DNA of 64,000 bases. It comes from Acidobacteriota bacterium (GTDB lineage Bacteria > Acidobacteriota > Thermoanaerobaculia > Gp7-AA8). How positions within the stretch are numbered: the first letter of the stretch is position 1; each line of letters opens with the position of its first letter. The notes under the pieces were generated by a model. That model did no database searches. It had not been told where the DNA came from and saw nothing but the letters and a program-made list of their open reading frames with translations. The DNA is taken from assembly GCA_003223645.1 (NCBI GenBank), contig QHVT01000020.1:1-64000 (forward strand). Reading direction: 5' to 3'. Both the position numbers and the translations under genes were made by a program. Positions 1 through 64,000 of the stretch are shown here, piece after piece.

Positions 1-1
1 C

Positions 2-184
2 ATCGTCGCCATCGCCCATTCCATGCTCGTCGCGATCTACCACATGATTCGTGACAACAAGCCCTACCGTGAGCTCGGAGGGGACTGGCTCGACAAGCGT
101 TCCGCCCAATCAAAAAGCAAAGCGCTCGTGAACCAACTCGAGCGTCTCGGCTACCGTGTCGAGCTCCTTCCAGCGCAAGCGTAG
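2..184 (+). CDS. IS110-family transposase, C-terminal end (partial)
   Basis: The window opens inside a reading frame of 60 codons ending in TAG. The visible residues (AHSMLVAIYHMIRDNKPY, then REL-GGDW and a basic tail ending RLGYRVELLP) match the C-terminus of IS110/IS116/IS902 transposases, where an AHS-hYHML-PY-ELG block precedes a helix and a LGY-V-L-P ending. IS110 enzymes are DEDD-type recombinases guided by a bridge RNA encoded in the element's non-coding end. Only the last part is visible, so intactness cannot be judged. No gene follows for about 250 bases; a bridge RNA of an IS110 element could lie at either end, but I see no clear hairpin that would prove it. Confidence 0.75.
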   Translation: MVAIAHSMLVAIYHMIRDNKPYRELGGDWLDKRSAQSKSKALVNQLERLGYRVELLPAQA

Positions 185-341
185 TCGCATGCGCTGAACA
201 TTCGCGTCGCGCTCGCCCCGCACGCATCTCTGCTGGCGGACCGACTTCGCGCCCGCCCGTTCGACGTGTATCTTTTCGCCCGGATGCTGTTTCGCAGCAG
301 AATTGAGAAGCCGCCCCCTAATTCGTCCGGGCCGGGTTTCT

Positions 342-376
342 TACTTCTGCCTTCTGCCTTCTGCTTTCTGCCTTCC
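342..376. repeat. Family A heptamer repeat, single arm
   Basis: Several tandem copies of the heptamer CTTCTGC/CTTTCTG. The same heptamer array recurs at 13442-13599, 24648-24846, 30801-30889 and 35496-35672, where it forms the two arms of a palindrome. Here only one orientation is obvious. Confidence 0.7.
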
Positions 377-441
377 GATCTCGTGGACAAACGAGCGTTC
401 CACATGCCCATCACGTGACGAGCCGCTACAAGCGCTCGGTC

Positions 442-762
442 CTACACCATCTCCAGTCGCCCCGCGATCTGGTGCCACTCCTTCTCGTTCGACGCGAACC
501 CCACGATGCTGTCTTCCTTGAGATTGAGCACGACCGTCACCGTGAAGCCGGAGTGTTGCGAGAGATAGGAGACGAGATAGACCGAGTTCGCGACTTCGAC
601 GGCTGCGTACTCTTTCTCGTCGCCGCTCTTTCCCTTCGCCGGCCCGTCGAGAATGCGCCACGTCATCGTGCCGTCCCGGCGGAACTGATGTTCGTGCGTT
701 TGATTCGCAACAGGCCCCGAGGTCCAGAACCAGCGCAGAGTTTGCCCGGCGAGCGCATTCAT
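442..762 (-). CDS. MoaF-like small calycin-fold protein
   Basis: A 106-residue protein without signal peptide or membrane segment. It reads LAGQTLRWFWTSGP at the start, then THEHQFRRDGTMTWR, VYLVSYLS-SGFTVTVVLN and IVGFASNEKEW. This order of beta strands matches the MoaF N-terminal/MoaF-related family, a small lipocalin-like barrel of unclear biochemical role seen beside molybdenum or monoamine metabolism in some bacteria. Nothing in the neighbourhood points to a pathway; the next gene on the same strand is a collagen-like secreted protein only 33 bases upstream, so they could be co-transcribed. The fold assignment is from motif memory, not a search. Confidence 0.6.
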   Translation of the reverse strand: MNALAGQTLRWFWTSGPVANQTHEHQFRRDGTMTWRILDGPAKGKSGDEKEYAAVEVANSVYLVSYLSQHSGFTVTVVLNLKEDSIVGFASNEKEWHQIAGRLEMV

Positions 763-794
763 GTCTGCGATCGCGTGAAAAACGCGTGCCTGAT

Positions 795-2042
795 TCAGCG
801 CCGCACTTCGAGTCGCGTGCTCTCGAATCCTCTCCGCTTCGCGACGATGCGGTAGTCGAACGCGACGTTCGATCGTCCGCCGCCGAGCTCGCGCACCTCG
901 AATCCGTCGTCGTTTTTCTTTGCGACGTAGAGTCCTCGGCAGTCACCTGCCGGAGTGAGGAACACCTGATATCCGGCGGCGGTGTTCACGGTGCTGCCGA
1001 ACGTCGGATCGAGTTGTACGTGCGCGATTCCGTCGCCTAGTGACGCGCTGCCGAAGTCTTCGAACCAGTTCTCCGGACTCTCGATCGCGTAGAGCGCGAC
1101 GACGCGTTTGTCCGGCAGCTCGACTCCCGCCGACTTCGCGCCGAGGACAAGGAGATTGCCGTTGATGCGGACGTCGCCGGCGACGTCGAGCTTCGCGGTC
1201 GGAGGATTGACGCCGATGCCGACGTTGCCGGGCGAGAGGATGATGTCGCCGTTGGCGAGGATCACGAAACGGTTGCGCTGCGCCGACGGCAGACTGAGAT
1301 CGTCCTTGCGGATGATGAACGCGCCCGGAAGAACGTTGTTGCTGAGGAAGACGCCGTAGGAAGCCGCCTCGAGCGGATGCGTCGACTGCATGCGGATTCC
1401 GGTGACGGAACCGGAAATGGAGTCGAAGCCGACGTTCGATCCGATCTCGACCCAGCGGTTCACCGTGTTCGTCGCCAGCAGCGTTCCGCCCGTGCTCGAG
1501 TTGCCGGCCGTGGCTGTCGTTGCAGCGGTGAGCGAGCCGGTCGTGCTGATGCTGCCGTTCAGGCTGAGCGGCGTCGACACTCGCAGCGGCGTCGTGCTCG
1601 AGCCGTCGCCGGTGAGCGTCGCATCGTGACTGATGGATGCGAGACCAGCGGGACCTTGCGGACCCTCCGGCCCTTGCTCGCCCTGCGGGCCGGTTGCGCC
1701 CTGCGGACCTGCCGGTCCCTGATCTCCTTGTGGTCCCGCGGGTCCTTGCGGACCTTGTGTGCCTTGCTCGCCCTGCGGCCCGGTTGCGCCCTGCGGTCCC
1801 GTTGCGCCTTGAGAACCTTGCGGTCCCTCTGGACCCGCAATTCCCTGAAGACCTTGCGGACCGGCCGGCCCCTGCGGTCCCGTGATGTTCCAACTCAGCG
1901 CGACTTCTTTGTTCGTGCAATCCGCCGGCGACGTGACGCGTCGCAGATCGCCTTTGTTCGCGTCATAACACGCGTTGATCACCTGCGCCTCGGCCTGCGA
2001 AATGACGAGCAACGCCACCACGAACGCGGCAAACTGTTTCAT
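795..2042 (-). CDS. Secreted collagen-like protein with tail-fibre-like C-terminus
   Basis: A 415-residue protein. Residues 1-19 form a Sec signal peptide ([10 protein letters not shown], cleavage near 19/20). A short domain with two cysteines ([19 protein letters not shown]) follows, then about 27 uninterrupted Gly-X-Y triplets at residues 55-135, rich in GPQ, GPA and GAT, which is a collagen-like triple-helix region. Beyond it comes a Ser/Thr-rich beta stretch ([15 protein letters not shown]) and a segment [16 protein letters not shown], a motif typical of phage tail-fibre and peptidase-S74-associated proteins, then a C-terminal beta-rich domain with [16 protein letters not shown]. It is likely a trimeric fibre exported to the envelope or surface. 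No catalytic S74 dyad was recognised. Confidence 0.85.
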
Positions 2043-2158
2043 GGCACCCTCCGTTGTCAGGTGATGGACCCGAACGGAGATATGCGTCCGCGCAAGGACT
2101 TTGTCAACGGACTCACACGCACGCGTGAGCGACGTTACGAGGCGCTGTGCGGCCGTTG

Positions 2159-2431
2159 TCAGCTCATGCGTCCAAGAACCTCCGCGAGCGCCGCGTCTTC
2201 GACCACCGGCTCGACGCCGATCTCGATCAGATCGTTCCAGCTCAGCGCGAACTGCAGCACCGCCGTCACGTCGTCGCTCTCAACGAGAGCGTAGCCCCCG
2301 CTGAAATCGGCGCGCGTCCAGCGGCCGAGCAACGTGGCGCCCGGCGGCGTCGGGCCGCCGGTGGCTTTGAACCGAGCGATCGCGGCGTCGCGCCCAGCGG
2401 AACGGATCTCGTACGTGACGATGTACTTCAT
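2159..2431 (-). CDS. DUF3303 family protein
   Basis: A 90-residue cytoplasmic protein beginning [10 protein letters not shown] and containing [10 protein letters not shown] and GYALVESDD, the pattern of the DUF3303 family (small dimeric alpha/beta barrel-like proteins of unknown function, typically 85-110 residues). It lies about 115 bases upstream of, and on the same strand as, the collagen-like gene. Its own upstream region holds a family B palindrome. No function is inferred. Confidence 0.75.
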
Positions 2432-2452
2432 AGCGCCTCCTTGTTGGCCCTG

Positions 2453-2519
2453 TCGGTGTAGGGCAGGTTTTCTAACCTGCCCCCCGGGAGGCAGGCTGGA
2501 AAGCCTGCCCTACACCGGG
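2453..2519. repeat. Family B palindromic element B1
   Basis: Two adjacent hairpins, GCAGGTT-AACCTGC and GCAGGCT-AGCCTGC, bounded by GTAGGG and CCCTAC so that the whole element is also an inverted repeat. Further copies lie at 11662, 12131, 27675-27865 and 35527-35593. Confidence 0.8.
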
Positions 2520-2561
2520 TCTGGAGCAACTACGAGGTGGTAGGCGGGTTGGATGGGCACG

Positions 2562-2593
2562 AAAAAAAGGCGAGGGGGGAGCTCCCCCTCGCC
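2562..2593 (-). terminator. Rho-independent terminator reading leftward
   Basis: A near-perfect inverted repeat (GGCGAGGGGG and CCCCCTCGCC flanking a short centre) is followed on the minus strand by seven T residues. It would end transcription coming from the right, which is the main reason to consider the small minus-strand frame at 2677-2847. Confidence 0.6.
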
Positions 2594-2676
2594 AACCGGG
2601 ACTACGGACAACGGTGCTGACGTCGCGGCCGGAACGGGAGCGGCTCTGAGGTCGCCTTCCGTCTCTTTTCCGCGCT

Positions 2677-2847
2677 TCAGTTGCGTCGAATGTCTTCGAC
2701 GTGCAGCACGAACTGGGCGCCGTCTTTTCGTTTGGCCAGGCGCTGCGCGATCGCGCAGATGTCGAGCGCGCTCAGCCCGACCTCGCGTGCTGGACGCGGA
2801 CAGGTGCACCAGCGTACCGAGGCCATGACGCGGGAGATGAGGGACAT
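2677..2847 (-). CDS. Possible small protein, unrecognised
   Basis: A 56-codon frame (MSLISRVMASVRW, then LSALDICAIAQRLAKRKDGAQ) that ends about 85 bases before the leftward terminator at 2562-2593. No family is recognised and the ribosome-binding site is poor. A G/C-run palindrome lies just upstream (about 2860-2900). The terminator is the only supporting evidence, so this may be non-coding. Confidence 0.25.
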   Translation of the reverse strand: MSLISRVMASVRWCTCPRPAREVGLSALDICAIAQRLAKRKDGAQFVLHVEDIRRN

Positions 2848-2969
2848 CCTGAAGAGGGGCCGGGGTGGGGGGGGAGGGGTCCCGCCCCCCCACCTCCGGT
2901 GAATAGATTTGGTGGAAGCCGTTGCTGTGCGGGGGTAGGAAACCTCTCCCATCCGTCACTCCTATCAGT

Positions 2970-4703
2970 ATGAGCACCACGCTGAAGGTTTATGTGAATG
3001 AAGATGACGCGCTGTTGTTCTGGAGCATTCCGCAACCGATTCCCGGCTGCCGCGGATTTGCGATCGAACGGAAGCGCAGGGTGGCGAATCAGCCGGAAGA
3101 ACGAGCATTTCTGAATAACCGGACGGGGTTCGAGAACGAGAAGGTCGCCGCTCAGCCGAAGAAAGATCAGCCTGCGGTTCTGAAACCATCCACCGAGTGG
3201 CCTTTCCAGCGTTTCTCCTGGACGGATCACGACGCGAATACGGGGGATTCGGTCTCGTATCGAGTCGTTCCGGTCTTACGCGATTCCGCGGGGAAGCTGG
3301 TACTGGACGAGGGAAACGCCAGCCCCTTTAGCGACGAGAAGATTCTCGGCAACGCGCCCGACGCCCGCTTCGCGCCGTTCTTCAACCGCGGTTTCGTGAT
3401 CTCGCAGTTCATGTCCCGTTTTCTTGCGGAGAATGGCCTCGACTTCAACAGCAAGACGGACATGACCAAGTTCAAGAAAGAGCTCGGCAAGAAAGAAACG
3501 CAGATCCGCCAGTTCCTGTCGGGTGATCTTCGCATTGCCCTGTTGGATCTCCTGGAAAGCGCGCACAAGGACGGCGGCGAGGTCTTTGGTGCTCTGTTTG
3601 AAGTGAGCGACGACGAGTTGATTGAGGCCCTCGCGAAGCTCGGAGAGAGAGCTCACATCGTTCTCGCGAACGGATCGATCACGGCGGCAAAGGGTGAGAG
3701 ATCCGCGGCGGCGCGCAAACGCGATGAGAACGAGGAGGCGCGCGCCACGCTGAGAGCCGCGGGCGTCGACGTCACCCGAAAGGATCGTTTCATCTCCCCC
3801 GGCGCCCTCGGTCACAACAAGTTTCTCGTCATCACGGATAAGAACGGGAAACCGGCGATGGTCTGGACGGGCAGCACGAACTGGGCGACGACCGGCCTCT
3901 GCACGCAGGTCAACAATGGACTTCTGATCCGCGACCCCGCAGTGGCGAAGATTTATCGAAAGCAATGGCAGCGTCTGTTCGATGCGAAGAGCGGATTCGA
4001 CGGCCTCGCCGAGGCGAACAGCACGCCGAAGCCCGCCGGAGACGACGTGATCGTCTGGTTCACGAGAGCCAGCGGCAGCACCGACCTCGAGGCATTGCAA
4101 GCCGAGGTGAAAAACGCAAAAGAGGGAATCCTTTTTCTGATGTTCATGCCTGGATCCGCGGGCTTATTCAGCACGGTCGCCGCACGCTCCGGCGATCCGA
4201 GTCTGTACGTGCGCGGAGTTGCGACGGAGCTGCCGAACGGTCAAGCGGATCCGAGCGTGGCCGACATCAATCTCGTCGATGGGGCGAACCACACCCCGAT
4301 CCAGTTCGACATGATCCAGGCCCAAGGACTGAAGAATCCGATGGCGAGGTTCGTGGCGGAGGTCACCCGCAACCAATTCGTCGCGAACATCGGACACGCC
4401 ATCATTCACAGTAAGGTCATCGTGATCGATCCGTTTTCAGACAACCCGGTCGTCATCGCCGGCAGCCATAACTACTCCACGACCGCCAGCACCAAAAATG
4501 ATGAGAATTTCATCATCATCAAAGGCGACCGTGATCTGGCCGAGGCGTATGCCGTGAATGTCATGGGCGCGTTCGCTCATTACCGATGGCGCGCATTCGT
4601 CGGGAAGACAAAAAAGCCCTTCAACGGCCTGCGCGACAACGACACCTGGCAGGCACCCAAGCTGAAGGCAGAAGCGAACGAACTTCGATTTTGGGGCGTC
4701 TGA
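2970..4703 (+). CDS. Phospholipase D-like protein with two HKD motifs
   Basis: A 577-residue protein starting at MSTTLKVYV; an upstream in-frame ATG at 2922 would add an unconvincing 16 residues. The N-terminal 120 residues look like a beta-rich, fibronectin-like domain (FSWTDHDANTGDSVSYRVVPV). Two phospholipase-D signatures follow: HNKFLVITD near residue 282 with a downstream GSTNW, and HSKVIVIDP near residue 480 with a downstream GSHNYS. Both copies keep the His-x-Lys-x4-Asp residues, so the enzyme is probably active as a phosphodiesterase, hydrolysing a phosphodiester in a lipid or nucleic acid. There is no signal peptide. It stands alone, convergent with the ABC exporter. The substrate cannot be told from sequence. 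Confidence 0.85.
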   Translation: MSTTLKVYVNEDDALLFWSIPQPIPGCRGFAIERKRRVANQPEERAFLNNRTGFENEKVAAQPKKDQPAVLKPSTEWPFQRFSWTDHDANTGDSVSYRVVPVLRDSAGKLVLDEGNASPFSDEKILGNAPDARFAPFFNRGFVISQFMSRFLAENGLDFNSKTDMTKFKKELGKKETQIRQFLSGDLRIALLDLLESAHKDGGEVFGALFEVSDDELIEALAKLGERAHIVLANGSITAAKGERSAAARKRDENEEARATLRAAGVDVTRKDRFISPGALGHNKFLVITDKNGKPAMVWTGSTNWATTGLCTQVNNGLLIRDPAVAKIYRKQWQRLFDAKSGFDGLAEANSTPKPAGDDVIVWFTRASGSTDLEALQAEVKNAKEGILFLMFMPGSAGLFSTVAARSGDPSLYVRGVATELPNGQADPSVADINLVDGANHTPIQFDMIQAQGLKNPMARFVAEVTRNQFVANIGHAIIHSKVIVIDPFSDNPVVIAGSHNYSTTASTKNDENFIIIKGDRDLAEAYAVNVMGAFAHYRWRAFVGKTKKPFNGLRDNDTWQAPKLKAEANELRFWGV

Positions 4704-4766
4704 GCATCGAACGTCGTTGGTCGCGGACAGGGGATTCGAAGGCGTTTCGCATTCAGATGCCTTGCC

Positions 4767-6620
4767 TCACAACGCCCCCGCCCCGCCGCGCGAGACCGGC
4801 ACTTTCACCGCCTCCGGCACGGGCAGAAAATCCTCCCCCGGATTGATGAACCGGTCCGTCTCGAAGTTGTACTGCCGGTCGTACAGCTGTCGATAGCGTC
4901 CGTTCGCCGCGAGGAGCTCGCTGTGGGTTCCACGCTCGACGATCTCGCCTCCTTCCAGGACGAGGATCTGATCGGCGCCGCGGATGGTGGAGAGGCGGTG
5001 GGCGATGACGAAAGTCGTTCGGCCGCGGCGTAACGCGCGCAATCCGTCCTGGATTTTTGCTTCGCTTTCGCTGTCGAGGCTGGACGTGGCTTCGTCGAGG
5101 ATGAGGATTTGCGGGTTGGCGAGGATGGCTCGCGCGATGGCGATGCGTTGGCGCTGGCCGCCGCTCAACTTGATTCCGCGCTCGCCGATGATGGTGTCGT
5201 ATTTTTTCTCGAGGGGGTCGACGAATTCGTCGACGTGGGCGATGTGGGCGACTTCGAGGACTTCGTCCATCGTGGCGTCGGGGCGGCCGTAGCGGATGTT
5301 CTCGGCAACCGTTCCGTCGAAGAGGAAGTTGTCCTGGAGGACGATGCCGAGGTGGGAGCGGTAGTCGTGGAGGCGCAGGCTCTCGAGGTCGCGGCTGTCG
5401 ACGAGGACGCGGCCGCTCTTGGGGTGGTTGAATGTCATGACGAGGCTGATCAGGGTGCTCTTGCCGGAGCCGCTCGATCCAACGAGGGCGGTCGTGGTGC
5501 GCGCCGGTGCGTTGAAGGAGATGTGTTTGAGCACTTCCACGCCGGGGTCGTATTCGAACGTGACGTCTTCGAATGCGATATCGCCGCGGATGTCGCCCAC
5601 CGGTTCGCGCGCCGCGTCCTCATCGAGCTCCGTGTGCATCTTCATGATCTCGCGGATTCGATCCAGACCCGCGAACGCCTCGGTGATCTGGGTTCCGATC
5701 GACGCGATGCTCATGATCGGCGCGGCGAGGAGGCCGGTGAAGAAGACGTACATGACGAAGTCGCCGAGGGTCATCGCGTGGGCGAGGATCGCGCGTCCGC
5801 CGACGAGCATCATGATCACGCCGACGACGCCGAGGATGATGGTGGCGAACGCGCTGACGGCGGAGACGGAGGTGATCGTCTTGGCGACGTTGCGGAAGAG
5901 GTTGTGCACGCCTTTCGCGAAGACGATATCTTCGCGCTTCTCGGTCGTGTAGGCCTTGACGACGCGGATGCCGCCGAGGCTCTCGCCGAGGCGGCCGGTG
6001 ACCTGCGCGTTGATCTCGCCGCGCTTGCGGAAGAGCGGACGCACACGCTTGAACGTGAACGCCATCCCAGCGCCGAACAGCGCCAGCGTGACGATCGTGA
6101 TGAGGGTCAGCTTCCAGTTCAGATAGAAGAGGACGAACAGCGCGAGGAAGGCGGTGACGATGCCGCCGATCAGCTGTACGAGCCCCGTGCCGACGATGTT
6201 TCGGATGCCTTCCGCGTCGCTCATGATGCGCGAGATCAGGATGCCGGACTTCGTCGAATCAAAGTACGCGACGGGGAGCCGCAGCACGTGTTCTTCGACG
6301 CGCTTGCGCATCTCGGTGATGGCGCGCTGCGCGGCGACGCCGAGGATTTGCGAGAGCGCGAACGACGTCGCGGCCTGCACCAGCGTTGCGATGATCGCCG
6401 CGAGCGCGAGCAGCGGCAGCAGCTCGCGGCGCCCCTTGCCGATCACTTCGTCGATCAGATACTTCGACGTCGCGGGAAGCACGAGGCCGGAGATGCGGCT
6501 CACCAGCATCAGCGCGAGTCCGATCCCGAGCCGTCCGCGCCGCTCCCAGACGAGATCGCGCGCTTCGCGCCACACTTCATCGAGCTTGAGCTTCTTCTTT
6601 TTCGCCTTTTCGTCGGGCAT
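4767..6620 (-). CDS. ABC exporter, fused permease and ATPase (MsbA/MDR type)
   Basis: A 617-residue half-transporter starting at MPDEKAKKKKLKLDEV. Residues 1-330 carry six membrane helices (for example LGIGLALMLVSRISGLVL and LIGGIVTAFLALFVLFYLNW). The ATPase domain has Walker A GSSGSGKS, a Q-loop in VLQDNFLF, signature LSGGQRQR, Walker B ILILDEATSSLD and the H-loop in VIAHRLST. It should act as a homodimer exporting a lipid or hydrophobic compound across the inner membrane. An ORF extending to 6854 exists, but the extra N-terminus covers a family D repeat and is unlikely to be translated. It is divergent from the racemase-like gene. Confidence 0.93.
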   Translation of the reverse strand: MPDEKAKKKKLKLDEVWREARDLVWERRGRLGIGLALMLVSRISGLVLPATSKYLIDEVIGKGRRELLPLLALAAIIATLVQAATSFALSQILGVAAQRAITEMRKRVEEHVLRLPVAYFDSTKSGILISRIMSDAEGIRNIVGTGLVQLIGGIVTAFLALFVLFYLNWKLTLITIVTLALFGAGMAFTFKRVRPLFRKRGEINAQVTGRLGESLGGIRVVKAYTTEKREDIVFAKGVHNLFRNVAKTITSVSAVSAFATIILGVVGVIMMLVGGRAILAHAMTLGDFVMYVFFTGLLAAPIMSIASIGTQITEAFAGLDRIREIMKMHTELDEDAAREPVGDIRGDIAFEDVTFEYDPGVEVLKHISFNAPARTTTALVGSSGSGKSTLISLVMTFNHPKSGRVLVDSRDLESLRLHDYRSHLGIVLQDNFLFDGTVAENIRYGRPDATMDEVLEVAHIAHVDEFVDPLEKKYDTIIGERGIKLSGGQRQRIAIARAILANPQILILDEATSSLDSESEAKIQDGLRALRRGRTTFVIAHRLSTIRGADQILVLEGGEIVERGTHSELLAANGRYRQLYDRQYNFETDRFINPGEDFLPVPEAVKVPVSRGGAGAL

Positions 6621-6653
6621 CAGGCGGCGATGATACGTCGAGCGTGAGGGGCG

Positions 6654-6746
6654 TGCGGTGGAGCGGCGGCCGGCTTGAACGCCGGTGAAACAGTTTTGCC
6701 ACGAGCGTGAGGCGTTCGGCGGCCGAGGGCGGCCGCCGCTCCACAG
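6654..6746. repeat. Family D palindromic element D1
   Basis: Outer arms GTGGAGCGGCGGCCG and CGGCCGCCGCTCCAC enclose a divergent centre. Matching copies are at 21609-21713 and, inside a gene, at 30598-30662. Confidence 0.8.
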
Positions 6747-6829
6747 GTTTCGCGAGCGTGAGCGCGGCGCATGAATGCCATGAATGAATTCACATTGATT
6801 GTGCGCATGGTGACCCATAGTCTGAGAAC

Positions 6830-7516
6830 GTGAAGACGATCGGCTCAGGCACAATTGGATTAATCGGCGGCATCGGTCCGGAATCGACGGTCGATTACTA
6901 CCGCCTCATCGTCGCCGCGCGTCCCGGCGCGTCGGTCGTGATCAACAGCGTCGACATGAAGCGCGTCCTCGGCCCGATCGCCTCCGGCGATCTCGACTCG
7001 GTCGCGCAATATCTCGCCGACGAAGTGCAGCGGCTCGCGCGTGCGGGTGCGGACTTCGCGGCGATCACGGCAATCACCGCGCACATCGTCTTCGATCGCG
7101 TTCGCGACGCGTCGCCGATTCCGGTCGTCAGTCTGCTCGACGCCGTGCGCGATCGCGTGCAGGCGTCGGGCTGGACTAAAGTCGGGTTGATCGGAACGCG
7201 CTACACGATGAGCGGCACGTTCGTTTCGGATGTGTTCTCGCAAGCCGGCATCGCGATCGTCACGCCGGATACAGACGAGCAGACGTACATTCACGACAAG
7301 TATTTCAACGAGCTGGTGCGCGGCATCATCGATCCGCAGACGCGCGACGGAATCGTACGCGTCATCGATCGCATGGCGGCGCGCGACGCGATCGAGGCGC
7401 TGATCATCGGCGGCACGGATTTCTCGCCGATGCTGCGCGCCGTCGCGAATCCGCCGGTGCCGTTTCTCGACGTGACGAAGATCCACGTCGATCGACTGAT
7501 GGAGCTTTCGCAATGA
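6830..7516 (+). CDS. Asp/Glu racemase-superfamily protein lacking both catalytic cysteines
   Basis: A 228-residue protein with a GTG start. It opens with IGLIGGIGPESTVDYY, the hallmark of aspartate/glutamate racemases (YgeA/RacX type). Family members use two cysteines, in an x-C-N-T-x-H block and a G-C-T-E block. Here these read TAITAH and IGGTDF, so Cys becomes Ala and Cys becomes Gly, while neighbouring Thr and His residues are kept. A racemase by the two-thiol mechanism is therefore unlikely; a binding role or a related lyase/isomerase activity is possible. Its stop codon overlaps the RraA-like gene by four bases (ATGA), so the two are translationally coupled. Confidence 0.82.
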   Translation: MKTIGSGTIGLIGGIGPESTVDYYRLIVAARPGASVVINSVDMKRVLGPIASGDLDSVAQYLADEVQRLARAGADFAAITAITAHIVFDRVRDASPIPVVSLLDAVRDRVQASGWTKVGLIGTRYTMSGTFVSDVFSQAGIAIVTPDTDEQTYIHDKYFNELVRGIIDPQTRDGIVRVIDRMAARDAIEALIIGGTDFSPMLRAVANPPVPFLDVTKIHVDRLMELSQ

Positions 7517-8211
7517 CGAATGCAGAACTGAACGATGCGTGGCGCGTGATCACCACCGCGAACATCGCCGACGCCTGCATCCGCCTCGGCGCCTCGTTCT
7601 CGATCGCGCCGACGATCGTGCGGCCGCTGTTCGCGGGCGCGCGCTGCGCGGGACGCGCGTTGCCGGTCCGGCACTTCGGCAGCGTCGACGTGTTCCTCGA
7701 CGCGATCGACGTCGCGGAAGCGGGCGACATCCTGGTGATCGACAACGACAACCGTCAGGACGAAGGATGCATCGGCGATCTCACGGTCATCGAAGCCGCG
7801 ACTGCCGGCATCGCGGGCGTGGTGTTGTGGGGATGTCATCGCGACACGGAGGAACTGTTGTCGATCGCGCTGCCGGTCTTCAGCACCGGCAGCACGCCGG
7901 TTGGACCGCGCGGCGTGCGCGAGCGGACGTCGAGTGGATGCACGTTCGGCGGATTTGACGTCGAGCGAAACCACATCGTGTTCGCGGACGCGGACGGCGT
8001 GTTGTTTGTCGACGACGCGAACGTGCGCGCGGTGATCGAGTCCGCTACATCAATTAATGTGACGGAGCAACGGCAAGCCGAGGGGGTGCGGGCGGGGGTG
8101 AGCCTGCGGAGGCAATTCGGTTGGGACGCGTATCGCGAGGCGCGCAAACAGAAGCCGGGAACCACGCTGCGCGAGCATCTCGCGCAGCGTGGCGGTGCGA
8201 TCGAAGTGTGA
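7513..8211 (+). CDS. RraA-like / HMG aldolase family protein
   Basis: A 232-residue protein whose core IGDLTVIEAATAGIAGVVLWG followed by CHRDTEEL matches the RraA/4-hydroxy-4-methyl-2-oxoglutarate aldolase family (G-D-L, then G-x-x-G-V-V-x-x-G-x-x-R-D). Family members are either class II aldolases/decarboxylases of 4-carboxy-4-hydroxy-2-oxoacids or RNase E inhibitors. The conserved Arg-Asp (HRD) is present. The C-terminal 35 residues (RRQFGWDAYREARKQKPG) resemble the extension seen in the demethylmenaquinone-methyltransferase-like subgroup. Coupling to the racemase-like gene suggests a joint role in a hydroxy- or amino-acid catabolic step (inference). Confidence 0.85.
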   Translation: MTNAELNDAWRVITTANIADACIRLGASFSIAPTIVRPLFAGARCAGRALPVRHFGSVDVFLDAIDVAEAGDILVIDNDNRQDEGCIGDLTVIEAATAGIAGVVLWGCHRDTEELLSIALPVFSTGSTPVGPRGVRERTSSGCTFGGFDVERNHIVFADADGVLFVDDANVRAVIESATSINVTEQRQAEGVRAGVSLRRQFGWDAYREARKQKPGTTLREHLAQRGGAIEV

Positions 8212-8227
8212 AGCGTTGATTTGGGGT

Positions 8228-8328
8228 TGTGGTGACCGCTGCCCGCAGCGGTCACAGCGCCGCCTGTGGCGGCGCCAGCGGCGCTTTGCGCCGCCGCGAC
8301 CGCTGAGGGCAGCGGTCGCCACGTAGTG
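8228..8328. repeat. Family C palindromic element C1
   Basis: Outer arms GTGGTGACCGCTGCC and GGCAGCGGTCGCCAC enclose two further GC-rich hairpins. Near-identical copies are at 39622-39719 and 61648-61753, and a shortened copy is at 42713-42776. Confidence 0.85.
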
Positions 8329-8453
8329 CACTATGGCTCGATGCGCATCACGCGCACCGATGGCGCTGGTGCGCGATCAGTTGCAGGCGGCCTGAAGCAA
8401 CTTCAGGGTAGGGAACTGCGTCGCTCGCGCAACTCCTTCTTGGGAGATTCGCG

Positions 8454-9908
8454 ATGGTCAACTGCATAGGCCCGAAGAACGACGACTACGACAAAGACCG
8501 GATCATCAGCAACGCGCGATTCGATTACAAGCCGGAGCTGATCTGCTACTGCAAGACCGAGGACGACGTCAAAGTCGCGATTGCGAGAGCGACGCTCCAG
8601 ACTCCTTTTCCGGGCATTCGCATTCGGGCCGGCGGTCATCACCATGAAGGGATGTGCTCGGGCAACGACGTGATGATGATCGACGTGTCGAAAATGTGCT
8701 CGATCAGCATCGACACGAGCACCGGGATCACAACGGTCGGTGCGGGCGCGAAGAACGGGGACGTCTACGAGGAGCTGTGGAAGGCCATTCCGTCCAGGGT
8801 CTTCCCGGGCGGCGGCTGCGGAGACGTGCGCGTCGGCGGCTTTCTTCAGGGCGGTGGTTGGGGGCCATACTCGCGCCTCCTCGGGATGGGATGCGATCGC
8901 GTCGTCGGCTTCCGTATCGTCCTGGCCGACGGCGAAATTCTGGACGTGGACCAAAACGATCTCGATCCGAGGAAGAAGCTTCTCTACTGGTGCGTCCTCG
9001 GCGCCGGCGGCGGAAATTTCGGAGTCGTGACGCAGTATCGAATCAAGGCGGAGCACATCCCGGGTCCGCTCTCGACATTCACCGTCTCCTGGGACCACCC
9101 GGAATATCGCATCGCCGTGATGGAGGAGTGGCGCAAGAACTTCTTAGGCTCGTCCAATCAGCACCAGACGTCCTTCTGCCGCGTATCGACTCCGAGCGAC
9201 GTCGACCCGCCGGTGCTCATCGGCGGCAACTGCTTCGGCGGCGCAAATGAGGTCGTGCACCTTCTCGAGAGCTTGCTGCCGAAGACGATCTCCACGGCAT
9301 CCTCGATTCGTGTCGACCCGGTGCACGCATTCAGGCGGACCGGGTTCACGCATCCCGAATATCAACCCGGACCTCCGCCGGCCGCGTTGAAAGCCGTCGG
9401 TGCGGGCACGCCGAACCTCGCGGACACCTGCGCCGGCACTCCGTTTCCGCACATGGTGTCGTCGTGCTTCCCCACGGACAAGTTCGGCGAAGTGGCGATG
9501 GTGGATCTCGCGAACTACATCGCGGGCTCGAAAGAGGAGCGGAAAGCCCGCCGCTATCTCAGCCTGCATGCGATGGGCGGCGCGATCGACGACAAGAGCA
9601 AGGACAAGGTGAATTGTTTCCCCTGGCGTCATAAGCCATTCATGCTCCAGTACCAGGCGTGGTGGGCGGACCCGAAAGACAAGGCCCTCGGCGACGACTG
9701 TATGAAATGGCTGCGGGTCATCCGCGACCAGATGCGCAAGAACACATACACCGAAGGGTCGTTCATCAACTTCCCCGACGCCGAAATCAAACTGGAGGAC
9801 TATTACGGCAAAGACACCTTCGGACTGCTGAAGAAGTTCATCGAGAACTACGACGGGAAGGGTGTCTTCAACTTCCCGATGGGCATTCCACGACCCCCAC
9901 AACCATGA
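8454..9908 (+). CDS. FAD-linked oxidoreductase, berberine-bridge-enzyme type
   Basis: A 484-residue protein. Residues 30-200 form a PCMH-type FAD-binding domain with IRAGGHHHEG, where the His of R-x-G-G-H normally carries the flavin, and GGGCGDVRVGG followed by QGGGWGPYSR, where the Cys aligns with the second (6-S-cysteinyl) attachment residue. Both are present, so a bicovalent flavin is plausible. The C-terminus YYGKDTFGLLKKFIENYDGKG, ending FNFPMGIP, matches the BBE C-terminal motif. Family members oxidise sugars, alcohols or alkaloid-like substrates with O2. No signal peptide is seen. It ends directly against the convergent gene at 9909, with no intergenic base. Confidence 0.88.
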   Translation: MVNCIGPKNDDYDKDRIISNARFDYKPELICYCKTEDDVKVAIARATLQTPFPGIRIRAGGHHHEGMCSGNDVMMIDVSKMCSISIDTSTGITTVGAGAKNGDVYEELWKAIPSRVFPGGGCGDVRVGGFLQGGGWGPYSRLLGMGCDRVVGFRIVLADGEILDVDQNDLDPRKKLLYWCVLGAGGGNFGVVTQYRIKAEHIPGPLSTFTVSWDHPEYRIAVMEEWRKNFLGSSNQHQTSFCRVSTPSDVDPPVLIGGNCFGGANEVVHLLESLLPKTISTASSIRVDPVHAFRRTGFTHPEYQPGPPPAALKAVGAGTPNLADTCAGTPFPHMVSSCFPTDKFGEVAMVDLANYIAGSKEERKARRYLSLHAMGGAIDDKSKDKVNCFPWRHKPFMLQYQAWWADPKDKALGDDCMKWLRVIRDQMRKNTYTEGSFINFPDAEIKLEDYYGKDTFGLLKKFIENYDGKGVFNFPMGIPRPPQP

Positions 9909-11147
9909 TCACGGCTCGACACGCATCACGCGCACGCTCTCGAGCGGCACTTTCTCGTTGCGCTTTCCGTCATCCGTCCACGCCTCCCATCCGCCATTGG
10001 CGATGAAGTGAAACGCGCCGTGCGCGAGGGTGCCGAGGGTGACGTCGGTCATGGACGCGTGATTCGCGGCGAGCGTGGTGACGCGGTCGATGCCGATGCC
10101 GTCGCCGCGCAACGCGAGGCGCAGCACGCGGATCGGATTCGCGCCGTTCTGCACGGCGATGAGCGTTCGGTCATCGGCGAGATAGATGCCGTCGACGCCG
10201 AGGAGTGAGACCGTGTCGGGAGTGTCGAGGGGAGTGATCTCGCGCGACTTGCGATCGATCGCATACAGGCCGTTCGAATAATCGGAGACGTAGAGATAGC
10301 GGCTCGTCGCGGCGAGTCCCTGCAGCGACGCGAACGCGCCGCGCGCGAACGGCGTGAGCCTGCCGCCTTCGACGTGAAACACGATCGGGCTCGAGCCGTC
10401 GCTGACGAACACCTCGCCGTCGGCGGCGAGCGTGACGTCTCCGAAGAGATGCTTCTCCTTGTCGTTTGGACGCAGCGTTGCGAGCACGCGTCCGCTGCGC
10501 AGATCGAGTTTCACCAGCGCGGCAGTGTCGCGATCCGCTTCGCGGAATCCGTCGACCTGAGGCAGCGACGACGTCGCGACCCACAGCACGCCGCGTTTCG
10601 CGTCGACGGCCATTCCGAACGCGCCGCGATCGAGGTTCGATGCGAACGTCGATGCGTGTCCGTCGCGATCGATCGCGAAGATCTTGCGCGCGTGCACGCC
10701 GCTGACGAAGAACCGCTCGCGCTTCGCGTCGAACGCGAGCCCTTCGCCGATGATCCCTTGCTCATCGAGCGTGAACACGTCCTTCGGCGCGCCGGCGGGT
10801 TTTGCGTTGGACGCAAACCGCTCCGTGATCGCGGCGAAGCGCGGCGAAGATGCGATCGCCGCCAGCTCGGGCTGCTTCTGCGGGTTGTACACGAATCCCA
10901 TCTCCGCGATGCGCTCGAGGATCGCCAGCGCGTCGTCGGTCGCGCCGCTCATCGCCTGCGCGATCGCGAGCTGATACTGCAGCGTCGGATGCTTCGGACG
11001 CAGCGCCGCGGCCGCGCGCGCCTTCTCCAGAAACAACGCGGCGTTCTTCGCGCGATACGCGTCGAGCGCTTCGCCCTGCAGTTTGCGCGACTCGGTGACA
11101 GGGTCGACGGTTTGCGCGAGCAGCAGCAGCAGAATCAGCGGCTTCAT
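9909..11147 (-). CDS. Secreted TPR plus six-bladed propeller (SMP-30/NHL-like) protein
   Basis: A 412-residue protein beginning MKPLILLLLLAQTVDP, a short export signal. Residues 20-110 form paired helices of TPR character (AALRPKHPTLQYQLAIAQAMSGATDDALAILE). From about residue 125 a beta-propeller begins (EGLAFDAKRERFFVSG, GVLWVATSS, DGEVFVSDGS, LYVSDYSNGLYAID), resembling gluconolactonase/SMP-30 and NHL propellers. It probably works in the periplasm as a lactonase-like or binding protein; no substrate can be assigned. It is convergent and abutting with the flavoprotein gene, and divergent from the DUF6496 gene. Confidence 0.75.
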   Translation of the reverse strand: MKPLILLLLLAQTVDPVTESRKLQGEALDAYRAKNAALFLEKARAAAALRPKHPTLQYQLAIAQAMSGATDDALAILERIAEMGFVYNPQKQPELAAIASSPRFAAITERFASNAKPAGAPKDVFTLDEQGIIGEGLAFDAKRERFFVSGVHARKIFAIDRDGHASTFASNLDRGAFGMAVDAKRGVLWVATSSLPQVDGFREADRDTAALVKLDLRSGRVLATLRPNDKEKHLFGDVTLAADGEVFVSDGSSPIVFHVEGGRLTPFARGAFASLQGLAATSRYLYVSDYSNGLYAIDRKSREITPLDTPDTVSLLGVDGIYLADDRTLIAVQNGANPIRVLRLALRGDGIGIDRVTTLAANHASMTDVTLGTLAHGAFHFIANGGWEAWTDDGKRNEKVPLESVRVMRVEP

Positions 11148-11209
11148 GCGCCGGAGTCTGCCACGCGATTGGCTCCCTCATTGCTTCGAAATGGTGTCAG
11201 GAGAACGAC

Positions 11210-11653
11210 ATGCCTGAAAAAGAAACACTGCGGCGAGCAGCAGCAGACAAGCGCGCCGGAAAGTCTGCATCCACGCAGGCCGGTGAGTTCGTGCGCGAAG
11301 AGATGGAGCACATCCGCCACGGCAAGCACGGCGCACGGTCGGCGAAGCAGGCCATCGCAATCGGATTGTCGCAAGCGCGACGCTCCGGCGTGAAGCTGCC
11401 TCCGCCCGAGAAAGGCGAGGCCTCGGCGCAAGCACGCAAAAGCGCGAAGTCGGCGTTGAAGCGCAGCGGCAAGAAGGTCTCGGCGAAACGGTCGCGCGCA
11501 GCCGAGAGCGCGCTGAAACGCGAGCCGCGCGCGGCCGCGTCGCACAAAGCGCTCTCGCGTCAGGCGCGAACCGCGGCGAAGAAGCGCAGCGCAAGCTCAC
11601 GTTCGGCGGCCGCGAAAAAAGCCGCTCGTACACGCGCCCGTCGCGCGGCATAA
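11210..11653 (+). CDS. DUF6496 protein with histone-H1-like basic tail
   Basis: A 147-residue protein preceded by a good ribosome-binding site (AGGAG). Residues 25-65 hold the DUF6496 signature (EEMEHIRHGKHGARSAKQAI, then IGLSQARRSGVKLPPP). Residues 70-147 are a low-complexity Ala/Lys/Arg/Ser tail resembling eukaryotic linker histone H1 tails and bacterial Hc1-like proteins. It is likely DNA-binding and nucleoid-associated (inference from composition). The OsmC gene follows 53 bases later on the same strand, with a half family B element between them, so co-regulation in a stress context is possible. Confidence 0.75.
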   Translation: MPEKETLRRAAADKRAGKSASTQAGEFVREEMEHIRHGKHGARSAKQAIAIGLSQARRSGVKLPPPEKGEASAQARKSAKSALKRSGKKVSAKRSRAAESALKREPRAAASHKALSRQARTAAKKRSASSRSAAAKKAARTRARRAA

Positions 11654-11661
11654 TCCGCGTC

Positions 11662-11692
11662 CGTGTAGCGGCAGGCTTCCAGCCTGCCGGCG
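11662..11692. repeat. Family B half element B2
   Basis: A single hairpin GCAGGCTTCCAGCCTGC preceded by GTGTAG, i.e. one half of the two-hairpin family B element. Confidence 0.65.
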
Positions 11693-11706
11693 AAAGGAGA
11701 AGGATC

Positions 11707-12132
11707 ATGCCGACACGAACAGCAGATGCCGTCTGGCGCGGAGGATTGCGCGACGGTAACGGAACCGTGCGCACTGCGAGCGGAGTGCTCGACAGTCAGT
11801 ATTCATTCAGCACGCGATTCGAGAACGGAGCGGGGACGAATCCCGAAGAGCTCATCGGCGCCGCGCACGCCGCGTGCTTCTCGATGGCGCTCTCGGCCGG
11901 ACTCGAGCGCGCCGGCCACAAAGCCGACAGCGTCGAGACCAACGCGAAGGTCACGTTTGAGAAAGTAGGCGAGGGCTTCGCCATCACCCGCATCGATCTC
12001 GAAACGAAAGCCTCGGTGCCGGGCATCGACGACGCCGCGTTTCAGGAGCAGGCCGAAAAGGCGAAGGCCGGCTGCCCGATCTCGAAGGCGCTGGCCAGCG
12101 TGCCGATCACATTGAAGGCGACGCTGGGGTAG
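11707..12132 (+). CDS. OsmC family peroxiredoxin
   Basis: A 141-residue protein with a strong ribosome-binding site (AAAGGAGAAGG). It has the OsmC fold markers: AVWRGGLRDGNGTV at the start, NPEELIGAAHAACFSMALS with the peroxidatic cysteine, and EKAKAGCPISKAL with the resolving cysteine. OsmC proteins reduce organic hydroperoxides in the cytoplasm using the dithiol pair; both cysteines are present. The length matches the family (about 140). It is probably stress-induced and may share a transcript with the DUF6496 gene. Confidence 0.93.
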   Translation: MPTRTADAVWRGGLRDGNGTVRTASGVLDSQYSFSTRFENGAGTNPEELIGAAHAACFSMALSAGLERAGHKADSVETNAKVTFEKVGEGFAITRIDLETKASVPGIDDAAFQEQAEKAKAGCPISKALASVPITLKATLG

Positions 12133-12187
12133 GACCGGTTTTCCAGCCGGTCCTCCGGGTGGCAGGCTGGAAAGCCTGCCCCACACC
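12131..12187. repeat. Family B palindromic element B3
   Basis: Hairpins ACCGGTTTTCCAGCCGGT and GGCAGGCTGGAAAGCCTGCC, directly after the OsmC stop codon. It could also act as a terminator-like structure, but no T run follows. Confidence 0.75.
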
Positions 12188-12306
12188 TTCCTCAGCAGAT
12201 CCTCAGCGTCCGCTCAGGACATCCCTCCTCCACTCGAGGTAGAACTTCATTCCGTCCCTCGCATCCTCGGGTATCCTGAAGCGCTTTTTTTGAGGTTTGC
12301 GGACAT

Positions 12307-13437
12307 ATGAAGAAACGAATGTTGCTCATGCTGGCGATTGTGATCGCGGTCGTCGCGATTCTCGGGTTCGTCAAGTACCGGCAGATCAGCAGCGCGATGG
12401 CGCAGCAGGGAAACTTCCAGCCTCCGCCGGAGACGGTCACGAGCATTGTCGCGACGCAGGACACGTGGGACACGAAGCTCAGGGCGATCGGCACGGTCGT
12501 GGCCGTCAACGGCGTCACCGTCAGCGCCGACATGCCGGGCGTCGTCGAACAGATCTCGTTTCAGTCCGGCCAGCATGTACATAAAGGTGAGCTCCTGGTG
12601 CGACTCGATGCGAAGCAGGAGCGCGCGCAGCTCGTCGCCGCCGAGGCGCAACGCGACCTGTCGAACGTAGAGCTCACGCGCGCGAGAGGGATGCTCGAGT
12701 CGAAAATCGTCGCGCAGGCGGTGTACGACAGCGTGGCCGCGCAGGCGAAGCAGGCCGAGGCGAGAGTGGGGGAGATCCGCGCGACGATTCAGCGCAAAAC
12801 GCTCCTCGCTCCGTTCGACGGGATTCTCGGCATCCGCCAGATCAACCTCGGGCAGTATCTCGCCGGCGGCGCGCCGATCGTCACGCTGCAGTCGCTGCAT
12901 CCGGTGTATGTGCGTTTCACCGTGCCGCAGCAGGAGATGGGAGCGCTGCGCGTCGGCAGCACAGTCGAAGTGACGTCGGACGCGATGGGCGGCGCGACCG
13001 AGATGGGACGCATCACCGCGATGGAGTCGCTCATCAATGAAGCGACGCGCAACGTGGACGTGCAGGCCATCTGCGACAACCGTTCCGAGCGCCTGCGCCC
13101 CGGCATGTTCGTCGAGGCGCAACTCGCCCACGGAACGAAGCAGACCGTCGTAATGCTGCCGACGTCCGCGATCGCGTACGCACCCTTCGGCGACTCCGTC
13201 TTCATCATCGAAGACGTGAAGAGCCCCGACGGCAAGAAGACCTACAAAGGCGTGCGCCAGCAATTCGTAAAACTCGGCGGCTCGCGCGGCGATCAGGTGG
13301 CGGTGGTGACCGGCGTGAAGCCGGGCGAAGAAATCGTGACCTCGGGCGTCTTCAAACTGCGGCCGGGGGCGGCCGTCGTGGTCAACAACTCCGTGCAACC
13401 GGCGAACAGCTCGAATCCCCAACCCGCGGATAGCTAG
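12307..13437 (+). CDS. RND efflux periplasmic adaptor (membrane fusion protein)
   Basis: A 376-residue protein with an N-terminal membrane anchor (MLLMLAIVIAVVAILGFV). The lipoyl/barrel-sandwich halves are visible as VSADMPGVVEQISFQSGQHV and LLAPFDGILGIRQINLGQYL, separated by a short coiled-coil hairpin (residues 100-150). A beta-barrel domain (PVYVRFTVPQQEM) and a membrane-proximal domain follow. It belongs to the AcrA/MexA family, linking an inner-membrane RND pump to an outer-membrane channel. The pump gene follows after 171 bases filled by a family A palindrome. No TolC-type gene is adjacent; one occurs at 53013 in a different operon. Confidence 0.93.
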   Translation: MKKRMLLMLAIVIAVVAILGFVKYRQISSAMAQQGNFQPPPETVTSIVATQDTWDTKLRAIGTVVAVNGVTVSADMPGVVEQISFQSGQHVHKGELLVRLDAKQERAQLVAAEAQRDLSNVELTRARGMLESKIVAQAVYDSVAAQAKQAEARVGEIRATIQRKTLLAPFDGILGIRQINLGQYLAGGAPIVTLQSLHPVYVRFTVPQQEMGALRVGSTVEVTSDAMGGATEMGRITAMESLINEATRNVDVQAICDNRSERLRPGMFVEAQLAHGTKQTVVMLPTSAIAYAPFGDSVFIIEDVKSPDGKKTYKGVRQQFVKLGGSRGDQVAVVTGVKPGEEIVTSGVFKLRPGAAVVVNNSVQPANSSNPQPADS

Positions 13438-13441
13438 ACAA

Positions 13442-13599
13442 ATGAAGGCAGAAGGCAGAATGCAGAAGGCAGAAGTAAGAACCGAGGTTCGAGGTTCGAA
13501 GTTCGAGGTAGGAATTCAGAGTTTCTTCATTCGTACCTCGAACTTCGAACCTCTGTTTTTGTCTTCTCACTTCTGCCTTCTGCCTTCTGCCTTCATCTC
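13442..13599. repeat. Family A composite palindrome A2
   Basis: Outer arms are tandem heptamers (GAAGGCAGAAGGCAG at left, CTTCTGCCTTCTGCC at right). Inner arms are a second heptamer-like array (GAGGTTCGAGGTTCG at left, CGAACTTCGAACCTC at right). The entire space between the adaptor and pump genes is this one long hairpin. Confidence 0.85.
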
Positions 13600-13608
13600 G
13601 GATCGCAC

Positions 13609-16600
13609 ATGAAACTTACCGATCTCTTCGTCCGCCGTCCCGTCCTCGCGATGGTCGTCAATCTGGTGATCCTGATCGCCGGGTTGCAGTCCATCCGCAC
13701 GCTCATCGTGCGCCAGTTTCCGCGCAGCGACATGGCCAACGTCGTCGTCACGACGGCGTACGTCGGCGCGAACGCGGATCTCGTGCGCGGCTTCATCACC
13801 GCGCCTCTCGAGCGCTCCATCGCCGGCGCGGACGGCATCGACTTCCTCGAGTCGTCGAGCGCGCAGGGCATCAGCACCATCACCGCTCACCTCAAACTCA
13901 ACTACGACACCAACGCCGCGCTGACGCAGATCCAATCGAAGGTCGCGCAGGTGCGCAACCAGCTCCCGCCGGAAGCGGAAGCGCCGATCATCGACCTGCA
14001 AACCAGCGACAGCCAGTTCGCCGCCGCGTATCTCGGCTTCTCGTCGAAAGACCTCGACCAGAACCAGATCACCGACTATCTGACGCGCGTCGTGCAGCCG
14101 AAGCTGAGCGCGATCAGCGGCGTGCAGCGCGCGTCGATCTTCGGCGACCGCACGTTCGCGATGCGGGTCTGGCTCAAGCCGGAGAAGATGGCCGCACTCG
14201 GCATCGCGCCTTCGAAGGTTCGCGACGCGCTCGCGGCGAACAACTACCTCTCCGCTCTCGGTTCGACGAAAGGCTCGATGACGAGCGTCAATCTCGTCGC
14301 GAATACCAACCTGCAGACGCCGGAAGAGTTCAAGCAGCTCGTCCTGCGTGAAGAGAACGGCACGGTCGTGCGCCTCGGCGACATCGCCGACGTCGTCCTT
14401 GGCGCCGAAACGTACGAGCAGGAAGTCAACTTCAACGGACAGACCGCGGTGTTCATCGGCATCTTCACGCTGCCGACCGCGAACACGCTCGACGTCATGA
14501 AGCGCGTGCGCGAGGCGCTGCCCGAGATCCAGGCGCAGCTTCCCGCCGGCATGACCGCGGGCGTGCCGTACGACTCGTCGGTCTACATCCAATCGGCGAT
14601 CGACGAAGTGCTCAAGACGCTCGCCGAAACGCTGGTCATCGTCATCATCGTCATCTTCCTTTTCCTCGGGTCGATCCGCGGCGTGATCATCCCCGTCGTC
14701 GCGATCCCGGTGTCGCTCGTCGGCGCCGTCTTCCTGATGGCGGTGTTCGGCTTCACCATCAATCTCCTCACGCTGCTGGCGATCGTCTTATCCGTCGGTC
14801 TCGTCGTCGACGATGCGATCGTCATGGTCGAGAACGTCGAGCGGCACCTGCACATGGGCAAGACGCCGTTCCAGGCGGCGATGGACGCCGCGCGCGAGCT
14901 CATCGCCCCGATCATCGCCATGACCATCACGCTCGCGTGCGTGTACACGCCGGTCGCGCTGCAGGGCGGTCTCACCGGCTCGCTCTTCCGCGAGTTCGCG
15001 TTCACGCTCGCCGGCGCGGTCATCATCTCCGGCATCGTCGCGCTGACCTTGTCACCAATGATGGGCTCGAAGCTGCTGCGCGCGGGCGACACGGAGCGCG
15101 GCTTCGCCGGCTTCATCAACCATCGGTTCGACAAACTGCGCGCGGCGTATACGCGCGTGCTCGGCGGCACGCTGCGCTTCCGGCCGGTGATGATCACGCT
15201 CTGGCTGATCGTCATGCTGCTGATCGTGCCGTTCTACATGTTCTCGCAGAAAGAGCTCGCGCCGACGGAAGACCAGGGCTTCATCTTCGGCATCATCCAG
15301 GCGCCCGCGAACTCGACGATCGATCAGACGAAGCTGTTCGCGAGTCAGGTGCAGAGAGTCTACGAATCGATTCCTGAACATCGCGCGACGTTCCAGATCG
15401 TGTTCCCGACCGGCGGCTTCGGCGGCATGATCGTGGCGCCGTACGATCAGCGGAAGCGGGGCATTCAGCCGATCCAGATGGAGGCGTCGATGAAGTCGGG
15501 AGCGATTCCCGGCTTGCGCGTGATCCAGCTCGTGCCGCCGTCGCTGCCCGGCAACCAGGGATTCCCGGTCGACCTCGCGATTCTCTCGACCGCGGAACCG
15601 GCGCAGCTCGCCGAGTTCGCGAATCAGCTCGTGCAGAAGGCATTCACGAGCGGCAAGTTCATGTTCGCCGACACCGATCTCAAATTCGATCAGCCGCAGG
15701 CGAAAGTCGTCTTCGATCGTGACAAGCTGCGCTCGCAGGGTGTCGACATGGCACAGGCCGGACGCGATCTCTCCACGCTCCTGAGCGGCGCGTTCGTCAA
15801 TCGGTTCAGCATTCAGGGACGCAGTTACAAAGTCATCCCGCAGCTCAAGCGCAGCGAGCGGCTGACACCGGATCAGCTGACGCAGATCTACATCAGCGGT
15901 CCGAACGGAAAACTCGTTCCGCTCTCCACGTTTGCAACGCTGCAGACATCGACCGAGCCGCGCGACCTCAAACGCTTCCAGCAGCTCAACGCCGTCCGCA
16001 TCCAGGGGGCGATCCCGCCGGGCGTCTCGCTCGACACGGCGCTCAAGTATCTCGAAGACGAAGCGCACAAGATCCTGCCGCGCGGCTACACGCTCGACTA
16101 CGCCGGCGAGTCGCGCCAGCTTCGCACCGAAGGCACGAAGTTCTTCGGCGTCTTCCTGCTCTCCGCGATCCTCATCTATCTCGTCCTCGCCGCGCAGTTC
16201 GAGAGCTTCCGCGATCCGTTCATCATCCTCGCCGGCTCCGTTCCGCTCGCACTCGCCGGCTCGCTCCTCTTCTCCTTCCTCGGCCTGACGTCGATCAACA
16301 TCTACAGCCAGGTCGGACTCATTACCCTGGTCGGACTCGTCTCGCGCAACGGCATCCTCATCGTCCAATTCGCGAATCACCTGCAGGAAGAAGGACACGA
16401 CAAACTCTCGGCCGTCCTCGAAGCGGCGGGCACCCGCCTCCGCCCGATCATGATGACGACCGCCGCGACGGTCATGGGCCACCTCCCCCTCGTCTTCGCC
16501 AGAGGCCCCGGCGCCGGCGCGAGAAACAGCATCGGCATCATGCTCGTGACCGGAATGATCATCGGGACCTGCTTCACCCTCTTCGTTGTCCCGTCGATCT

Positions 16601-16692
16601 ACGTCCTCGTCGCAAAGACGCGCACGCCCGCCGCGACGCCGGTGACGGAGGATGAGGAAGCCGAAGGCGAATTGATCGTGGGAACGGCGTAA
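13609..16692 (+). CDS. RND multidrug efflux pump, HAE1 family
   Basis: A 1027-residue inner-membrane pump. It starts MKLTDLFVRRPVLAMVVNL, the typical first helix. Twelve membrane helices lie in two sets (for example VIVIIVIFLFLGSIRGVIIP and FFGVFLLSAILIYLVLAAQF) with two large periplasmic loops. The proton-relay pair is present in VGLVVDDAIVMVENVERH (two adjacent Asp in helix 4). The C-terminal half has GLVSRNGILIVQFANH, RLRPIMMTT and GHLPLVF. Length and motifs fit AcrB/MexB-like pumps using the proton gradient. It works with the adaptor just upstream; the outer-membrane partner must be encoded elsewhere. Confidence 0.95.
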   Translation: MKLTDLFVRRPVLAMVVNLVILIAGLQSIRTLIVRQFPRSDMANVVVTTAYVGANADLVRGFITAPLERSIAGADGIDFLESSSAQGISTITAHLKLNYDTNAALTQIQSKVAQVRNQLPPEAEAPIIDLQTSDSQFAAAYLGFSSKDLDQNQITDYLTRVVQPKLSAISGVQRASIFGDRTFAMRVWLKPEKMAALGIAPSKVRDALAANNYLSALGSTKGSMTSVNLVANTNLQTPEEFKQLVLREENGTVVRLGDIADVVLGAETYEQEVNFNGQTAVFIGIFTLPTANTLDVMKRVREALPEIQAQLPAGMTAGVPYDSSVYIQSAIDEVLKTLAETLVIVIIVIFLFLGSIRGVIIPVVAIPVSLVGAVFLMAVFGFTINLLTLLAIVLSVGLVVDDAIVMVENVERHLHMGKTPFQAAMDAARELIAPIIAMTITLACVYTPVALQGGLTGSLFREFAFTLAGAVIISGIVALTLSPMMGSKLLRAGDTERGFAGFINHRFDKLRAAYTRVLGGTLRFRPVMITLWLIVMLLIVPFYMFSQKELAPTEDQGFIFGIIQAPANSTIDQTKLFASQVQRVYESIPEHRATFQIVFPTGGFGGMIVAPYDQRKRGIQPIQMEASMKSGAIPGLRVIQLVPPSLPGNQGFPVDLAILSTAEPAQLAEFANQLVQKAFTSGKFMFADTDLKFDQPQAKVVFDRDKLRSQGVDMAQAGRDLSTLLSGAFVNRFSIQGRSYKVIPQLKRSERLTPDQLTQIYISGPNGKLVPLSTFATLQTSTEPRDLKRFQQLNAVRIQGAIPPGVSLDTALKYLEDEAHKILPRGYTLDYAGESRQLRTEGTKFFGVFLLSAILIYLVLAAQFESFRDPFIILAGSVPLALAGSLLFSFLGLTSINIYSQVGLITLVGLVSRNGILIVQFANHLQEEGHDKLSAVLEAAGTRLRPIMMTTAATVMGHLPLVFARGPGAGARNSIGIMLVTGMIIGTCFTLFVVPSIYVLVAKTRTPAATPVTEDEEAEGELIVGTA

Positions 16693-16781
16693 GAATCGAT
16701 TGTGGACTGCGGCAGCTACGCTGCCGCTTTCGTACACGTGCCCCGGCCCGCGCCCAATGGCCTTCCCTTCAGGACTCACAA

Positions 16782-16912
16782 CCCCTCATCCGGCCTTCGG
16801 CCACCTTCTCCCCGCAAGCGGGGCGAAGGGCAACAATTCAATGCACTCTTTATGTTGCCCCTCGCCCCGCTTGCGGGGAGAGGGTGGCGCGCAGCGCCGG
16901 GTGAGGGGGCGT
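16782..16912. repeat. Family E palindromic element E1
   Basis: Left arm CCTCATCCGGCCTTCGGCC with CCGCAAGCGGGG, right arm CCCCGCTTGCGGGG with CGCGCAGCGCCGGGTGAGGG. A second copy at 27888-28082 carries a family F element within it. This and about 170 flanking bases make up the gene-free stretch 16693-17000. Confidence 0.8.
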
Positions 16913-16999
16913 GCCTGCTTCAGTGAACGCCATTGCTCCCGCGCCCGGGCGGGCGGGGCATCTCCCTCCAATTCGGCACAGCCGTCTCGTTGGATTTGT

Positions 17000-17095
17000 G
17001 CGGTTGCGAAACGAGTTGATGATCGTGACGGCTTTCTGATCACGGCGTATCCAACCGATGCCATCAAGGAAGGCACGCGCATATGGACAAAGTGA
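17000..17095 (+). pseudogene. C-terminal remnant of a small gene upstream of DUF2283
   Basis: The frame ending at 17095 reads AKRVDDRDGFLITAYPTD and then IKEGTRIW before its stop. This is the usual C-terminal ending of a small protein family found directly upstream of DUF2283 genes (DUF4258-like toxin-fold proteins ending in ITAY-TD-I-G-W). No plausible start or N-terminal half is present; the frame runs back into the family E repeat. The stop overlaps the DUF2283 start, as in intact pairs. I infer a decayed partner gene; the family name is uncertain. Confidence 0.45.
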
Positions 17096-17295
17096 GAGTG
17101 TTCTACGATCGCGAAGGAGAGACGCTCACCGTCTGGTTCGATGACCCTGCGACGGAGTCTGTAGCCGAAGAGACCGGTGAGGACGTGGTCTTGATCAAGA
17201 ATGCGGCCGGTCGTGTCATCGGATTCGAGAAGCTTCACTTCGTCGCCAGCGATCCGCACCATCTGGACGTGACGCTCGAACGCGTCGGCGCTTAG
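17083..17295 (+). CDS. DUF2283 family protein
   Basis: A 70-residue protein. VRVFYDREGETLTVWFDDP and EETGEDVVLIKNAAGRVIG match DUF2283 (about 60-70 residues, all-beta, function unknown, frequently paired with small toxin-like genes). The ATG overlaps the last codons of the remnant frame at 17000-17095, which suggests it is the survivor of a two-gene unit. Confidence 0.8.
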   Translation: MDKVRVFYDREGETLTVWFDDPATESVAEETGEDVVLIKNAAGRVIGFEKLHFVASDPHHLDVTLERVGA

Positions 17296-17435
17296 ATTTA
17301 CGTTCGCGCGGCCCTCCCGGATTTATCAAATCCCCTCCTTTCTTTTTTTCATCGCCTCATACGTCTGCCTGCATTGCAGCGACGTACATCCGTGCATAAC
17401 CCGGTACCCATGACGATGAAAAAGAAAGGACACCT

Positions 17436-18974
17436 ATGAAACTCTCTCGTCTCAATCGACGTCTGGCCGGCGCACTGCTGTTAGGAGCGCTGGTCTTCGT
17501 CCCGCAGGCCCTGGCCTCCAGTCACCGCGAGGCGCTCGCGATCCTCAATGAACCGTGCGCCGACAATACCGACACCTACGCCTGGGTGTCGAACAGCACG
17601 CACGACAAGCTGTACCTGATCATGGATTTCAACCCGCTCCACGAGCCGGGGCAGGGAAATCAGGGCTTTCGCGCGTGTAACGGATACCGCTACGAGTTCC
17701 ACATCGGCAAAGGCGCCAATCTGAAGGACGAAGCGGTCTATCGCATCGAGTTCAAGAACACGCTCAATCCCGAAGCGGCGCCGAGCGCGACGGATCCGCT
17801 GGGCGGCGGCAACGAGCTGTTGTGGCAGCTCACCGGCGGCACCGAGACCATGACGATTACCCGCGTCGTGGCGCCGGGACAGCCGAATCCCACCGTGCTG
17901 GCCGCGGACGTCACGGTGCTCCCGAACAATCACGGCCCGCAGACCGATCGCCTCATCTACGGCCTCGGCCCGTTCAAGGGCTACGACTCCGGCGATCCGT
18001 CGAGCCGCGATACCGGTCTCTATGACCAGAATTTCATCGACACTTTCATTCACAATTTGTCCAACGGCGGACGCGTGATCGCCGGACAATTCGACGATCC
18101 GTATCAGCTCGACGAGAAAGGAATTTTCGATCTGGTCAACCTGGGCCGAGGCGATCTGGGTGGCATTCAGGGCGCGCGCAACACACCGATTGAAGACGTG
18201 TTCACCGGGTTCAACATCTTCTCCATCGCGCTCGAGATTCCGACGGGCGAGCTCTTCCCGAATGGCATTCCCCACAATGGACAGTTGATGCAGAACACGA
18301 CCGACAGCCTGCTGCGCGTCTGGGCCAGCATCAGCCGCCAGGCGGTTCAGACCGTCGACCCGACGAATATCGTGACCGGCGTCCGCGGCTCAGGCAATTA
18401 CGTGCAGGTCGGCCGCAATGCGCTGCCGCTCTTCAATGCCGGATTCGTCGGAACACAGCGACAGACGCTTTATCTCCACACCGATCCGATGAAGGACGTC
18501 ACGCGCTTCGGCGCCGACGTGCTGTTCCCCGTCCTCGTCCGCGATCTCGAGGCCCTCGGCATCTATAAAGCGCTCGGCGTTCCGGCCAGCGCCGTCACCA
18601 CCCTCAAGGGACCGCGGCTCGACATCATCAACGCGATCAACCTCGGCCGCCCGATTCCTATCGCCGACGGCTCGACCGGCGACGTCATTACGCTCGACGC
18701 GGCGGTCGACTCGTCGTTCCCCAATGGCCGACGGCTGGGCGGCGGCACCGCGCCTAACAAGCATCAGGTCAACGTCAATACCGTACTGATCAGCCTCATC
18801 GCAGCCGGCGATCCGGCCGCGGGCCTCGGCAAGGGCGTCGAAGTCAATGACAAGGACTTCCTGCCGCGCTTCCCGTTCCTCGCGCCCGCGCATCAGGGGC
18901 TCTTGCAGGGACACGGCGGCACGAATGTTCCGACGCAACCGACGCCCCCCAACCCGAATCTGCCGCAGCCGTGA
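17436..18974 (+). CDS. Secreted DUF4331 family protein
   Basis: A 512-residue protein with a ribosome-binding site (AAAGGA) and a Sec signal (LLLGALVFVPQALA). Directly after the signal is SSHREALAILNEPCADNTDTYAW, the signature start of DUF4331 proteins (S-S-H-R-E, then D-N-T-D-x-Y). Further blocks are LYLIMDFNPLHEPG, FIDTFIHNLSNGGRVIAG, QFDDPYQLD and FPNGRRLGGG. These proteins are exported, of unknown function, and often co-occur with TPR and other secreted proteins. The following gene begins 13 bases later, so the two form an operon. Confidence 0.88.
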   Translation: MKLSRLNRRLAGALLLGALVFVPQALASSHREALAILNEPCADNTDTYAWVSNSTHDKLYLIMDFNPLHEPGQGNQGFRACNGYRYEFHIGKGANLKDEAVYRIEFKNTLNPEAAPSATDPLGGGNELLWQLTGGTETMTITRVVAPGQPNPTVLAADVTVLPNNHGPQTDRLIYGLGPFKGYDSGDPSSRDTGLYDQNFIDTFIHNLSNGGRVIAGQFDDPYQLDEKGIFDLVNLGRGDLGGIQGARNTPIEDVFTGFNIFSIALEIPTGELFPNGIPHNGQLMQNTTDSLLRVWASISRQAVQTVDPTNIVTGVRGSGNYVQVGRNALPLFNAGFVGTQRQTLYLHTDPMKDVTRFGADVLFPVLVRDLEALGIYKALGVPASAVTTLKGPRLDIINAINLGRPIPIADGSTGDVITLDAAVDSSFPNGRRLGGGTAPNKHQVNVNTVLISLIAAGDPAAGLGKGVEVNDKDFLPRFPFLAPAHQGLLQGHGGTNVPTQPTPPNPNLPQP

Positions 18975-18987
18975 TTAGGAGAACATC

Positions 18988-19725
18988 ATGAAGAAATTTG
19001 TCTGCTCGATTGCCCTCGTTCTCGCGGCCGGCGCGTTCGCACAGCAGCGGCGCGCAGTGCCGACCGACAGTTTCGCCTCCGACAGCCAGACCATTCCCGT
19101 CATGGCCAACAATCCCGGAATCGGCGGCGCCGTATTTCAGACGTATGTCGCATTGCTCAATCCGACCGCGTCCGCGTTTTCGATCGACGTCAATCTCTAT
19201 GATCCGGCCGGAACGAAGCGCGCGGCCACGATTACGCTCGCGGCGGGAGAATTGAAGACGTACAACAACTTCCTGTCCGAAGTGTTCAATTACAACGGCG
19301 GGGGCGCCGTGACGTTCAAGTCCGCGGCCGGAAATCGCTTCATTGTGAACGCCGAGGTGCGCACCGCCGGCTCGCGTTACAGCACGCCCGTACCGGCGCT
19401 CGAATTCGCCGGCTCGAATTCCCGCTCCTTCAGCGCCGGCATCACCGTCGACTCGAATTCGCGCACGAACGTCGGCTGCTTCAATCAGGCCGGCGTCGCG
19501 AACACCGTGAAGGCGACGGTCTACGACAACAGCGGCAAACAGACCCTCGGCACGGCGACGCTCAATCTCGCCGCCAACGGCTGGGGCCAGACGTCGATCA
19601 ACGCGATCGTCAGCGGCGGCTACGTCGTCTTCGAGCCCGAAGACTCCGCCGTCTGCTACGCCGTCGTCGTCGATAACAGCACTAACGACGGCCGCTTCAT
19701 CTCCGCCGCCGAATACAAGCCGTAA
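18988..19725 (+). CDS. Secreted beta-sandwich protein, unrecognised
   Basis: A 245-residue protein with a ribosome-binding site AGGAG and a signal peptide (MKKFVCSIALVLAAGAFAQ). The mature part alternates strands of Ig-like character: TYVALLNPTASAFSIDVNLYDP, ITLAAGELKTYNNFL, KATVYDNSGKQTLGTATLNL and WGQTSINAI. This pattern resembles exported proteins of Acidobacteria that describe two repeated C2-like beta sandwiches. No catalytic motif is seen. It is co-transcribed with the DUF4331 gene and followed by a strong terminator. Confidence 0.6.
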   Translation: MKKFVCSIALVLAAGAFAQQRRAVPTDSFASDSQTIPVMANNPGIGGAVFQTYVALLNPTASAFSIDVNLYDPAGTKRAATITLAAGELKTYNNFLSEVFNYNGGGAVTFKSAAGNRFIVNAEVRTAGSRYSTPVPALEFAGSNSRSFSAGITVDSNSRTNVGCFNQAGVANTVKATVYDNSGKQTLGTATLNLAANGWGQTSINAIVSGGYVVFEPEDSAVCYAVVVDNSTNDGRFISAAEYKP

Positions 19726-19738
19726 TTCACTTTCATCG

Positions 19739-19772
19739 AAGCCGGAGGCGTCCAAGCGCCTCCGGCTTTTTG
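19739..19772 (+). terminator. Rho-independent terminator
   Basis: Stem AGCCGGAGGCG and CGCCTCCGGCT with a five-base loop, followed by TTTTT. It ends the DUF4331 operon. Confidence 0.85.
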
Positions 19773-19789
19773 CTGTGCTGTGGATTCGA

Positions 19790-20791
19790 TTACGAGATTG
19801 AGCTGCTGATCCTCTGCACGAACCAATACAGTCCCACCGCCGCAATCAACAGCGATCCCGGAATCACGATCCGCTGCCGGTACCACGCCTTCTTGCGGAA
19901 CCACACCCCCACCAGTAGAAAAGCCGTGAGGATGACGGTCAATTGCCCGAGCTCCACGCCGGCGTTGAACGCGAGCAGCGCCGGGACGAATTCGGAGCGG
20001 GGGAGTCCGATGTCGGTGAGGACGCCGGCGAAGCCCATGCCGTGCAGGAGGCCGAAGCAGAAGACGACGAGCGGACGCCACGCGTGCAGCTTCGACGTGA
20101 AGACGTTTTCGACGGCGACGTAGACGATCGAGAGGGCGATGAGCGGCTCGACGATGCGCGGCGGAAGCGAGACGACGCCGTAGGCGGTGAGCGCGAGCGT
20201 GATGGTGTGCGCGATCGTGAATGCCGACACCTGCCACAGCACGGCGCGCAGTTGGACGGCCAGCAGGAAGATGCCGAGGACGAATAGGACGTGATCGAGG
20301 CCGCGCGGAAGGATGTGCGTGTAGCCGAGGGCGAGATAGGTTTGGATGATGCGCCAGCGGGTTTGCGGGATCACGGAGCGGTCGAGGACGAACGCCTCGC
20401 TTGTTTTTCCGTTCTCGATCCATTGGCGCGCGACGCCGGAGCGGCCTTCGTTGCGCAGTGCGAGCATGAAGTAGGGAATCGCGTCATCGGCGAACGTGAA
20501 GCGCGACACGCCCGTGGGCGTGCGGCCGGAAAGGATGACGCGCGCGACCCACGACTTGCCGTTCACGCCGTCGATGATGCGGCTGTTCGGAATGACGCGG
20601 CGTCCGTCGAAGAAGATACGCGCGCTGTCGATCGCCGCGTGCGGCGAGCCGTGCTCGCGATCGACGGTGAAGTCGATCGAGTAAGTGCCGTCGCGATGGA
20701 ACGCCGCGTTGACTTGCGTCAGGCCGAGCTCGTGCGCGAAAACAGGAGCGGCGAGAAAAACGAGCAGCGGAAGCAGGCGGCGGACGTTCAC
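19790..20791 (-). CDS. HupE/UreJ-like membrane protein
   Basis: A 333-residue protein. I choose the GTG at 20791 because it overlaps the stop of the preceding gene (GTGA) and gives VNVRRLLPLLVFLAAPVFAHE-type signal sequence directly; a longer frame exists. An exported N-terminal domain (residues 20-150) precedes six or seven helices carrying GYTHILPRGLDHVLFVLG, TIAHTITLALTAYG, VENV and FGLLHGMGFAGVL, the histidine-rich motifs of the HupE/UreJ_2 family of nickel/cobalt-type permease-like proteins. It probably takes part in metal handling together with the upstream DUF4198 protein. Confidence 0.82.
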   Translation of the reverse strand: MNVRRLLPLLVFLAAPVFAHELGLTQVNAAFHRDGTYSIDFTVDREHGSPHAAIDSARIFFDGRRVIPNSRIIDGVNGKSWVARVILSGRTPTGVSRFTFADDAIPYFMLALRNEGRSGVARQWIENGKTSEAFVLDRSVIPQTRWRIIQTYLALGYTHILPRGLDHVLFVLGIFLLAVQLRAVLWQVSAFTIAHTITLALTAYGVVSLPPRIVEPLIALSIVYVAVENVFTSKLHAWRPLVVFCFGLLHGMGFAGVLTDIGLPRSEFVPALLAFNAGVELGQLTVILTAFLLVGVWFRKKAWYRQRIVIPGSLLIAAVGLYWFVQRISSSIS

Positions 20792-21573
20792 TTCGCCAGT
20801 TCGAACGTCATCGAGGCCCACCAGCTTTCCCAATCAGCGCCGCTGTCTTTCGGCGCCGGCTCCATGTGCACGGCTTTTACCAGCCAAAAGCCCGCGCGCG
20901 GGAGCTGCAGCGACGCGCGTCCGCGCTTGTCGCTGCGCGCGCGTACCGCATGCTCCGGATCGTCCTTGCTCATCGCGATGATGAGGACGTTCGACAGCGG
21001 CTTTCCGTGGAACAGGATCGTCACCGGGATCTCGCCGCCCGCGTGCAGCGCGTACGGGTTCTTGTGCGGCACGAGCTCGAGCGTGAAGCCGAGCGGTGTC
21101 TCGAATCCTGTCGACGCATCGCCGGTTGCGAGCAGCGATTTCGCGCAGCGATAGAAACGCTCGCGTCCTTCGATGTTCGTCTGTCCGCTCTTCGCGCGCT
21201 TCTCGATGATCGATTCGAGTCCTTCATCGCGCAGATAGTTTTCGAACTTGACCGCTTCCTGCGTGAGCGGCGTCGGATTGCTTTGATAGCCGATCCAGTG
21301 CAGTCCCGGCTCGTTGATGCGCATCAGGCCCGCGGGCTCGCTGCCGGGTTGTCCGATCATCGGACTGTCGCCTGCGCTCCCTTTCGCGATGAAACGCTCG
21401 ACGTATGACGGAATGCGCGGCACCGGATCGCCCTGCATTTTCTGTCCGACGCGCAGCCGCGCGCTGACGATCTGTCCCGCCGCCGGACGAAACGTCGACG
21501 GCTCGATCCAGAAATCATGGGCGAGCGCGGCGGGAGCGGCGCAGAGAAGGAGAGCGAGCGTGAATCGTTTCAC
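20788..21573 (-). CDS. DUF4198 periplasmic protein (metal-uptake associated)
   Basis: A 261-residue protein starting at a GTG (KRFTLALLLCAAPAALAHDFWIEP). HDFWIEPS right after the signal peptide is the hallmark of DUF4198, where the N-terminal His exposed after cleavage is thought to bind metal (Ni/Co or Cu). The C-terminal part (GGEIPVTILFHGKPLSNVLI, then RARSDKRGRASLQLPRAGFW) is a carboxypeptidase-regulatory-like beta sandwich. The stop overlaps the start of the HupE-like gene, so they are translationally coupled; a joint metal-acquisition role is inferred. Confidence 0.82.
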   Translation of the reverse strand: MKRFTLALLLCAAPAALAHDFWIEPSTFRPAAGQIVSARLRVGQKMQGDPVPRIPSYVERFIAKGSAGDSPMIGQPGSEPAGLMRINEPGLHWIGYQSNPTPLTQEAVKFENYLRDEGLESIIEKRAKSGQTNIEGRERFYRCAKSLLATGDASTGFETPLGFTLELVPHKNPYALHAGGEIPVTILFHGKPLSNVLIIAMSKDDPEHAVRARSDKRGRASLQLPRAGFWLVKAVHMEPAPKDSGADWESWWASMTFELAK

Positions 21574-21608
21574 GTTCAATTTACGAGGAACGCGCTTGAT
21601 CGGATTGC

Positions 21609-21713
21609 ACTGTGGAGCGGCGGCCGCCCCCGGCCGCCGAGAAGGGTCGTGCCGCTCGATGCGCATGATGTTTTTCGGCGCCCGAGGGCGGGCGCCGCTC
21701 CACAGGGCGTCGC
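21609..21713. repeat. Family D palindromic element D2
   Basis: Outer arms GTGGAGCGGCGGCCGCC and GGCGCCGCTCCAC, with a second GC-rich hairpin inside. It separates kinase 1 from the DUF4198 gene. Confidence 0.8.
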
Positions 21714-21724
21714 GAGTGATGCGG

Positions 21725-24502
21725 TCAGTGCAGCAGCACCACGTCCGACGAATCGACAACGTGCGAGATCACCGCGTGCGTGCCGCTCGCGTTCCACGCG
21801 TAGTCGAGGATCGATCCCTCGCTGAAGTGCGTGAGGCGGCGCGGCGCTCCGCCGTCCGCCGATTGCAGCCAGAGATCGGCGACGCCGTTTTCCACGGCGA
21901 CGAACGAGATCGTTCTTCCGTCGGGGAGGAAGCGGAACGCGCCGCCTTTGACGTTCAGCGTCGTCACCTTGCCGCTATTCGCGTCGATCATCGCAAGCGA
22001 CGATTTCAGCGAATCTACTGGTGAGTAAGAGCAGACGATCCGCCGTCCGTCCGGCGACATCGAGGCGTCGTGCGCGCGTGCGTCCGTCAGCGCGATCGCG
22101 CGCCCGCCCGATGCCGGCACGCGATACACCTGCATCAGCGAGTCGCCGATGCCGGTGAAGAGAATCGATTTTCCGTCGGGGGTGTAGCGGACGTATTCGA
22201 GCATGCTCGCGCTCGTGGCGATTTGTTTCTTCGGCCCGCCGCCGAGCGGCATGACCCAGAGTCCCCACGTGTTCGTTTTCTGATTGAGCGTCGCCCACGC
22301 AAGTTGTTTCGAGTCGGGCGACACCGAGAAGTCGCCGTCGCGCGGACCGCTCGTCACCTGATGTCGATCGCTGCCGTCCGCGCGCACACTCCAGATCGTG
22401 TAGTTGCGCGGCGACCCCGCGAGGTACAGGACGCGCGATCCGTCCGGTGTCGCCAGCGGATACGCCTCCGAGGATGCATCGTCGGTGAGTCGCATCGGCG
22501 CGTGGTCGGGCTGCATCGTCCAGAGATCGGGCTTGCCGTCGGTCGTCGACGTGTACACGACGCGATCGCCGGCCCAGCCGACGCCGGTGAGTCCGTTCGC
22601 CGCGTCGACGCCGGTCGTCAGCTGCCGCACGGTTCCGCGCGTGTCGGTCTCGTAGACGTTCGCCTGCCGAATCAACTGCAGCGCGGCGATCGCGCCGCTC
22701 GTTGCCACCGACGGTCCGTTGAGATCGGCGAGATCGCTCGTGATCGGCGTCGTCGCGCCGTTCTTCGGATCGATGCTCCACAGGCGGAAGCGTCCGGCCG
22801 CGCTGTCGGTCGTCGCCGCCGCAATCATGCGATCTCTCTGCGGCCACGCCACTCCTCGGAATGCGTCGAAGCGTACGTTCGTCTCGATCGCACGCGTGTT
22901 TCCTTTCGGCAATTCGACGACGATGAGCTTCGACTGCCGCGCGGCGACGATCGCGTCGCCGTCGGGCGACCACGCCGGCGAGCCGAAGCGATCCGGCATC
23001 GGGAGCGCAGCGACGACGTGCGCGTTCGTTCCGTCCGCGTTCGCGACGAGAATCGACGTCGTCGCCTTGTTGTAGTCGTCGCGCGCGAACGCGAGCTGTT
23101 TGCCGTCGGGCGAGAGCGGCGCGCGCGTGTCGACGTCTTTCACGAGCGGCTGCGCGTCGCCGCCGAGAATCGAGACGCGATAGAGAACGCCGATCGGATT
23201 CTCGTCGTAGCGCGAGAAGTACAGGTACTCGCCGTCGGGCGAGAACGTGATGCCGGAGTATTCGGCTTTGTTGTCCGCGGGCGCGACGACGAGCGTGCGG
23301 CCGGTCGCGAGCTGTTCGAGCGAGAGCGTTTGTCCCTTCGCGCCCGAGGTCACGTATGCGACATAGCGGCCGTCGGGCGAGATCGCGGTCGTGATCGCGT
23401 GGCCTTCGCTGGTGATGCGGCGAACGGTGGATTCGAGTTTCGGTTGCGATGGAGCGCGCAGCAGCAGGAACGCAAGGATGGGGAGTGCGGCGATCAGCGC
23501 AGCGAATGTGAAGATCAAAGTCCGGCGCCGGGACGGCGACTGGTCAGCCGGCGGGACGCCGGCGTTCCAGGCGCGGAGCTCGGCGGCGATCTCGCGGATG
23601 GATTGGTAGCGGTCTTCGCGATGCTTTTCGAGGCAGCGCGTGACGATGCGCCGCAATTCCGGCGGTCCGTCGAGCGGCGCGGGATCTTCGTGCACGATCT
23701 TGTAGAGCGTGTCGATGAACGACTCCGCCTCGAACGCGCGCTTGCCGCCGATCGCTTCGTAGAGGATGCAGCCGAAGGCGAAGATGTCGGCGCGGGCGTC
23801 GAGCGGCTTGCCCGTCACCTGCTCGGGCGACATGTAGCCGGGCGTGCCGAGGAGCTCGCCGTGCGCGGTGAGCGCGCGCAGCGTCGGCGAGTCCGCGCCG
23901 ATCGGATTCCAGCTCGTGTCGATCAGCTTGGCCAGTCCGAAGTCGACGATCTTCGCGTAGCCGTCGCGCGAGACGAGGATGTTGTCGGGCTTGAGATCGC
24001 GATGAAGGATGTTCGCGCTGTGCGCCTTCGCGAGTCCGTCCGCGACTTGCGCGAGCAGCTCGATGCGCTCGCGCAGATTCGGCGCGCTCAGGAACTGTTC
24101 GCGCAGCGTGCTGCCGTCGATCAGCTCCATCGCGATGTAGTGCACTTCGCCGGCGCGAGACGGACGCTCGCCGATCGCGTGTACGCTGAGCAGCGGACGC
24201 GCGTGTCCGACTTCGTGAATCGCGACGATGTGCGGATGGCTGAGCGCCGACGTCGCGCGCGCCTCGTGCGCGAAGCGATGCACGCGCTCGCGATGGCCGG
24301 TCAGCTCGGGCGGCAGCACCTTCAACGCGACTTGGCGGTCGAGCGCACGATCGTGCGCGCGGTAGACGTCGCCCATCGCGCCCGAGCCGAGGAGCGAGAC
24401 GAGACGGTAGCGCGCGATGGTGGTGCCGGGCGGGAAGGGCTCACTCCGCGCGCTCTCTCCGGAGTCGCTCGCGGGAGTCTGCTGCTTGACCAGAGGATCC
24501 AT
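21725..24502 (-). CDS. Transmembrane Ser/Thr kinase with TolB/PD40-like sensor propeller (kinase 1)
   Basis: A 925-residue protein. The kinase domain (residues 31-305) has the glycine loop LLGSGAMGDVYRA, catalytic Lys in VALKVL, HRDLKPDN near 167, DFGLAK near 187 and GTPGYMSPEQ. A helix at 328-349 crosses the membrane. The remaining 570 residues are a series of PD40/WD40-like blades (ISPDGRYVAYV, FSPDGEYLYFSR, SPDGKQLAFARDD, WSPDGDAIVAAR), which form a beta-propeller outside the membrane. This architecture is strongly expanded in Acidobacteria. The juxtamembrane stretch WNAGVPPADQ is encoded by a small palindrome resembling other intergenic repeats. Substrates are unknown. Confidence 0.93.
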   Translation of the reverse strand: MDPLVKQQTPASDSGESARSEPFPPGTTIARYRLVSLLGSGAMGDVYRAHDRALDRQVALKVLPPELTGHRERVHRFAHEARATSALSHPHIVAIHEVGHARPLLSVHAIGERPSRAGEVHYIAMELIDGSTLREQFLSAPNLRERIELLAQVADGLAKAHSANILHRDLKPDNILVSRDGYAKIVDFGLAKLIDTSWNPIGADSPTLRALTAHGELLGTPGYMSPEQVTGKPLDARADIFAFGCILYEAIGGKRAFEAESFIDTLYKIVHEDPAPLDGPPELRRIVTRCLEKHREDRYQSIREIAAELRAWNAGVPPADQSPSRRRTLIFTFAALIAALPILAFLLLRAPSQPKLESTVRRITSEGHAITTAISPDGRYVAYVTSGAKGQTLSLEQLATGRTLVVAPADNKAEYSGITFSPDGEYLYFSRYDENPIGVLYRVSILGGDAQPLVKDVDTRAPLSPDGKQLAFARDDYNKATTSILVANADGTNAHVVAALPMPDRFGSPAWSPDGDAIVAARQSKLIVVELPKGNTRAIETNVRFDAFRGVAWPQRDRMIAAATTDSAAGRFRLWSIDPKNGATTPITSDLADLNGPSVATSGAIAALQLIRQANVYETDTRGTVRQLTTGVDAANGLTGVGWAGDRVVYTSTTDGKPDLWTMQPDHAPMRLTDDASSEAYPLATPDGSRVLYLAGSPRNYTIWSVRADGSDRHQVTSGPRDGDFSVSPDSKQLAWATLNQKTNTWGLWVMPLGGGPKKQIATSASMLEYVRYTPDGKSILFTGIGDSLMQVYRVPASGGRAIALTDARAHDASMSPDGRRIVCSYSPVDSLKSSLAMIDANSGKVTTLNVKGGAFRFLPDGRTISFVAVENGVADLWLQSADGGAPRRLTHFSEGSILDYAWNASGTHAVISHVVDSSDVVLLH

Positions 24503-24647
24503 GCTTCGTCGCCTCCCCCGGACCGTTCGGCGTATGGGCGTGTGGAACCGAAAACACTGTACAGGCTGCGCGCGTTCGTCCGGTCGCGGGTCAGTGCCGT
24601 GGTGGTGAAGGATCGGTCACACTGACGGTGGAAGGGCGGAGGGAGGG

Positions 24648-24846
24648 CGGGAAAGCAGAAAGCAGAAAGCAGAAGGCAGAAGGCAGAAGGCAGAAGGCAG
24701 AAGGCAGAAGGCAGGGGTCCGAAGTTCGAAGTTCGAGGTTCGAGGTTCGAAGTACGAGGGAAGAATTCTGAATTCATCATTCGAACCTCGAACCTCACAT
24801 TTTTGCTTTCTGCTTTCTGCTTTCTGCTTTCTGCTTTCTGCTTTGT
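24648..24846. repeat. Family A composite palindrome A3
   Basis: The longest family A copy: about ten tandem heptamers AGAAAGC/AGAAGGC at left and six CTTTCTG heptamers at right, enclosing GTTCGAG-type arrays of both orientations. It fills most of the 363-base gap between the kinase 1 start and the next gene; the rest shows no gene. Confidence 0.88.
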
Positions 24847-24865
24847 GACATAACCTGCGCGCGGT

Positions 24866-25666
24866 ATGGACAAAGTCGAACGTCTGCACGAGCTTCATCA
24901 ATCGGGCTGCTTCGTCATTCCCAATCCGTGGGACGCGGGCAGCGCAAAAGTGCTCGAACAACTCGGATTCAAAGCGCTCGCGACGACGAGCTCCGGCTTC
25001 GCGTGGTCCATCGGTCGCCGCGACAATCACGTCACGCTCGAGGACGCGCTCGCGCACTTTCGCGCGATCGCGTCGGCGGTCGACGTTCCGGTGAGCGCCG
25101 ACTTCGAGCACGGATTCGCAGCGGATCCGGATGGAGTCGCGGCGAATGTCGCGAAGGCGCTGGAGACCGGCATCGCCGGCTTGTCGATTGAAGACTCGAC
25201 GAAGGACGACGCGAATCCGCTGTTCGAGTTCGAGCTCGCGGTGCGGCGCATGCACGCCGCGCGGCGTGCGATCGACGCGAGCGGCACGCGCGCGGTGCTC
25301 ACCGGCCGCTCGGAAGGATTCATCGCCGGACGTCCCGATCTCGAGGAAACGATTCGCCGGTTGAAAGCGTACGCGGATGCGGGAGCGGACTGCCTCTTCG
25401 CGCCGGGTATCCGCGACCTGCGCGACATCGAGAGAGTCGTGCAGGCGGTCGCGCCGAAGCCGGTCAACGTCATCGGCGGCGACTACGCGACGTTCGATGA
25501 ACTGCGCGCGATCGGCGTGCGACGCATCAGCGTCGGCAGCGGACTCGCGCGCACGGCGTGGACGGGATTCCTCGCCGCCGCGAAGGAGATTGCCGAGAAC
25601 GGCACGTTCACCGGGCTCGGCCGCGCGATTTCCGGCAATGAATTGAACATGCGTTTCGTGCGATAG
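24866..25666 (+). CDS. Isocitrate lyase / PEP mutase family protein
   Basis: A 266-residue TIM-barrel enzyme. Motifs are IPNPWDAGSAKVLEQLGFKAL, TTSSGFAWSIG, PVSADFEHGF with metal-binding Asp and Glu, GLSIEDSTKD and LTGRSEGF. It belongs to the short bacterial branch (about 260 residues) that lacks the K-K-C-G-H catalytic loop of isocitrate lyase. Known relatives act on C-C or C-P bonds next to a carboxylate (2-methylisocitrate lyase, oxaloacetate hydrolase, PEP mutase), but this branch is mostly uncharacterised. It stands alone between a palindrome and a VOC gene. Confidence 0.85.
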   Translation: MDKVERLHELHQSGCFVIPNPWDAGSAKVLEQLGFKALATTSSGFAWSIGRRDNHVTLEDALAHFRAIASAVDVPVSADFEHGFAADPDGVAANVAKALETGIAGLSIEDSTKDDANPLFEFELAVRRMHAARRAIDASGTRAVLTGRSEGFIAGRPDLEETIRRLKAYADAGADCLFAPGIRDLRDIERVVQAVAPKPVNVIGGDYATFDELRAIGVRRISVGSGLARTAWTGFLAAAKEIAENGTFTGLGRAISGNELNMRFVR

Positions 25667-25743
25667 CGCAGCCGCCATCAATTCGTCACAAAGGAATCCC
25701 ATGGTCCGTTGAATAGAATCCGCGAAAAGGAGGATCACCACCG

Positions 25744-26520
25744 ATGGCCAACCTGGAATCCCACGAACCCGGAACGTTCTGTTGGATCGAGCTCGGAACG
25801 AGCGATCCGATTGCAGCGAAGCAGTACTACACGTCTCTCTTCGACTGGACGACGAACGAGAACGACATGGGCCCCGACATGGGGATTTACTACATCTTTC
25901 AGAAGAACGGGCGCGACTGCGCGGCGATGTACAAGCAGGGCGCGGATCAGCAGGGCGTTCCGCCGAACTGGATGTCCTACGTCAACGTCGTCAACGCCGA
26001 TGAGTCGACCGAGCGCGCGAAGTCCCTCGGCGCGAACGTCATGGCCGGTCCGTTCGACGTCAACGACTTCGGACGCATGGCGGTGATGATGGATCCGCAG
26101 GGCGCGCCGGTCTCGGTGTGGCAGGCGATGAAACACATCGGCGTGCAGGTCCGCGACGAAGCGAACACGCTCTGCTGGAACGAGCTGCAGGCGCGTGATG
26201 TGCCGGCGGCGAAGACGTTCTACTCGACGCTGTTCGGATGGACGCTCAAGGAGTCGCCTGAGTACACGGAGTTTAATGTCGGCCAGCGTCCGATCGGCGG
26301 GATGATGCAGTCGCAGGCGCCGGAAGGCGTGCCGTCGTACTGGCTGCCGTATTTCGCGGTCGACGACTGCGACGCGATGTTCGAGAAGTCGAACTCGCTT
26401 GGCGGCTCGTCCATCATGCCGCCGTCGACCTATCCGGGCGTCGGGCGCTTCTCGATCCTCACGGACCCGCAGGGGGCGGTGTTCGCGATCATCAAGCTGG
26501 AATTGACCCAACACTCCTGA
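25744..26520 (+). CDS. VOC family protein with two glyoxalase-like domains
   Basis: A 258-residue protein with a strong ribosome-binding site (AAAAGGAGG). Two tandem beta-alpha-beta-beta-beta modules begin [22 protein letters not shown] (residue 12) and [22 protein letters not shown] (residue 140), each followed by a block ending in DPQGA. This is the arrangement of the antibiotic-resistance/dioxygenase-like VOC proteins often described as hydrolase-like or CFP-30B type. Metal ligands are incomplete, so enzymatic activity is uncertain. Confidence 0.88.
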
Positions 26521-26603
26521 CGTTTCGGAATGCAGCTTCTGAAGGGGTTTGCACCATTGTGGCTCTCCGTCAGGCAGCACAGATTCAAGAAAGGAGATCC
26601 GCA

Positions 26604-26810
26604 ATGAGTCGTCAGACCGGAACCGTCAAATGGTTCAACGATGCCAAGGGTTTTGGATTCATCACAACTGATGGTGGCGAGGATGTGTTCGTCCACTTCA
26701 GCGCGATTCAGTCCAAGGGCTTCCGCTCGCTGGCCGAAGGCGCTCACGTCGAGTTCGACGTGACCCAGGGCCCGAAGGGCCTGCAGGCCGCGAACGTCAC
26801 CGTTTCCTAA
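26604..26810 (+). CDS. Cold-shock protein, CspA family
   Basis: A 68-residue protein beginning [19 protein letters not shown], with RNP1 (KGFGFI) and RNP2 (VFVHF) nucleic-acid-binding motifs and the closing AANVTVS. I use the ATG at 26604 because AAAGGAG lies eight bases ahead; an upstream frame start at 26559 is not needed. It acts as an RNA chaperone/antiterminator in the cytoplasm. It is followed by its own terminator. The leader after the VOC gene is only 83 bases, too short for a classic long cold-shock leader. Confidence 0.97.
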
Positions 26811-26830
26811 TCAACGCTGTCTCGAAAGAA

Positions 26831-26864
26831 AAAGGCGGACTCGGAAGAGTCCGCCTTTTTTGTT
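26831..26864 (+). terminator. Rho-independent terminator of the cold-shock gene
   Basis: Stem AAAGGCGGACTC and GAGTCCGCCTTT with a GGAA loop, followed by further T residues. The A-rich left side makes it potentially bidirectional. Confidence 0.9.
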
Positions 26865-26870
26865 TCGCCG

Positions 26871-27034
26871 TCATCCTGAGCCGGCGCAGCGCGGCGATGA
26901 AAAAATCGTGTCATCCTGAGCCGCAAAGACGGCGAAGGATCCCCCGCCGACGGAGCGTCAAGCGTTCTAACGCCGGGGATCCCTCGCTACGCTCGGGATG
27001 ACACATTTTTTTACAGCGGCTCAGGATGACGACG
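26871..27034. repeat. Family G repeats G1
   Basis: Several copies of TCATCCTGAGC with GACGGCGAAGGATC in direct and inverted orientation, forming a compound hairpin. A single-hairpin copy is at 59795-59880. Confidence 0.75.
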
Positions 27035-27046
27035 GTTGAGCCGTCG

Positions 27047-27646
27047 TCATTTCTTGCGCGAATACTCGATCATCATCGACTTGAACATCTTCCCGTCCGG
27101 ACCGGGCGCCCACATTTCGAAGTTCATGTGATCGTTGTCCGCCCAGGTGACCTTCTCCTCGATCGTCGTGTCCTTGCCGGTCATCGGATCGGCGAACGTC
27201 CCCTTGAACGTCATGGTGTTGCCGCTGCCGCCGCTGCCGGTGGACGTCATGATGCCGGTGCTCATGTTGTCCATCCACGTGCCGAAGTACTGCTTCTTGA
27301 CGTTGTCATAGCCGGTGTAGCCGAGGCCTTCGAACGGCATGCCCATGAAATCGCCTTTGAAGGTCTGCTGGACATAGCGGCCGCCGAGGATCCACTTGTC
27401 CTCCGACGAGCCCGTGCCGACGATCGGATCGGCGCCCGGCATCATCCACGACGTCACCTTCGTGTCCCACGTTCCGATCATGCTTTCGAGCGCCTTGTGC
27501 GCCGCGCCCGGCATGGCGGCCTTCATCATCGCTTCCATCATCGCCGGATCCATGTCCGGTTTCTTCGCGGCCGGCTTGTCCTGTGCGAACGCGCACACGG
27601 ACACGAGGACCAGAACCGCCATCGAGAGAACGAGCGTTTTCCGCAT
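27047..27646 (-). CDS. Secreted DUF1579 family protein
   Basis: A 199-residue protein with ribosome-binding site AAGGAGG and signal peptide (MRKTLVLSMAVLVLVSVCAFAQ). A Met/Lys-rich linker (KPDMDPAMMEAMMKAAMPG) precedes the DUF1579 core: LESMIGTWDTKV, GRYVQQTFKGDFMGMPFEGLGYTG, YFGTWMDNMSTG and MTFKGTF. The family has a lipocalin-like barrel of unknown role. A related paralogue is at 45071-45598. Confidence 0.85.
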   Translation of the reverse strand: MRKTLVLSMAVLVLVSVCAFAQDKPAAKKPDMDPAMMEAMMKAAMPGAAHKALESMIGTWDTKVTSWMMPGADPIVGTGSSEDKWILGGRYVQQTFKGDFMGMPFEGLGYTGYDNVKKQYFGTWMDNMSTGIMTSTGSGGSGNTMTFKGTFADPMTGKDTTIEEKVTWADNDHMNFEMWAPGPDGKMFKSMMIEYSRKK

Positions 27647-27674
27647 TGCTGCCTCCTTAATTTTTGAGGGTTGG

Positions 27675-27865
27675 TTGTCGGGGACATGCTATCGCGGTGT
27701 GGTGCGGGCTTTCCAGCCCGCCCCCCCGGGGCAGGTTGGAAAACCTGCCCTACACCAGGGTTGGTTGTTGTTGGTGGCATGCTATCGCGGTGTGGTGCGG
27801 GCTTTCCAGCCCGCCCCCCGGGGGCAGGTTGGAAAACCTGCCCTACACCAGGGTTGGTTGTTGGG
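27675..27865. repeat. Two tandem family B elements (B4, B5)
   Basis: A unit of about 93 bases that starts TGCTATCGCGGTGTGGTGCG and includes hairpins GCGGGCTTTCCAGCCCGC and GGCAGGTTGGAAAACCTGCC occurs twice in a row, almost identical. It looks like a recent tandem duplication including flanking sequence. Confidence 0.85.
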
Positions 27866-27887
27866 GGGAATGCTTGCAAATAGGCTC

Positions 27888-28082
27888 GAGCCCTCATCCG
27901 GCCTTCGGTCACCTTCTCCCCGCACGGAGGAGAGCGGGCGTCCCGCCCGCCCCCGGGAGGCGGGCAGGATGCCCGCTCTCCTCGGCGAGGGGTGAGAAGG
28001 GCAATCAAAGAGCGATCGATGTTCGTTGCCCCTCGCCCCGCTTGCGGGGAGAGGGTGGCGCGAAGCGCCGGGTGAGGGGCGG
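27888..28082. repeat. Family E element E2 with nested family F element F1
   Basis: Arms of family E (CCTCATCCGGCCTTCGG at left, CGAAGCGCCGGGTGAGG at right) enclose a family F palindrome at 27927-27985 (GAGAGCGGGCGTCCCGCCC and GGGCGGG-type arms ending CCGCTCTC). Together with B4 and B5 it fills the gene-free stretch 27647-28085. Confidence 0.8.
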
Positions 28083-28085
28083 TGC

Positions 28086-29708
28086 CTACGACGCGACCGC
28101 GCGCTTGAGCATCCGCGCGATCTCCTCGCGATCCCACGGGCGCGAGATCACGCAGGAGTTGATGCCGCCGACGCCCATGCTCAGCTTTCCGCTGTAGCCG
28201 CTCGCGACTTCGCATCCCGATTCCTGCACGAACTTCGCGCTGTGCACTTTCACGTCCGCGTGCAGTTCGCCTTCGGTGAGGGACATCGGGAAGAGCATCC
28301 CGCGGGCCATGCCCAAATGTTGGGCAGTCAGTTCCCAGCCGCCGCCGACGGACATGCCGTGGCCGAACGTTCCCTTGCGCGCGGTGAAGACGACGTCGGG
28401 GTGCAGCATCTCCAGCGCGTTCTCGATCTCCATCGGGTCGCCGGGAGTCGCGGTCGCGTGCATGTCCCACGTCGTGACGTCAATCGCCTGCAATTCTTCG
28501 AGCGCCGCCTTGATCGCGAGCTGCGGTCCGCCTTTCGACGGCGTGATGATGTGATGCGCATCCGACGACGCGCCGACGCCGACGATCTCCATGCCCACAG
28601 GTTGGAATCCGTGCGCCATCAACTCTTCCGCGTCGCCGACGATCCAGATGCACGAGCCGCCGGCGACGTGCGTTCCTTTGAGTCCGGTCATCGGACGTGA
28701 AACATCCGCGTCCGCGGAAAGAACGTTCGCGTTGTAGAACGCGGAGATCACCATCTCGTGCGGCGGAGGATCGGTCATGCCGATGACGACCGCGGTTGCT
28801 TCGCCGCGCTGGATCGCGTCGACGCCCATCTTCACCGCGATGCCGAACGACGCGCACGCGGCCACCGGCGCGTACGCCGGTCCGACGATCTTTCCGATCA
28901 TCGAAATCTGCGCGGCCGGAATGTTCGCGATGTTCCAGAGGAGGTTCGGCGACACCGCCGCCCACGGCTCTTCGGGACAACCCCATCGCCGGTTGAGCGC
29001 GCGAATCTTGCTCAGCTTCTGTCGAATGATCGACAACTTTGCCGATCCCGATCCTGATCCCGCGGAGGGCGGCACCGGCTCCGAGTGAATCTCCCGCGCC
29101 TCGGCGAGGTACGTCGTCAGCGCATCGCTCTTCGCCGCCCAATGCGCTTCCCACGGATATTTCGTTTCGATCCACTCTTCCGATCCGATCGAAAGCTCGG
29201 ACGGACTCCGCGGCGCATTCGGATCGACGTTCGTGCCGTCCTGATGCGCGCGCAACGCGGCGCAGCGCTCGGGCGCGGACCAGAATTCGTTCCATCGCCG
29301 CAGCGCGCGCTCGTAGCGCAGCGCTTCGTTCTGCGTGACGGTGATGTCGCCGATGCCGGTGCCGACGTAGACGTGACACTTCGTGCCGAGGGACTGGAGA
29401 TATTGCTCGATGCCGGGATTGTTCGCGAGAGACTGGATGAAGGCGCCGATCGCGTACTGCGCCATCGGCCCCATCTTTTCTCTCAGCTGCGCGTAGCGCG
29501 CGGGAGGAAATCGCTGATCGAACCAGTCGCGATACGTCTCGAAGTCGAACTCAGGATAGCCGACGAGAAAGTTCGACTGGCCATAGCCGGTGTAGGGCGA
29601 GAGCCAGGTGTCGGCCTGCTGCAGATTCCGGTCGAAAGTCTCGATATTCGGCGATTTAGGCGCGACGATGCCCCAGCCGAAGACGCCGATACGGCGGTGC
29701 TGCGTCAT
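28086..29708 (-). CDS. Stand-alone beta-ketoacyl synthase-like protein
   Basis: A 540-residue protein taken from the ATG at 29708 (MTQHRRIGVFGWGIVAPKSP); a longer frame adds 28 unlikely residues. It has the thiolase-fold catalytic set: Cys in PVAACASFGIAVKMG, His in HATATPGDPMEIENA and Lys/His in KGTFGHGMSVGG. It is longer than FabF (about 410) because of an insertion near residues 170-270 rich in charged residues and SAGSGSGSAK. No acyl carrier protein, ketoreductase or other polyketide/fatty-acid gene lies nearby, so it probably condenses acyl chains supplied from elsewhere, possibly for a specialised lipid. Confidence 0.8.
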   Translation of the reverse strand: MTQHRRIGVFGWGIVAPKSPNIETFDRNLQQADTWLSPYTGYGQSNFLVGYPEFDFETYRDWFDQRFPPARYAQLREKMGPMAQYAIGAFIQSLANNPGIEQYLQSLGTKCHVYVGTGIGDITVTQNEALRYERALRRWNEFWSAPERCAALRAHQDGTNVDPNAPRSPSELSIGSEEWIETKYPWEAHWAAKSDALTTYLAEAREIHSEPVPPSAGSGSGSAKLSIIRQKLSKIRALNRRWGCPEEPWAAVSPNLLWNIANIPAAQISMIGKIVGPAYAPVAACASFGIAVKMGVDAIQRGEATAVVIGMTDPPPHEMVISAFYNANVLSADADVSRPMTGLKGTHVAGGSCIWIVGDAEELMAHGFQPVGMEIVGVGASSDAHHIITPSKGGPQLAIKAALEELQAIDVTTWDMHATATPGDPMEIENALEMLHPDVVFTARKGTFGHGMSVGGGWELTAQHLGMARGMLFPMSLTEGELHADVKVHSAKFVQESGCEVASGYSGKLSMGVGGINSCVISRPWDREEIARMLKRAVAS

Positions 29709-29779
29709 TGCCCGGCATTGTACCGAAATTGCATTTGTCCTCCCGTCGCACAGAAAATCCCAGTTCTGGAGAGGTGCTC

Positions 29780-30073
29780 GTGAAGAAGGCAATAGTGGTT
29801 CTCACAGTGTTTGCGGTCATTTGCGGCGGGTGCAAAGGCCGCGAGGACGCGGCGGGCAATTCGACGGAAACGATTGCGCCGGCACAGCCGAAGCCGGCGT
29901 CGGCGTCCGACAACACGGACGCGATGACGCAGACGGTCGACGTGGAAGACGGACGCTCCGAAGCCGAAGGCGCGGGGCTCAACAACACGACGACCGCGAA
30001 GACGGGGACGACCGAGAATCCGACGACCACCGTACCGCCGCCGCCTCCTCCGACGACGACAACGAGGCATTGA
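29780..30073 (+). CDS. Small Thr/Pro-rich exported, probably lipidated protein
   Basis: A 97-residue protein from a GTG start with GGAGAG seven bases ahead. The N-terminus KKAIVVLTVFAVICGGCKG is a hydrophobic signal followed by a cysteine; the lipobox is imperfect because the -3 residue is Cys. The rest is low complexity (TETIAPAQPKPASASDN, then TTTVPPPPPPTTTT), as in surface-anchored spacers. Its stop overlaps the TTG start of the next gene (TTGA). No family recognised. Confidence 0.55.
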   Translation: MKKAIVVLTVFAVICGGCKGREDAAGNSTETIAPAQPKPASASDNTDAMTQTVDVEDGRSEAEGAGLNNTTTAKTGTTENPTTTVPPPPPPTTTTRH

Positions 30074-30804
30074 GCTCCGAACTCTACGAACCGCTACTCG
30101 AGCGCGATCTCGATGCGATCCCCGCGGCGGCGCGCGCGTTCGCGGAAGCGCATTCACTCGATGAGCTGTACGTCTCCGTGGCACGCTTCGCCGTCCTCGC
30201 GTACGCGCCGTCGATGCACGCGAAGCGCGCGGTGATGGCGTGCCGCGCCATTCACGAGTTGCGCGACAAAGAAGACTTTTTCGATTGGATCGTCGAATGC
30301 GCGCGCTACGCGGCGGAAAGCCGGCAGCCGTGGAGCGAGCCGCCGATCATTTCCGAGATCGAGCCGATCCCGCGCGAAGAACTGGAGCGCAACGCCGGCG
30401 ACGACGCACTGATGATGATCGACACCGCCTTCGCCCTGATCCCGATCCTCGGCGAGAAGGGCACGTCCGCCCTGCTGCGCATGCCGTTGATGGAGTTGGA
30501 AGGACCGCAGACGCGGACAAAATCAGCGATGGAGCCTCTCATCGATCGTGCGATCGAATCCCATGGTGCAATCGAAGACGTCACGTGCGTCTTAGCTTGT
30601 GGAGCGGCGGCCGCCCTCGGCCGCCGAAACGTTCCGGCGGCCGCCTCGGCCGCCGCTCCACCGCCCTACCACCTCGCACGCGATTTCGCGCAAACGCTCC
30701 TCGCCTACGCCCACCCTCCCGCGTATCGCCGCGATGAATTTCTCGCCGCGGTGAAGCACAATCTCGCGCATGGCGAAGATTTTTCGGCTTGGAGTCTTGC
30801 GTAG
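30070..30804 (+). CDS. Hypothetical helical protein with an embedded family D repeat
   Basis: A 244-residue frame. No ATG exists before the conserved-looking part; TTG at 30070 overlaps the previous stop and gives LSSELYEPLLERDLDAIPAA. The protein is mainly helical (YVSVARFAVLAYAPSMHAKRAV, FFDWIVECARYAAESRQPW) and no family is recognised. Residues about 177-198 (CGAAAALGRRNVPAAASAAA) are encoded entirely by the palindrome at 30598-30662, a family that is otherwise intergenic, so the repeat has inserted in frame. The downstream ending (DEFLAAVKHNLAHGEDFSAW) overlaps the start of the PBP4-type gene. Confidence 0.6.
   Translation: MSSELYEPLLERDLDAIPAAARAFAEAHSLDELYVSVARFAVLAYAPSMHAKRAVMACRAIHELRDKEDFFDWIVECARYAAESRQPWSEPPIISEIEPIPREELERNAGDDALMMIDTAFALIPILGEKGTSALLRMPLMELEGPQTRTKSAMEPLIDRAIESHGAIEDVTCVLACGAAAALGRRNVPAAASAAAPPPYHLARDFAQTLLAYAHPPAYRRDEFLAAVKHNLAHGEDFSAWSLA
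30598..30662. repeat. Family D palindromic element D3, inside a gene
   Basis: Arms GTGGAGCGGCGGCCGCC and GGCCGCCGCTCCAC. Its length keeps the host frame open. Compare D1 (6654) and D2 (21609), both intergenic. Confidence 0.85.
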
Positions 30805-32011
30805 AAGAGCAGAAAGCGGAACGCAGAAAGCAAAAAGTTTTCTGCGTTCTCATTTCTGTTTTCTGCTTTTTGCTTTCTGCTTTCTCCTCACGGCCTGTGC
30901 GTCGAGCGTCCAACTGACGTTCCCGCGCGATGGCAACTCATGGTTCGCGCTCGTCGAAGACGACAGCGGCCGCGTGCTCGCCTCGGTCAATGCCGACAAG
31001 CGAATGATCCCCGCGTCGAATCGCAAGCTCTTCGCCTCCGCGACGATCGCGAACTGTCTCGGCCTCGGCACGCAGCTCCACACGGAGATCCGCTTCGACG
31101 GCGACAATCTCGTCGTCGTCGGCGACGGCGATCCCTCCCTCGGCTCATGGCGCTATGAGCGCACCGAGGATTTCAATCGCGTCGCCGATTTGCTCGTGCA
31201 GCGCGGTGTCACCAGCGTGCACGACGTCATCGCCGACGTCTCGCACTTCGATCGCGTCACCATCCCCGGCAGCTGGAAGTACGGCAACCTCGGCAGCGAC
31301 TACGCCGCGCCGGTTGACGCGATCACGTGGGGCGAGAGCGAGATTCCGACCGATCGCGCGGTTCCCGATGCGGGCTTGCACGCCGCGACTGCGCTCGCCG
31401 ACGCGCTCGTGTCGCGCGGCATCGAAGTCACCGGCGTTCCGCGCGTGAACAGCGAGCGGCGCACGTGGGGCGAGAGAGTCGCCGACCTGCCATCGCCGTT
31501 CGTCGCGCAACTGCTCACGACCGTGCTGAAGAACAGTCACAACCTTTACGCGGAGATGCTGCTGAAACGCGCGGGCGACGGAACGTATCCGACTGCATTC
31601 GCGCTCGAGCGCGCATTCGCCACGCGCGAGGCACACGTCGCGAACAGCGACTTCAATTTTGTCGACGGCTCCGGCTTGTCGCCGGACGATCTCGTGAGTC
31701 CGAGGGCAATCGTCGCAATGTTGCGCTGGATGAACGATCCGATTCGCCGCGGCTTCTGGTGGTCGACGCTAGCGCAGCCCGCGAACGAAGGCACGCTGCG
31801 GCGGCGGCTGATCACGCTCGAACATCGCATGCGCGGCAAGACCGGAACGATCAACGGCGTGAACGCGCTCAGCGGCATCATCGAAATGCCGGGCGGTCAC
31901 TATCGATATTTCTCGATGGCCGCGAATCACGATCTCGACGGCGACGAGGCCGTGAAGATCATGGATTCGATGGTGGAGCAGATCGCCGGAACGTCTCCCC
32001 AAAAAAAGTGA
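30770..32011 (+). CDS. dacB: PBP4-type D-Ala-D-Ala carboxypeptidase (peptidase S13), lipoprotein
   Basis: A 413-residue protein. The active-site motifs of class C penicillin-binding proteins are present: SNRK (S-x-x-K) in MIPASNRKLFASA, S-H-N in KNSHNLYAEML, and K-T-G in MRGKTGTINGV. It trims or cleaves peptidoglycan cross-bridges in the periplasm. The export signal is FCFLLFAFCFLLTAC with a textbook lipobox (L-T-A-C), but that signal is encoded by the right arm of family A repeat A4. The start at 30770 overlaps the previous gene by 35 bases; no other good start precedes the signal. It is shorter than E. coli PBP4 and probably lacks much of the insertion domains. It is convergent with, and overlaps by 53 bases, the next gene. 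Confidence 0.87.
   Translation: MAKIFRLGVLRRRAESGTQKAKSFLRSHFCFLLFAFCFLLTACASSVQLTFPRDGNSWFALVEDDSGRVLASVNADKRMIPASNRKLFASATIANCLGLGTQLHTEIRFDGDNLVVVGDGDPSLGSWRYERTEDFNRVADLLVQRGVTSVHDVIADVSHFDRVTIPGSWKYGNLGSDYAAPVDAITWGESEIPTDRAVPDAGLHAATALADALVSRGIEVTGVPRVNSERRTWGERVADLPSPFVAQLLTTVLKNSHNLYAEMLLKRAGDGTYPTAFALERAFATREAHVANSDFNFVDGSGLSPDDLVSPRAIVAMLRWMNDPIRRGFWWSTLAQPANEGTLRRRLITLEHRMRGKTGTINGVNALSGIIEMPGGHYRYFSMAANHDLDGDEAVKIMDSMVEQIAGTSPQKK
30801..30889. repeat. Family A palindrome A4 at a gene junction
   Basis: Left arm AGAGCAGAAAGCGGAACGCAG, right arm TTTCTGCTTTTTGCTTTCTG. It begins at the stop codon of the upstream gene and its right arm encodes the hydrophobic core of the signal peptide of the PBP4-type gene. 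Confidence 0.85.
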
Positions 32012-33458
32012 GCGACTCGACGTCGCCGTCTTTCGTCAGATCGAACGCGACTTCTTCATCGACTTCGTCCAGCTCCGATTCGGCGGTGAAGATGTCGAAG
32101 TGGAAATGCTCGAGTGGAATCAGCAGGCGATTCCATTCGAGCACGAGCTGATCCTTCGCGCGCGTGATCTTCACGTCGCCGTAGGCCTTGTTCGAATACG
32201 TCCCGATGTAGGCGTCGAGCGGACGTGACGGCGTCGTGGCCGGCTTGCGCGCAGCCTTCCGATCCTGCTTCGCCTTCTCTTCTTTCTCGTCGGCCTTGCG
32301 ATCGACCATCAGGTAATACGCGTTCCAGTCGCGCGCCGGTTTGAGCGTGAGCATGTCGGCGAGCGCGTTGCGTAGCGCAACGAGGGCCATGCCGCGCCCG
32401 AGATTGGAGAGGATTACGAAGCCGGCCTGGCGGCGGGGGAGGAGATCGACGTGCGTGCGGAAGCCGTTGAGCGCGCCGGAGTGCGAGACGAGCAGCTCGC
32501 CGCGATAGTCCTGCACGTTCCACCCCATGGCGTATGCGAGCAGGTTCGTCTCCGGATGCGTGTCGCGCGTGAGGTTCTCGAGACGGATGACCGTGTTCGG
32601 CATTTTCGTTTCGGTGAGCAGCGCGGGATCGACGAGCTGCACGCCGTTGAACATGCCGTCGGCGAGCTGAAAGCGCAGCCAGTTTCCCATGTCGCGCGCC
32701 GACGACTTGACCGCTCCGCCCGCGCCGATCGTCGTCGTGTCGATCGGACGCTGCGCGGTGATGCGATCTTTTTTCCAGTCGTAGTGATAGCCGCTTGCGT
32801 GGTCGGCCGCGTTCCAATCGGCGTCGGACGTCACGGTGCGCGTCATCTGCAGCGGCGCGAAGATGCGGGTGCGCACGAAGTCGTCCCACGACATCCCTGA
32901 CGCGTGCGCAACGACTTCGCCCGCGGTGATGAACATGATGTTCTGGTACTGATACGACGTGCGGAACGGCTTCGTCAGCGCGACCTCGCCCATCGCGCGG
33001 ATCACCTGTTCGCGCGTGAGCGGCGTGTTGTCCCACAGCTCGTCGTGACGCGAGAGGCCGGTGCGATGCGACACGATGTCGCGGATCGTCACCATCTGAT
33101 CGGCGCACGGGTCGGAGAGTCGAAAGTATTCGAGGTGCTGCCGCACCGGATCGTCGAACGTCAGCTTCCCGTCGCTCGCCAGCATCGCCAGCGCCGCGGT
33201 CGTGAACGCTTTCGACGTCGACGCGATTTGAAAGAGCGTGTCGACGGTGACGGGCTGATTCGTGCTCAGGTCCTTCACGCCATACGCGGCGACGTAGACG
33301 ACGCGATCGTTTTTCACGATCGCCACCGCCGCGCCCGGAATCTGCCACGCCTTCATCGTCGCCAGCATCACGCGATCGACGGCCTTCGTGTCGACGGCAT
33401 TTTGCGCGAGCGCGGACAGAGCAAGAGCGAGGGAGACGACGTATGCAAGCGGACGCAT
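31959..33458 (-). CDS. Serine beta-lactamase-like hydrolase with C-terminal DUF3471-like domain
   Basis: A 499-residue protein from MRPLAYVVSLALALSALAQ (signal peptide). The beta-lactamase/esterase fold shows S-T-S-K in LFQIASTSKAFTTAA, Y-x-N in SYQYQNIMF and the later HSGALNGFRTHVDLLP. A Lys-rich linker (residues 390-420, DEKEEKAKQDRKAARK) leads to a C-terminal barrel (YIGTYSNKAYGDVKI) of the DUF3471 type. Such proteins are peptidases or esterases acting in the periplasm. Its upstream region on the minus strand is the 22-bp array at 33525-34052, which would be its leader or promoter region. Confidence 0.88.
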   Translation of the reverse strand: MRPLAYVVSLALALSALAQNAVDTKAVDRVMLATMKAWQIPGAAVAIVKNDRVVYVAAYGVKDLSTNQPVTVDTLFQIASTSKAFTTAALAMLASDGKLTFDDPVRQHLEYFRLSDPCADQMVTIRDIVSHRTGLSRHDELWDNTPLTREQVIRAMGEVALTKPFRTSYQYQNIMFITAGEVVAHASGMSWDDFVRTRIFAPLQMTRTVTSDADWNAADHASGYHYDWKKDRITAQRPIDTTTIGAGGAVKSSARDMGNWLRFQLADGMFNGVQLVDPALLTETKMPNTVIRLENLTRDTHPETNLLAYAMGWNVQDYRGELLVSHSGALNGFRTHVDLLPRRQAGFVILSNLGRGMALVALRNALADMLTLKPARDWNAYYLMVDRKADEKEEKAKQDRKAARKPATTPSRPLDAYIGTYSNKAYGDVKITRAKDQLVLEWNRLLIPLEHFHFDIFTAESELDEVDEEVAFDLTKDGDVESLTFFGETFRRSAPPSNP

Positions 33459-33524
33459 CGGTACGATTGTAAGCAAACCGCGGCCTCGCTCAGGCGTATT
33501 TACTTGCGTGTACAGACTGATCGC

Positions 33525-34052
33525 CGCTGCCATTTGCAAATGGACCGAGGGTCATTTCTTGAGCGATCGGCGTACGGCAGCGAAAGGACAACCGTTCATT
33601 TGTTCAAGAATCGTCGATCATTTACAAAAGGTCGGAGGATCACCTTTTAAAGGATCGCCGATCATTTCTAACAGGATGGCCGGCCATTTTCAGGACGAGG
33701 TTGGATCAGATCGTTCTGAGGAGGCGATCATTTCGCGATGTTCGGGCGATCACTTCAATATGATCCATGGTTCATTTCTTTTGGTCGCCCGATCCTTTTC
33801 AGGACGCAAGAGCGACCATTTCCGGAAAGTGCCGCCGGCATTTCGATCTGATGACCAGATCGCACTCATCTGATCAGCTCTTCGAAAGCGTGAGACGTAT
33901 CCCTCATATCTTTCTACAGGTTGCGTCAGATCGTTCTGATGAGGCGATCATTTCCTCATCATCGGGCGAGCACTTCGTCATGACCCGGCGATCCCTTTTT
34001 TCAGATCCATGGATCGCTTCTTTCTTGATCACTGATCATTTTGTGAACGCTT
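33525..34052. repeat. Array of 24 imperfect 22-bp units (iteron-like), rich in GATC
   Basis: Cut into 22-base units from 33525, the sequence keeps phase for 24 units with only one off-by-one shift (unit at 33789). The recurring half is GGCGATCATTTC (best at 33723 and 33943; GATC-type at 33613, 33635, 33657, 33745, 33987, 34009 and 34031); the other half of each unit is variable but often ends in GATC or GAT. I count about 22 GATC sites in 540 bases where two would be expected by chance. Units 9-12 (33701-33788) resemble units 19-23 (33921-34030), a higher-order repeat of ten units. It lies between a permease 3' end and a hydrolase 5' end. It is AT-richer than its surroundings and no continuous credible protein covers it. 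Confidence 0.85.
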
Positions 34053-34099
34053 CGGCGAAGGACTCGCCATCCTCGCGGCCGCCTGGAGCGCAGCGCTAC

Positions 34100-35410
34100 T
34101 CAAGCGGTTCGACGGCTGAGCGCTTCGCGCACGAAGTAAAAGAGGGCGCCCGCCGCGATGACATAGAGCGCGGCGATGCGCAGATGTTTCTCCGGCGAGA
34201 AGGCGACGTACAGCCACAACCCGAGTGCGATGATCGCGGGGATCGGATACAGCCACATGCGGAAAGGCCGTGGGCGATCCGGCTCGCGCACGCGCAGCAC
34301 GATCGAGCCGGCGACCTGCATCGCGAACGGGATGATCGCGCGAATCGAGAGGATGCCGCCGATGATGTGGCGCAGCGGAAGCCAGCAGAAGATCGCCGTC
34401 ATCACGCCTAAGAAGATCACCGCTACGAACGGATACGCCTCCGTCGCATGCAGCTTCGCGAAGACATTGAAGAAATTGTTGTCGCGCGCGGCGGCGAAGA
34501 GAATGCGCGAGTAGCCGAGCATCACCGAGAAGATCGAAGCGAACGCCGTCCAGAGAATCAGCCCCGACACCCATCGCGCGACGGTCGGTCCGGCGAGCAT
34601 TCGAATGTAGTCGGCGACGACGAAGTGCGACTTCGTCGCCGTTTCGTACGGCAGGACGGAGATGATGCAGGCCTGCATCACGATGTAGATCACGGCGATG
34701 GCGAGGATCGAGATCACGATGACACGCGGAATCGTTTTCTCCGGCTCCTTCACTTCGTCGCCGAGATAGGCGATGTTGTAGTAGCCGAGATAGTCGTAGA
34801 CCGCGAAGATCATCGCCGCGCCGAGACCGGCGAAGCCGGTGAGACCGTCATGACGCGGCGCGCGCCAGAACGCGAACGCATCGAGCTTCAGATGCGGCAA
34901 GCCGACCGCGATCACGACTGCGAGCGTCGCCAAGACGCCGATCCAGAGGATGACCGACAGTCGTCCGATGACATCGATGCGTCGCAGCAACAGAATCACG
35001 ATCAACACGCAGACGATCGTCGCGGTGATGGGAATGCTGCGGCCGGCGAACGGCCAGATCGGCTCGAGATATTGCGCGAAGCCGATGCATCCCGAAGCCA
35101 TCGAGAGCGGAGCGCTGACGAGAATTTGAAAGAGAAAGAGAAACGAGATCAAACGTCCCGCGCGCCCGAACGACTCGCGCAGGAAAACGTATGAGCCGCC
35201 CGCGCGCGGCATCTCCGCCGCGAGCTCCGCGGTGACGATCCCGTCGCAAATCGCCAGCACGCCCGCGAGCAGCCACGCCGCCATGCAGCGCGCGCCGCCC
35301 ATCGTCGCGAGAATGTACGGGATCGTAATAAACGGCCCGATCCCGACCATGTCGATCATGTTCAGCGCGACGCCGCGCCAGAGACCGATCTCGCGTTTGA
35401 GGGAGCTCAC
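34100..35410 (-). CDS. APC-superfamily amino acid permease
   Basis: A 436-residue membrane protein with a GTG start and twelve helices. The first helix carries GLWRGVALNMIDMVGIGPFITIP, with the unwound G-x-G-P-F type substrate-binding motif, and later come AELAAEMPRAGGSYVFLRESFG and YLGDEVKEPEKTIPRVIV, all typical of the APC (LAT/basic amino acid) family. It imports or exchanges amino acids across the inner membrane using the proton gradient or antiport. It stands alone; the 22-bp array lies just beyond its stop codon. Confidence 0.92.
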   Translation of the reverse strand: MSSLKREIGLWRGVALNMIDMVGIGPFITIPYILATMGGARCMAAWLLAGVLAICDGIVTAELAAEMPRAGGSYVFLRESFGRAGRLISFLFLFQILVSAPLSMASGCIGFAQYLEPIWPFAGRSIPITATIVCVLIVILLLRRIDVIGRLSVILWIGVLATLAVVIAVGLPHLKLDAFAFWRAPRHDGLTGFAGLGAAMIFAVYDYLGYYNIAYLGDEVKEPEKTIPRVIVISILAIAVIYIVMQACIISVLPYETATKSHFVVADYIRMLAGPTVARWVSGLILWTAFASIFSVMLGYSRILFAAARDNNFFNVFAKLHATEAYPFVAVIFLGVMTAIFCWLPLRHIIGGILSIRAIIPFAMQVAGSIVLRVREPDRPRPFRMWLYPIPAIIALGLWLYVAFSPEKHLRIAALYVIAAGALFYFVREALSRRTA

Positions 35411-35495
35411 CTCGCGGAGTGTAATGGAGCGTGGACGGGTGTCGAGGAGCCGCGTTCAGCGGCGACCGGCAGGATCGTTCGTGCACCGGCCGGGA

Positions 35496-35672
35496 ATGTA
35501 GAACGCAGAATTCAGAATGCAGAATTGGTGTAGCGCAGGCTTTCCAGCCTGCGCCCTCCCAGAGGACAGGCTGGAAAGCCTGTCCCACACCGGAAGTCCC
35601 GGCCCAAGCCGTGCTTCGTGTTTGGGCGTGCTTCTCAATTCTGCCTTCTGCATTCTGCGTTCTGCATTCCTG
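35496..35672. repeat. Family A arms (A5) enclosing a family B element (B6)
   Basis: Left A arm at 35496-35526 (GAACGCAGAATTCAGAATGC), B element at 35527-35593 (GCAGGCTTTCCAGCCTGC and ACAGGCTGGAAAGCCTGT), right A arm at 35632-35672 (CTGCATTCTGCGTTCTGC). The B copy appears inserted into the A hairpin. It occupies most of the gene-free stretch 35411-35736. Confidence 0.85.
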
Positions 35673-35736
35673 TGCCGTGCGCGATGATCACGCGACGCAG
35701 CGCAACACCTGACGAGCCGAAACGCGGGCTCGCCCC

Positions 35737-36528
35737 TCACTGCCCACGAATAATCTGATTGATCGCCGCCACCACCTTCAGCGATCGCGTCGATCTTCCC
35801 ACCGTCACTTCCGACAGTCCGTTCGTCATCAGCGCTTTCTGGCCGTGCTTCTGCCACCAGCGGCCGATGTATACGGTCTGGCCGATCTTGCCGATCACGA
35901 GCTCGCCGCTGGCGGCTCGGCCGCGCGGGCGCAGCTCGACGACGAGGAGGTCGCCGTCTTCGATGTTGTGGTCGCGCATGCCGTCGCCGCGCGCGCGGAA
36001 GATGATCTCGTCATCTTCGACGAGCGACTTCGGGAGCGTGAGCGTCTCGCGTTTCAATTCGTCGATCGGCTGTCCGTGGCGGATCTCGCCGGCGGTTTTT
36101 ACTTCGAGCGACTCCGGCCGTTCGTGAAGAACATCGCCGGTCGATGAGGCAGGCATGTCGATGCGACGCACGGGCATGCGGGGAAACGCCGTCTGCAAGC
36201 CGCCGGGCGAATCCGATCCGAGAATCCCTTCCGCCTGCGCGAGGATCGCCTGCGCCCGCCCCGCCTCGGCGCGCGCCTGCCGGATCGTGTCGGTGAGCAG
36301 CGGAACGTTGAGTGTGTGCTCGCTCTCGTTGCGGCGCAGCTGCATGTCGCCGATCTGGATCTCTTTCAGCTCCAGCACCGCCGCAACGCGCTGCAGAATT
36401 CCGACGGAAACGTTCGCTCCTTTCTCCAACGCCGCGAGGTGACGGCGGCTCACTCCCGCCATCTTGGCGAGGCGGGCCTGGGTGAGACCCTTCTTGAGAC
36501 GAGCTTCGCGAACGCTTTGACCGAGCAT
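35737..36528 (-). CDS. XRE-family regulator with LexA/S24-like C-terminal domain, catalytic residues lost
   Basis: A 263-residue protein taken from MLGQSVREARLKKGLTQ; a longer frame exists, but the upstream stretch is AT-rich like a promoter. Residues 1-60 are a helix-turn-helix (LTQARLAKMAGVSRRHLAALEKG). A helical linker follows (residues 90-120), then an S24/LexA-type domain with FRARGDGMRDHNIEDGDLLVVE and GELVIGKIGQTVYIGRW. In self-cleaving relatives the first block reads G-D-S-M; here the nucleophile Ser is Gly, and the later Lys is not at its usual place. It should therefore act as a non-cleavable repressor-like sensor. Confidence 0.82.
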   Translation of the reverse strand: MLGQSVREARLKKGLTQARLAKMAGVSRRHLAALEKGANVSVGILQRVAAVLELKEIQIGDMQLRRNESEHTLNVPLLTDTIRQARAEAGRAQAILAQAEGILGSDSPGGLQTAFPRMPVRRIDMPASSTGDVLHERPESLEVKTAGEIRHGQPIDELKRETLTLPKSLVEDDEIIFRARGDGMRDHNIEDGDLLVVELRPRGRAASGELVIGKIGQTVYIGRWWQKHGQKALMTNGLSEVTVGRSTRSLKVVAAINQIIRGQ

Positions 36529-36829
36529 AGAAGGAACTTTTAGGTTACTAACGACGTGAGAAATTGGCAACACATCAACAGTCATGGGTCTCCGCATCAG
36601 TGGTGGGCGAGAGTGCGTTTCGCTCGCGCGCTCTGCTTCTTCAGCCATGTCATGCACGACACACTCTCGCACAAGGAGTGACGCGAAGACACTTTTCCAC
36701 CCCTTGTAGCAGATTCAGGACGCGTTACCGAGGACTAGAAAGGATGGAGGCTGTTAGGCGCTAAGCTTAAGCCGTCCTATCGGTTGCGAAGTATTCTGCT
36801 CCGTCAGCCCTGAAAAGCCGAGATCCACA

Positions 36830-36858
36830 TTGACATCCATACTGCACACCGTTAAGAT
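36830..36858 (+). promoter_or_regulatory. Sigma70-type promoter of the small XRE gene
   Basis: TTGACA at 36830-36835 and TAAGAT at 36853-36858, spaced by exactly 17 bases. The expected start site is within about ten bases of the ATG at 36873, and no ribosome-binding site is visible, so the message may be nearly leaderless. Confidence 0.7.
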
Positions 36859-36872
36859 GCAAGATACTGCAC

Positions 36873-37091
36873 ATGGCGACACGTTTGGAGCGATTTCTCA
36901 GAACGAGGGGGATCAAACCGGCGCACCTCGCCCGGGAGTCGGGATACAGCCGCCAGCACCTCTTACGCATTCGTATGGGGCGGATGGATCCGACGCGCAA
37001 ATGCATCGCGGCGATCGCCGCGGCCTGCCGCAAGCTCTCGGGAGAGAACGTCCGCGTAACCGACCTGTTCGATCTGGGGGAGGAGCAATAG
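36873..37091 (+). CDS. Small XRE-family DNA-binding protein
   Basis: A 72-residue helix-turn-helix protein (MATRLERFLRTRGIKPAHLA, ESGYSRQHLLRIRMGRMDPT, then CIAAIAAACRKLSG). The whole chain is one Cro/C1-type domain, so it probably binds DNA as a dimer and represses. It is driven by the strong promoter just upstream and followed nine bases later by a receiver-domain gene, so the two probably form an operon. Confidence 0.85.
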   Translation: MATRLERFLRTRGIKPAHLARESGYSRQHLLRIRMGRMDPTRKCIAAIAAACRKLSGENVRVTDLFDLGEEQ

Positions 37092-37100
37092 AGGAAAACA

Positions 37101-37478
37101 TTGCAGCCGATCAAGCATAGCCCCGACGTCGAAACGTTCAAAACACGGCGCGTGGCGGTCATCGACGGCGACCGCGGGGCTGCGGAAATGCTGCACATGT
37201 TCTTCCGTTTGATGGAGTTGGAATGCTCCCTGATCAGCCCTTCGAGCGACATCCTAGCCACGCTTCGTAGACTCGACCCCGACGTCGTGATCCTCGATTT
37301 GGACCTTCCGAATCTACGTTCGATGGAACTCGCACGCGAAATCCGACAACCGCTGATCTTCGTGACCGACGACGATCCGTCGCAAACCGGCGTCACGAGA
37401 CCGGTAATGCGCAAGCCGCACGACCGGTTCGAAGAACTGTTGAAGTTGATGGAAGTCGTGCTCGCTCTCGAGCAGTAA
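37101..37478 (+). CDS. Single-domain response-regulator receiver
   Basis: A 125-residue protein from a TTG start with AGAGGA ahead of it. It is a CheY-like receiver: RVAVIDGDRGAAEML, phospho-acceptor Asp in PDVVILDLDLPN, switch Thr in IFVTDDD and Lys in MRKPHDRF. The usual adjacent acidic pair in the first strand is broken by a Gly (D-G-D), which may alter metal binding. There is no output domain; the neighbouring XRE protein could be its effector (inference from the operon only). No histidine kinase is close. Confidence 0.82.
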   Translation: MQPIKHSPDVETFKTRRVAVIDGDRGAAEMLHMFFRLMELECSLISPSSDILATLRRLDPDVVILDLDLPNLRSMELAREIRQPLIFVTDDDPSQTGVTRPVMRKPHDRFEELLKLMEVVLALEQ

Positions 37479-37542
37479 TCCCAAGCCCGTGCCCGCGCCC
37501 GCTCCCGCGTCCGGGGCGGGCGGCTCTATGATTTGCGGCGCA

Positions 37543-39606
37543 ATGAAACGCCTGCTCGCCATCGTCACGCTCCTCGCCGCCGCCTGCTCCACCGCGCCGA
37601 AGAAGCCCGTCGTCTTCGAGCCGCCGCCACCGCCGCCGCTCATCGAGCCGCACGGTTTCGACCTCGCGCAAATCGACCGATCCGTCAGTCCGTGCGACGA
37701 CTTCTATCAATACTCGGTCGGCGGCTGGCGCGCCGCGCATCCGCTGCCGGCGACGTATTCGCGCTTCGGCAGATTCGAGGAAGTCGCGGAGCGCAATCGC
37801 GACACGCTGCGCGCGATTCTCGAGGCGTCGGCGAAACAGTCGAACGCGGACCGCGGCAGCAGCGCGCAGAAAGTCGGCGACTTCTGGGCCGCGTGCATGA
37901 ACGAGACCGCGATCGAGTCGCAGGGCGTGTCGCCGATCCAGGCGGACCTCGCTCGCATCGACGCGATCAAGACGCGCGAGGACGTCGTCGCCGAGATTCA
38001 TCGCCAGCAGCAGCGCGGCATCGCGCCGCTCTTCCACTTCTCCGCGCAGAACGATTTCAAGAACAGCCAGATGATCATCGCGACGGTGTCGCAGGGCGGA
38101 CTCGGACTTCCCGATCGCGACTACTACCTGCGCGACGACGAGAAGTTCAAGACGACGCGCAAGCAGTACGTCGATCACGTCGCGAAGATGTTCGAGCTCG
38201 CCGGAAGCGATCACGCGAGCGCGGTCGCCGATGCGGAGCGCGTGCTCGCGCTCGAGACCCAGCTCGCGCGCGCGTCGATGGCGCGCGTGGAGATGCGCAA
38301 GCCGGAGAACGTCTACCACATCACTTCAGTGTCCGAGCTGCAGTCGCTCGCGCCGCGACTCGACTGGACGCGATTCCTCGCGTCGATCGATCTCGCCGAT
38401 CTCCGCTCGCTCAACGTCGCGCAGCCGGAGTTTTTCAAAGAAGCGAATCGTCTTCTCGATGAGCTGCCGCTCGATGCGTGGAAGGCGTATCTCCGCTGGA
38501 ACGTGATCGACTCCGCCGCGCCGCTGCTGTCGTCGCCGTTCGTCAACGAAGACTTCGCGTTCCACGGCCAGACGCTGTCCGGCCAGAAAGAAATTCAGCC
38601 GCGCTGGCAGCGCTGCGTGCGCTCCGCGGACACGAACATCGGCGAGATCCTCGGACAGGAATACGTGAAACGCGCGTTCACGCCCGAGGCGAAGCAGAAG
38701 ATGAATGAGCTCATCGACAACCTCGTCGCGGCGCTGCGCGAAGACATCCCGGCGCTGAGTTGGATGAGCACGACGACGAAGCAGGCCGCGCTCGCGAAGC
38801 TCGACGCATTCCGCCGCCGCATCGGCTATCCCGACAAGTGGATCGACTACTCGTCGGTCGACATCGGACGCGACTCGTTCGCCGCGAACGTGTTCGCGTC
38901 GCGCGCATTCCGCGTGCGCCGCGCCGCGAGCCGCGTCGGCAAGCCGGACGATCCGAACGAATGGGGTTTCTTCACGCCCGCGACGGTCAACGCGGGCTAC
39001 AGCCCGACGCGCAACGACATCACGTTCCCGGCCGGCATCCTGCAGCCGCCGTTCTACGACCCGAACGCGGACGAGGCGTACAACTACGGCGGCATCGGCA
39101 CGGTCATCGGCCACGAGATGACGCACGGCTTCGACGATCAGGGCGCGAAGTTCGACGCGGCCGGAAATCTGCGCAACTGGTGGTCCGACGAAGACCTGAA
39201 AAATTTTCAGGCGCGCGCGGAATGCATCGCCAATCAATACGGCGACTACGTCGTCGAGGAAAATCTCAAGCTGCAGGGGAATCTCGTCACCGGCGAAGCG
39301 ATCGCAGATCTCGGCGGCGCGACGCTGGCGCTGCGTGCGTACCAGAAATCACTCGCCGGCAAACCGCGCCGCGTCATCGACGGTTTCACTCCCGAGCAGC
39401 GCTTCTTCCTCGGCTTCGCGCAAGTGTGGGGCGAGAACATGGCGGCCGAGGAGGGGAGGCGGCGCGCGCTGACCGACCCGCACGCGCCGGGTCCCGCGCG
39501 CGTGAATTTGACAGTACAGAACATGCCGCAGTTTCAGGACGCGTGGAATTGTCCGCAGGGCTCGAAGGAAACACGCGAAGCGGCGAAACGCTGCGGGATT
39601 TGGTGA
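37543..39606 (+). CDS. M13 family (neprilysin-like) metallopeptidase, lipoprotein
   Basis: A 687-residue protein. I choose the ATG at 37543, which gives a lipoprotein signal (MKRLLAIVTLLAAAC, cysteine at 15) followed by a Pro-rich linker. The mature start SVSPCDDFYQYSVGGW is the usual M13 opening. The zinc site is HEMTH in GTVIGHEMTHGFDDQG near residue 524, with the third ligand in GEAIADLGG. The C-terminus has PGPARVNLTVQNMPQF and ends CGIW, as in the family (C-x-x-W). It degrades peptides in the periplasm. It stands alone, followed by a family C repeat. Confidence 0.95.
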   Translation: MKRLLAIVTLLAAACSTAPKKPVVFEPPPPPPLIEPHGFDLAQIDRSVSPCDDFYQYSVGGWRAAHPLPATYSRFGRFEEVAERNRDTLRAILEASAKQSNADRGSSAQKVGDFWAACMNETAIESQGVSPIQADLARIDAIKTREDVVAEIHRQQQRGIAPLFHFSAQNDFKNSQMIIATVSQGGLGLPDRDYYLRDDEKFKTTRKQYVDHVAKMFELAGSDHASAVADAERVLALETQLARASMARVEMRKPENVYHITSVSELQSLAPRLDWTRFLASIDLADLRSLNVAQPEFFKEANRLLDELPLDAWKAYLRWNVIDSAAPLLSSPFVNEDFAFHGQTLSGQKEIQPRWQRCVRSADTNIGEILGQEYVKRAFTPEAKQKMNELIDNLVAALREDIPALSWMSTTTKQAALAKLDAFRRRIGYPDKWIDYSSVDIGRDSFAANVFASRAFRVRRAASRVGKPDDPNEWGFFTPATVNAGYSPTRNDITFPAGILQPPFYDPNADEAYNYGGIGTVIGHEMTHGFDDQGAKFDAAGNLRNWWSDEDLKNFQARAECIANQYGDYVVEENLKLQGNLVTGEAIADLGGATLALRAYQKSLAGKPRRVIDGFTPEQRFFLGFAQVWGENMAAEEGRRRALTDPHAPGPARVNLTVQNMPQFQDAWNCPQGSKETREAAKRCGIW

Positions 39607-39621
39607 ATCTTGTACCCTTAG

Positions 39622-39719
39622 GTTGTGGTGACCGCTGCCTCAGCGGTCACAGCGCCGCCGGATGGCGGCGCGAGCGGCGCTTCGCGCCGCCGCGACCGCT
39701 GGGGCAGCGGTCGCCACAT
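39622..39719. repeat. Family C palindromic element C2
   Basis: Arms GTGGTGACCGCTGCC and GGGGCAGCGGTCGCCAC with two internal GC hairpins. It separates two convergent genes and may act as a bidirectional terminator. Confidence 0.85.
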
Positions 39720-39720
39720 A

Positions 39721-40302
39721 TCAGCTGCGTACATATCCCTCCGCCGCCATGCGCTTTCCGGACGCGCTGTAATCGCCCAAATCGCCGACGCCCGAGGCGT
39801 CGACCCACGTCGTATAAAAATTGAAGAGCGCGCAGACTGTGATCGCGTCGTAAATCGCTTCGTCGCTCCAGCCCGCGGCGCGGACGGCGTCGATGTCGGC
39901 GCGCGTGATTTCCCACGCGCGTCGTGCGGCTTTCTCGATCAAGATCAGCAATTCCGCGAATTTCGCGTCGATCGGTGCGCTTCGATAATCGTCCAATACC
40001 GATTGGACGAGTTGCGTGTCGCCGAGGAGCTCGGCCGCGACCGCGGCGTGCGAGCCGGTTCAGAAGAGACAGTTGCGCTGGCGCGAGGTGAACGCCGCAA
40101 TGAGCTCGCGCTGGCCGGGCGAGAGAGGAGATGGACCGCGCATCACTTCCTGCGTCCACATCGCGAGAAACTTCGTCCGATCCGGCTTGAAATTGAAGAG
40201 ATGCAGGATTTCCGAGACCGGAATTCCGGCGGCCGCCATCGACTCCGCGGCGGCCCCCCACGGACTCTGATTGTGCTGATGTTCGACGTCGTGCAGATGC
40301 AT
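39721..40302 (-). CDS. AhpD/carboxymuconolactone decarboxylase-like protein, probable selenoprotein (in-frame TGA)
   Basis: Read through one in-frame TGA (40060-40062), this is a 193-residue protein with a single open frame on both sides. AhpD-like proteins have E-x-x-A, then C-x-x-C-x-x-x-H. Here the text is RELIAAFTSRQRNCLF, TGA, TGSHAAVAAELL: the TGA sits exactly at the second cysteine and the His follows at the right distance. A stem-loop with a GGTC apical loop starts five bases after the TGA. The C-terminal half (AARRAWEITRADIDAVRAAG, then AIYDAITVCALFNFY) is normal for the family. I infer a C-x-x-Sec peroxidase. The alternative is a nonsense pseudogene. Confidence 0.75.
40029..40055 (-). 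promoter_or_regulatory. Bacterial SECIS-like stem-loop after the in-frame TGA
   Basis: On the minus strand, GCTCG pairs with CGAGC and, above a three-base bulge, GCCGC pairs with GCGGC, leaving the loop GGTC. The GG of the loop is 18 bases after the TGA; in the E. coli fdhF element the loop GGU begins 19 bases after it. This is the geometry SelB recognises. In a GC-rich gene some hairpin is expected by chance, so the loop identity and distance carry the weight. Confidence 0.6.
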
Positions 40303-40325
40303 GAATCCATGATAATGCGCGGGCC

Positions 40326-41762
40326 ATGACGCGCTATCCGCTCGAGCCGGACGCCGATGAAATGCGGAGCCTCGTCGATGAGGCGATGTCGCGCATCATT
40401 CCGCACATCGAGTCGCTCCCGTCGCAGCCGGCGAGCAACGTCGAAGGCGCAACCGAGTACGCGCGCACGCTGATCGAGCCGCTGCCGCAACGCGGCGAGT
40501 CATACGAAACGCTGCTCGATTTTCTTTTCAACGACGCGATCCCGCGCTCGTTCACGGCCGCGGGACCAGGCTACGTCGCGTACGTGCCGGGCGGCGGACT
40601 CTTTCACTCCGCGGTCGCCGATCTCATTGCGGATGCGGTCAATCGCTACGTCGGCGTCTGCGCCGCGGCGCCAGCGCTCGTACAACTCGAGGCGAACGTC
40701 GTGCGCTGGTTCTGCGAGATCGTCGGATATCCGCGCACTGCGGGCGGCGTGCTGACGAGCGGCGGATCGCTCGCGGCGTTCACCGCGGTCGTCACCGCGC
40801 GGAAGGCGCTGCTGCCCGACGATTTTCTGAAGGGCACGTTGTACTGCTCGAACCAGGTCCACCATTCGTTTCAGAAAGCGGCGAACCTCGCGGGATTTCC
40901 GTACGCGAACGTGCGCGAGCTGCCGGTCGATGACCAATTCCGCATTCGCATCGACGCGCTCGAAGACGCGATCGCGCGCGATCGCGCCGATGGATGGACG
41001 CCGTTCCTCGTCGCGGGCAGCGCGGGCACGACCGGCACCGGTGCGGTCGACGACCTCGAAGCGCTCGGGCGCGTCGCGCAACAGAACAAAATGTGGTTTC
41101 ACGTCGACGGCGCGTACGGCGCGCTGTTCATGCTCACCGAGCGCGGACGTGCCGCGATGCGCGGCATCGAGCAGGCCGACTCGATGATCCTCGATCCGCA
41201 CAAGACACTGTTCCTTCCGTTCGGCACCGGCGCGGTGCTCGTGAAAGACGCGAACACGTTGCGCCGCGCGCATTCGCTGCACGCCGACTATCTGCCGGCG
41301 ATGCAAAACGCCGACGAGCTGGTCGACTTCTGCGAAGTCTCGCCCGAGCTGTCGCGCGACTTTCGCGGACTGCGCGTCTGGCTGCCGCTGAAACTGTTCG
41401 GCATCGAGCCGTTCCGCGAGCAGCTCGACGAGAAGCTCGATCTCATTCAGTACACCGTCGACGAGCTGCGCAAGATCGACGGCATCGAGATCGTCGCCGA
41501 GCCGCAGTTGACGATCACGGCATTTGGAGTGGTGCGCGCCTCCGGCGCGCCTTCCGCCGCCGGAGATCCGCACCACTCCAACGATCTCACGCGCGAGCTG
41601 ATGCGCCGCATCAACGCGAAGAAGCACGTGCTGCTCACTCCCACGACGCTGCCGGACGGACGGTTCGTCATCCGCATCGCGATCGTCTCGCATCGCACGC
41701 ATCGCGATCGGATCGACCTGATGCTCGACGACATCCGCGAGTCGGTGCGGGAGCTGTCATGA
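40326..41762 (+). CDS. PLP-dependent group II decarboxylase (aromatic amino acid decarboxylase-like)
   Basis: A 478-residue fold-type I enzyme. Landmarks are GPGYVAYVPGGGLFHSAVAD, GGVLTSGGSLAAFTAV, NQVHHSFQKAANLAG, SAGTTGTGAVDDL, WFHVDGAYGALFML (Asp that contacts the pyridine N) and DPHKTLFLPFG with the PLP-binding Lys. Family members decarboxylate aromatic L-amino acids or related substrates to amines in the cytoplasm. It diverges from the selenoprotein gene with only 23 bases between start codons, and its stop overlaps the next gene (ATGA). Confidence 0.92.
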   Translation: MTRYPLEPDADEMRSLVDEAMSRIIPHIESLPSQPASNVEGATEYARTLIEPLPQRGESYETLLDFLFNDAIPRSFTAAGPGYVAYVPGGGLFHSAVADLIADAVNRYVGVCAAAPALVQLEANVVRWFCEIVGYPRTAGGVLTSGGSLAAFTAVVTARKALLPDDFLKGTLYCSNQVHHSFQKAANLAGFPYANVRELPVDDQFRIRIDALEDAIARDRADGWTPFLVAGSAGTTGTGAVDDLEALGRVAQQNKMWFHVDGAYGALFMLTERGRAAMRGIEQADSMILDPHKTLFLPFGTGAVLVKDANTLRRAHSLHADYLPAMQNADELVDFCEVSPELSRDFRGLRVWLPLKLFGIEPFREQLDEKLDLIQYTVDELRKIDGIEIVAEPQLTITAFGVVRASGAPSAAGDPHHSNDLTRELMRRINAKKHVLLTPTTLPDGRFVIRIAIVSHRTHRDRIDLMLDDIRESVRELS

Positions 41763-42703
41763 AGCGGATGGCGGATGGCGGATGGCAGACGGCAAAACCG
41801 AACGCCATCCGCCGTCTGCCATCTGCCATCTGGTTCCTCACGCCGCTCGTGGCATTGCTCGCGCTGATCTACTTCCGTCCGCTCACGCTCTTCTTCGCCG
41901 CGCGCCGCGTCTATCTCGCACTCATCGGCATGAAGAGCGAATTCGTGCAGGTCGGATCGCATCGCATTCACTACTGGGTGGGAGGGGAGGGGCCGCCGCT
42001 CGTGCTCGTGCACGGCGTCGCGATGCGCGCCGAAGATTGGGCGCCGCTCTTGCGCACGCTCGCGAAAACGCATCGCGTTTACGCGCCCGATCTCCTCGGC
42101 TACGGCGACTCCGATCAGCCCCGCGGCTCCGACTACTCGGTCGCCACGCAGTCCGACATTGTGCGCGGCTTCATCGATGCGATGCATCTGCAGCAGCCCG
42201 ACGTCGCCGGCATCTCGATGGGCGGATGGATCGCGATGAAATTCGCGTCCGAGCATCCCGAGCGCGTGAAGCGACTCGTGCTTTTATCGAGCGCCGGCCT
42301 CGCATACGAGTCGACGCTGACGGAGAGCTCGTTCTCCGCGACGACGATCGCAGAACAGCGCGCGAGCTTTGCGCTGCAAAGCGACCTGGCGCCGCGCCTG
42401 CCGGACTTCATCCTGCGCGACGTGATTCGTCATTCGAAAACGAAAGCGTGGATCGTGCGCGCGTCGATGCGCTCCATGCTCACGCGCGCCGACCTTCCGC
42501 TCGACGGCAAGCTGCAGCGCGTCCACATGCCCGTGCTCATCGTTGCCGGCACGAAAGACCGCATCGTCCCGTTCGACGTCGCGAAGCGGCTCCATCGCGA
42601 GTTGCCGCAGTCGCAACTCGTCCCGCTCACCGGCTGCGGCCACCTCGGCGCGTTCGAATGCCGCCGCGAGACCATCCGCGCGGTAACCGCGTTTCTACGT
42701 TAG
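41759..42703 (+). CDS. Membrane-anchored alpha/beta hydrolase
   Basis: A 314-residue protein, coupled to the decarboxylase by a four-base overlap. A membrane helix (FLTPLVALLALIYFRPLTLFF, residues 26-47) precedes the hydrolase: oxyanion region LVLVHGVAMRAEDW, nucleophile elbow GISMGGW, Asp in VAGTKDRIVPF and His in GCGHLGAFE. The likely orientation leaves the catalytic domain outside or at the membrane surface. The first 25 residues (KRMADGGWQTAKPNAIRRLP) are encoded by a family H palindrome that is intergenic elsewhere. The substrate is unknown; ester or lactone hydrolysis is typical. Confidence 0.88.
   Translation: MKRMADGGWQTAKPNAIRRLPSAIWFLTPLVALLALIYFRPLTLFFAARRVYLALIGMKSEFVQVGSHRIHYWVGGEGPPLVLVHGVAMRAEDWAPLLRTLAKTHRVYAPDLLGYGDSDQPRGSDYSVATQSDIVRGFIDAMHLQQPDVAGISMGGWIAMKFASEHPERVKRLVLLSSAGLAYESTLTESSFSATTIAEQRASFALQSDLAPRLPDFILRDVIRHSKTKAWIVRASMRSMLTRADLPLDGKLQRVHMPVLIVAGTKDRIVPFDVAKRLHRELPQSQLVPLTGCGHLGAFECRRETIRAVTAFLR
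41763..41834. repeat. Family H palindromic element H1, inside a gene start
   Basis: Left arm GCGGATGGCGGATGGC, right arm GCCATCCGCCGTCTGCCATC. It codes for residues 2-25 of the hydrolase. The other copy is at 57095-57152. Confidence 0.85.
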
Positions 42704-42712
42704 CGCTGCTTG

Positions 42713-42776
42713 ATGATGTGGCGACCGCTGCCCTCAGCGGTCGCGGTGCCGCTGAGGGCAGCGTCACCCACAAACG
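42713..42776. repeat. Family C element C3, shortened
   Basis: GTGGCGACCGCTGCC with CTCAGCGGTCGCGGTGCCGC and GGCAGCGTCACCCAC; the internal hairpins of C1, C2 and C4 are missing. It lies between convergent genes. Confidence 0.75.
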
Positions 42777-43985
42777 TCACGCGAGTCCCGATGGCAGCCG
42801 CGGCGACGACAGCAATTCCGCGAACACATCCCACCGTTTCTCCGCATCACCGCCGCAGCGGCGCTCGACGTAGCGGCGGACGAGATCCTTGCCGAGGTTG
42901 TAGTTGATGACGTAGGCGCGATATTGGTCGAAGAATTTGACGCGCTGTCGCGCGCGCGCCGGTGCCATCAGCGCGTACGTCGTCAGCCATTCGGCCGCGG
43001 CTTCGGCATCGATGTCGCCGTCGAGATAACGCCGCGCCGCTTCGTTGCCCGCATAGCCGGTGCGCGCGATCAGCTCGTGCACGCGGTAATACTGCTCCGC
43101 GCGCGCGGGATCGAGTCCCGCGATCGGGAACAGCGTCTCCTTCTCCATCGTCACACGCTCGTCCGCGGGAAACGCGACGTCGATCCCGTAGTTCGCCGTC
43201 CCCTCGGCAATGAGCGACTGCGCGCTGAACAGCGCGTACACCGAAAACTCCGGCCAGCCGCGGTCGCGCACGAGCGTCTTCTCCAGCAGCGCGTTGTAGA
43301 CGTGATGGCCGGGATAGCCTTCATGGCAGGCGAGATCGATCGCGCGATCGATGAAGATCGGCAGGTCGGTGTTCACCTGGATGAGACTCGTGAAGCCGCC
43401 CTTGTACCAGTTGTAGCCGCTCCATGCTTTGTTGTTCACGTACTCGACCGTGAAACTCTCGCCGATCGGCAGCGCGATGTGATCGGCGGTCGTCGCGTGG
43501 CAGACATCGATCGCCGTGCGAAATACGTCGTCGAGCCTTTCGCGCGGAATCACGAACTGCATGCGGAACGCTTCGACGCGATCGATGAGCGGACCGTCGC
43601 CGGGCAGCTCGTCTGCAATCGACGCGTTGAGCCGCCGGAAGTACTCCTCGGAATGCGAAGGAGCGACGGCCTGATACAACTCGCGCGACTCGTCGTCGAA
43701 CTTAAGCCGCCGTCCCTCGAGCATCTCCGCGCGCGCGATCAGCGCGCGGGTTTGCCCGCGAAGATACTCGAGCCGCAGCGACTCGAGCGGATCATCCGGC
43801 TGCTCGATCGCCGCGAGCTGATCGCGCAGCGCGAGCGCCGCTTCGTGAATGAAATCGAGCGTCGGACGCGTCTCCCGCACCTGCTCGCGCCACTCCGGCG
43901 GGCCGTAATACGCGTCGACGTAATCGGTGTCGTGCTCGCCCATCGCGAGCACCAGCTTCACGTAACGGATGGCGGCGTCGTTCAT
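42777..43985 (-). CDS. DUF885-like metallopeptidase-type protein
   Basis: A 402-residue protein without signal peptide. The motif LACHEGYPGHHVYN is the zinc-site pattern of DUF885 proteins (H-E-x-Y-P-G-H-H). Further family-like segments are AWSGYNWYKGGFTSLIQVN, SLIAEGTANYGIDVAFP and RTGYAGNEAARRYLDGDIDAEAA. DUF885 members are thought to be peptidases or carboxypeptidase-like enzymes; most are longer (550-600 residues) and exported, so this is a shorter cytoplasmic version. The downstream end abuts repeat C3. Confidence 0.75.
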   Translation of the reverse strand: MNDAAIRYVKLVLAMGEHDTDYVDAYYGPPEWREQVRETRPTLDFIHEAALALRDQLAAIEQPDDPLESLRLEYLRGQTRALIARAEMLEGRRLKFDDESRELYQAVAPSHSEEYFRRLNASIADELPGDGPLIDRVEAFRMQFVIPRERLDDVFRTAIDVCHATTADHIALPIGESFTVEYVNNKAWSGYNWYKGGFTSLIQVNTDLPIFIDRAIDLACHEGYPGHHVYNALLEKTLVRDRGWPEFSVYALFSAQSLIAEGTANYGIDVAFPADERVTMEKETLFPIAGLDPARAEQYYRVHELIARTGYAGNEAARRYLDGDIDAEAAAEWLTTYALMAPARARQRVKFFDQYRAYVINYNLGKDLVRRYVERRCGGDAEKRWDVFAELLSSPRLPSGLA

Positions 43986-44000
43986 GCGCGCCGCATCGTA

Positions 44001-44591
44001 TTACCGATCGGCGAAGATCTTCTTCTCGCCGATCGTGATCGTGATGCCGTTGTCGTTGGCGATCTTGCGCAGCGCCTGGTCCCACGGCATGTCCACCACC
44101 TGAATCGTGACCTGCTTGCCTTTCACCGCGGCGCCGACCGAAACGTCGTAGCCGGTGAGCTCGCCGAAGACGTTGATCACGTTCTCGATGTCCGCGTCTT
44201 TCAGATCGAGCGAGATCGGCTCGTATTTGGACTTGCTCGCGGGCGCCGGCTTCGGCGTGAAGGTGAATGCGTTCATCTGGATGCGTGCGCCGTTTTCCGT
44301 CGCGACGAGAACGATTTCACCGCTGCCGTCGCTGTTGCCGCGCGCGCGCAGTTGAATGTCGCGCGCGCCGTCCTTCGCCTCGATCGTCTTCCATTCGCCG
44401 GCGGCGACGTCGAAGTCGGCCTTCGAGATCGATCGCCCGCTTTCCTTCTCGGTGATGTCGACGTGGAAGGTGGCGACGTTGTCATGCACCGACATGCCGT
44501 ACACCGGCCAATAGATCATCTTCAGCTTCTCCGCCGATGCAACGCCGGCGAGCAGAACGAGCGCGAACGCGAAGGCTTTTCGATGAGTCAT
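44001..44591 (-). CDS. Secreted protein with secretin/STN-like domain
   Basis: A 196-residue protein from MTHRKAFAFALVLLAGVASAE (signal peptide). Residues 20-115 form a beta-rich region; residues 125-190 (ISLDLKDADIENVINVFGEL, TGYDVSVGAAVKGKQVTIQV, DMPWDQALRKIANDNGITI) match the secretin N-terminal/STN domain found in PilQ and TonB-dependent receptors. There is no secretin barrel, so it is a stand-alone periplasmic STN protein that could interact with a secretion or pilus complex encoded elsewhere. It is 15 bases upstream of the DUF885-like start on the same strand and may be co-transcribed with it. Confidence 0.7.
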   Translation of the reverse strand: MTHRKAFAFALVLLAGVASAEKLKMIYWPVYGMSVHDNVATFHVDITEKESGRSISKADFDVAAGEWKTIEAKDGARDIQLRARGNSDGSGEIVLVATENGARIQMNAFTFTPKPAPASKSKYEPISLDLKDADIENVINVFGELTGYDVSVGAAVKGKQVTIQVVDMPWDQALRKIANDNGITITIGEKKIFADR

Positions 44592-44608
44592 GTCTCTATG
44601 ATAGACCA

Positions 44609-45064
44609 ATGAACGCGCGTGATCTTCTGCTCGCGAACCTCGATGCGGCGTACGACAAGCGCGGCTGGCACGGCACGACGCTGCGCGGCGCGCTTCGCGG
44701 CCTGACGCCGGCCGACGTGTACTGGCGTCCGCCGAAGTCGCGTCACAACATCTGGGAGGAGGTCGCGCACGCTGCATATTGGAAGTACGCGGTGCGGCAG
44801 CGGCTCACGCGAGGCAAGCGCGGATCGTTTTCGATCAAGGGCAGCAACTGGTTCGAGTCACCGCCGCGCGGCGGCGAGCAGGCCTGGCGCGACGTCGTCG
44901 AGCTGCTCGACATCGAACATCATCGAATGCGCGACGTCATCGAGTCCCTCGACGACGCCGCGCTCGATGATCCGAAAAAGGCGCGGATGATCTACGGCAT
45001 TGCCGCGCACGACGCCTATCACACCGGACAGATCCAGTTGATCAAGCGATTGCGGCGCGGGTGA
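44609..45064 (+). CDS. DinB family protein
   Basis: A 151-residue four-helix-bundle protein. NARDLLLANLDAAYDKRGWHG, HNIWEEVAHAAYWKYAVRQR and IAAHDAYHTGQIQLIKRL carry the three histidines that form the metal site in DinB/YfiT proteins. Known relatives are metal-dependent thiol transferases (for example bacillithiol or mycothiol linked) or of unknown role. It diverges from the STN-like gene with 17 bases between starts. Confidence 0.85.
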   Translation: MNARDLLLANLDAAYDKRGWHGTTLRGALRGLTPADVYWRPPKSRHNIWEEVAHAAYWKYAVRQRLTRGKRGSFSIKGSNWFESPPRGGEQAWRDVVELLDIEHHRMRDVIESLDDAALDDPKKARMIYGIAAHDAYHTGQIQLIKRLRRG

Positions 45065-45070
45065 GACTCA

Positions 45071-45598
45071 CTACTTCGCGAACGTGCAGTCCTCTTCGCC
45101 GTACTTCATCCATTTGCCGTCCATCATCATCTCGCCGGTGTGATGGAGGCCTTTGGCGGTCTTGGTGAAGGTGTCGCGCGCCTGGACGGTCTGCGATCCG
45201 AGGTGCCACGGACCTTCGAAGACGATCGAGTCGCCGGACCAGCCATCGGAGTGGCCGCCGGAGTAGCCGCCCATGTTGTCCACGCCGCCGAGAACGAACT
45301 TCTTCATCTCGGGGTCGTAGCCGAAGAAGCCGCGGACGCCGGCCGGCATCGAATTCTTGGCCGTCTTCGTCTCGATGTAGCTGAAGCGCACCCACATGCC
45401 GTCGAGCGTCCAGTCGCCCATGACGCTGGCCGACGTCGGATGCTCGGGCGACATCTCATTGGCGAACGCCGTGCCGCTGCACTTGTAGTTCTTCGCGAAC
45501 GGAGCGAGTTGTTTGAGGTTGGGATTCGGATCCATCGCCAGCGCGCTGCCGGCGACGACGAGACACACGAGAGACACGAAGATCAAGACCTTGCGCAT
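45071..45598 (-). CDS. Secreted DUF1579-like protein
   Basis: A 175-residue protein with ribosome-binding site GGGAGGAAA and signal peptide (MRKVLIFVSLVCLVVAGSALA). LKQLAPFAKNYKCSGTAFAN, VMGDWTLDGMWVRFSYIETKTA, GFFGYDPEMKKFVLGGVDN and GEMMMDGKWMKYGEEDC suggest the same lipocalin-like family as the protein at 27047-27646, but the similarity is distant. Function unknown. Confidence 0.65.
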   Translation of the reverse strand: MRKVLIFVSLVCLVVAGSALAMDPNPNLKQLAPFAKNYKCSGTAFANEMSPEHPTSASVMGDWTLDGMWVRFSYIETKTAKNSMPAGVRGFFGYDPEMKKFVLGGVDNMGGYSGGHSDGWSGDSIVFEGPWHLGSQTVQARDTFTKTAKGLHHTGEMMMDGKWMKYGEEDCTFAK

Positions 45599-45754
45599 GA
45601 TGCTTTCCTCCCAGCTGATTTGCTCTCAACTACGGACAGCCGCCGCGTTCGGATTGGCAATAAGTCGCGCCCTCCCGGCGTTGAGCGATCCCGGTGGTTG
45701 ACAGGAGAGGCACCGCTCCGTATGTTGACGACCCTTTTTGTTCGTTGAACACGC

Positions 45755-45829
45755 GGGCCCGTAGCTCAGTGGTAGAGCAGCTGGCTTTTAACCAGTTGGT
45801 CGTAGGTTCGATCCCTACCGGGCTCACCA
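45755..45829 (+). tRNA. tRNA-Lys (anticodon TTT)
   Basis: Acceptor GGGCCCG pairs with CGGGCTC (one G-U), the T arm is GTAGG-TTCGATC-CCTAC, and the anticodon arm GCTGG-CTTTTAA-CCAGT gives anticodon TTT. CCA is encoded. Confidence 0.97.
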
Positions 45830-45865
45830 CGTGCCGCACCGCTTCGCGTCGCCAGACGCGCCCAC

Positions 45866-45941
45866 GTCCCCATCGTCTAGAGGCCTAGGACATCGCCCTT
45901 TCACGGCGACAACACGGGTTCGAATCCCGTTGGGGACGCCA
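45866..45941 (+). tRNA. tRNA-Glu (anticodon TTC)
   Basis: Acceptor GTCCCCA pairs with TGGGGAC, the anticodon loop CTTTCAC gives TTC, and CCA is encoded. The genomic island begins directly after its 3' end, the classic integration site for tyrosine-recombinase elements. Confidence 0.97.
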
Positions 45942-46479
45942 CTTTAAATGCCGCAGATTCAATTGCTTAGAATGTCGTGAATCTGGCGCGTGTGCATTAC
46001 GTGTGATTCGACCTCAACTTGGAGGTTGAATGCTCACGTTGTTCCGCCGCCACGTTTCGAACTGCCGGCATCCTTCCCGCCGGTATCGCCGCTGCTCCTG
46101 CCCGATCCACGTCGAAGAAGTCTCGGCGGCGAGACGATCCGCCTCTCGCTCGACCTCACGCCATCGGAAGCCGCGACGATCAAGATTCGCGGGTGGAAGC
46201 GGTTGGGAGGATTGGCCGCGATGAACCGAAGCTCGTCACGCTCGCCGCCGTCGATCTCTACGTGAAGGACGCCACCACCCGCGGCGTGCGTGCGAGCAGG
46301 GTGCCTTTCCCCGGACGACTCCTCGAAGGCGATCACGTTTCGTGGCGCGAACGGGAAGGACTCCGCCTGCTCCACCAAATCACGCTCAAGCACATCATCG
46401 CATACCGAGCGTCGTGGAACCGGCTGCCGCGATGAGCCACCGAAGGCATCTTGGTCTTATACTGCTCATAGAGAAGGAG

Positions 46480-46862
46480 CTTCCCATGTAACCGCCGTCG
46501 TCTCCGTTCTTCGCTACGGAGGCTTGCGGATCCGCGACGCTGCAGGTCTGGAGAGGGGCCCGGCTCACAAGCGCGAGCCGCGATGAGCCCTGATTCGCGC
46601 TATTTCTTCCCGAACGCATCGGCTCGCTCGAAAGTGCCGTCTCAAGCTGGAAAACGAACGCTCTACCGGATTTTGAGCTGGCGCAGGTTGAGGGGCCAAC
46701 GCATATCGATTTCGCGACATGTTCGCCGTCGATCTCTTGCTTTATGATGTGCCGCTCGAAAGTATTTCGCAGCTACTCGGACATCGATCAAGAGGACGGA
46801 GATAATTACGCCCCCAGAATGAAAGCCGGCAAGATCGATTACAGCAGATAGTTCGAGGTACA
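46480..46862 (+). pseudogene. Degenerate tyrosine recombinase (integrase)
   Basis: Pieces of a phage-type integrase appear in different frames: VLRYGGLRIRDAAGLE at about 46500-46560 (first catalytic Arg box), AYRFRDMFAVDLLLYDVPLE and SISQLLGHRS at 46701-46790 (the H-x-x-R and G-H boxes, with the first His now Tyr), DNYAPRMKAGK (region after the catalytic Tyr position) in another frame, and VRGTWDYRG further on. Stops and frameshifts separate them, so it is inactive. It explains how the island could have entered at tRNA-Glu. Confidence 0.7.
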
Positions 46863-47361
46863 TGGGACTACCGCGGACAGCTCCAGCCCGATCTGAAAAC
46901 GCCTAATCTCTCAAATGAGGATGCCAGTTCCAACAGCAGCTATCAAGACGTGAGCAATAGCTAAACGCGCTACGCTTGCCGTATTTGACGCGTAAATCGA
47001 TCAGCGCTATCTTTAAACGAGCGGCGGCTTCGTCGATAGATGGAGTTTCATACGCGAAATTCCTGACCGCTGAAAGGGATATTGTGAAAACGATTTTCGT
47101 CAAGTTTATCTTGGGCGAGAGCGCCTTCTGGTTTACGTTCGGGGAAACGTTCGTGAGGCTCATACTCGTTACAATCACGAATCTTTTGCTGATAACTTCG
47201 CACGCTCCATATCGGACGCCATCCTTCAACATTGTCGGTTGGATTCTTCCACGGTGTGGTAGCCGGACTCAATCAGTCACAGCAAGCGGTGGCCTTGAAG
47301 GCCGCCGTTACTTACTTTTTGCGGCTTTCTAACGATTCCGCACGCCGAACGCGAATTGCAG
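46863..47361. other. AT-richer stretch without recognised gene
   Basis: Overlapping frames of about 75-118 codons exist on both strands, but none shows a family, signal peptide or ribosome-binding site that I can support. A hairpin GGTGGCCTTGAAGGCCGCC lies at about 47287, close to the start of the next gene. Confidence 0.5.
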
Positions 47362-48453
47362 ATGGCACAACCTCGACTTCTATATAGCGTCGTATGGGAA
47401 GACGCGTTCGTTGCCTGTGAAGCTCTTCGATCCACGGCGCTGCAGGGAAAGTTACTTTGCATAGCTTCGGCCGGTGACATCGCGCTGTCACTACTAACCT
47501 TAGATACGGATCAAGTTCTCGCCGTCGATTGTAATGCTGCACAGATCGCCGCTACAGAACTTCGCGCATGCGCGATCGCCCACTTGTCGAATATCGATGT
47601 CCGTGAATTCTTGGGAGCCTCGGGGGGCAATGAATCTTCCAGGCTGGATACATATGCCACTCTCCGCTCATCCTTATCTCCATTTTCGCGCAGCTTCTGG
47701 GATTACAGGCGACACGCGGTTAAAAAGGGTATTATTCATGGAGGCCGGTTCGAAAGGTATCTACGACGCTTTCGACGCTGGCTCTTGCCTTTACTAACTC
47801 GGCCGACGGCGATTTCTTCCCTCATCGCAGCGCCGTCACAATCTGCACGAGAAGCCGTGTTTGCTAGTCTATGGAACACTACCCGTTGGCGCGTTGCCTG
47901 CCGGCTATTTTTTGGCGCGATCGCCCAGAATCGGTTCCGCTTTCCGAACGCTCTCCGAGCCGCTGCTGTGGATATTGACTCCGAAGTTGAACGCCGCACT
48001 CGTCATGTTCTTACAACTCGTACTATTGCTAACAACCCTTATCTAAGTTATCTCCTTTTAGGATATTACCCTGCGGATGCGCTCCCGCTCTATCTACGGG
48101 ATCATACGCTCCACATCATTCGCGCTCGGCTAAGCCGTCTTCATCTCCATCATTGTACGATCGCTGACATTAGCGATGCCGGAATCAGCGGTATGTATTT
48201 GTCCGACATCTTTGAGCCGCTGACACAGGTGGAGTTTGAGCGCGACTATGCGATTTTGTTAGATCGTCTTCGACCCGGCGGCCGCCTCGTTTATTGGTGC
48301 AATTATGCGATCAGGCAGCCCCCGCCTCTGGGAATCGTAGTCGAAAGTTCCGAGGTCGCGCGATTAATGGTTGCTGATCAGATCGGGTCGTATCCAGAGC
48401 TTCACATCGAATCGAAGGCTATTCCGAGAGCGATGCCCCTTCGCCTGCGATGA
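47362..48453 (+). CDS. DUF3419 / BtaA-like aminocarboxypropyl transferase
   Basis: A 363-residue protein (ATG at 47362; a TTG two codons earlier is possible). LLYSVVWEDAFVACEAL, LLCIASAGDIALSLLTL and VLAVDCNAAQIAATELR form the SAM-binding Rossmann part as in BtaA, and RSFWDYRRHAVKKGIIHGGR, NNPYLSYLLLGYYPADALP and DRLRPGGRLVYWCNYA complete the DUF3419 pattern. BtaA transfers the 3-amino-3-carboxypropyl group of SAM to diacylglycerol, the first step of betaine-lipid synthesis. It faces, and overlaps by 35 bases at the 3' end, the MFS carrier gene. Acting on an isoprenoid glycerol lipid is my inference from the neighbours. Confidence 0.78.
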   Translation: MAQPRLLYSVVWEDAFVACEALRSTALQGKLLCIASAGDIALSLLTLDTDQVLAVDCNAAQIAATELRACAIAHLSNIDVREFLGASGGNESSRLDTYATLRSSLSPFSRSFWDYRRHAVKKGIIHGGRFERYLRRFRRWLLPLLTRPTAISSLIAAPSQSAREAVFASLWNTTRWRVACRLFFGAIAQNRFRFPNALRAAAVDIDSEVERRTRHVLTTRTIANNPYLSYLLLGYYPADALPLYLRDHTLHIIRARLSRLHLHHCTIADISDAGISGMYLSDIFEPLTQVEFERDYAILLDRLRPGGRLVYWCNYAIRQPPPLGIVVESSEVARLMVADQIGSYPELHIESKAIPRAMPLRLR

Positions 48454-49723
48454 GCCTATCGATGCGGCCTTGCCGCCCGTCCAGCAGCAGCATAAGGCCA
48501 ATCACTATCATTGTCCCCATTACCGCGTACGCGAGAGCATAACGTAAGCCCATATTGAAAGGAAGGAGCATCACGCCGCTCCAGCAAAGGGGACCAATAA
48601 TTGACGCGCAGCGTTCAAAAACAGAATAAAGACCGTAGCCCTTGCCAAGCGTAGTTCTCTCCGCCAAGTCAAACAAGTATGCGCGTGATGTGCTCCAAAG
48701 AACACCAAAAAGAATGCCGCAGCACACGATGGTGCTCCAAATTAATAGACCAATCTGCGTCGCTACTGCCAGTGCAGCGAATGCGCCAAGCCACAATATA
48801 AGCGTCACCACAATAATCTTGCGGAGCGGCTGCGGACGTAGCCAGCCGACTGCGGCGCTCGAGAGCGAACCGCAGGTTAGTGCGATCGCAAATGCGACGG
48901 CAGTCTGGCTGTCGGAAAAGCCGATGCGTTCCCTGAGATATATCGGAAGGAACAATTGCACTGTTAATAGCGCGTCCGAGTACAACATAAACGCCAGAAG
49001 GTAGCGTGTTAAGCGCGGGGCTTTCCTGGCGAAGAGCCAATTCTCATGGAAATACCTCTTGATCGACCATTTGCTTTCATCGTCATGAGTTATGGCAACG
49101 GCATCCGTTCCCCTCCCAAGAGTGATGAACACAACTACGAAGAGCACAAGAAACACCACACCCATCACGGCCAATAAATTTAGCCGTCCGTCGGCGCTCT
49201 CCCCCAGCCAGTGGCGCAATAAATAAGCGCCGAGCAGCGCGCCAATTACGGAACCGAAGCTACCTGCGGCCTCTCCAAAACCCGTGTATTTCGTGACGTC
49301 CTTAAGGTCATGCACGCCGCGAATGTGCGGCAGGAGCCAATTGTACGGAACGAGACTCAACTGATACACAAAGTTGATCAGGCCAAAGACCATCAACGTT
49401 CCGCCGATGCGAAGCCATTGTGCTTCACGGTGGCCTAGGCCGGTAATCGCTAATGCGAGCATCCCGAGTGCGAACGAGCCATACACGAGGAAAGAAAAGC
49501 CATTTCGCTTTCGATCAATCGCGGCACCAATCAGCGGCGCGATCACCAGTAGCGCGAAAGCCGATAGAGAATAGGTCAACCCATACCAGAACGAACCCTG
49601 CCCTTGGTCAATACTGATCCATTTGGAAAAATACAAACTACCATTTATGATAAGCAGCGAATTAATGAAGTCATAGGCTATCCATGCGCGAATAGCTCCG
49701 CGTGCTGGGTCGCTCGTATTCAT
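48419..49723 (-). CDS. MFS carrier, UMF1/Atg22-like
   Basis: A 434-residue membrane protein with about twelve helices. The start at MNTSDPARG is chosen because it overlaps the GGGP-synthase stop as ATGA. The opening AIRAWIAYDFINSLLIINGSLYF resembles the A-W-x-x-Y-D-x-A-N-S signature of UMF1/Atg22 transporters, followed by IAPLIGAAIDRKR (MFS loop motif) and KDVTKYTGFGEAAG. It may export or flip a product of the island enzymes. It is the last gene of the four-gene minus-strand operon. Confidence 0.8.
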   Translation of the reverse strand: MNTSDPARGAIRAWIAYDFINSLLIINGSLYFSKWISIDQGQGSFWYGLTYSLSAFALLVIAPLIGAAIDRKRNGFSFLVYGSFALGMLALAITGLGHREAQWLRIGGTLMVFGLINFVYQLSLVPYNWLLPHIRGVHDLKDVTKYTGFGEAAGSFGSVIGALLGAYLLRHWLGESADGRLNLLAVMGVVFLVLFVVVFITLGRGTDAVAITHDDESKWSIKRYFHENWLFARKAPRLTRYLLAFMLYSDALLTVQLFLPIYLRERIGFSDSQTAVAFAIALTCGSLSSAAVGWLRPQPLRKIIVVTLILWLGAFAALAVATQIGLLIWSTIVCCGILFGVLWSTSRAYLFDLAERTTLGKGYGLYSVFERCASIIGPLCWSGVMLLPFNMGLRYALAYAVMGTMIVIGLMLLLDGRQGRIDRLIAGEGASLSE

Positions 49724-50448
49724 GGTGTCGCTAACCATGCTGTGCCACCTCGTTGTTCAAACGCTGATCCAATGACAATTCCTCTTGCTCCGGCGGCAAA
49801 CGCCGAAGCACATTGTTGCTGCGTCTTGATTCCGCCGCCAACGAGGACTGGCAATCCGTCTCCACCTTCGACCGCGGCCCGGATTTCCTCCACGCTGGCG
49901 CTTACAATAGCGTCGCTGCCAGCCTCTAGGTAAATGGCGTCTACGCCCAAAAGACGTCCGACAAGAGACATCGTACGAACGATCTCGGGTTTACCGCGCG
50001 GAATGGGAAGCACCTGCGTGAAGAAAGCCGCTGACGTTGATCGACCGCCATCAAGTTGCAAATACGCGACTCTTACGCACGGCATGCCATATCGCTCAAT
50101 CGTTGCAGCGGCCGCGATAACATGGTCAGTAATAAACCGTGTGTTGCCGCTTCCGATCGCCAACGGCACGACAAGAAAGTCGGCAAGGGGCGACAGTACG
50201 GTATCGACAGGGCCAGCAGTTAGAAAAGTGCCGACGCATTTAAGCGTTCTCTTGCAAGTTTTCATCACCTCGTCGAAATTGGTGCCGTGAATGTAAGTGC
50301 CGCCTACGATCAGGGTATTGACAGGAGTCGTCGCATTTGCGGCTAGGGCGTGTTCCAAGATGAGTGGATCCCAATGATCGGGATCGACCAAAAAATGAAT
50401 GCCGTTCGGTGCCAATAAGGCGAGTCTCCCACACGCTGTATTCACCAT
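49720..50448 (-). CDS. Geranylgeranylglyceryl phosphate synthase family (GGGPS/PcrB-like)
   Basis: A 242-residue TIM-barrel protein. It shows HFLVDPDHWDP at the start, NTLIVGGTYIHG, VGTFLTAGPVDTVLSPLADF, the substrate-binding VDAIYLEAGSD, and the phosphate site LPVLVGGGIKTQQQC with GIVIGSAFEQ. These are the landmarks of GGGP synthases, which attach a polyprenyl chain to glycerol-1-phosphate by an ether bond, the first committed step of archaeal-type lipids. Bacterial relatives include PcrB (heptaprenyl). Its start is two bases after the UbiA stop. Its own glycerol-1-phosphate dehydrogenase is not in the window. Confidence 0.82.
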   Translation of the reverse strand: MVNTACGRLALLAPNGIHFLVDPDHWDPLILEHALAANATTPVNTLIVGGTYIHGTNFDEVMKTCKRTLKCVGTFLTAGPVDTVLSPLADFLVVPLAIGSGNTRFITDHVIAAAATIERYGMPCVRVAYLQLDGGRSTSAAFFTQVLPIPRGKPEIVRTMSLVGRLLGVDAIYLEAGSDAIVSASVEEIRAAVEGGDGLPVLVGGGIKTQQQCASAFAAGARGIVIGSAFEQRGGTAWLATP

Positions 50449-50450
50449 GG

Positions 50451-51263
50451 CTACATCGCCAGAAAGAGCGCCGGCACGCTGGAATAGGCGGCTAGCTTCA
50501 GCAGTCGCGAATCCAGGCTCGCATTGTTTCTGCCGGCGGAGTTAAAAATGATTAGCAGGAGTGGCATTCCGCTCACGCAAAAGCTGAACGAGCGGCTAAG
50601 GCCGCACTCCATAACAGTTGCCGACAATCCGGCGACGATAAGAAAAGCGAAGAGCAATTTCCCAAATCGAGGGTAGCGACGGAGAACGGGTTCTGGACGG
50701 AATTGCTTATCACCCTCATAGTCCAGAATATCCTTCTTGAGTTCACGGGCGAGTGTGACGGCAAAAAGAAAAACGGCGATGAACACAAGTGGCCAGCGTC
50801 GCTCAGGTGAGGCAGACAACGGAACTACCGCGATGAGGGTTGCCGTCAGGATGTTCGCTGCGGCGGCACTCCGATAGCGGACGAACGAGGAATAGAACAA
50901 TCCGCCGCTAAGGCCCAAAAGCGGCCACAACGACACGTCCGGCCGCAAAGCGAGGCAGAGCAGCAAGTCTGTCATTATTATTACCAGTCCTGCGCAGATC
51001 GCCGCTCGCCGGCTGATATCGCCATGCAAGAGAGGTCGACTCGGGCAGTTTATAGCGTCGACATGAACATCGACAAGGTCATTAAATAGGTAGGAAGCGC
51101 TCGCGGCCAGGAACCAGGCGCTCGCCGAAATTATTATGAATTGCAGTGAGCCCGTAGCGGCATAGCGTGATGCCGCGAGATACAATAAGGCTATAGCGAG
51201 CGCATTCGGGAGTCTAATCAAGCGCGCGAGAGCCAGTACGAAGTCATACGTGGTACGCCACAT
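50451..51263 (-). CDS. UbiA-superfamily prenyltransferase, DGGGP synthase-like
   Basis: A 270-residue protein with seven to nine helices. The first Asp-rich motif is FNDLVDVHVDAINCPSRPL (N-D-x-x-D-x-x-x-D-x-x-N-x-P-x-R-P) and the second is ARELKKDILDYEGD. The pairing R-P-L/x-G with K-D-I-x-D-x-E-G-D is characteristic of digeranylgeranylglyceryl phosphate synthases within UbiA, which add the second prenyl chain to GGGP at the membrane. Quinone- or chlorophyll-type UbiA enzymes are the alternative, but the adjacent GGGPS gene (two bases away) favours lipid synthesis. Confidence 0.83.
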   Translation of the reverse strand: MWRTTYDFVLALARLIRLPNALAIALLYLAASRYAATGSLQFIIISASAWFLAASASYLFNDLVDVHVDAINCPSRPLLHGDISRRAAICAGLVIIMTDLLLCLALRPDVSLWPLLGLSGGLFYSSFVRYRSAAAANILTATLIAVVPLSASPERRWPLVFIAVFLFAVTLARELKKDILDYEGDKQFRPEPVLRRYPRFGKLLFAFLIVAGLSATVMECGLSRSFSFCVSGMPLLLIIFNSAGRNNASLDSRLLKLAAYSSVPALFLAM

Positions 51264-51272
51264 AAATGATAA

Positions 51273-51980
51273 CTATACGTCGTCCGACCATGCTGTTTCA
51301 ATAGTTTTCGTGTAGTCGTCCGGGCTGGAAGTCTGTCCAAATAGACGTCGATGCACGACGGGCGTGAGAACAGTTGTGACTATAGCGGATGTTGCGACGA
51401 CAATCGCATATGTCGAGCTGCTCCATTTTTCACCATATGTCCATGCAACGAAAGTCAGCCCGATTAAAATGCCAAGGTAAATCAATAATCGCTTCGCGAA
51501 ATGAGTTAAGTGATTGATGGCTTGTACAGTCGCGTTGCCTTTGTGGCGAAGTGTCGAGCGCATCTGTTTCAGTTTTGCGACGTTAAGCAGTATGAGTAGA
51601 ATCAGAAAGACAGGAGTAACTGCGGGCTCCTTTGCCGCGCAGACAGCTACCAGAGCGAGGGTCACTGTTATCAGCAAAGTGGTCATCTCTTGCCAAGACG
51701 TCTCGGCTTTTTGACTGTGGAACTGAAGCGGAATGTAATATGTGCTGTATTGCCTCCAAACGGTGAATACGAGATAACCGGCGAGGATTGACCAAGTTAC
51801 GTCGGCCAAGCGGTCGCTGTTACTTGCAGTAACACTGAATGCCTCCAGAATTAAGGTGTAGATGCTTCCAAAAGCGATGGCGAAACACGTGTTGATGAAG
51901 ACAAGCGAACTTTGCGTAAGATCGAATCGACGAACCGAGGCACGATAGCGGCATTCTGCCGCGGAGTCCATCTCGCCCAT
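51273..51980 (-). CDS. Polytopic membrane protein, unrecognised
   Basis: A 235-residue protein from MGEMDSAAECR. About six hydrophobic segments are visible: SLVFINTCFAIAFGSIYTLI, WSILAGYLVFTVW, MTTLLITVTLALVAVCAA, VFLILLILLNVA, LLIYLGILIGLTFVAWTY and YAIVVATSAIVTTVL. A frame extending to 52502 exists only because it is antisense to another gene. It is the first gene of the operon with UbiA, GGGPS and MFS genes (nine bases to UbiA), so it probably serves the same pathway; function unknown. Confidence 0.6.
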   Translation of the reverse strand: MGEMDSAAECRYRASVRRFDLTQSSLVFINTCFAIAFGSIYTLILEAFSVTASNSDRLADVTWSILAGYLVFTVWRQYSTYYIPLQFHSQKAETSWQEMTTLLITVTLALVAVCAAKEPAVTPVFLILLILLNVAKLKQMRSTLRHKGNATVQAINHLTHFAKRLLIYLGILIGLTFVAWTYGEKWSSSTYAIVVATSAIVTTVLTPVVHRRLFGQTSSPDDYTKTIETAWSDDV

Positions 51981-52100
51981 TTCGTGAGTCTTTACCGTCC
52001 CTTCTTGTTCTAGGAGTGATGCTGACGAGAAATTCCCTACCCCGGCGTAGCCGGAACCAAGAAGAAAGCGTGAAGGCGCGAGTGGCGATATCGTCGCCAG

Positions 52101-52541
52101 ATGGCGAAGCTGATCGAACGTCACCGTGACCGGTTCGAGGGAGTGTTGTCGTGCTTCGATCGGGTGTTGATTCAGGGAATGTTGCCGAGCGTGGGTTACG
52201 CCAAAGTCATGTCGATCACGCTCGACAGCCGGGGCATCAAGCTGTTCGACTACGTGACCGAGTTTGCTCAGCCGTTCCGAGAGTCGATTCGCGCCCAAGC
52301 CGAATGTGTGTCGGCAGATGCTGGGATCGAGGTCGAGTACATCAAGAAGCCGAAGGGCCTTCGGAAGGAAGATCGCAGCCGAGAGATCGTCGTCAGGCGA
52401 GGCGACTATCCGGGACTGGCGCATCTGTTTTCGGTCATGGAGTTCTGCTTGTCGTATCGGCCATGGCACAACAAGCAGACCGGGTCCCCGCGCCCTCCGC
52501 ATATAATTTCCTTCGTATGCCGAAACATTCGGCGGACGTAG
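52101..52541 (+). pseudogene. Truncated 5' fragment of a conserved unrecognised gene
   Basis: The frame MAKLIERHRDRFEGVLSCFD, RVLIQGMLPSVGYA, then VRRGDYPGLAHLFSVMEFCL and SYRPWHNKQTGS looks like the first part of a longer protein that occurs in many copies in soil bacteria (from memory; no name). It stops resembling that protein after KQTGS at about 52485 and runs into the MarR promoter. It is therefore a fragment left at the right edge of the island and may mark the recombination point. Confidence 0.5.
52502..52507 (+). promoter_or_regulatory. -10 box of the MarR gene
   Basis: A perfect TATAAT ten bases ahead of the MarR ATG. No good -35 is seen at 17 bases upstream, where the island fragment ends, so the -35 may have been replaced or lost at the junction. 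The transcript would be nearly leaderless. Confidence 0.5.
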
Positions 52542-52948
52542 AAACGATGGCGCATGAGCTGATGGGGCACTTCGATGAGCTCGTGCGGGAGTTCCTTATC
52601 AACGAAGAGAGCGGGAGCTACCCTGCGAACGAGAGGAGTCTGCTCCGCTTTCTCCGCGATCATGGTCCGGCGGTCATGTCCGATCTCTCGGGGCACTTGC
52701 GTCTGGCGCTGTCGAGCACGACCGGGATCGTGGATCGGCTGGTGGAGCGGAAGGTGGTCAGGCGCGTGCGCCCCGAGGAGGATCGGCGGACGGTACGAGT
52801 CATGCTGACGAAACGGGGGAGGCGGGCCCTGGAGGGGCTCGCTGCTGACCGTGTGCGTCTGGGGCGGGCCATGCTCGGCCGGCTCGAGCCGCACCGGCGC
52901 AAAACGCTCCTCGCTCTCTTCCGGCAGATGGCCGGCGGCGCGAAGTGA
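52517..52948 (+). CDS. MarR-family transcriptional regulator
   Basis: A 143-residue winged-helix protein. The recognition region (VMSDLSGHLRLALSSTTGIV, DRLVERKVVRRV) and the wing R-P-E-E-D-R-R-T-V-R-V-M-L-T are standard MarR features. It is the first gene of a set with TolC-, EmrB- and EmrA-type genes, so it most likely represses this efflux operon and is released by a small phenolic or drug ligand (family knowledge). A palindromic site lies just downstream at 52964-52990. Confidence 0.92.
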   Translation: MPKHSADVETMAHELMGHFDELVREFLINEESGSYPANERSLLRFLRDHGPAVMSDLSGHLRLALSSTTGIVDRLVERKVVRRVRPEEDRRTVRVMLTKRGRRALEGLAADRVRLGRAMLGRLEPHRRKTLLALFRQMAGGAK

Positions 52949-52963
52949 CGGTACGATTACTTC

Positions 52964-52990
52964 GCTTACCGAAATATTCGTAGTTTCGAA
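52964..52990. promoter_or_regulatory. Candidate MarR operator
   Basis: AT-rich inverted repeats CGAA-ATA-TTCG (52970-52980) and TTTCGAA in the 64-base gap between MarR and the TolC-type gene. The position fits an internal operator for the efflux genes. Confidence 0.4.
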
Positions 52991-53012
52991 TGGATTTGCC
53001 GTTTTCAGCCAG

Positions 53013-54305
53013 ATGTCGAAGGTTTTTAGATTTCTCCTTCCAGTTCTTCTCGCGGTGCCGCTCGCGGCGGAGCCGTTGCGGCTCAGTCTTCAGGACGCGG
53101 TGTCGATGGCGTTGCGCGAGGGGACGATCGCGCGGCTCGCGGAGTCGCAGGCGGAGCGTGCCGAGATCGCCCGGCGTGAGGCGCTGTCCGGTCTTCTGCC
53201 GCAGAGTGACGCGCGGCTGCAGCGCTACAGCGAGTCGATCAATCTCGCCACGTTCGGCTTCGAGCTTCCCGGCCAGCCGCCGGTGATCGGGCCGTTCAAT
53301 GTCTACGACGCACAGCTCACCGCGTCGATGCAGCTGTTCAACCTCGCGGCGCTCCGCTATTACCAGGCCTCGCGTGCGGGCGTCGAGGCGAGCAAGTGGC
53401 GTCTGCAGCAGGCGCAGAACGATGTCACGGTGAGTGTCGCGCGGCTTTACGTCACGGTGCAGCGTGCCGACGCGCAGGTTGTCTCCCGCGACGCGAGCGT
53501 GAAGCTTTTCGAACAGCTCGCGCGCGTCGCGAAAGATGAATTCGACGCCGGCACGGGCACGCGGCTCGACGTCGCGCAGGCGAATGTCCAGCTCGCACGC
53601 GCACGCGAGGCGCTCCTTCGCGCGCAGAACGATCGCGAGTCGGCGCGCATCGCGCTCCTGGGTGCAATCGGCGCCGATCAATCCTCCGACGTCGTCCTTG
53701 CGCCGCTCACCACGCCGGAGACGACGCTGGCGATCGACGCCGCGCTCGCAACCGCGCGCGAGCAGCGTCCGGAATTGAAGGGAGCGCAGGCCGCGGAGAA
53801 AGCGGCCGAGCTCACGCTTCGCTCGGCGAGCGCGCGCCGCATTCCGCACGTCGAGCTGAATTTCCTCGGCGACTACGCGGGCAACACGACGGACGAGATG
53901 CATTCCAGCCGCCGCATCGGCGGCGCCATCGCCGTGCCGCTTTTTCGCGGCGACATCCCCGCCAACATCGCACGCGCGCGGCTCGAGCTCGAAGACGTTC
54001 GCACGCGCGCTGCGGGAGCGAATCGCGACGTCGAGCAGCAGGTGCGCACGGCGATCCTGAGCCTGCGGAACGCGCAGGCGCGCGTCGCCGTGGCGACCGA
54101 GACGGCGAACGTCGCGCAGGAAGCGTTGACGATCGCGCGCGAGCGGCGTACGGCGGGATACGGATCGCCGGTGGAAGTCGATCGCGCCGAGGATGCGTAC
54201 CGGCAGGCGCAGGAGGACTTGATTGCGGCGCGCGCGGACGCGGCGCTCGCAGCGGTGCAGGTGCAATACGCCACCGGCACCATCGGATCGAAGGAGTCGC
54301 CGTGA
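53013..54305 (+). CDS. TolC-family outer-membrane efflux protein
   Basis: A 430-residue protein with signal peptide (MSKVFRFLLPVLLAVPLAAE). It has the duplicated outer-membrane efflux helices: LSLQDAVSMALREGTIARLA, TASMQLFNLAALRYYQASRA, VARLYVTVQRADAQVVSRDA with GTGTRLDVAQANVQLARARE, and the second set DVEQQVRTAILSLRNAQARV with GYGSPVEVDRAEDAYRQAQ. It forms a trimeric channel across the outer membrane. Its stop overlaps the EmrB-type start (GTGA). Confidence 0.93.
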   Translation: MSKVFRFLLPVLLAVPLAAEPLRLSLQDAVSMALREGTIARLAESQAERAEIARREALSGLLPQSDARLQRYSESINLATFGFELPGQPPVIGPFNVYDAQLTASMQLFNLAALRYYQASRAGVEASKWRLQQAQNDVTVSVARLYVTVQRADAQVVSRDASVKLFEQLARVAKDEFDAGTGTRLDVAQANVQLARAREALLRAQNDRESARIALLGAIGADQSSDVVLAPLTTPETTLAIDAALATAREQRPELKGAQAAEKAAELTLRSASARRIPHVELNFLGDYAGNTTDEMHSSRRIGGAIAVPLFRGDIPANIARARLELEDVRTRAAGANRDVEQQVRTAILSLRNAQARVAVATETANVAQEALTIARERRTAGYGSPVEVDRAEDAYRQAQEDLIAARADAALAAVQVQYATGTIGSKESP

Positions 54306-55882
54306 CGGCAGCGCCGCCAGTCAACAAGTGGCTGGTCACGATCTCGGTGACGTTCGGCACGCTCATGGGAGCGATCGACGTCTCGATCGTCAACGTCGCC
54401 GTTCCTCATCTCGCCGGTGCCCTCGGCGCGACGATCGAGCAGATCACGTGGGTCACGACCGGCTTCGTCATGGCGACCGTGCTGGTGATGCCGCTCACCG
54501 GATTTCTCGCGCGCATGTTCGGGCAGAAGCGCGTCTATCTGGCGTCGCTCGTCCTCTTCATCGCCGGCTCCGCGCTCTGCGGCTTCGCGCGCTCGCTGCC
54601 GGTCCTGGTGATCTTCCGCGTGGTGCAGGGACTCGGCGCCGGCGCACTGCAGCCGACCGAGCAGGCGATCCTTCGCCAGACGTTTCCACCGGCCGAACAG
54701 GGCATGGCGATGGCGGTCTTCGGCATGGCGGTCGTCCTCGGGCCGGCGTTCGGTCCGACGCTCGGCGGCTACATCGTCGACAACTACAACTGGCCGTGGA
54801 TCTTCTTCATCAACGTGCCGGTTGGCCTGATCTCGCTGGTGATGGTGACGCGTTTCGTCCATGAGCCGGAAGACATCCGCGCGTCGAATCACGCGATGGC
54901 CGAGCAGCAGAAGAAGAACATGGACTGGATCGGCATCGTGCTGATGTGCGCCGGGATCGCGACGCTGCAGTACGTGCTCGAAGAGGGGAACCGCAACGAC
55001 TGGTTCCACTCGCTCGAAATCGTCACGCTGACGTTCATCTCCGTCGTGGCGATCGCGGCGCTGATCATCCGCGAGCTCTCCGCGCCGATGCCCGCCGCCG
55101 ACTTCTCGCTCTTCCGCGACGTCGTCTTCCTCTCCGGCACGCTCGTCGGCGCGGTGATGTTCGCGATGCTGATGGCGGTGACGTTCCTCCTGCCGCTGTA
55201 CATGCAGATCCTGCTCGGCTACTCCGCGACGCAGGCGGGCCTGGCGATGATGCCGCGCTCCCTGACGATGATCGTGGTGATGCCGATCGTCGGGAGGATC
55301 TACAACAAGGTCTCGCCGCGTCTCGTGATCGCATTCGGCATCTGCCTCTTCGCGGTCACGGCCTGGATGATGGGTCATTACACGCTCCAGACGACCACGC
55401 GCGATGTCGTCAACGTGTTGATCATCCAGGGAGTGGCATTCAGCTGCCTGTTCATTCCGCTGACGACGCTCGCGCTCTCGAGCATCCCGCGCCACCGTCT
55501 CTCCGACGCGACGGGACTCAACTCGCTGCTGCGCCAGGTCGGAGGGTCGGTCGGGCTGGCAGTGTTCGCGACGATGCTCTCGCGCTTCGCCACGCGCGCG
55601 CACGGCACGCTGATCCAGCACGTCGACAGCGCGAACGCCGCGGCGGCCGCGCGCATCCATGCGATCAGCGGAGCGATTGCGTCGCGAAACGGTAACCCCT
55701 CCGGCGCGAACACTATGGCGCTGCAGATCATCGACGGGATCGTGCGGCGGCAGGCGATGGTGCTGTCATTCGAGAAGCTCTTCTACCTCGCGGGAATCAG
55801 TTTTCTATGCGTTCTTCCGCTCGTGCTGCTGCTCCGCGCGGCGCCGGGCGGCGAGAAGATCGAAGTGCACGTAGAGATGTAG
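54302..55882 (+). CDS. MFS drug exporter, DHA2/EmrB family
   Basis: A 526-residue membrane protein from a GTG start overlapping the TolC stop. Fourteen helices are expected. The start ISVTFGTLMGAIDVSIVNVA matches motif D1 of the 14-helix family (L-D-x-T-I-V-N-V-A), followed by ITWVTTGFVMATVLVMPLTG, GAGALQPTEQAI and VLGPAFGPTLGGYI (antiporter motif C). It exports hydrophobic drugs using the proton gradient through the EmrA-type adaptor and the TolC-type channel of the same operon. Confidence 0.95.
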   Translation: MTAAPPVNKWLVTISVTFGTLMGAIDVSIVNVAVPHLAGALGATIEQITWVTTGFVMATVLVMPLTGFLARMFGQKRVYLASLVLFIAGSALCGFARSLPVLVIFRVVQGLGAGALQPTEQAILRQTFPPAEQGMAMAVFGMAVVLGPAFGPTLGGYIVDNYNWPWIFFINVPVGLISLVMVTRFVHEPEDIRASNHAMAEQQKKNMDWIGIVLMCAGIATLQYVLEEGNRNDWFHSLEIVTLTFISVVAIAALIIRELSAPMPAADFSLFRDVVFLSGTLVGAVMFAMLMAVTFLLPLYMQILLGYSATQAGLAMMPRSLTMIVVMPIVGRIYNKVSPRLVIAFGICLFAVTAWMMGHYTLQTTTRDVVNVLIIQGVAFSCLFIPLTTLALSSIPRHRLSDATGLNSLLRQVGGSVGLAVFATMLSRFATRAHGTLIQHVDSANAAAAARIHAISGAIASRNGNPSGANTMALQIIDGIVRRQAMVLSFEKLFYLAGISFLCVLPLVLLLRAAPGGEKIEVHVEM

Positions 55883-55892
55883 GGAGACCTGG

Positions 55893-57086
55893 ATGGATTT
55901 GAATGACAAGAAGCCGGTGCTCGCGCCTTCGCGCGCGAAGCGGATGTACCTGATCCTCGCCGCGGTCGTGGTGGTGATTCTCATCGCCTGGGGTGCGTTC
56001 GCGCTGATGACGAGCGGCAAGGAGACGACGGACGACGCGCAGGTCGCCGCCGACATCGTGCCGGTCGCCGCGCGCGTGCCGGGACAGATGATCGCCGTGC
56101 ACGTGAAGGAGAATCAGTTCGTCCGCGCCGGCACGCTGATCGCGGAAATCGATCCGCGCGAGCTGGAAGTAAAGCTCGCGCAGGCGGAAGGAGAACTGGA
56201 GACGGCGAAGGCCTCGGCGACGGAGGCGGAAGCGAAGACGAGCATCTCGCGCGCCACCGCGACGGGAGGATTGACGGCAGCGCAAGCGGCGGTGGAGAGC
56301 TCGCGCGAAAGCGTCGGCACCCAGTCGAGCGCGATCAATGAGGCGCGCGCGGTCGTGCAACGCGCGGAAGCGAATGCGCAGAAAGCCGCCGCCGACTGGG
56401 AACGCGCCCGCGGCCTCGGCGAGAAAGGCGACATCTCGCGAGCGCAGGTCGATAGCGCGCGCGCCGCGACTGATGCGGCGCAGGCGGATCTCGCGGCGGC
56501 GCGTGCGCGACTGCAGAGCGCGATCAACGCGCAGCAACTCGCTCAGGCGAACGTGCGACAGGCGCAGGGACGATTGACGCAAAGCGCCCCGGTGGAAGCG
56601 CAGGTGCAGGCGGCGCAGGCGTCCGCGAGTCTCGCACGTGCGAAGGTGCGCACCGCACAGGCCGCGCTCGATGCCGCGCGCCTCGCGCTTTCGTACACGC
56701 GCATCGCCGCGCCCGCCGACGGAATCGCGTCGAAGCTCTCCGTGCACGTCGGCTCGCTGATCGCGGCCGGACAGCCGATCGTGCAACTGGTTCCGCGTCA
56801 GACGTACATCGTCGCGAATTTCAAAGAGACGCAAGTCCGCTCGATGCGCCCCGGCCAGCACGTGCACATCAGCGTCGACGCCCTCGGCGGCGAAGACTTC
56901 GAAGGAAAGGTCGAGTCCCTCTCCGGCGGAACCGGCGCGAGCTTCTCGATGTTGCCGCCCGACAACGCCAGCGGCAACTTCGTGAAAGTCGTGCAGCGAA
57001 TCCCCGTGCGCATTTCGTGGAACGGCCCGGCCGCCGACCGCGTCCCCGCCGGATCGAGCGCCGAAGTGACGGTGCGGACGAAGTAA
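55893..57086 (+). CDS. HlyD/EmrA-family membrane fusion protein
   Basis: A 397-residue protein with one N-terminal helix (MYLILAAVVVVILIAWGAFAL) and the periplasmic adaptor body: VAARVPGQMIAVHVKENQFV (lipoyl half), a long alanine-rich coiled coil (residues 90-255), SYTRIAAPADGIASKLSVHV (second half) and IVANFKETQVRSMRPGQHV. It starts ten bases after the EmrB-type gene and completes a three-part pump. Confidence 0.94.
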   Translation: MDLNDKKPVLAPSRAKRMYLILAAVVVVILIAWGAFALMTSGKETTDDAQVAADIVPVAARVPGQMIAVHVKENQFVRAGTLIAEIDPRELEVKLAQAEGELETAKASATEAEAKTSISRATATGGLTAAQAAVESSRESVGTQSSAINEARAVVQRAEANAQKAAADWERARGLGEKGDISRAQVDSARAATDAAQADLAAARARLQSAINAQQLAQANVRQAQGRLTQSAPVEAQVQAAQASASLARAKVRTAQAALDAARLALSYTRIAAPADGIASKLSVHVGSLIAAGQPIVQLVPRQTYIVANFKETQVRSMRPGQHVHISVDALGGEDFEGKVESLSGGTGASFSMLPPDNASGNFVKVVQRIPVRISWNGPAADRVPAGSSAEVTVRTK

Positions 57087-57094
57087 GAGAGGGC

Positions 57095-57152
57095 GGATGG
57101 CGGATGGCGGATGGCGTAGGATTCTGCCATCTGCCATCCGCCATCTGCCATC
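57095..57152. repeat. Family H palindromic element H2
   Basis: Left arm GCGGATGGCGGATGGC (three tandem GGCGGAT), right arm GCCATCCGCCATCTGCCATC, eight bases after the EmrA-type stop. Confidence 0.85.
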
Positions 57153-57208
57153 TATTTCGATCTTGTTTGTGCACCAACTTTCCCCCCGCCCGCCCGTATC
57201 CTAGTTAG

Positions 57209-59773
57209 ATGACCTCTTCGGGCTCGTTGCCGGGCGGTACTCGCCTCGAGCGATACGAGATCGTGTCCCTCCTCGCTGCCGGGGGCATGGGCGAGGTCTA
57301 TGTCGCGCGCGACACGCACCTCGGGCGCGCGGTCGCGCTCAAGGTTCTTCCTCGCGAGCTCACCGCGGACGCGAACCGCGTGGCGAGGTTTGTGCGGGAG
57401 GCCGAGGCGTCGTCGGCGCTGAATCATCCTGCGATCGTGACGGTTTATGACGCGGGCGTCGCGAGCGGCGTGCAGTATCTGGCGATGGAGCTGATCGACG
57501 GCGAGTCGCTGTCCGAATGGATGCGCACGCGGCGCGATGCGCGGCGGAAGCTCGAGGTGATGGCGCAGGTCGCGGAGGGACTCGCGGCCGCGCATGCGAA
57601 CGGGATCGTGCATCGCGATCTCAAGCCCGCGAACATCATGGTCGGCCGCGGCCGATGGGCGAAGGTCGTCGACTTCGGCGTGGCCAAGCTCACCGAGCGT
57701 CTGAACGGGAAGTCCGGCGGCGGCGAGACTGCGCCGGCCGCGGTGATCGGCACGGCCGCGTACATGGCGCCGGAGCAGATCGAAGGACGCGCCGTCGATC
57801 ATCGCGCGGACGTCTATTCCTTCGGCGTCGTGCTGCACGAGCTGCTCACAGGGCGTCGTCCGATGGACGACATCGCGCGCCGCACGCCGCCGATGGATGA
57901 ATTGCCGCGCGACGTGCAGCGCATTCTGCGCCGCTGTCTGGCGCATGATCCGGAGAGCCGCTATCAGTCGATGAAGGATCTCGCGCTCGACCTCGGCGAG
58001 GCATCGCTCGACGAAACCACTCCGCGCAAGCCGCGCTACTTCGTCTGGGCCGCGGCGATCGCGGCCCTCGTCGCCATCGTGTTCGCGTTCCGCGCAAACA
58101 AGAATGCGGAGGCGACCCCCGTGCCGCCGCAGCGCGATGAAACGCTGATGACGCGCGTGACGAACAGCGGCAGGATCATGACCGCTGCGATCTCGCCGGA
58201 CGGCAAGTATCTCGTGCACGCGGTGCGCGAAGGGGATCAACAGGCGCTGTGGGTCAGGCAGATCGCGACCGGCACGCTGACGCGCATCGCGCCGCCCGAG
58301 CCGCGCTACTACTTCCGTCTCAGCGTCTCGCCGGACGGCAACTACGTCTATTACATCTCCGTGACGCGCGCGGAGCCGAATGTCGCCGATCTCTTCCAGG
58401 TATCGCTCCTCGGCGGAACGCCGCGCCGCATTGCCAGCGACGTCGAGTTCACGTACGGACTCTCGCACGACGGCACGCGCGTCGCCTTCCGGCGCTTCAA
58501 CGCGTTCGACCGCGAGCATCGGCTGACCGTCGCGGACGTCGACAGCGGCGAAGAAGAGGTCGTGCTGCGCCGCGCATATCCGTACTACTGCGACCTGCCG
58601 GCGTGGTCGCCGGACGGAAAAACGATCGCGTTCATCGGCGGAGAGAGCGGAAAGAATCCCGGCATCTACACGCTCGATCTCAAGACCCGCAACATCATGC
58701 GGATGCCGTCGCCGGAGTGGCCGGGCTTCGTCAACATGACCTGGATGCCGGACGACAGCGGCCTGCTCCTGACGGTCTACGACCGCGAGTCGCCGCCGCA
58801 GATCTGGCTGCTCGCGCGCGGTGGTGTGGCGCGCAAGATCACGTCGGACATCAACGCCTACACCGGCATCAGCGTCACCGCGGATGCGTCGACGATCGGC
58901 GCGGTGCGCGACGAGAGCGACTCGAACATCTGGACGCTCGATCTCGGCGAAGCCGCGCGTCCCGGCACGGCCGCGCTGCGTCCGGTGACGACGGGACTCG
59001 GCAACTACTACGGAACGGGCGGAGTGCGCTGGCTGAGCGACTCCGAGGTGATGTACACGGCGATTACGTCCAAGATGCCGACGTTCTTCGCCGCGCCGCT
59101 GAACGGCAGCGGATCTCCGCGGCGCGTCGTGCACAGCATCACCGCGTGGAACCCCGCCGTCTCGCCCGATGGAAGGCGCGTGGCATTCGTCTCCGACAAA
59201 TCGGGCCGGCAGGAGATTTGGATCAGCGACGTCGATGGGCAGAATGCGCGGCAAGTCACGAACGTCGAACGCGCCGGCTCGCCGTCCTTCACTCCCGACG
59301 GAAAGTCGATCGTCTTCCTCTCCCTCGGCCAGACTCAGTTCGCGTGGCGCATCGGAGTGGACGGCGGCCCACCGGAGCAGATCACGCGCACGCCCACGAG
59401 CCGCGTCAGCATGTCGCCGGATGGACGCTGGCTGTTGTGCCGCTTGCGCTCCACGGAATCGAAAACGCCGCTGTGGCGCACCGCGCTCGTCCCGCTCGAC
59501 GGCGCCGCGCCGCGCTTCTTCGGCGTGCCCGCGTACGGCGGCGAGCCAGTCTTGCAGTGGCATCCCGGCGGGAAGGCCTTTTCCTATCTCGACGCGAAGG
59601 ACGGCATTGCCAACATCTGGCTGCAGGACATCGACGGCGGCCCGCCGCGCCAGGTGACGTTCTTCGAGAGCGGCGAGATTTTCTCGTTCGACTGGTCGCG
59701 GGATGGGCGAAAGCTGGTGCTCTCGCGCGGAGAACCGACCAGCGACGCCGTGATCATCAGGAACTTTCGTTAG
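57209..59773 (+). CDS. Transmembrane Ser/Thr kinase with TolB/PD40-like sensor propeller (kinase 2)
   Basis: An 854-residue protein with the same build as kinase 1. The kinase domain (residues 16-265) has LLAAGGMGEVYVA, where the first glycine of the P-loop is Ala, VALKVL, HRDLKPAN near 135, DFGVAK near 155 and GTAAYMAPEQ. A helix at 278-294 crosses the membrane. The C-terminal 550 residues are PD40 blades (ISPDGKYLVHAV, SVSPDGNYVYYISV, WSPDGKTIAFIGG, VSPDGRRVAFVSDKSG). It probably senses an extracytoplasmic signal. The FHA-domain regulator at 59991 is a possible phosphorylation target (inference from proximity). Confidence 0.93.
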   Translation: MTSSGSLPGGTRLERYEIVSLLAAGGMGEVYVARDTHLGRAVALKVLPRELTADANRVARFVREAEASSALNHPAIVTVYDAGVASGVQYLAMELIDGESLSEWMRTRRDARRKLEVMAQVAEGLAAAHANGIVHRDLKPANIMVGRGRWAKVVDFGVAKLTERLNGKSGGGETAPAAVIGTAAYMAPEQIEGRAVDHRADVYSFGVVLHELLTGRRPMDDIARRTPPMDELPRDVQRILRRCLAHDPESRYQSMKDLALDLGEASLDETTPRKPRYFVWAAAIAALVAIVFAFRANKNAEATPVPPQRDETLMTRVTNSGRIMTAAISPDGKYLVHAVREGDQQALWVRQIATGTLTRIAPPEPRYYFRLSVSPDGNYVYYISVTRAEPNVADLFQVSLLGGTPRRIASDVEFTYGLSHDGTRVAFRRFNAFDREHRLTVADVDSGEEEVVLRRAYPYYCDLPAWSPDGKTIAFIGGESGKNPGIYTLDLKTRNIMRMPSPEWPGFVNMTWMPDDSGLLLTVYDRESPPQIWLLARGGVARKITSDINAYTGISVTADASTIGAVRDESDSNIWTLDLGEAARPGTAALRPVTTGLGNYYGTGGVRWLSDSEVMYTAITSKMPTFFAAPLNGSGSPRRVVHSITAWNPAVSPDGRRVAFVSDKSGRQEIWISDVDGQNARQVTNVERAGSPSFTPDGKSIVFLSLGQTQFAWRIGVDGGPPEQITRTPTSRVSMSPDGRWLLCRLRSTESKTPLWRTALVPLDGAAPRFFGVPAYGGEPVLQWHPGGKAFSYLDAKDGIANIWLQDIDGGPPRQVTFFESGEIFSFDWSRDGRKLVLSRGEPTSDAVIIRNFR

Positions 59774-59794
59774 TCTGCATTTCTCACACCTTCG

Positions 59795-59880
59795 TCATCT
59801 TGAGCCGCGTAGACGGCGAAAGATCTCAATCTACGTAACTTGAGATCCTTCGCCGCGCTTCGCCGGCTCAGGATGACGTT
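59795..59880. repeat. Family G element G2
   Basis: TCATCTTGAGCCGCGTAGAC with GGCGAAAGATC at left, and GATCCTTCGCCG with GGCTCAGGATGACG at right. A single long hairpin. Confidence 0.8.
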
Positions 59881-59933
59881 TGACACTTGCTCCACGCCTT
59901 TTCAGATGCTGTGAGAAATGCAGGTTAGGAGAG

Positions 59934-59989
59934 CGGGCGTCCCCGCCCGCCCCCGGGGAGGCGGGCAAGATTCCCGCTCTCCTCGGCAT
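59934..59989. repeat. Family F element F2
   Basis: GAGAGCGGGCGTCCCCGCCC and GGCGGGCAAGATTCCCGCTC, nearly identical to the copy nested in E2. It ends against the stop codon of the FHA gene. Confidence 0.8.
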
Positions 59990-59990
59990 C

Positions 59991-60611
59991 CTAGAGCGCG
60001 GTCTTCGTCGTGGCGAGCTGCTGCACGCGGCGCAGGCGAATGGGATTGCGTCCGATCATGATCTCATCGGTGTCGTGCACCTCGACGACCTTCGTGACCG
60101 GCGTCGTGCCGATGAACGTGCCGTTCTTGCTGCCGAGGTCCTCGAGCGTGAGGACGTCGCCCTCGACGAGGAGGCGCGCATGTTGACGCGAGACGTCGGG
60201 CGCGTTGATGACGATCTCGCAGACGGAGTCGCGGCCGATCGTGTTCGCTCCTTCGTGCAGCGGAATCTGCTCGTTGCCGGCGACGATCACGAACGCGCTG
60301 GGATCCGCGGTCATCGTGCGCGCGGCCGCGAATGCGTAGCCGAAGCGATGCACGGTGCGGACGATTTCGCGATCGTCGTCGCCGATCGCCGCGCGGATTT
60401 CAGAAACGAGATTGTGCAGGTTGCCTTGCTCGACGTACGTGTCGGGCCAGAGGCGTCCGTAGAGCGCATCCTTCGAGACCGCGGCGGGACTCGCTTCGAT
60501 CAGCAGCTCGAGCAACGCGAACGCCTTCGGCGAGAGCGGCACCGGCTCACCGCCGCGCGAGAGCGTGCGCGTTGCGGAATCGAAGACACAGGAGCCGAAG
60601 CGCACGCGCAT
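59991..60611 (-). CDS. OmpR-type winged-helix regulator fused to an FHA domain
   Basis: A 206-residue protein from MRVRFGSCVFDSATRTL. Residues 1-95 are an OmpR/PhoB-type winged helix (PLSPKAFALLELLIEASPAA, LYGRLWPDTYVEQGNLHNLV, IVRTVHRFGYAF). Residues 110-200 are an FHA domain with the phosphothreonine-binding pattern NTIGRDSVCEIVINAPDVSR, QHARLL and LEDLGSKNGTFIG. It should bind DNA and a phosphothreonine partner, linking Ser/Thr kinase signalling to transcription. Kinase 2 ends about 220 bases away and is a natural candidate partner. It diverges from the JAMM-motif gene. Confidence 0.9.
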   Translation of the reverse strand: MRVRFGSCVFDSATRTLSRGGEPVPLSPKAFALLELLIEASPAAVSKDALYGRLWPDTYVEQGNLHNLVSEIRAAIGDDDREIVRTVHRFGYAFAAARTMTADPSAFVIVAGNEQIPLHEGANTIGRDSVCEIVINAPDVSRQHARLLVEGDVLTLEDLGSKNGTFIGTTPVTKVVEVHDTDEIMIGRNPIRLRRVQQLATTKTAL

Positions 60612-60696
60612 GCCTGATTGTAGGCCGCGCGGACACTGAGAACTTTCTGAGAAAACGCACAGGACGCGGACGCATTGCCCGGCCGATCCTCGCCGC

Positions 60697-61107
60697 ATGG
60701 GTGCGTTCCTGTTGGTCCTGCTCCTCAGTTTCGGATGCGGAGATCTTTGCCGCGACCAGGCCGTCGCGCATTATGCGTGGCTCTTCGCTGACGCGGGATA
60801 CGGCCACCTCCCTCGCGAGCGCGCAGGGTTCCTGATTCGCGAGAAGGACGGCACGCTCACGTTCGCACCGTGGAAGGTCAGCGACTTCGCCAGCGCTCAC
60901 TATCGCGGCGGCGTTCCGGCGAACACGATCGCATTGGTGCACACGCATCCCGACTTCGCCTCACCGTGGCCGTCTGCACGCGATGCAAGCGTGGCGAGAC
61001 GGCTGGCGTTGCCGGTGATCGTGGTGTCGAAAGATGCAGTGACCGTTGCAATGTCCGACGGAACGCGCCGCGAATTGTTCGGCCGCGGCTGGCGGCGTCT
61101 GAGATGA
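60697..61107 (+). CDS. JAMM/MPN-fold protein with hydrophobic N-terminus
   Basis: A 136-residue protein. The motif LVHTHPDFASPWPSARDASV has the H-x-H-P, then S-x-x-D spacing of JAMM (JAB1/MPN+) zinc isopeptidases, and an upstream Glu is available in ERAGFLIREKDG. The N-terminus MGAFLLVLLLSFGCGD is a possible lipoprotein signal. Prokaryotic JAMM proteins cleave isopeptide or peptide bonds, or act in cysteine/sulfur transfer and cell-wall hydrolysis with NlpC-type partners. No partner is nearby. Confidence 0.68.
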   Translation: MGAFLLVLLLSFGCGDLCRDQAVAHYAWLFADAGYGHLPRERAGFLIREKDGTLTFAPWKVSDFASAHYRGGVPANTIALVHTHPDFASPWPSARDASVARRLALPVIVVSKDAVTVAMSDGTRRELFGRGWRRLR

Positions 61108-61164
61108 ACGTTGCGTGTCCTGTGTTGAGAACGTGAGACCTCATCGAACGTCATCCCACCGTTC

Positions 61165-61539
61165 TCACGCATGGCGAAGCCGCGCGAAGCGGCCGTAGGC
61201 CACGAACGCGCAGAGGACGCCCGCGACGAACGGGAAGAGAGCGCCGAGACCGCTGCTGAACGTGAGTGCCGTCGCGCCGCTCATGATGAGCACGAGTCCC
61301 GTCGCGGCGAGCGGCGTGAGGCGCGGCTGAATGCGCGTCAGTCCGGGCAGGATGAGGCCGAGGGCGCCGGCGATCTCCGCGACGCCGATGAAGCGGATGA
61401 AGCCGGCGGAGAACGGCGACTGCGCCGTCAGCTGAGCGGCCGGGATGATGAACTTCATGGCGCCGGCGAAGAGGAAGAGCGCGGCGAGAAGGATCTGAAT
61501 CGTCCAGAGCAGCATGTTGGTTTTCTTCGAGTTACGCAT
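61165..61539 (-). CDS. DoxX family membrane protein
   Basis: A 124-residue protein from MRNSKKTNMLLW with ribosome-binding site AAAGGAGA. Four helices: LLWTIQILLAALFLFAGAMK, FIRFIGVAEIAGALGLILPG, LTPLAATGLVLIMSGATAL and LFPFVAGVLCAFVAYG. F-x-F-A-G-x-x-K and G-x-x-E-I-x-G-A-x-G-L are DoxX/SURF4-like features. Such proteins are linked to oxidoreductase or redox stress functions in the inner membrane. Confidence 0.85.
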   Translation of the reverse strand: MRNSKKTNMLLWTIQILLAALFLFAGAMKFIIPAAQLTAQSPFSAGFIRFIGVAEIAGALGLILPGLTRIQPRLTPLAATGLVLIMSGATALTFSSGLGALFPFVAGVLCAFVAYGRFARLRHA

Positions 61540-61647
61540 TGTCGTCAATCTCCTTTTGTAGAGACGTCGAACGAGCCGACCCGAAATCGACATGCCGCTG
61601 ATTTTTTTTGGGAGGCTGGTGGCTCGTCAATAATCCTGAAGCGTTGG

Positions 61648-61753
61648 TTTATGTGGTGACCGCTGCCCTCAGCGGTCACTGCGCCGCCGATGGCGGCGCC
61701 AGCGGCGCGCTTCGCGCCGCTGCGACCGCTGAGGGCAGCGGTCGCCACATAGT
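61648..61753. repeat. Family C element C4
   Basis: Full-length copy, arms GTGGTGACCGCTGCCCTCAG and GAGGGCAGCGGTCGCCAC. It lies just beyond the stop codon of the M24 peptidase. Confidence 0.85.
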
Positions 61754-61764
61754 GGACCCCGGAG

Positions 61765-63054
61765 TCAGAACGGCTTCTCCAGCGACTCCGATTGCGGCGT
61801 GAACAGTTTCGCGCCGTCCGCGGTGATCACCATGTCATCCTCGAGGCGGACGCCGAATTCACCGCGGATGTAGATGCCGGGCTCGTTGCTGAAGGTCATT
61901 CCCGGCTGCGCTCGCAGGTCGCGGATCCAGCCGAACATGTTGTTCTTTACCAGGTACGGCCACTCGTGGCCTTCCATGCCGATGCCGTGTCCGAGGCGAT
62001 GCGTGAAGAACTTGAAGCCGGGGCCGTAGCCGGCGTCGGTGATGACCTTGCGTGCGGCGGCGTCGATCGACTCCAGCGGCGCGTCCGGTTTGGCGGCGGC
62101 CAGCGCCGCGTTCTGTGCGTGGCGGACGATGCCGAAGACGCGGTTCATCTTCTCCGTCGCTTTGCCGAGGACGAACGTGCGCGTGATGTCGGACTGATAT
62201 TCCTCCACCGTGCAGCCGTCGTCGACCATGATGATCGTTCCCTCGCGGATCACCTGCGGCTCGATCGAGCCGTGAGGAAGCGCGGTGTACGCGGCCGTCT
62301 GCACGCTCGCTTCGCCCGGAAATCCGACGCGGCGATAGGCGACGTCAATCAGGTCGGAGACCTGCTTCTGCGTCATGCCGGGTTGCAGCGCCTGGTACAC
62401 GGCGCGGTAGACCATCCACGTGGCCGTATTCGCGAGCTGCATCAACTCCAGCTCGTGCGCGTCCTTGATCATCCGGCAGCCGGCGGTGATCGGGGTCCCG
62501 AGCACGATGCGCGCGTTTGACGCGGCGCGGGCGATCCCTTCGCTCCAGACGAACTTCGCGGTTTCTTCGATGCCAACCGTCGCCGTCGACAGCTTGCGAT
62601 CGGCGAGGCCGCGCGCCACCAGCGCGTACGGACTCTCGTCTTCCTGCCACGTTCGGATGTCGGCGTGGCCGCCGCCGAACGGACCCCGCGCGATTTGTTC
62701 CATCGCGCGCTCTTCCTCGAAGGCGGGGCAGACGAAGAACGGCTCACCTTTGACCGGGATCACACACGCGAACAGGCGCTCGCCGCCCGACCAGCGGAGG
62801 CTCGTGAAGTAGGTGAGCGAGGCGCTGCCGGTGAGCACCAGCGCGCCGAAGTTTTTTTCGGACATGATGCGCCGCGCCTTCTCGATGCGGGCGTGCCGCT
62901 CGTCGTTCGTGATCGGCTTTGCCTGATCGCGCATCGACGTGAGCGCGGCGATCGACGGCGCCAGCGCAGTCTCCTTCTCTTGCGCGGAGAGCGACGGCAC
63001 GCGCGAAGCGGCGCCGAGGATGGCCGAGGTGCGTAGGAATTTGCGTCGGTTCAT
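61765..63054 (-). CDS. M24 family metallopeptidase (Xaa-Pro aminopeptidase-like), Tat-type signal
   Basis: A 429-residue protein from MNRRKFLRTSAILGAAS, a twin-arginine export signal (R-R-K-F-L-R). The pita-bread fold carries the five metal ligands: Asp in IMVDDGC, Asp in YQSDITRTF, His in RLGHGIGMEGHE, Glu in FSNEPGIY and Glu in VRLEDDMVIT. The N-terminal half (residues 60-190) is the creatinase-type domain. It removes N-terminal residues ahead of proline or is a related dipeptidase; export folded through Tat fits a metal enzyme. Confidence 0.92.
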   Translation of the reverse strand: MNRRKFLRTSAILGAASRVPSLSAQEKETALAPSIAALTSMRDQAKPITNDERHARIEKARRIMSEKNFGALVLTGSASLTYFTSLRWSGGERLFACVIPVKGEPFFVCPAFEEERAMEQIARGPFGGGHADIRTWQEDESPYALVARGLADRKLSTATVGIEETAKFVWSEGIARAASNARIVLGTPITAGCRMIKDAHELELMQLANTATWMVYRAVYQALQPGMTQKQVSDLIDVAYRRVGFPGEASVQTAAYTALPHGSIEPQVIREGTIIMVDDGCTVEEYQSDITRTFVLGKATEKMNRVFGIVRHAQNAALAAAKPDAPLESIDAAARKVITDAGYGPGFKFFTHRLGHGIGMEGHEWPYLVKNNMFGWIRDLRAQPGMTFSNEPGIYIRGEFGVRLEDDMVITADGAKLFTPQSESLEKPF

Positions 63055-63199
63055 GCCAGTGGGGATTCTAGTCGCCACGGGCGACTGCGTGGATTGCTCC
63101 GCCTTGCGGCATGCTTGTCGCCACGTCACGAATGCGGCTTCGAGCGGCGCAACGCGCCTGAGATCGTCGTTTCTGCTGCGCAAGCACCTAGTCGCCCTC

Positions 63200-64000
63200 T
63201 CACTTCACCCCCGCCCGCACCTCCTGCAAATGAACCGCGCGAATCGCCGTCGTGCCGGGTGTAAGCGTGGGGTTTGTGAACGAGAGCATCCCGAGTCCCA
63301 GCGCAGCGCGCGCGGGTGTCAAGGCGTCGCGCAGTTCCTGAATGTGAATGGCCTTGACCGGCACCCCCGCCGAGGCGGCGTCGGTGAAGGAGACGTTGCC
63401 GAGGGCGGCGACGGCGCGGAGAGCGTTGACGGCTTGGCGTAATTCGGCGAGGTGGACGGCTTTCATCGGCGTCACGCCGGACATGAGCGGGTCGTCGGTG
63501 AAGAGCATTGCGATGGCGGGGTCGGGTGCGCTGAATGGAGATGGACGCGAGGCGGCGTCGAGCGCGCGCACTTTGTAGACGTACGCGCTGCCGCCGGCGA
63601 CGGTGTTGTCGTTGAATGTCGTCGCCGCGGTCGTGATGAGAGTCGCGTATGAATTCGACGCCGAACTGCGCTGGATCTCGTACTGCGTTGCGCCGGCGAC
63701 GGCGTTCCACGAGAGACTGATCTGCGACGTCGATGTGGCGGTCGCGAAGAATCCGGTCGGAGTCGCCGGGCCGACGATGACGCCGCGCGATCCGGTGATG
63801 GTTGGCTGCAACGTGTCGGTTGCGGTGACGACGTGATTGCCGGCGGACGGAAACGTGAACGCGTTCGTGAAGGTGTGCGTGCCGGCATCCGCGGGAGTGA
63901 ACGTGTAGTCGGCGGGGAGCACGGTCGAGGCGTTGGTGGCGGTGAAGTGAATCGTGCCGGTGTAGCTCGTGGCGACGTTGTCGTTGGGATCGTAGGCGGT
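63200..64000 (-). CDS. Large cell-surface protein with Ig-like and FN3 domains (C-terminal part)
   Basis: The frame is open to the window's right edge; 266 residues of the C-terminal end are visible. It starts within an Ig-like repeat (ATSYTGTIHFTATNAST, LPADYTFTPADAGTHTF, HVVTATDT), followed by a fibronectin type III domain (PTGFFATATSTSQISLSWNA, TQYEIQRSS, YVYKVRALDA). The end holds repeated short blocks (KAVHLAELRQAVNALRAVAA, KAIHIQELRDALTPARAALG, RAVHLQEVRAGV), three related helical units that also occur at the ends of other Acidobacteria surface proteins. It is likely an exported adhesin-like protein. Confidence 0.8.
   Translation of the reverse strand, partial: TAYDPNDNVATSYTGTIHFTATNASTVLPADYTFTPADAGTHTFTNAFTFPSAGNHVVTATDTLQPTITGSRGVIVGPATPTGFFATATSTSQISLSWNAVAGATQYEIQRSSASNSYATLITTAATTFNDNTVAGGSAYVYKVRALDAASRPSPFSAPDPAIAMLFTDDPLMSGVTPMKAVHLAELRQAVNALRAVAALGNVSFTDAASAGVPVKAIHIQELRDALTPARAALGLGMLSFTNPTLTPGTTAIRAVHLQEVRAGVK

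Follow-up and report, generated by a model that had tools for sequence, protein, structure and literature searches.

A two-turn tandem array of an Acidobacteriota genome and its probable place in a lineage-specific class of dispersed intergenic arrays

Several described systems come close to the repeat studied here. Bacterial intergenic minisatellites, or VNTRs, are lineage-specific head-to-tail tandem units of about 20 bp that lie between genes and grow by multi-unit duplication. The arrays of this work are alike in these respects, whereas they are confined to units of 20.5-22 bp across unrelated sequences, are mostly dyad-symmetric, and occur as whole arrays at many loci. The REP, BIME and REPIN elements, which are associated with the TnpA(REP) transposase, consist of palindromes 20-40 bp long that occur singly or in pairs and whose sequence is conserved. 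They too are extragenic palindromic DNA dispersed in one genome, but the arrays considered here are long tandem lattices of many unrelated sequences. The iterons of plasmid R6K are 22-bp direct repeats, as at this locus; on the other hand, the present arrays come without a visible Rep gene or a plasmid, in several chromosomal copies and alongside arrays of other sequence, and their units carry a dyad instead of being purely direct. Eukaryotic satellite DNA is also non-coding, also amplifies as arrays, and also turns over in sequence at a conserved unit length, although the arrays here are bacterial, measure only 200-600 bp each, and have a two-turn unit that is not of nucleosomal length. A precedent for two-turn intergenic arrays in bacteria was not found in the open-access literature, which is a weak negative.

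The array lies in a window of 64,000 nucleotides, the whole stretch of DNA analysed, from an Acidobacteriota bacterium (genome G000); the comparison included a congeneric genome (G001) and genomes of other genera (G005 and G011). The first-pass annotation had described 24 phase-locked units of 22 bp, and these are real. In the autocorrelation of positions 33525-34046, the identity at lag 22 was 0.459, whereas dinucleotide shuffles gave 0.253 (z 10.3), and self-identity stayed at 0.41-0.42 at lags 44, 66, 88, and 110 (z 7.6-8.6). A comparable 22-bp periodicity is seen nowhere else in the window. The 12 exact CATTT cores all fall at a single phase of 22, and there is no indel or phase shift across the 24 units, of which only those 12 hold the exact motif. 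The units have decayed heavily at 33569 and around 33855-33921. While the existence of the array stands, its limits had to be corrected: the proper extent is 33525-34046 on the plus strand, with a consensus of approximately GGCGATCATTTC-NN-AATGATC, and the part common to its copies is 33527-34042. Within it, a block of about four units (33698-33781, plus strand) is 76% identical to 33918-34001, 220 bp or 10 units away, and represents a multi-unit duplication inside the array. The density of GATC was also confirmed, with 22 sites in 33501-34060 where 7.9 are expected.

The unit is a 22-bp palindrome, GATCATTT-NN-AAATGATC-GCC, in which one half is better kept than the other. The earlier description set a conserved half against a variable one, but the second half is not free to vary: it still shows, in worn form, the reverse complement of the first (GATCATTT..AAATGATC), with AAATGATC matched at 80/184 positions against 46.1±5.7 in shuffles, and none of 1000 shuffles reached 80. 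The array-averaged dyad centres lie at two phases 11 bp apart, with values of 0.42 and 0.39 compared with 0.24 (z 6.8 for the better one). The first unit (33525-33546, plus strand) still has the perfect palindrome CCATTTGCAAATGG, and in the following units it is mainly the CATTT half that survives. Two-turn dyad-symmetric units of this kind are compatible with a dimeric protein having recognised them at some stage. The proposal that the sites are held on one face of the helix did not survive, because 22 bp corresponds to about 2.1 turns and the sites thus drift around the helix.

The whole 516-bp segment 33527-34042 (plus strand) is repeated at two other places of the same genome, G000:C30:36237-36752 on the minus strand and G000:C4:179574-180088 on the plus strand. 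The copies are 95-96% identical with no internal indel, and the three together show 39 variable sites and 0 indels. In the C30 and C4 copies, the shared sequence continues for about 12 more bases on the left and about 34 on the right. The C30 copy (region G000:C30:35585-37430) has toxin-antitoxin-like neighbours, as it is placed between an HTH (antitoxin-like) gene and a DUF4160 gene. In the window, the array occupies an intergenic insertion (33460-34115) of about 640-660 bp. Both flanking genes are present and syntenic in G001 and only about 16 bp apart there, so this is an empty site. A second array of G000 with a unit of about 21 bp (C29:146985-147417) likewise has no counterpart in relatives between the same two genes, the spacing being 530 bp here and about 80 bp in G001. 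For other arrays, orthologous flanks were sought in 400 kb of G001, and no overlap of synteny was found.

By means of a loose pattern and a sequence-only model, more arrays of the CATTT/AAATG type were found in G000 at C32:91364-91840, C32:95426-95560, and C36:18334-18760. In the C32 and C36 arrays, some wings keep the AAATG half and others the CATTT half, with perfect palindromes between them. The first-pass annotation had proposed to look for the same array in related genomes; BLAST of 59 relatives and of 297 genomes of the phylum matched G000 only. Arrays of the CATTT/AAATG type were also absent from 147 other genomes of the bacterial class, apart from one match (G099) to the sequence-only covariance model of three units, which was judged to be noise; the model otherwise found only the arrays of G000 itself. 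Exact fourfold CATTT at 22-bp spacing was matched in 119 stretches by a genome-contig search, but those inspected were unrelated ordinary minisatellites and were reused as controls. Numerous 22-bp minisatellites with CATTT exist in many Prevotella/Bacteroidales genomes and are unrelated to the class described below.

The census of such arrays covered 1.30 of the 6.38 Mb of G000, plus 0.4 Mb from each of three relatives; TRF and a custom-made gene caller served to count the period classes. When about 1.2 Mb of G000 was scanned for periodicity without bias, many arrays with periods of 20.5, 21, 21.5, and 22 emerged, every one of them built on a unit sequence of its own. TRF found 31 intergenic arrays of 180 bp or more in the 1.30 Mb, and 26 of them have a period of 20.5-22 or a multiple of it; the other five have periods of 12, 36 (three times), and 97 and are mostly indel-rich, low-quality calls. 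In total, about 27 distinct arrays of 190-620 bp were counted in the 1.30 Mb, a number that takes in more degenerate arrays added by hand, the window array included. They lie almost entirely between genes, though the coding density is 0.78-0.88, and their G+C content is mostly 0.42-0.63 compared with 0.63-0.64 for the genome. The family GCAAATGAAAACAGGCC amounts to 193 units at no fewer than 12 loci of G000, while 17 relatives yielded only a single isolated match with one mismatch. Dyads in the unit consensuses exceeded those of letter-shuffled versions with a combined p of 1.7e-12 over 29 arrays. Members of one family do not count as independent in this p, and in some arrays a dyad is lacking altogether. 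The arrays have no target-site duplication or shared terminal repeat that could be found, and comparison of their flanks gave no shared element ends. The same comparison brought up a dispersed hairpin element of about 80 bp (GTCATCYTGAGC...GCTCAGGATGACG, inner TACGTA) near several arrays, with sites at window 59790-59880, C29:2023, C29:299964, C29:359225, C32:3247, C4:78821, and one in C30. Five of the seven TACGTA-motif sites in 1.3 Mb are less than 600 bp from a two-turn array.

In 400 kb of G005, which belongs to another genus of the same family, 17/22 arrays have periods of 21, 22, 41-43, 62-63, or 82-84. Their sequences differ from those of G000, and many are dyad-symmetric (combined p 3e-5). 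The 400 kb of G001 contain two arrays of period 64, that is, three units of about 21.3, and no arrays of the class were present in 400 kb of G011, the third sampled genus. The geometry is common to genera and the letters are not.

We hypothesize, with a probability of roughly 0.6, that the window array is an old, decayed copy within a lineage-specific class of dispersed, non-coding, satellite-like arrays, the geometry of which is set by a hypothetical two-fold-symmetric protein. Each array is a tandem lattice of 20.5-22 bp units that are for the most part dyad-symmetric and place a dyad axis in every helical turn. The data show the class and its geometry, the change of sequence from family to family and from genus to genus, the copies in G000, the empty sites, and the multi-unit duplication inside the array, whereas the mode of spread, the drift, and the protein are inferred. 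Whole arrays may be copied to new intergenic sites by recombination or non-autonomous transposition, would grow and homogenise by unequal exchange, and would then drift in a largely neutral manner. The protein behind this geometry, presumably DNA-binding or DNA-processing and conserved, would impose the two-turn dyad at the birth or expansion of an array. A more specific form of the idea is tentative, and we hold it to be somewhat doubtful: an unrecognised trans-acting system of the bacterial family, in which a two-fold-symmetric protein would create, amplify, or polymerise on two-turn tandem dyads, as a counterpart of satellite DNA with inherited geometry and replaced sequence. If the geometry truly persists while the sequence is replaced between families and genera, it must be imposed by some protein or process. 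How bacterial tandem arrays originate could then be tested via a protein that binds or cuts these dyads, and the arrays would provide a compact bacterial model for the birth, spread, and decay of satellite DNA.

The arrays could instead be functional lattices under selection, maintained as binding platforms for a protein of nucleoid, segregation, or silencing function that requires a dyad in every turn. The two-turn period, the dyad symmetry, and the intergenic placement agree with such a role, and the first-pass annotation had likewise read the preserved spacing as a sign of selection. The 0 indels against 39 substitutions in the three copies, together with a low indel-to-mismatch ratio (0.12 in the class and 0.21 in the control minisatellites), leave some room for phase constraint, and the lower ratio could also mean selection on phase. 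However, the core (unit positions 3-10) is substituted as often as the rest among the three copies, 14/192 versus 25/324 (Fisher p=1.0), in a test of modest power with its 39 variable sites. No current constraint is visible, and the copies therefore look neutral today. Moreover, the sequence is wholly different between families and genera, the congener G001 lacks the array at the same place, and the sampled relative G011 has no such arrays, so that a maintained function seems rather unlikely to us. Ordinary neutral minisatellites are the opposite reading, in which slippage amplified random intergenic palindromes and the 21-bp period arose incidentally from hairpin size. Palindromes can provoke replication slippage, bacteria hold many minisatellites, this genome also contains 7-bp and 8-bp arrays, and the units studied here are head-to-tail, intergenic, and non-coding as in minisatellites. 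What does not match is the two-turn length with a dyad across the class, since unit length and sequence of minisatellites are otherwise free. Units of unrelated sequence keep to 20.5-22 bp, entire arrays are found again at dispersed loci, and ordinary 22-bp minisatellites from other bacteria have no comparable dyad enrichment (n=72, dyad p 0.05; Mann-Whitney p 7e-7 versus the class). We thus consider purely neutral slippage improbable.

A plasmid-like iteron origin or a centromere, as first suggested, has 22-bp direct repeats in its favour, as in the R6K iterons, and is given practically no weight here. The scan of six nearby window proteins returned a beta-lactamase-fold hydrolase, a permease, an S24/HTH regulator, peptidases, and a ketosynthase-like protein; the absence of a Rep or Par gene was confirmed among the neighbours examined, and no ParA/ParB-like operon appeared among the six. 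The iteron reading fails also on chromosomal synteny with G001 on both sides, on copies at unrelated chromosomal loci, and on the absence of any match to the array in 72,556 plasmid records; the three copies at unrelated loci count against a centromere-like site as well. Equally, 50,697 phage records and viral sequences gave no match and Rfam gave nothing at the array, in agreement with the earlier statement that it is of no catalogued type. A structured RNA, or an RNA-level protein sponge transcribed from the array, is very improbable: the array folds better than shuffles (z -3.8), but the opposite strand does so almost as well (z -3.5), as DNA dyads predict, and there is no Rfam match or conserved sequence. 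A role as an origin, a centromere, or a GATC-methylation device is not supported. In the case of a Dam/SeqA-type GATC cluster, GATC is peculiar to the window unit, only 15/24 GATC positions are common to all three copies, and most other arrays are GATC-poor (0-4 sites). The genome has a single Dam-type methyltransferase gene (MethyltransfD12, PF02086; G000:C41:242534-243208), and GATC methylation may therefore occur.

Other known kinds of repeat were rejected as well. The 22-bp units abut directly without spacers and no cas gene is present among the neighbours, unlike a CRISPR array. REPIN/BIME elements have a conserved short palindrome, single or paired, while these arrays are long and tandem with family-specific units. 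A protein-coding repeat is not indicated, as the 22-bp unit is not divisible by 3 and substitutions between the copies are evenly spread over the unit positions; stop codons occur in most frames of the array stretches checked. The left neighbour is a beta-lactamase-fold serine hydrolase with DUF3471 (31959-33458, minus strand) and the right one an APC-family amino-acid permease (34100-35410, minus strand), neither of which is functionally linked to the array; overall, the genes around it are metabolic or unrelated.

The window also contains other repeats. Heptanucleotide arrays of the GAAGGCA and TTCTGCC types form a separate repeat class at 24651-24844, 13444-13594, 344-375, 30839-30885, and 35638-35669. 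At 1648-1835, 90-bp and 18-bp repeats of collagen-like composition are probably minus-strand coding for Gly-X-Y-like repeats. Furthermore, a 93-bp element occurs twice at 27669-27874 and includes two strong hairpins (GCGGGCTTTCCAGCCCGC and GGGCAGGTTGGAAAACCTGCCC).

Follow-up and report, generated by a model that had tools for sequence, protein, structure and literature searches.

A low-GC island behind tRNA-Glu in an Acidobacteriota genome, possibly for the synthesis of an isoprenoid ether compound

Enzymes of archaeal-type ether-lipid synthesis that occur in bacteria are relevant to the lipid divide that separates Bacteria from Archaea. Here we ask what might be made by a short island in an Acidobacteriota genome, for which a preliminary description had proposed an isoprenoid glycerol ether lipid, possibly with a homoserine-type head group. 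The window, i.e., the whole stretch of DNA that was analyzed, covers 64 kb (positions 1 to 64,000 of contig QHVT01000020.1).

All five genes named in that description are intact, have open frames and lie where it had placed them. Four form a tightly packed operon on the minus strand: a 235-aa membrane protein is encoded first (51273..51980), followed by a UbiA-family membrane prenyltransferase (50451..51263), a barrel protein of the GGGPS family (49720..50448) and an MFS carrier of the ATG22/UMF1 type (48419..49738). The membrane protein and UbiA genes are 9 bases apart, two bases separate the UbiA gene from that of the barrel, and the barrel and carrier genes overlap by 19 bases. The fifth gene encodes a DUF3419 (BtaA superfamily) protein on the opposite strand (47362..48453, plus strand, with an alternative start TTG at 47356); it is convergent with the carrier gene and overlaps it by 35 bases. 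The membrane protein, delineated by hydropathy and start codon, has about five hydrophobic segments and no match in Pfam (best E 0.13) or NCBIfam. The carrier is a candidate exporter of a lipid or another product; its UMF1-type assignment stands, with scores above cut-off for both MFS_1 (PF07690, 89 bits) and ATG22 (PF11700, 46 bits, cut-off 24.1).

The island extends from 45942 to about 52.5 kb, immediately behind a tRNA-Glu (ttc) gene detected by ARAGORN (45866..45941, plus strand); a tRNA-Lys gene lies at 45755-45829. DNA synteny with a genome of the same genus breaks off exactly at the final base of tRNA-Glu, the left border of the island. The GC content is 50-54% between 47 and 52 kb, compared to 59-68% on either side and about 64% in the host, and GC3 is 0.50-0.62 in island genes versus 0.74-0.90 in flanking genes. 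Among 149 genomes of the class, the GGGPS-family gene was present in this genome only, and the same was true of DUF3419 among 18 genomes of the family. The foreign composition and this restricted occurrence support horizontal acquisition, and the earlier picture of an AT-richer island behind tRNA-Glu is confirmed by GC, GC3 and the synteny stop. Neither the window nor the following 38 kb contained a direct repeat of the tRNA-Glu end; thus, the right border is not marked by an att site.

Both flanks contain damaged sequences. On the left is a probable, broken remnant of a tyrosine recombinase (integrase; 46480..46802, plus strand), a single frame with AVVSVLRYGGLRIRDAAGLERG and AYRFRDMFAVDLLLYDVPLESISQLLGHRS and stops in between, for which the profile matches were weak (PF00589, E 0.053, under the cut-off; PHROG integrases, E 0.14-0.21). 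On the right, a 146-aa protein fragment without a Pfam match (52101..52541, plus strand) matches a Paraburkholderia plasmid over a stretch of 50% identity and is probably mobile-element debris. These remnants, the occurrence in one genome only and the long branch of the barrel protein (see below) would fit a decaying or mixed island, in which fragments of various origin collected behind a tRNA, the genes are passengers without a common pathway, and the long branch reflects relaxed constraint. We consider this quite improbable, given that there are five open frames, operon genes that overlap or lie 2-9 bases apart, retained catalytic residues and a barrel model that folds with high confidence. 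It should be noted that a search for the same five-gene neighborhood yielded no second genome among the loci compared; therefore, the five-gene unit is without support from conserved synteny. In none of 80 loci of GGGPS relatives did the adjoining DNA that was covered contain a recognizable copy of any of the other four island genes.

The barrel protein scored 66.6 bits with the PcrB profile (PF01884, cut-off 23.9), and its best PDB match was 4jej, the group II GGGPS of Flavobacterium johnsoniae (E 3.7e-21). The AF2 model (pLDDT 87) aligned with 4jej over the whole length, with Z of 30.9, rmsd of 2.1 and 26% identity in the structural alignment. Z was 28-31 for all listed group II GGGPS, 24-25 for PcrB, MoeO5 and AfGGGPS, and at most 14.6 for other barrels; the predicted structure thus places the protein in the GGGPS/PcrB/MoeO5 superfamily. 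The catalytic Tyr/Tyr/Glu of AfGGGPS (Y124, Y165 and E167; PMC9385802) are retained as Y129, Y173 and E175, and the DPD and GGG motifs of group II enzymes are shared as well. Compared to these enzymes, however, the FPG and SGRN stretches are replaced, and the phosphate loop contains Asp179 at a position that is Gly in 84 of 84 relatives. Of the G1P phosphate-binding loops (Ser-Gly, Gly-Gly and Gly-Thr/Asn), Ser178 and GGG are kept, and the third reads Gly-Ser.

The three curated GGGPS models, NF003198 (the PRK04169 subfamily), TIGR01768 and TIGR01769, gave 121.7, 75.5 and 81.4 bits, below the respective cut-offs of 247, 113.25 and 161.55, whereas three comparison proteins (L034, L004 and L005) cleared all of them. 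In the tree, the protein is placed among the bacterial group II sequences; its branch, of unsure placement, has a length of 4.65 (median 0.33). The profile scan returned at least 585 relatives, with a best identity of 37% among the matches listed, from which a relative at 40-60% identity may have escaped. Six exact 8-residue patterns revealed no close relatives in genome or viral contigs, and tblastn revealed none in plasmids. Judged by sequence, this is a strongly diverged member, group II-like, and the description of it as a GGGPS-family enzyme is correct with respect to the superfamily fold, nearest to group II GGGPS, and the catalytic residues, but not with respect to the curated cut-offs or the phosphate-loop Gly, replaced by Asp at position 179. 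Because of the failed cut-offs and the altered loop, the G1P/GGPP reaction is not to be assumed; the strong divergence, including the phosphate-loop Asp, argues that the acceptor or donor may differ from the archaeal G1P and GGPP.

The UbiA-family protein scored 68 bits with PF01040 (cut-off 34.2). Its best PDB match was the DGGGPS 6m31 (E 1.1e-8), followed by 4tq3 (E 0.11); the 6m31 match, like that of the barrel to 4jej, is well beyond chance. NCBIfam scores decreased in the order PRK12884 (78 bits), PRK12882 (53), ChlG (38), UbiA (21) and CyoE (20). Both Asp-rich motifs are present (NDLVDVHVD and KDILDYEGD), and their ND..D...D and KD..D..GD patterns align with two bacterial DGGGPS. The curated DGGGPS cut-off of 296 bits was missed (53 bits), as it was by two orthodox comparison proteins (211 and 244 bits), and the AF2 model, built from three sequences (pLDDT 47), was too poor for use. 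The PDB match and the NCBIfam order support the proposed DGGGPS-like character: the protein is nearer, though distantly, to DGGGPS than to the prenyltransferases of quinone, chlorophyll or heme synthesis. An ebo cluster, which likewise combines UbiA with a TIM barrel (PMC9235831), was considered and rejected: EboC scored 35.6 bits, under the DGGGPS-type models, and other ebo genes are absent. In two genomes of the same phylum (G297 and G326), an orthodox GGGPS gene is followed directly by a DGGGPS gene, so bacteria of the phylum do carry the two as a unit. The island UbiA is about 27-30% identical to orthodox bacterial counterparts. Unlike the bacterial pairs, those two and that of Cloacimonetes (PMC7852524), the island carries MFS and DUF3419 genes and lacks genes for a geranylgeranyl reductase or a radical SAM protein; a CarS-like gene was not found in the island either.

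The DUF3419 protein matched PF11899 with 145 bits (cut-off 28.2), from profile position 9 to 331 of 385 only. It shares with BtaA the Pfam family and a similar N-terminal SAM-type motif (SAGD...VDCNAAQ). However, it is 18-23% identical to the phylum's 16 BtaA-type proteins and keeps 25 of the 61 positions invariant among them; the island contains no BtaB gene, whereas BtaB adjoins BtaA in L148 and L151. Thus, the DUF3419 family member facing the operon was described correctly, but it is no orthodox BtaA and lies outside the group of BtaA proteins that are accompanied by BtaB.

These results bear on the literal archaeal-type pathway, in which an ordinary GGGPS and DGGGPS would form digeranylgeranylglyceryl phosphate on G1P, and BtaA would add a homoserine (betaine-type) head group. 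The enzyme families, the gene adjacency and the intact catalytic triad agree with it. The genome search for a G1P dehydrogenase (96.67% completeness) returned AroB as the only protein answering the Fe-ADH_2 model PF13685; this is no refutation, because Cloacimonetes, also MEP-type hosts, have a working GGGPS/DGGGPS pair and likewise no recognized G1P dehydrogenase (PMC7852524). Nevertheless, this pathway is improbable in view of the failed GGGPS cut-offs that comparison proteins pass, the branch length, the phosphate-loop substitution and the non-canonical DUF3419 protein without a BtaB neighbor.

In a second alternative, the product would not be a membrane lipid but a prenylated secondary metabolite. 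The acceptor of MoeO5, the moenomycin prenyltransferase, is something other than G1P. The barrel would act like MoeO5 (farnesyl to 3-phosphoglycerate), UbiA would prenylate another part, DUF3419 would add an aminocarboxypropyl group and the MFS carrier would export the product. The diverged acceptor loop, a fold identical in kind to that of MoeO5 (Z 24.1) and the exporter in the operon fit this scheme, and related DUF3419 genes are clustered with genes for AMP-binding or CoF synthetase proteins and ketoacyl synthases, in what look like metabolite pathways. Yet the barrel is closer to group II GGGPS than to MoeO5 in fold and sequence, UbiA is closer to DGGGPS than to aromatic prenyltransferases, and the island contains no core scaffold, glycosyltransferase or moenomycin-type genes; we regard this scheme as rather unlikely.

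With a probability of about 0.4, we favor a horizontally acquired, neofunctionalized biosynthetic island whose product would be an isoprenoid ether compound and most likely a lipid. The GGGPS-like soluble enzyme would use a prenyl diphosphate to attach a prenyl chain to an acceptor of the glycerol type, which is probably phosphorylated; the UbiA enzyme of the membrane, whose gene lies immediately upstream, would add a second chain; the MFS carrier would move the product across the membrane; and, in analogy to BtaA, the DUF3419 enzyme may transfer a 3-amino-3-carboxypropyl group from S-adenosylmethionine to the product or a related lipid. The gene anatomy, the fold and family assignments, the retained catalytic residues, the foreign composition and the uniqueness in the class are direct results; from analogy we infer in which order the steps follow, which substrates are used and that DUF3419 acts in this pathway. 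The isoprenoid ether reading is partly supported by operon spacing, the barrel fold and its Tyr/Tyr/Glu, the UbiA motifs, the pairs in the phylum, the loci that combine DUF3419 with UbiA, and rarity; it is partly opposed by the failed cut-offs, Asp179, the missing G1P dehydrogenase, the non-canonical, opposite-strand DUF3419, the absence of CarS and reductase genes, and the lack of a second neighborhood. The glycerol ether with a homoserine-type head group originally proposed agrees with the acquisition, fold, catalytic residues, UbiA and DUF3419 family, but not with the cut-offs, phosphate loop, BtaA group or G1P dehydrogenase result. A new lipid class, i.e., an isoprenoid glycerol (di)ether with an aminocarboxypropyl (homoserine-type) head group made by a repurposed GGGPS-like enzyme, UbiA and DUF3419, with the UMF1 carrier as flippase, is unlikely. 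The island presents the key enzyme pair in a form that is compact, strongly diverged and transferable, and links it to another kind of head-group enzyme; if a lipid is made, isoprenoid ether lipids could be gained in one horizontal transfer, with a phosphorus-free head group.

The genome, whose assembly contains no 16S gene, has a second DUF3419 gene, on contig C29, in a cluster with UbiA, PEP-binding and kinase-like genes; its product is 36% identical to that of the island. Homologues of this cluster form a UbiA/PEP-binding/DUF3419/dolichol-kinase-like operon on an alphaproteobacterial (Roseinatronobacter) plasmid. Hence DUF3419 and UbiA occur together in three loci, the island, C29 and the plasmid operon. 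The DUF3419 proteins of the latter two belong to the same subfamily as that of the island (32-36%), but their UbiA is of another, PRK13592/PRK05951-like subfamily, and GGGPS is absent there. A complete mevalonate pathway was considered and rejected, since the four GHMP kinases, judged by eye from their sequences, would be IspE, a homoserine kinase and two enzymes of sugar-kinase types; thus, the host seems to rely on the MEP route. An HMG-CoA reductase gene adjoins the second DUF3419 gene.

The low-GC island directly behind tRNA-Glu (45866-45941) contains a DUF3419 gene (47362-48453, plus strand) converging on a minus-strand operon, in which a membrane protein gene (51273-51980) is followed by genes for a UbiA protein (50451-51263), a GGGPS-family protein (49720-50448) and an MFS carrier (48419-49738). 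The successive gaps are 9 and 2 bases, and the last two genes overlap by 19, as expected of one transcript with coupled translation. GC content is 0.50-0.54 beyond the tRNA up to about 52 kb, compared to about 0.62-0.66 before it; third-position GC is 0.50-0.62 in the island versus 0.74-0.90 outside. The island given in the preliminary description was confirmed. The Pfam search confirmed the families of four of the five genes over their cut-offs, and matched no family to the first operon gene.

DNA similarity to the only same-genus genome compared covers tRNA-Lys and ends at the last base of tRNA-Glu. A broken stretch (46480-46802) weakly resembles part of a tyrosine recombinase, and the opposite end of the island carries a truncated fragment. 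GGGPS was found in 1/149 genomes of the class and DUF3419 in 1/18 genomes of the family, in both cases this genome only. Together, these observations give good support to horizontal acquisition, as had been proposed from the sequence. Other family members carry different insertions between the two tRNA genes, which are 5.1 kb apart in locus L169 (8375-13651) and 2.0 kb apart in L171 (13088-15258), compared to 36 bases in the genome studied here; this tRNA pair therefore appears to be a hot spot for insertions.

The best PDB sequence match of the GGGPS-family protein was the Flavobacterium johnsoniae group II enzyme 4jej (E 3.7e-21), and neither PcrB nor Archaeoglobus chains matched at E < 1; by sequence, the protein thus falls in group II. 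Its AF2 model (34 sequences, pLDDT 87) gave Z of 28-31 with group II GGGPS, 24-25 with PcrB, MoeO5 and Archaeoglobus GGGPS, and at most 14.6 with all other structures compared. Residues Y129, Y173 and E175 are the Tyr, Tyr and Glu to which catalysis and stereospecificity are ascribed (PMC9385802). The protein is nevertheless a strong outlier: it falls below the NF003198, TIGR01768 and TIGR01769 cut-offs, all exceeded by three comparison bacterial proteins; its terminal branch measures 4.65 changes per site versus a median of 0.33; and it departs from 84 relatives at places that vary little or not at all among them, with Thr at Ser51 and no FPG motif. The last Gly of YLEAGSGA, whose counterpart contacts the phosphate of G1P (the acceptor of archaeal GGGPS), is replaced by Asp179. 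This Gly is invariant in the 84 relatives, and its invariance was not built in, since the gathering motif required YLEAGS and then accepted Gly or Asp. Relaxed constraint is a rival explanation of the divergence, which we read as probable neofunctionalization with a changed substrate.

The UbiA protein carries both Asp-rich motifs. Its best solved relative was the DGGGPS 6m31 (1.1e-8; next, 0.11), and DGGGPS-like NCBIfam models ranked above chlorophyll, ubiquinone and heme models; judged by these matches, it is DGGGPS-like, as initially suggested, with about 27-30% identity to two orthodox bacterial DGGGPS. Orthodox GGGPS-DGGGPS pairs do occur in this phylum, beside the gene of a radical SAM protein that carries an HMPTM zinc ribbon and that we take to be Tes-like, in genomes G297 (L029, 7839-11154) and G326 (L030, 7487-13375), the latter flanked by a polyprenyl synthase and a geranylgeranyl-reductase-like gene. 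The arrangement resembles a complete set of archaeal lipid genes in bacteria, possibly for tetraethers. These pairs show no close similarity to the island genes (27-30%).

The analysis shows the genes, folds, residues and foreign origin of the island. The initial interpretation is partly supported: the gene set is ether-lipid-like, and the archaeal lipid pathway of the preliminary description was not demonstrated. As to substrates, order of steps and product, we infer that two prenyl transfers in succession onto a glycerol-type acceptor would be the most probable mechanism, that the MFS carrier would export the product and, less surely, that an aminocarboxypropyl transfer may take part. A canonical G1P dehydrogenase was not found in the host genome (completeness 96.67%), where the sole Fe-ADH_2 match was assigned by eye to AroB. 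This does not refute the pathway, because Cloacimonetes likewise have no G1P dehydrogenase and E. coli given archaeal genes produces G1P lipids without it (PMC7852524). An HMG-CoA reductase gene lies on contig C29, within the family in this genome only; no mevalonate kinases were recognized in the host genome.

The phylum has orthodox BtaA-type proteins (about 314-344 bits for DUF3419), whose gene was followed by a methyltransferase gene in both neighborhoods read. The island protein scores 145 bits, is 18-23% identical to the orthodox set and keeps 25 of its 61 invariant positions, which by sequence makes it a member of another subfamily; of the BtaA-like claim, family membership stands and a betaine-lipid enzyme was not demonstrated. 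Its nearest relative among those compared (36%) is the second copy of the same genome, on C29 (L116, 7305-14241), where HMG-CoA reductase, DUF3419 and dolichol/phytol-kinase-like membrane protein genes occupy one strand, with PEP/pyruvate-binding and UbiA genes on the other. Four of the six genes of an operon on the plasmid NZ_CP121116.1 of Roseinatronobacter, from another phylum, are homologous to this cluster (L177, 523-8507: UbiA, PEP/pyruvate-binding, DUF3419 and dolichol-kinase-like, followed by GNAT-like and AMP-binding). The literature search yielded no description of this operon, and no paper naming UbiA and DUF3419 together. Since the subfamily accompanies prenyltransferases in three loci (the island, C29 and the plasmid), a functional link between them in the island becomes more likely.

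Further DUF3419 members lie in one cluster with CoF synthetase and ketoacyl synthase, and in another with a giant AMP-binding-like gene; thus, the family extends beyond betaine lipids. The domain also occurs inside proteins of about 612-627 aa (L149, 7030-8868; L137, 721-2604). The N-terminal membrane region of the L149 protein resembles an isoprenylcysteine-methyltransferase-type domain, which suggests a fused transferase-methyltransferase. In L116, a minisatellite-like repeat (about 6491-7390) separates the acyl-CoA dehydrogenase gene from that of HMG-CoA reductase and encodes a repeated LFACETG / LACLHVKL peptide pattern.
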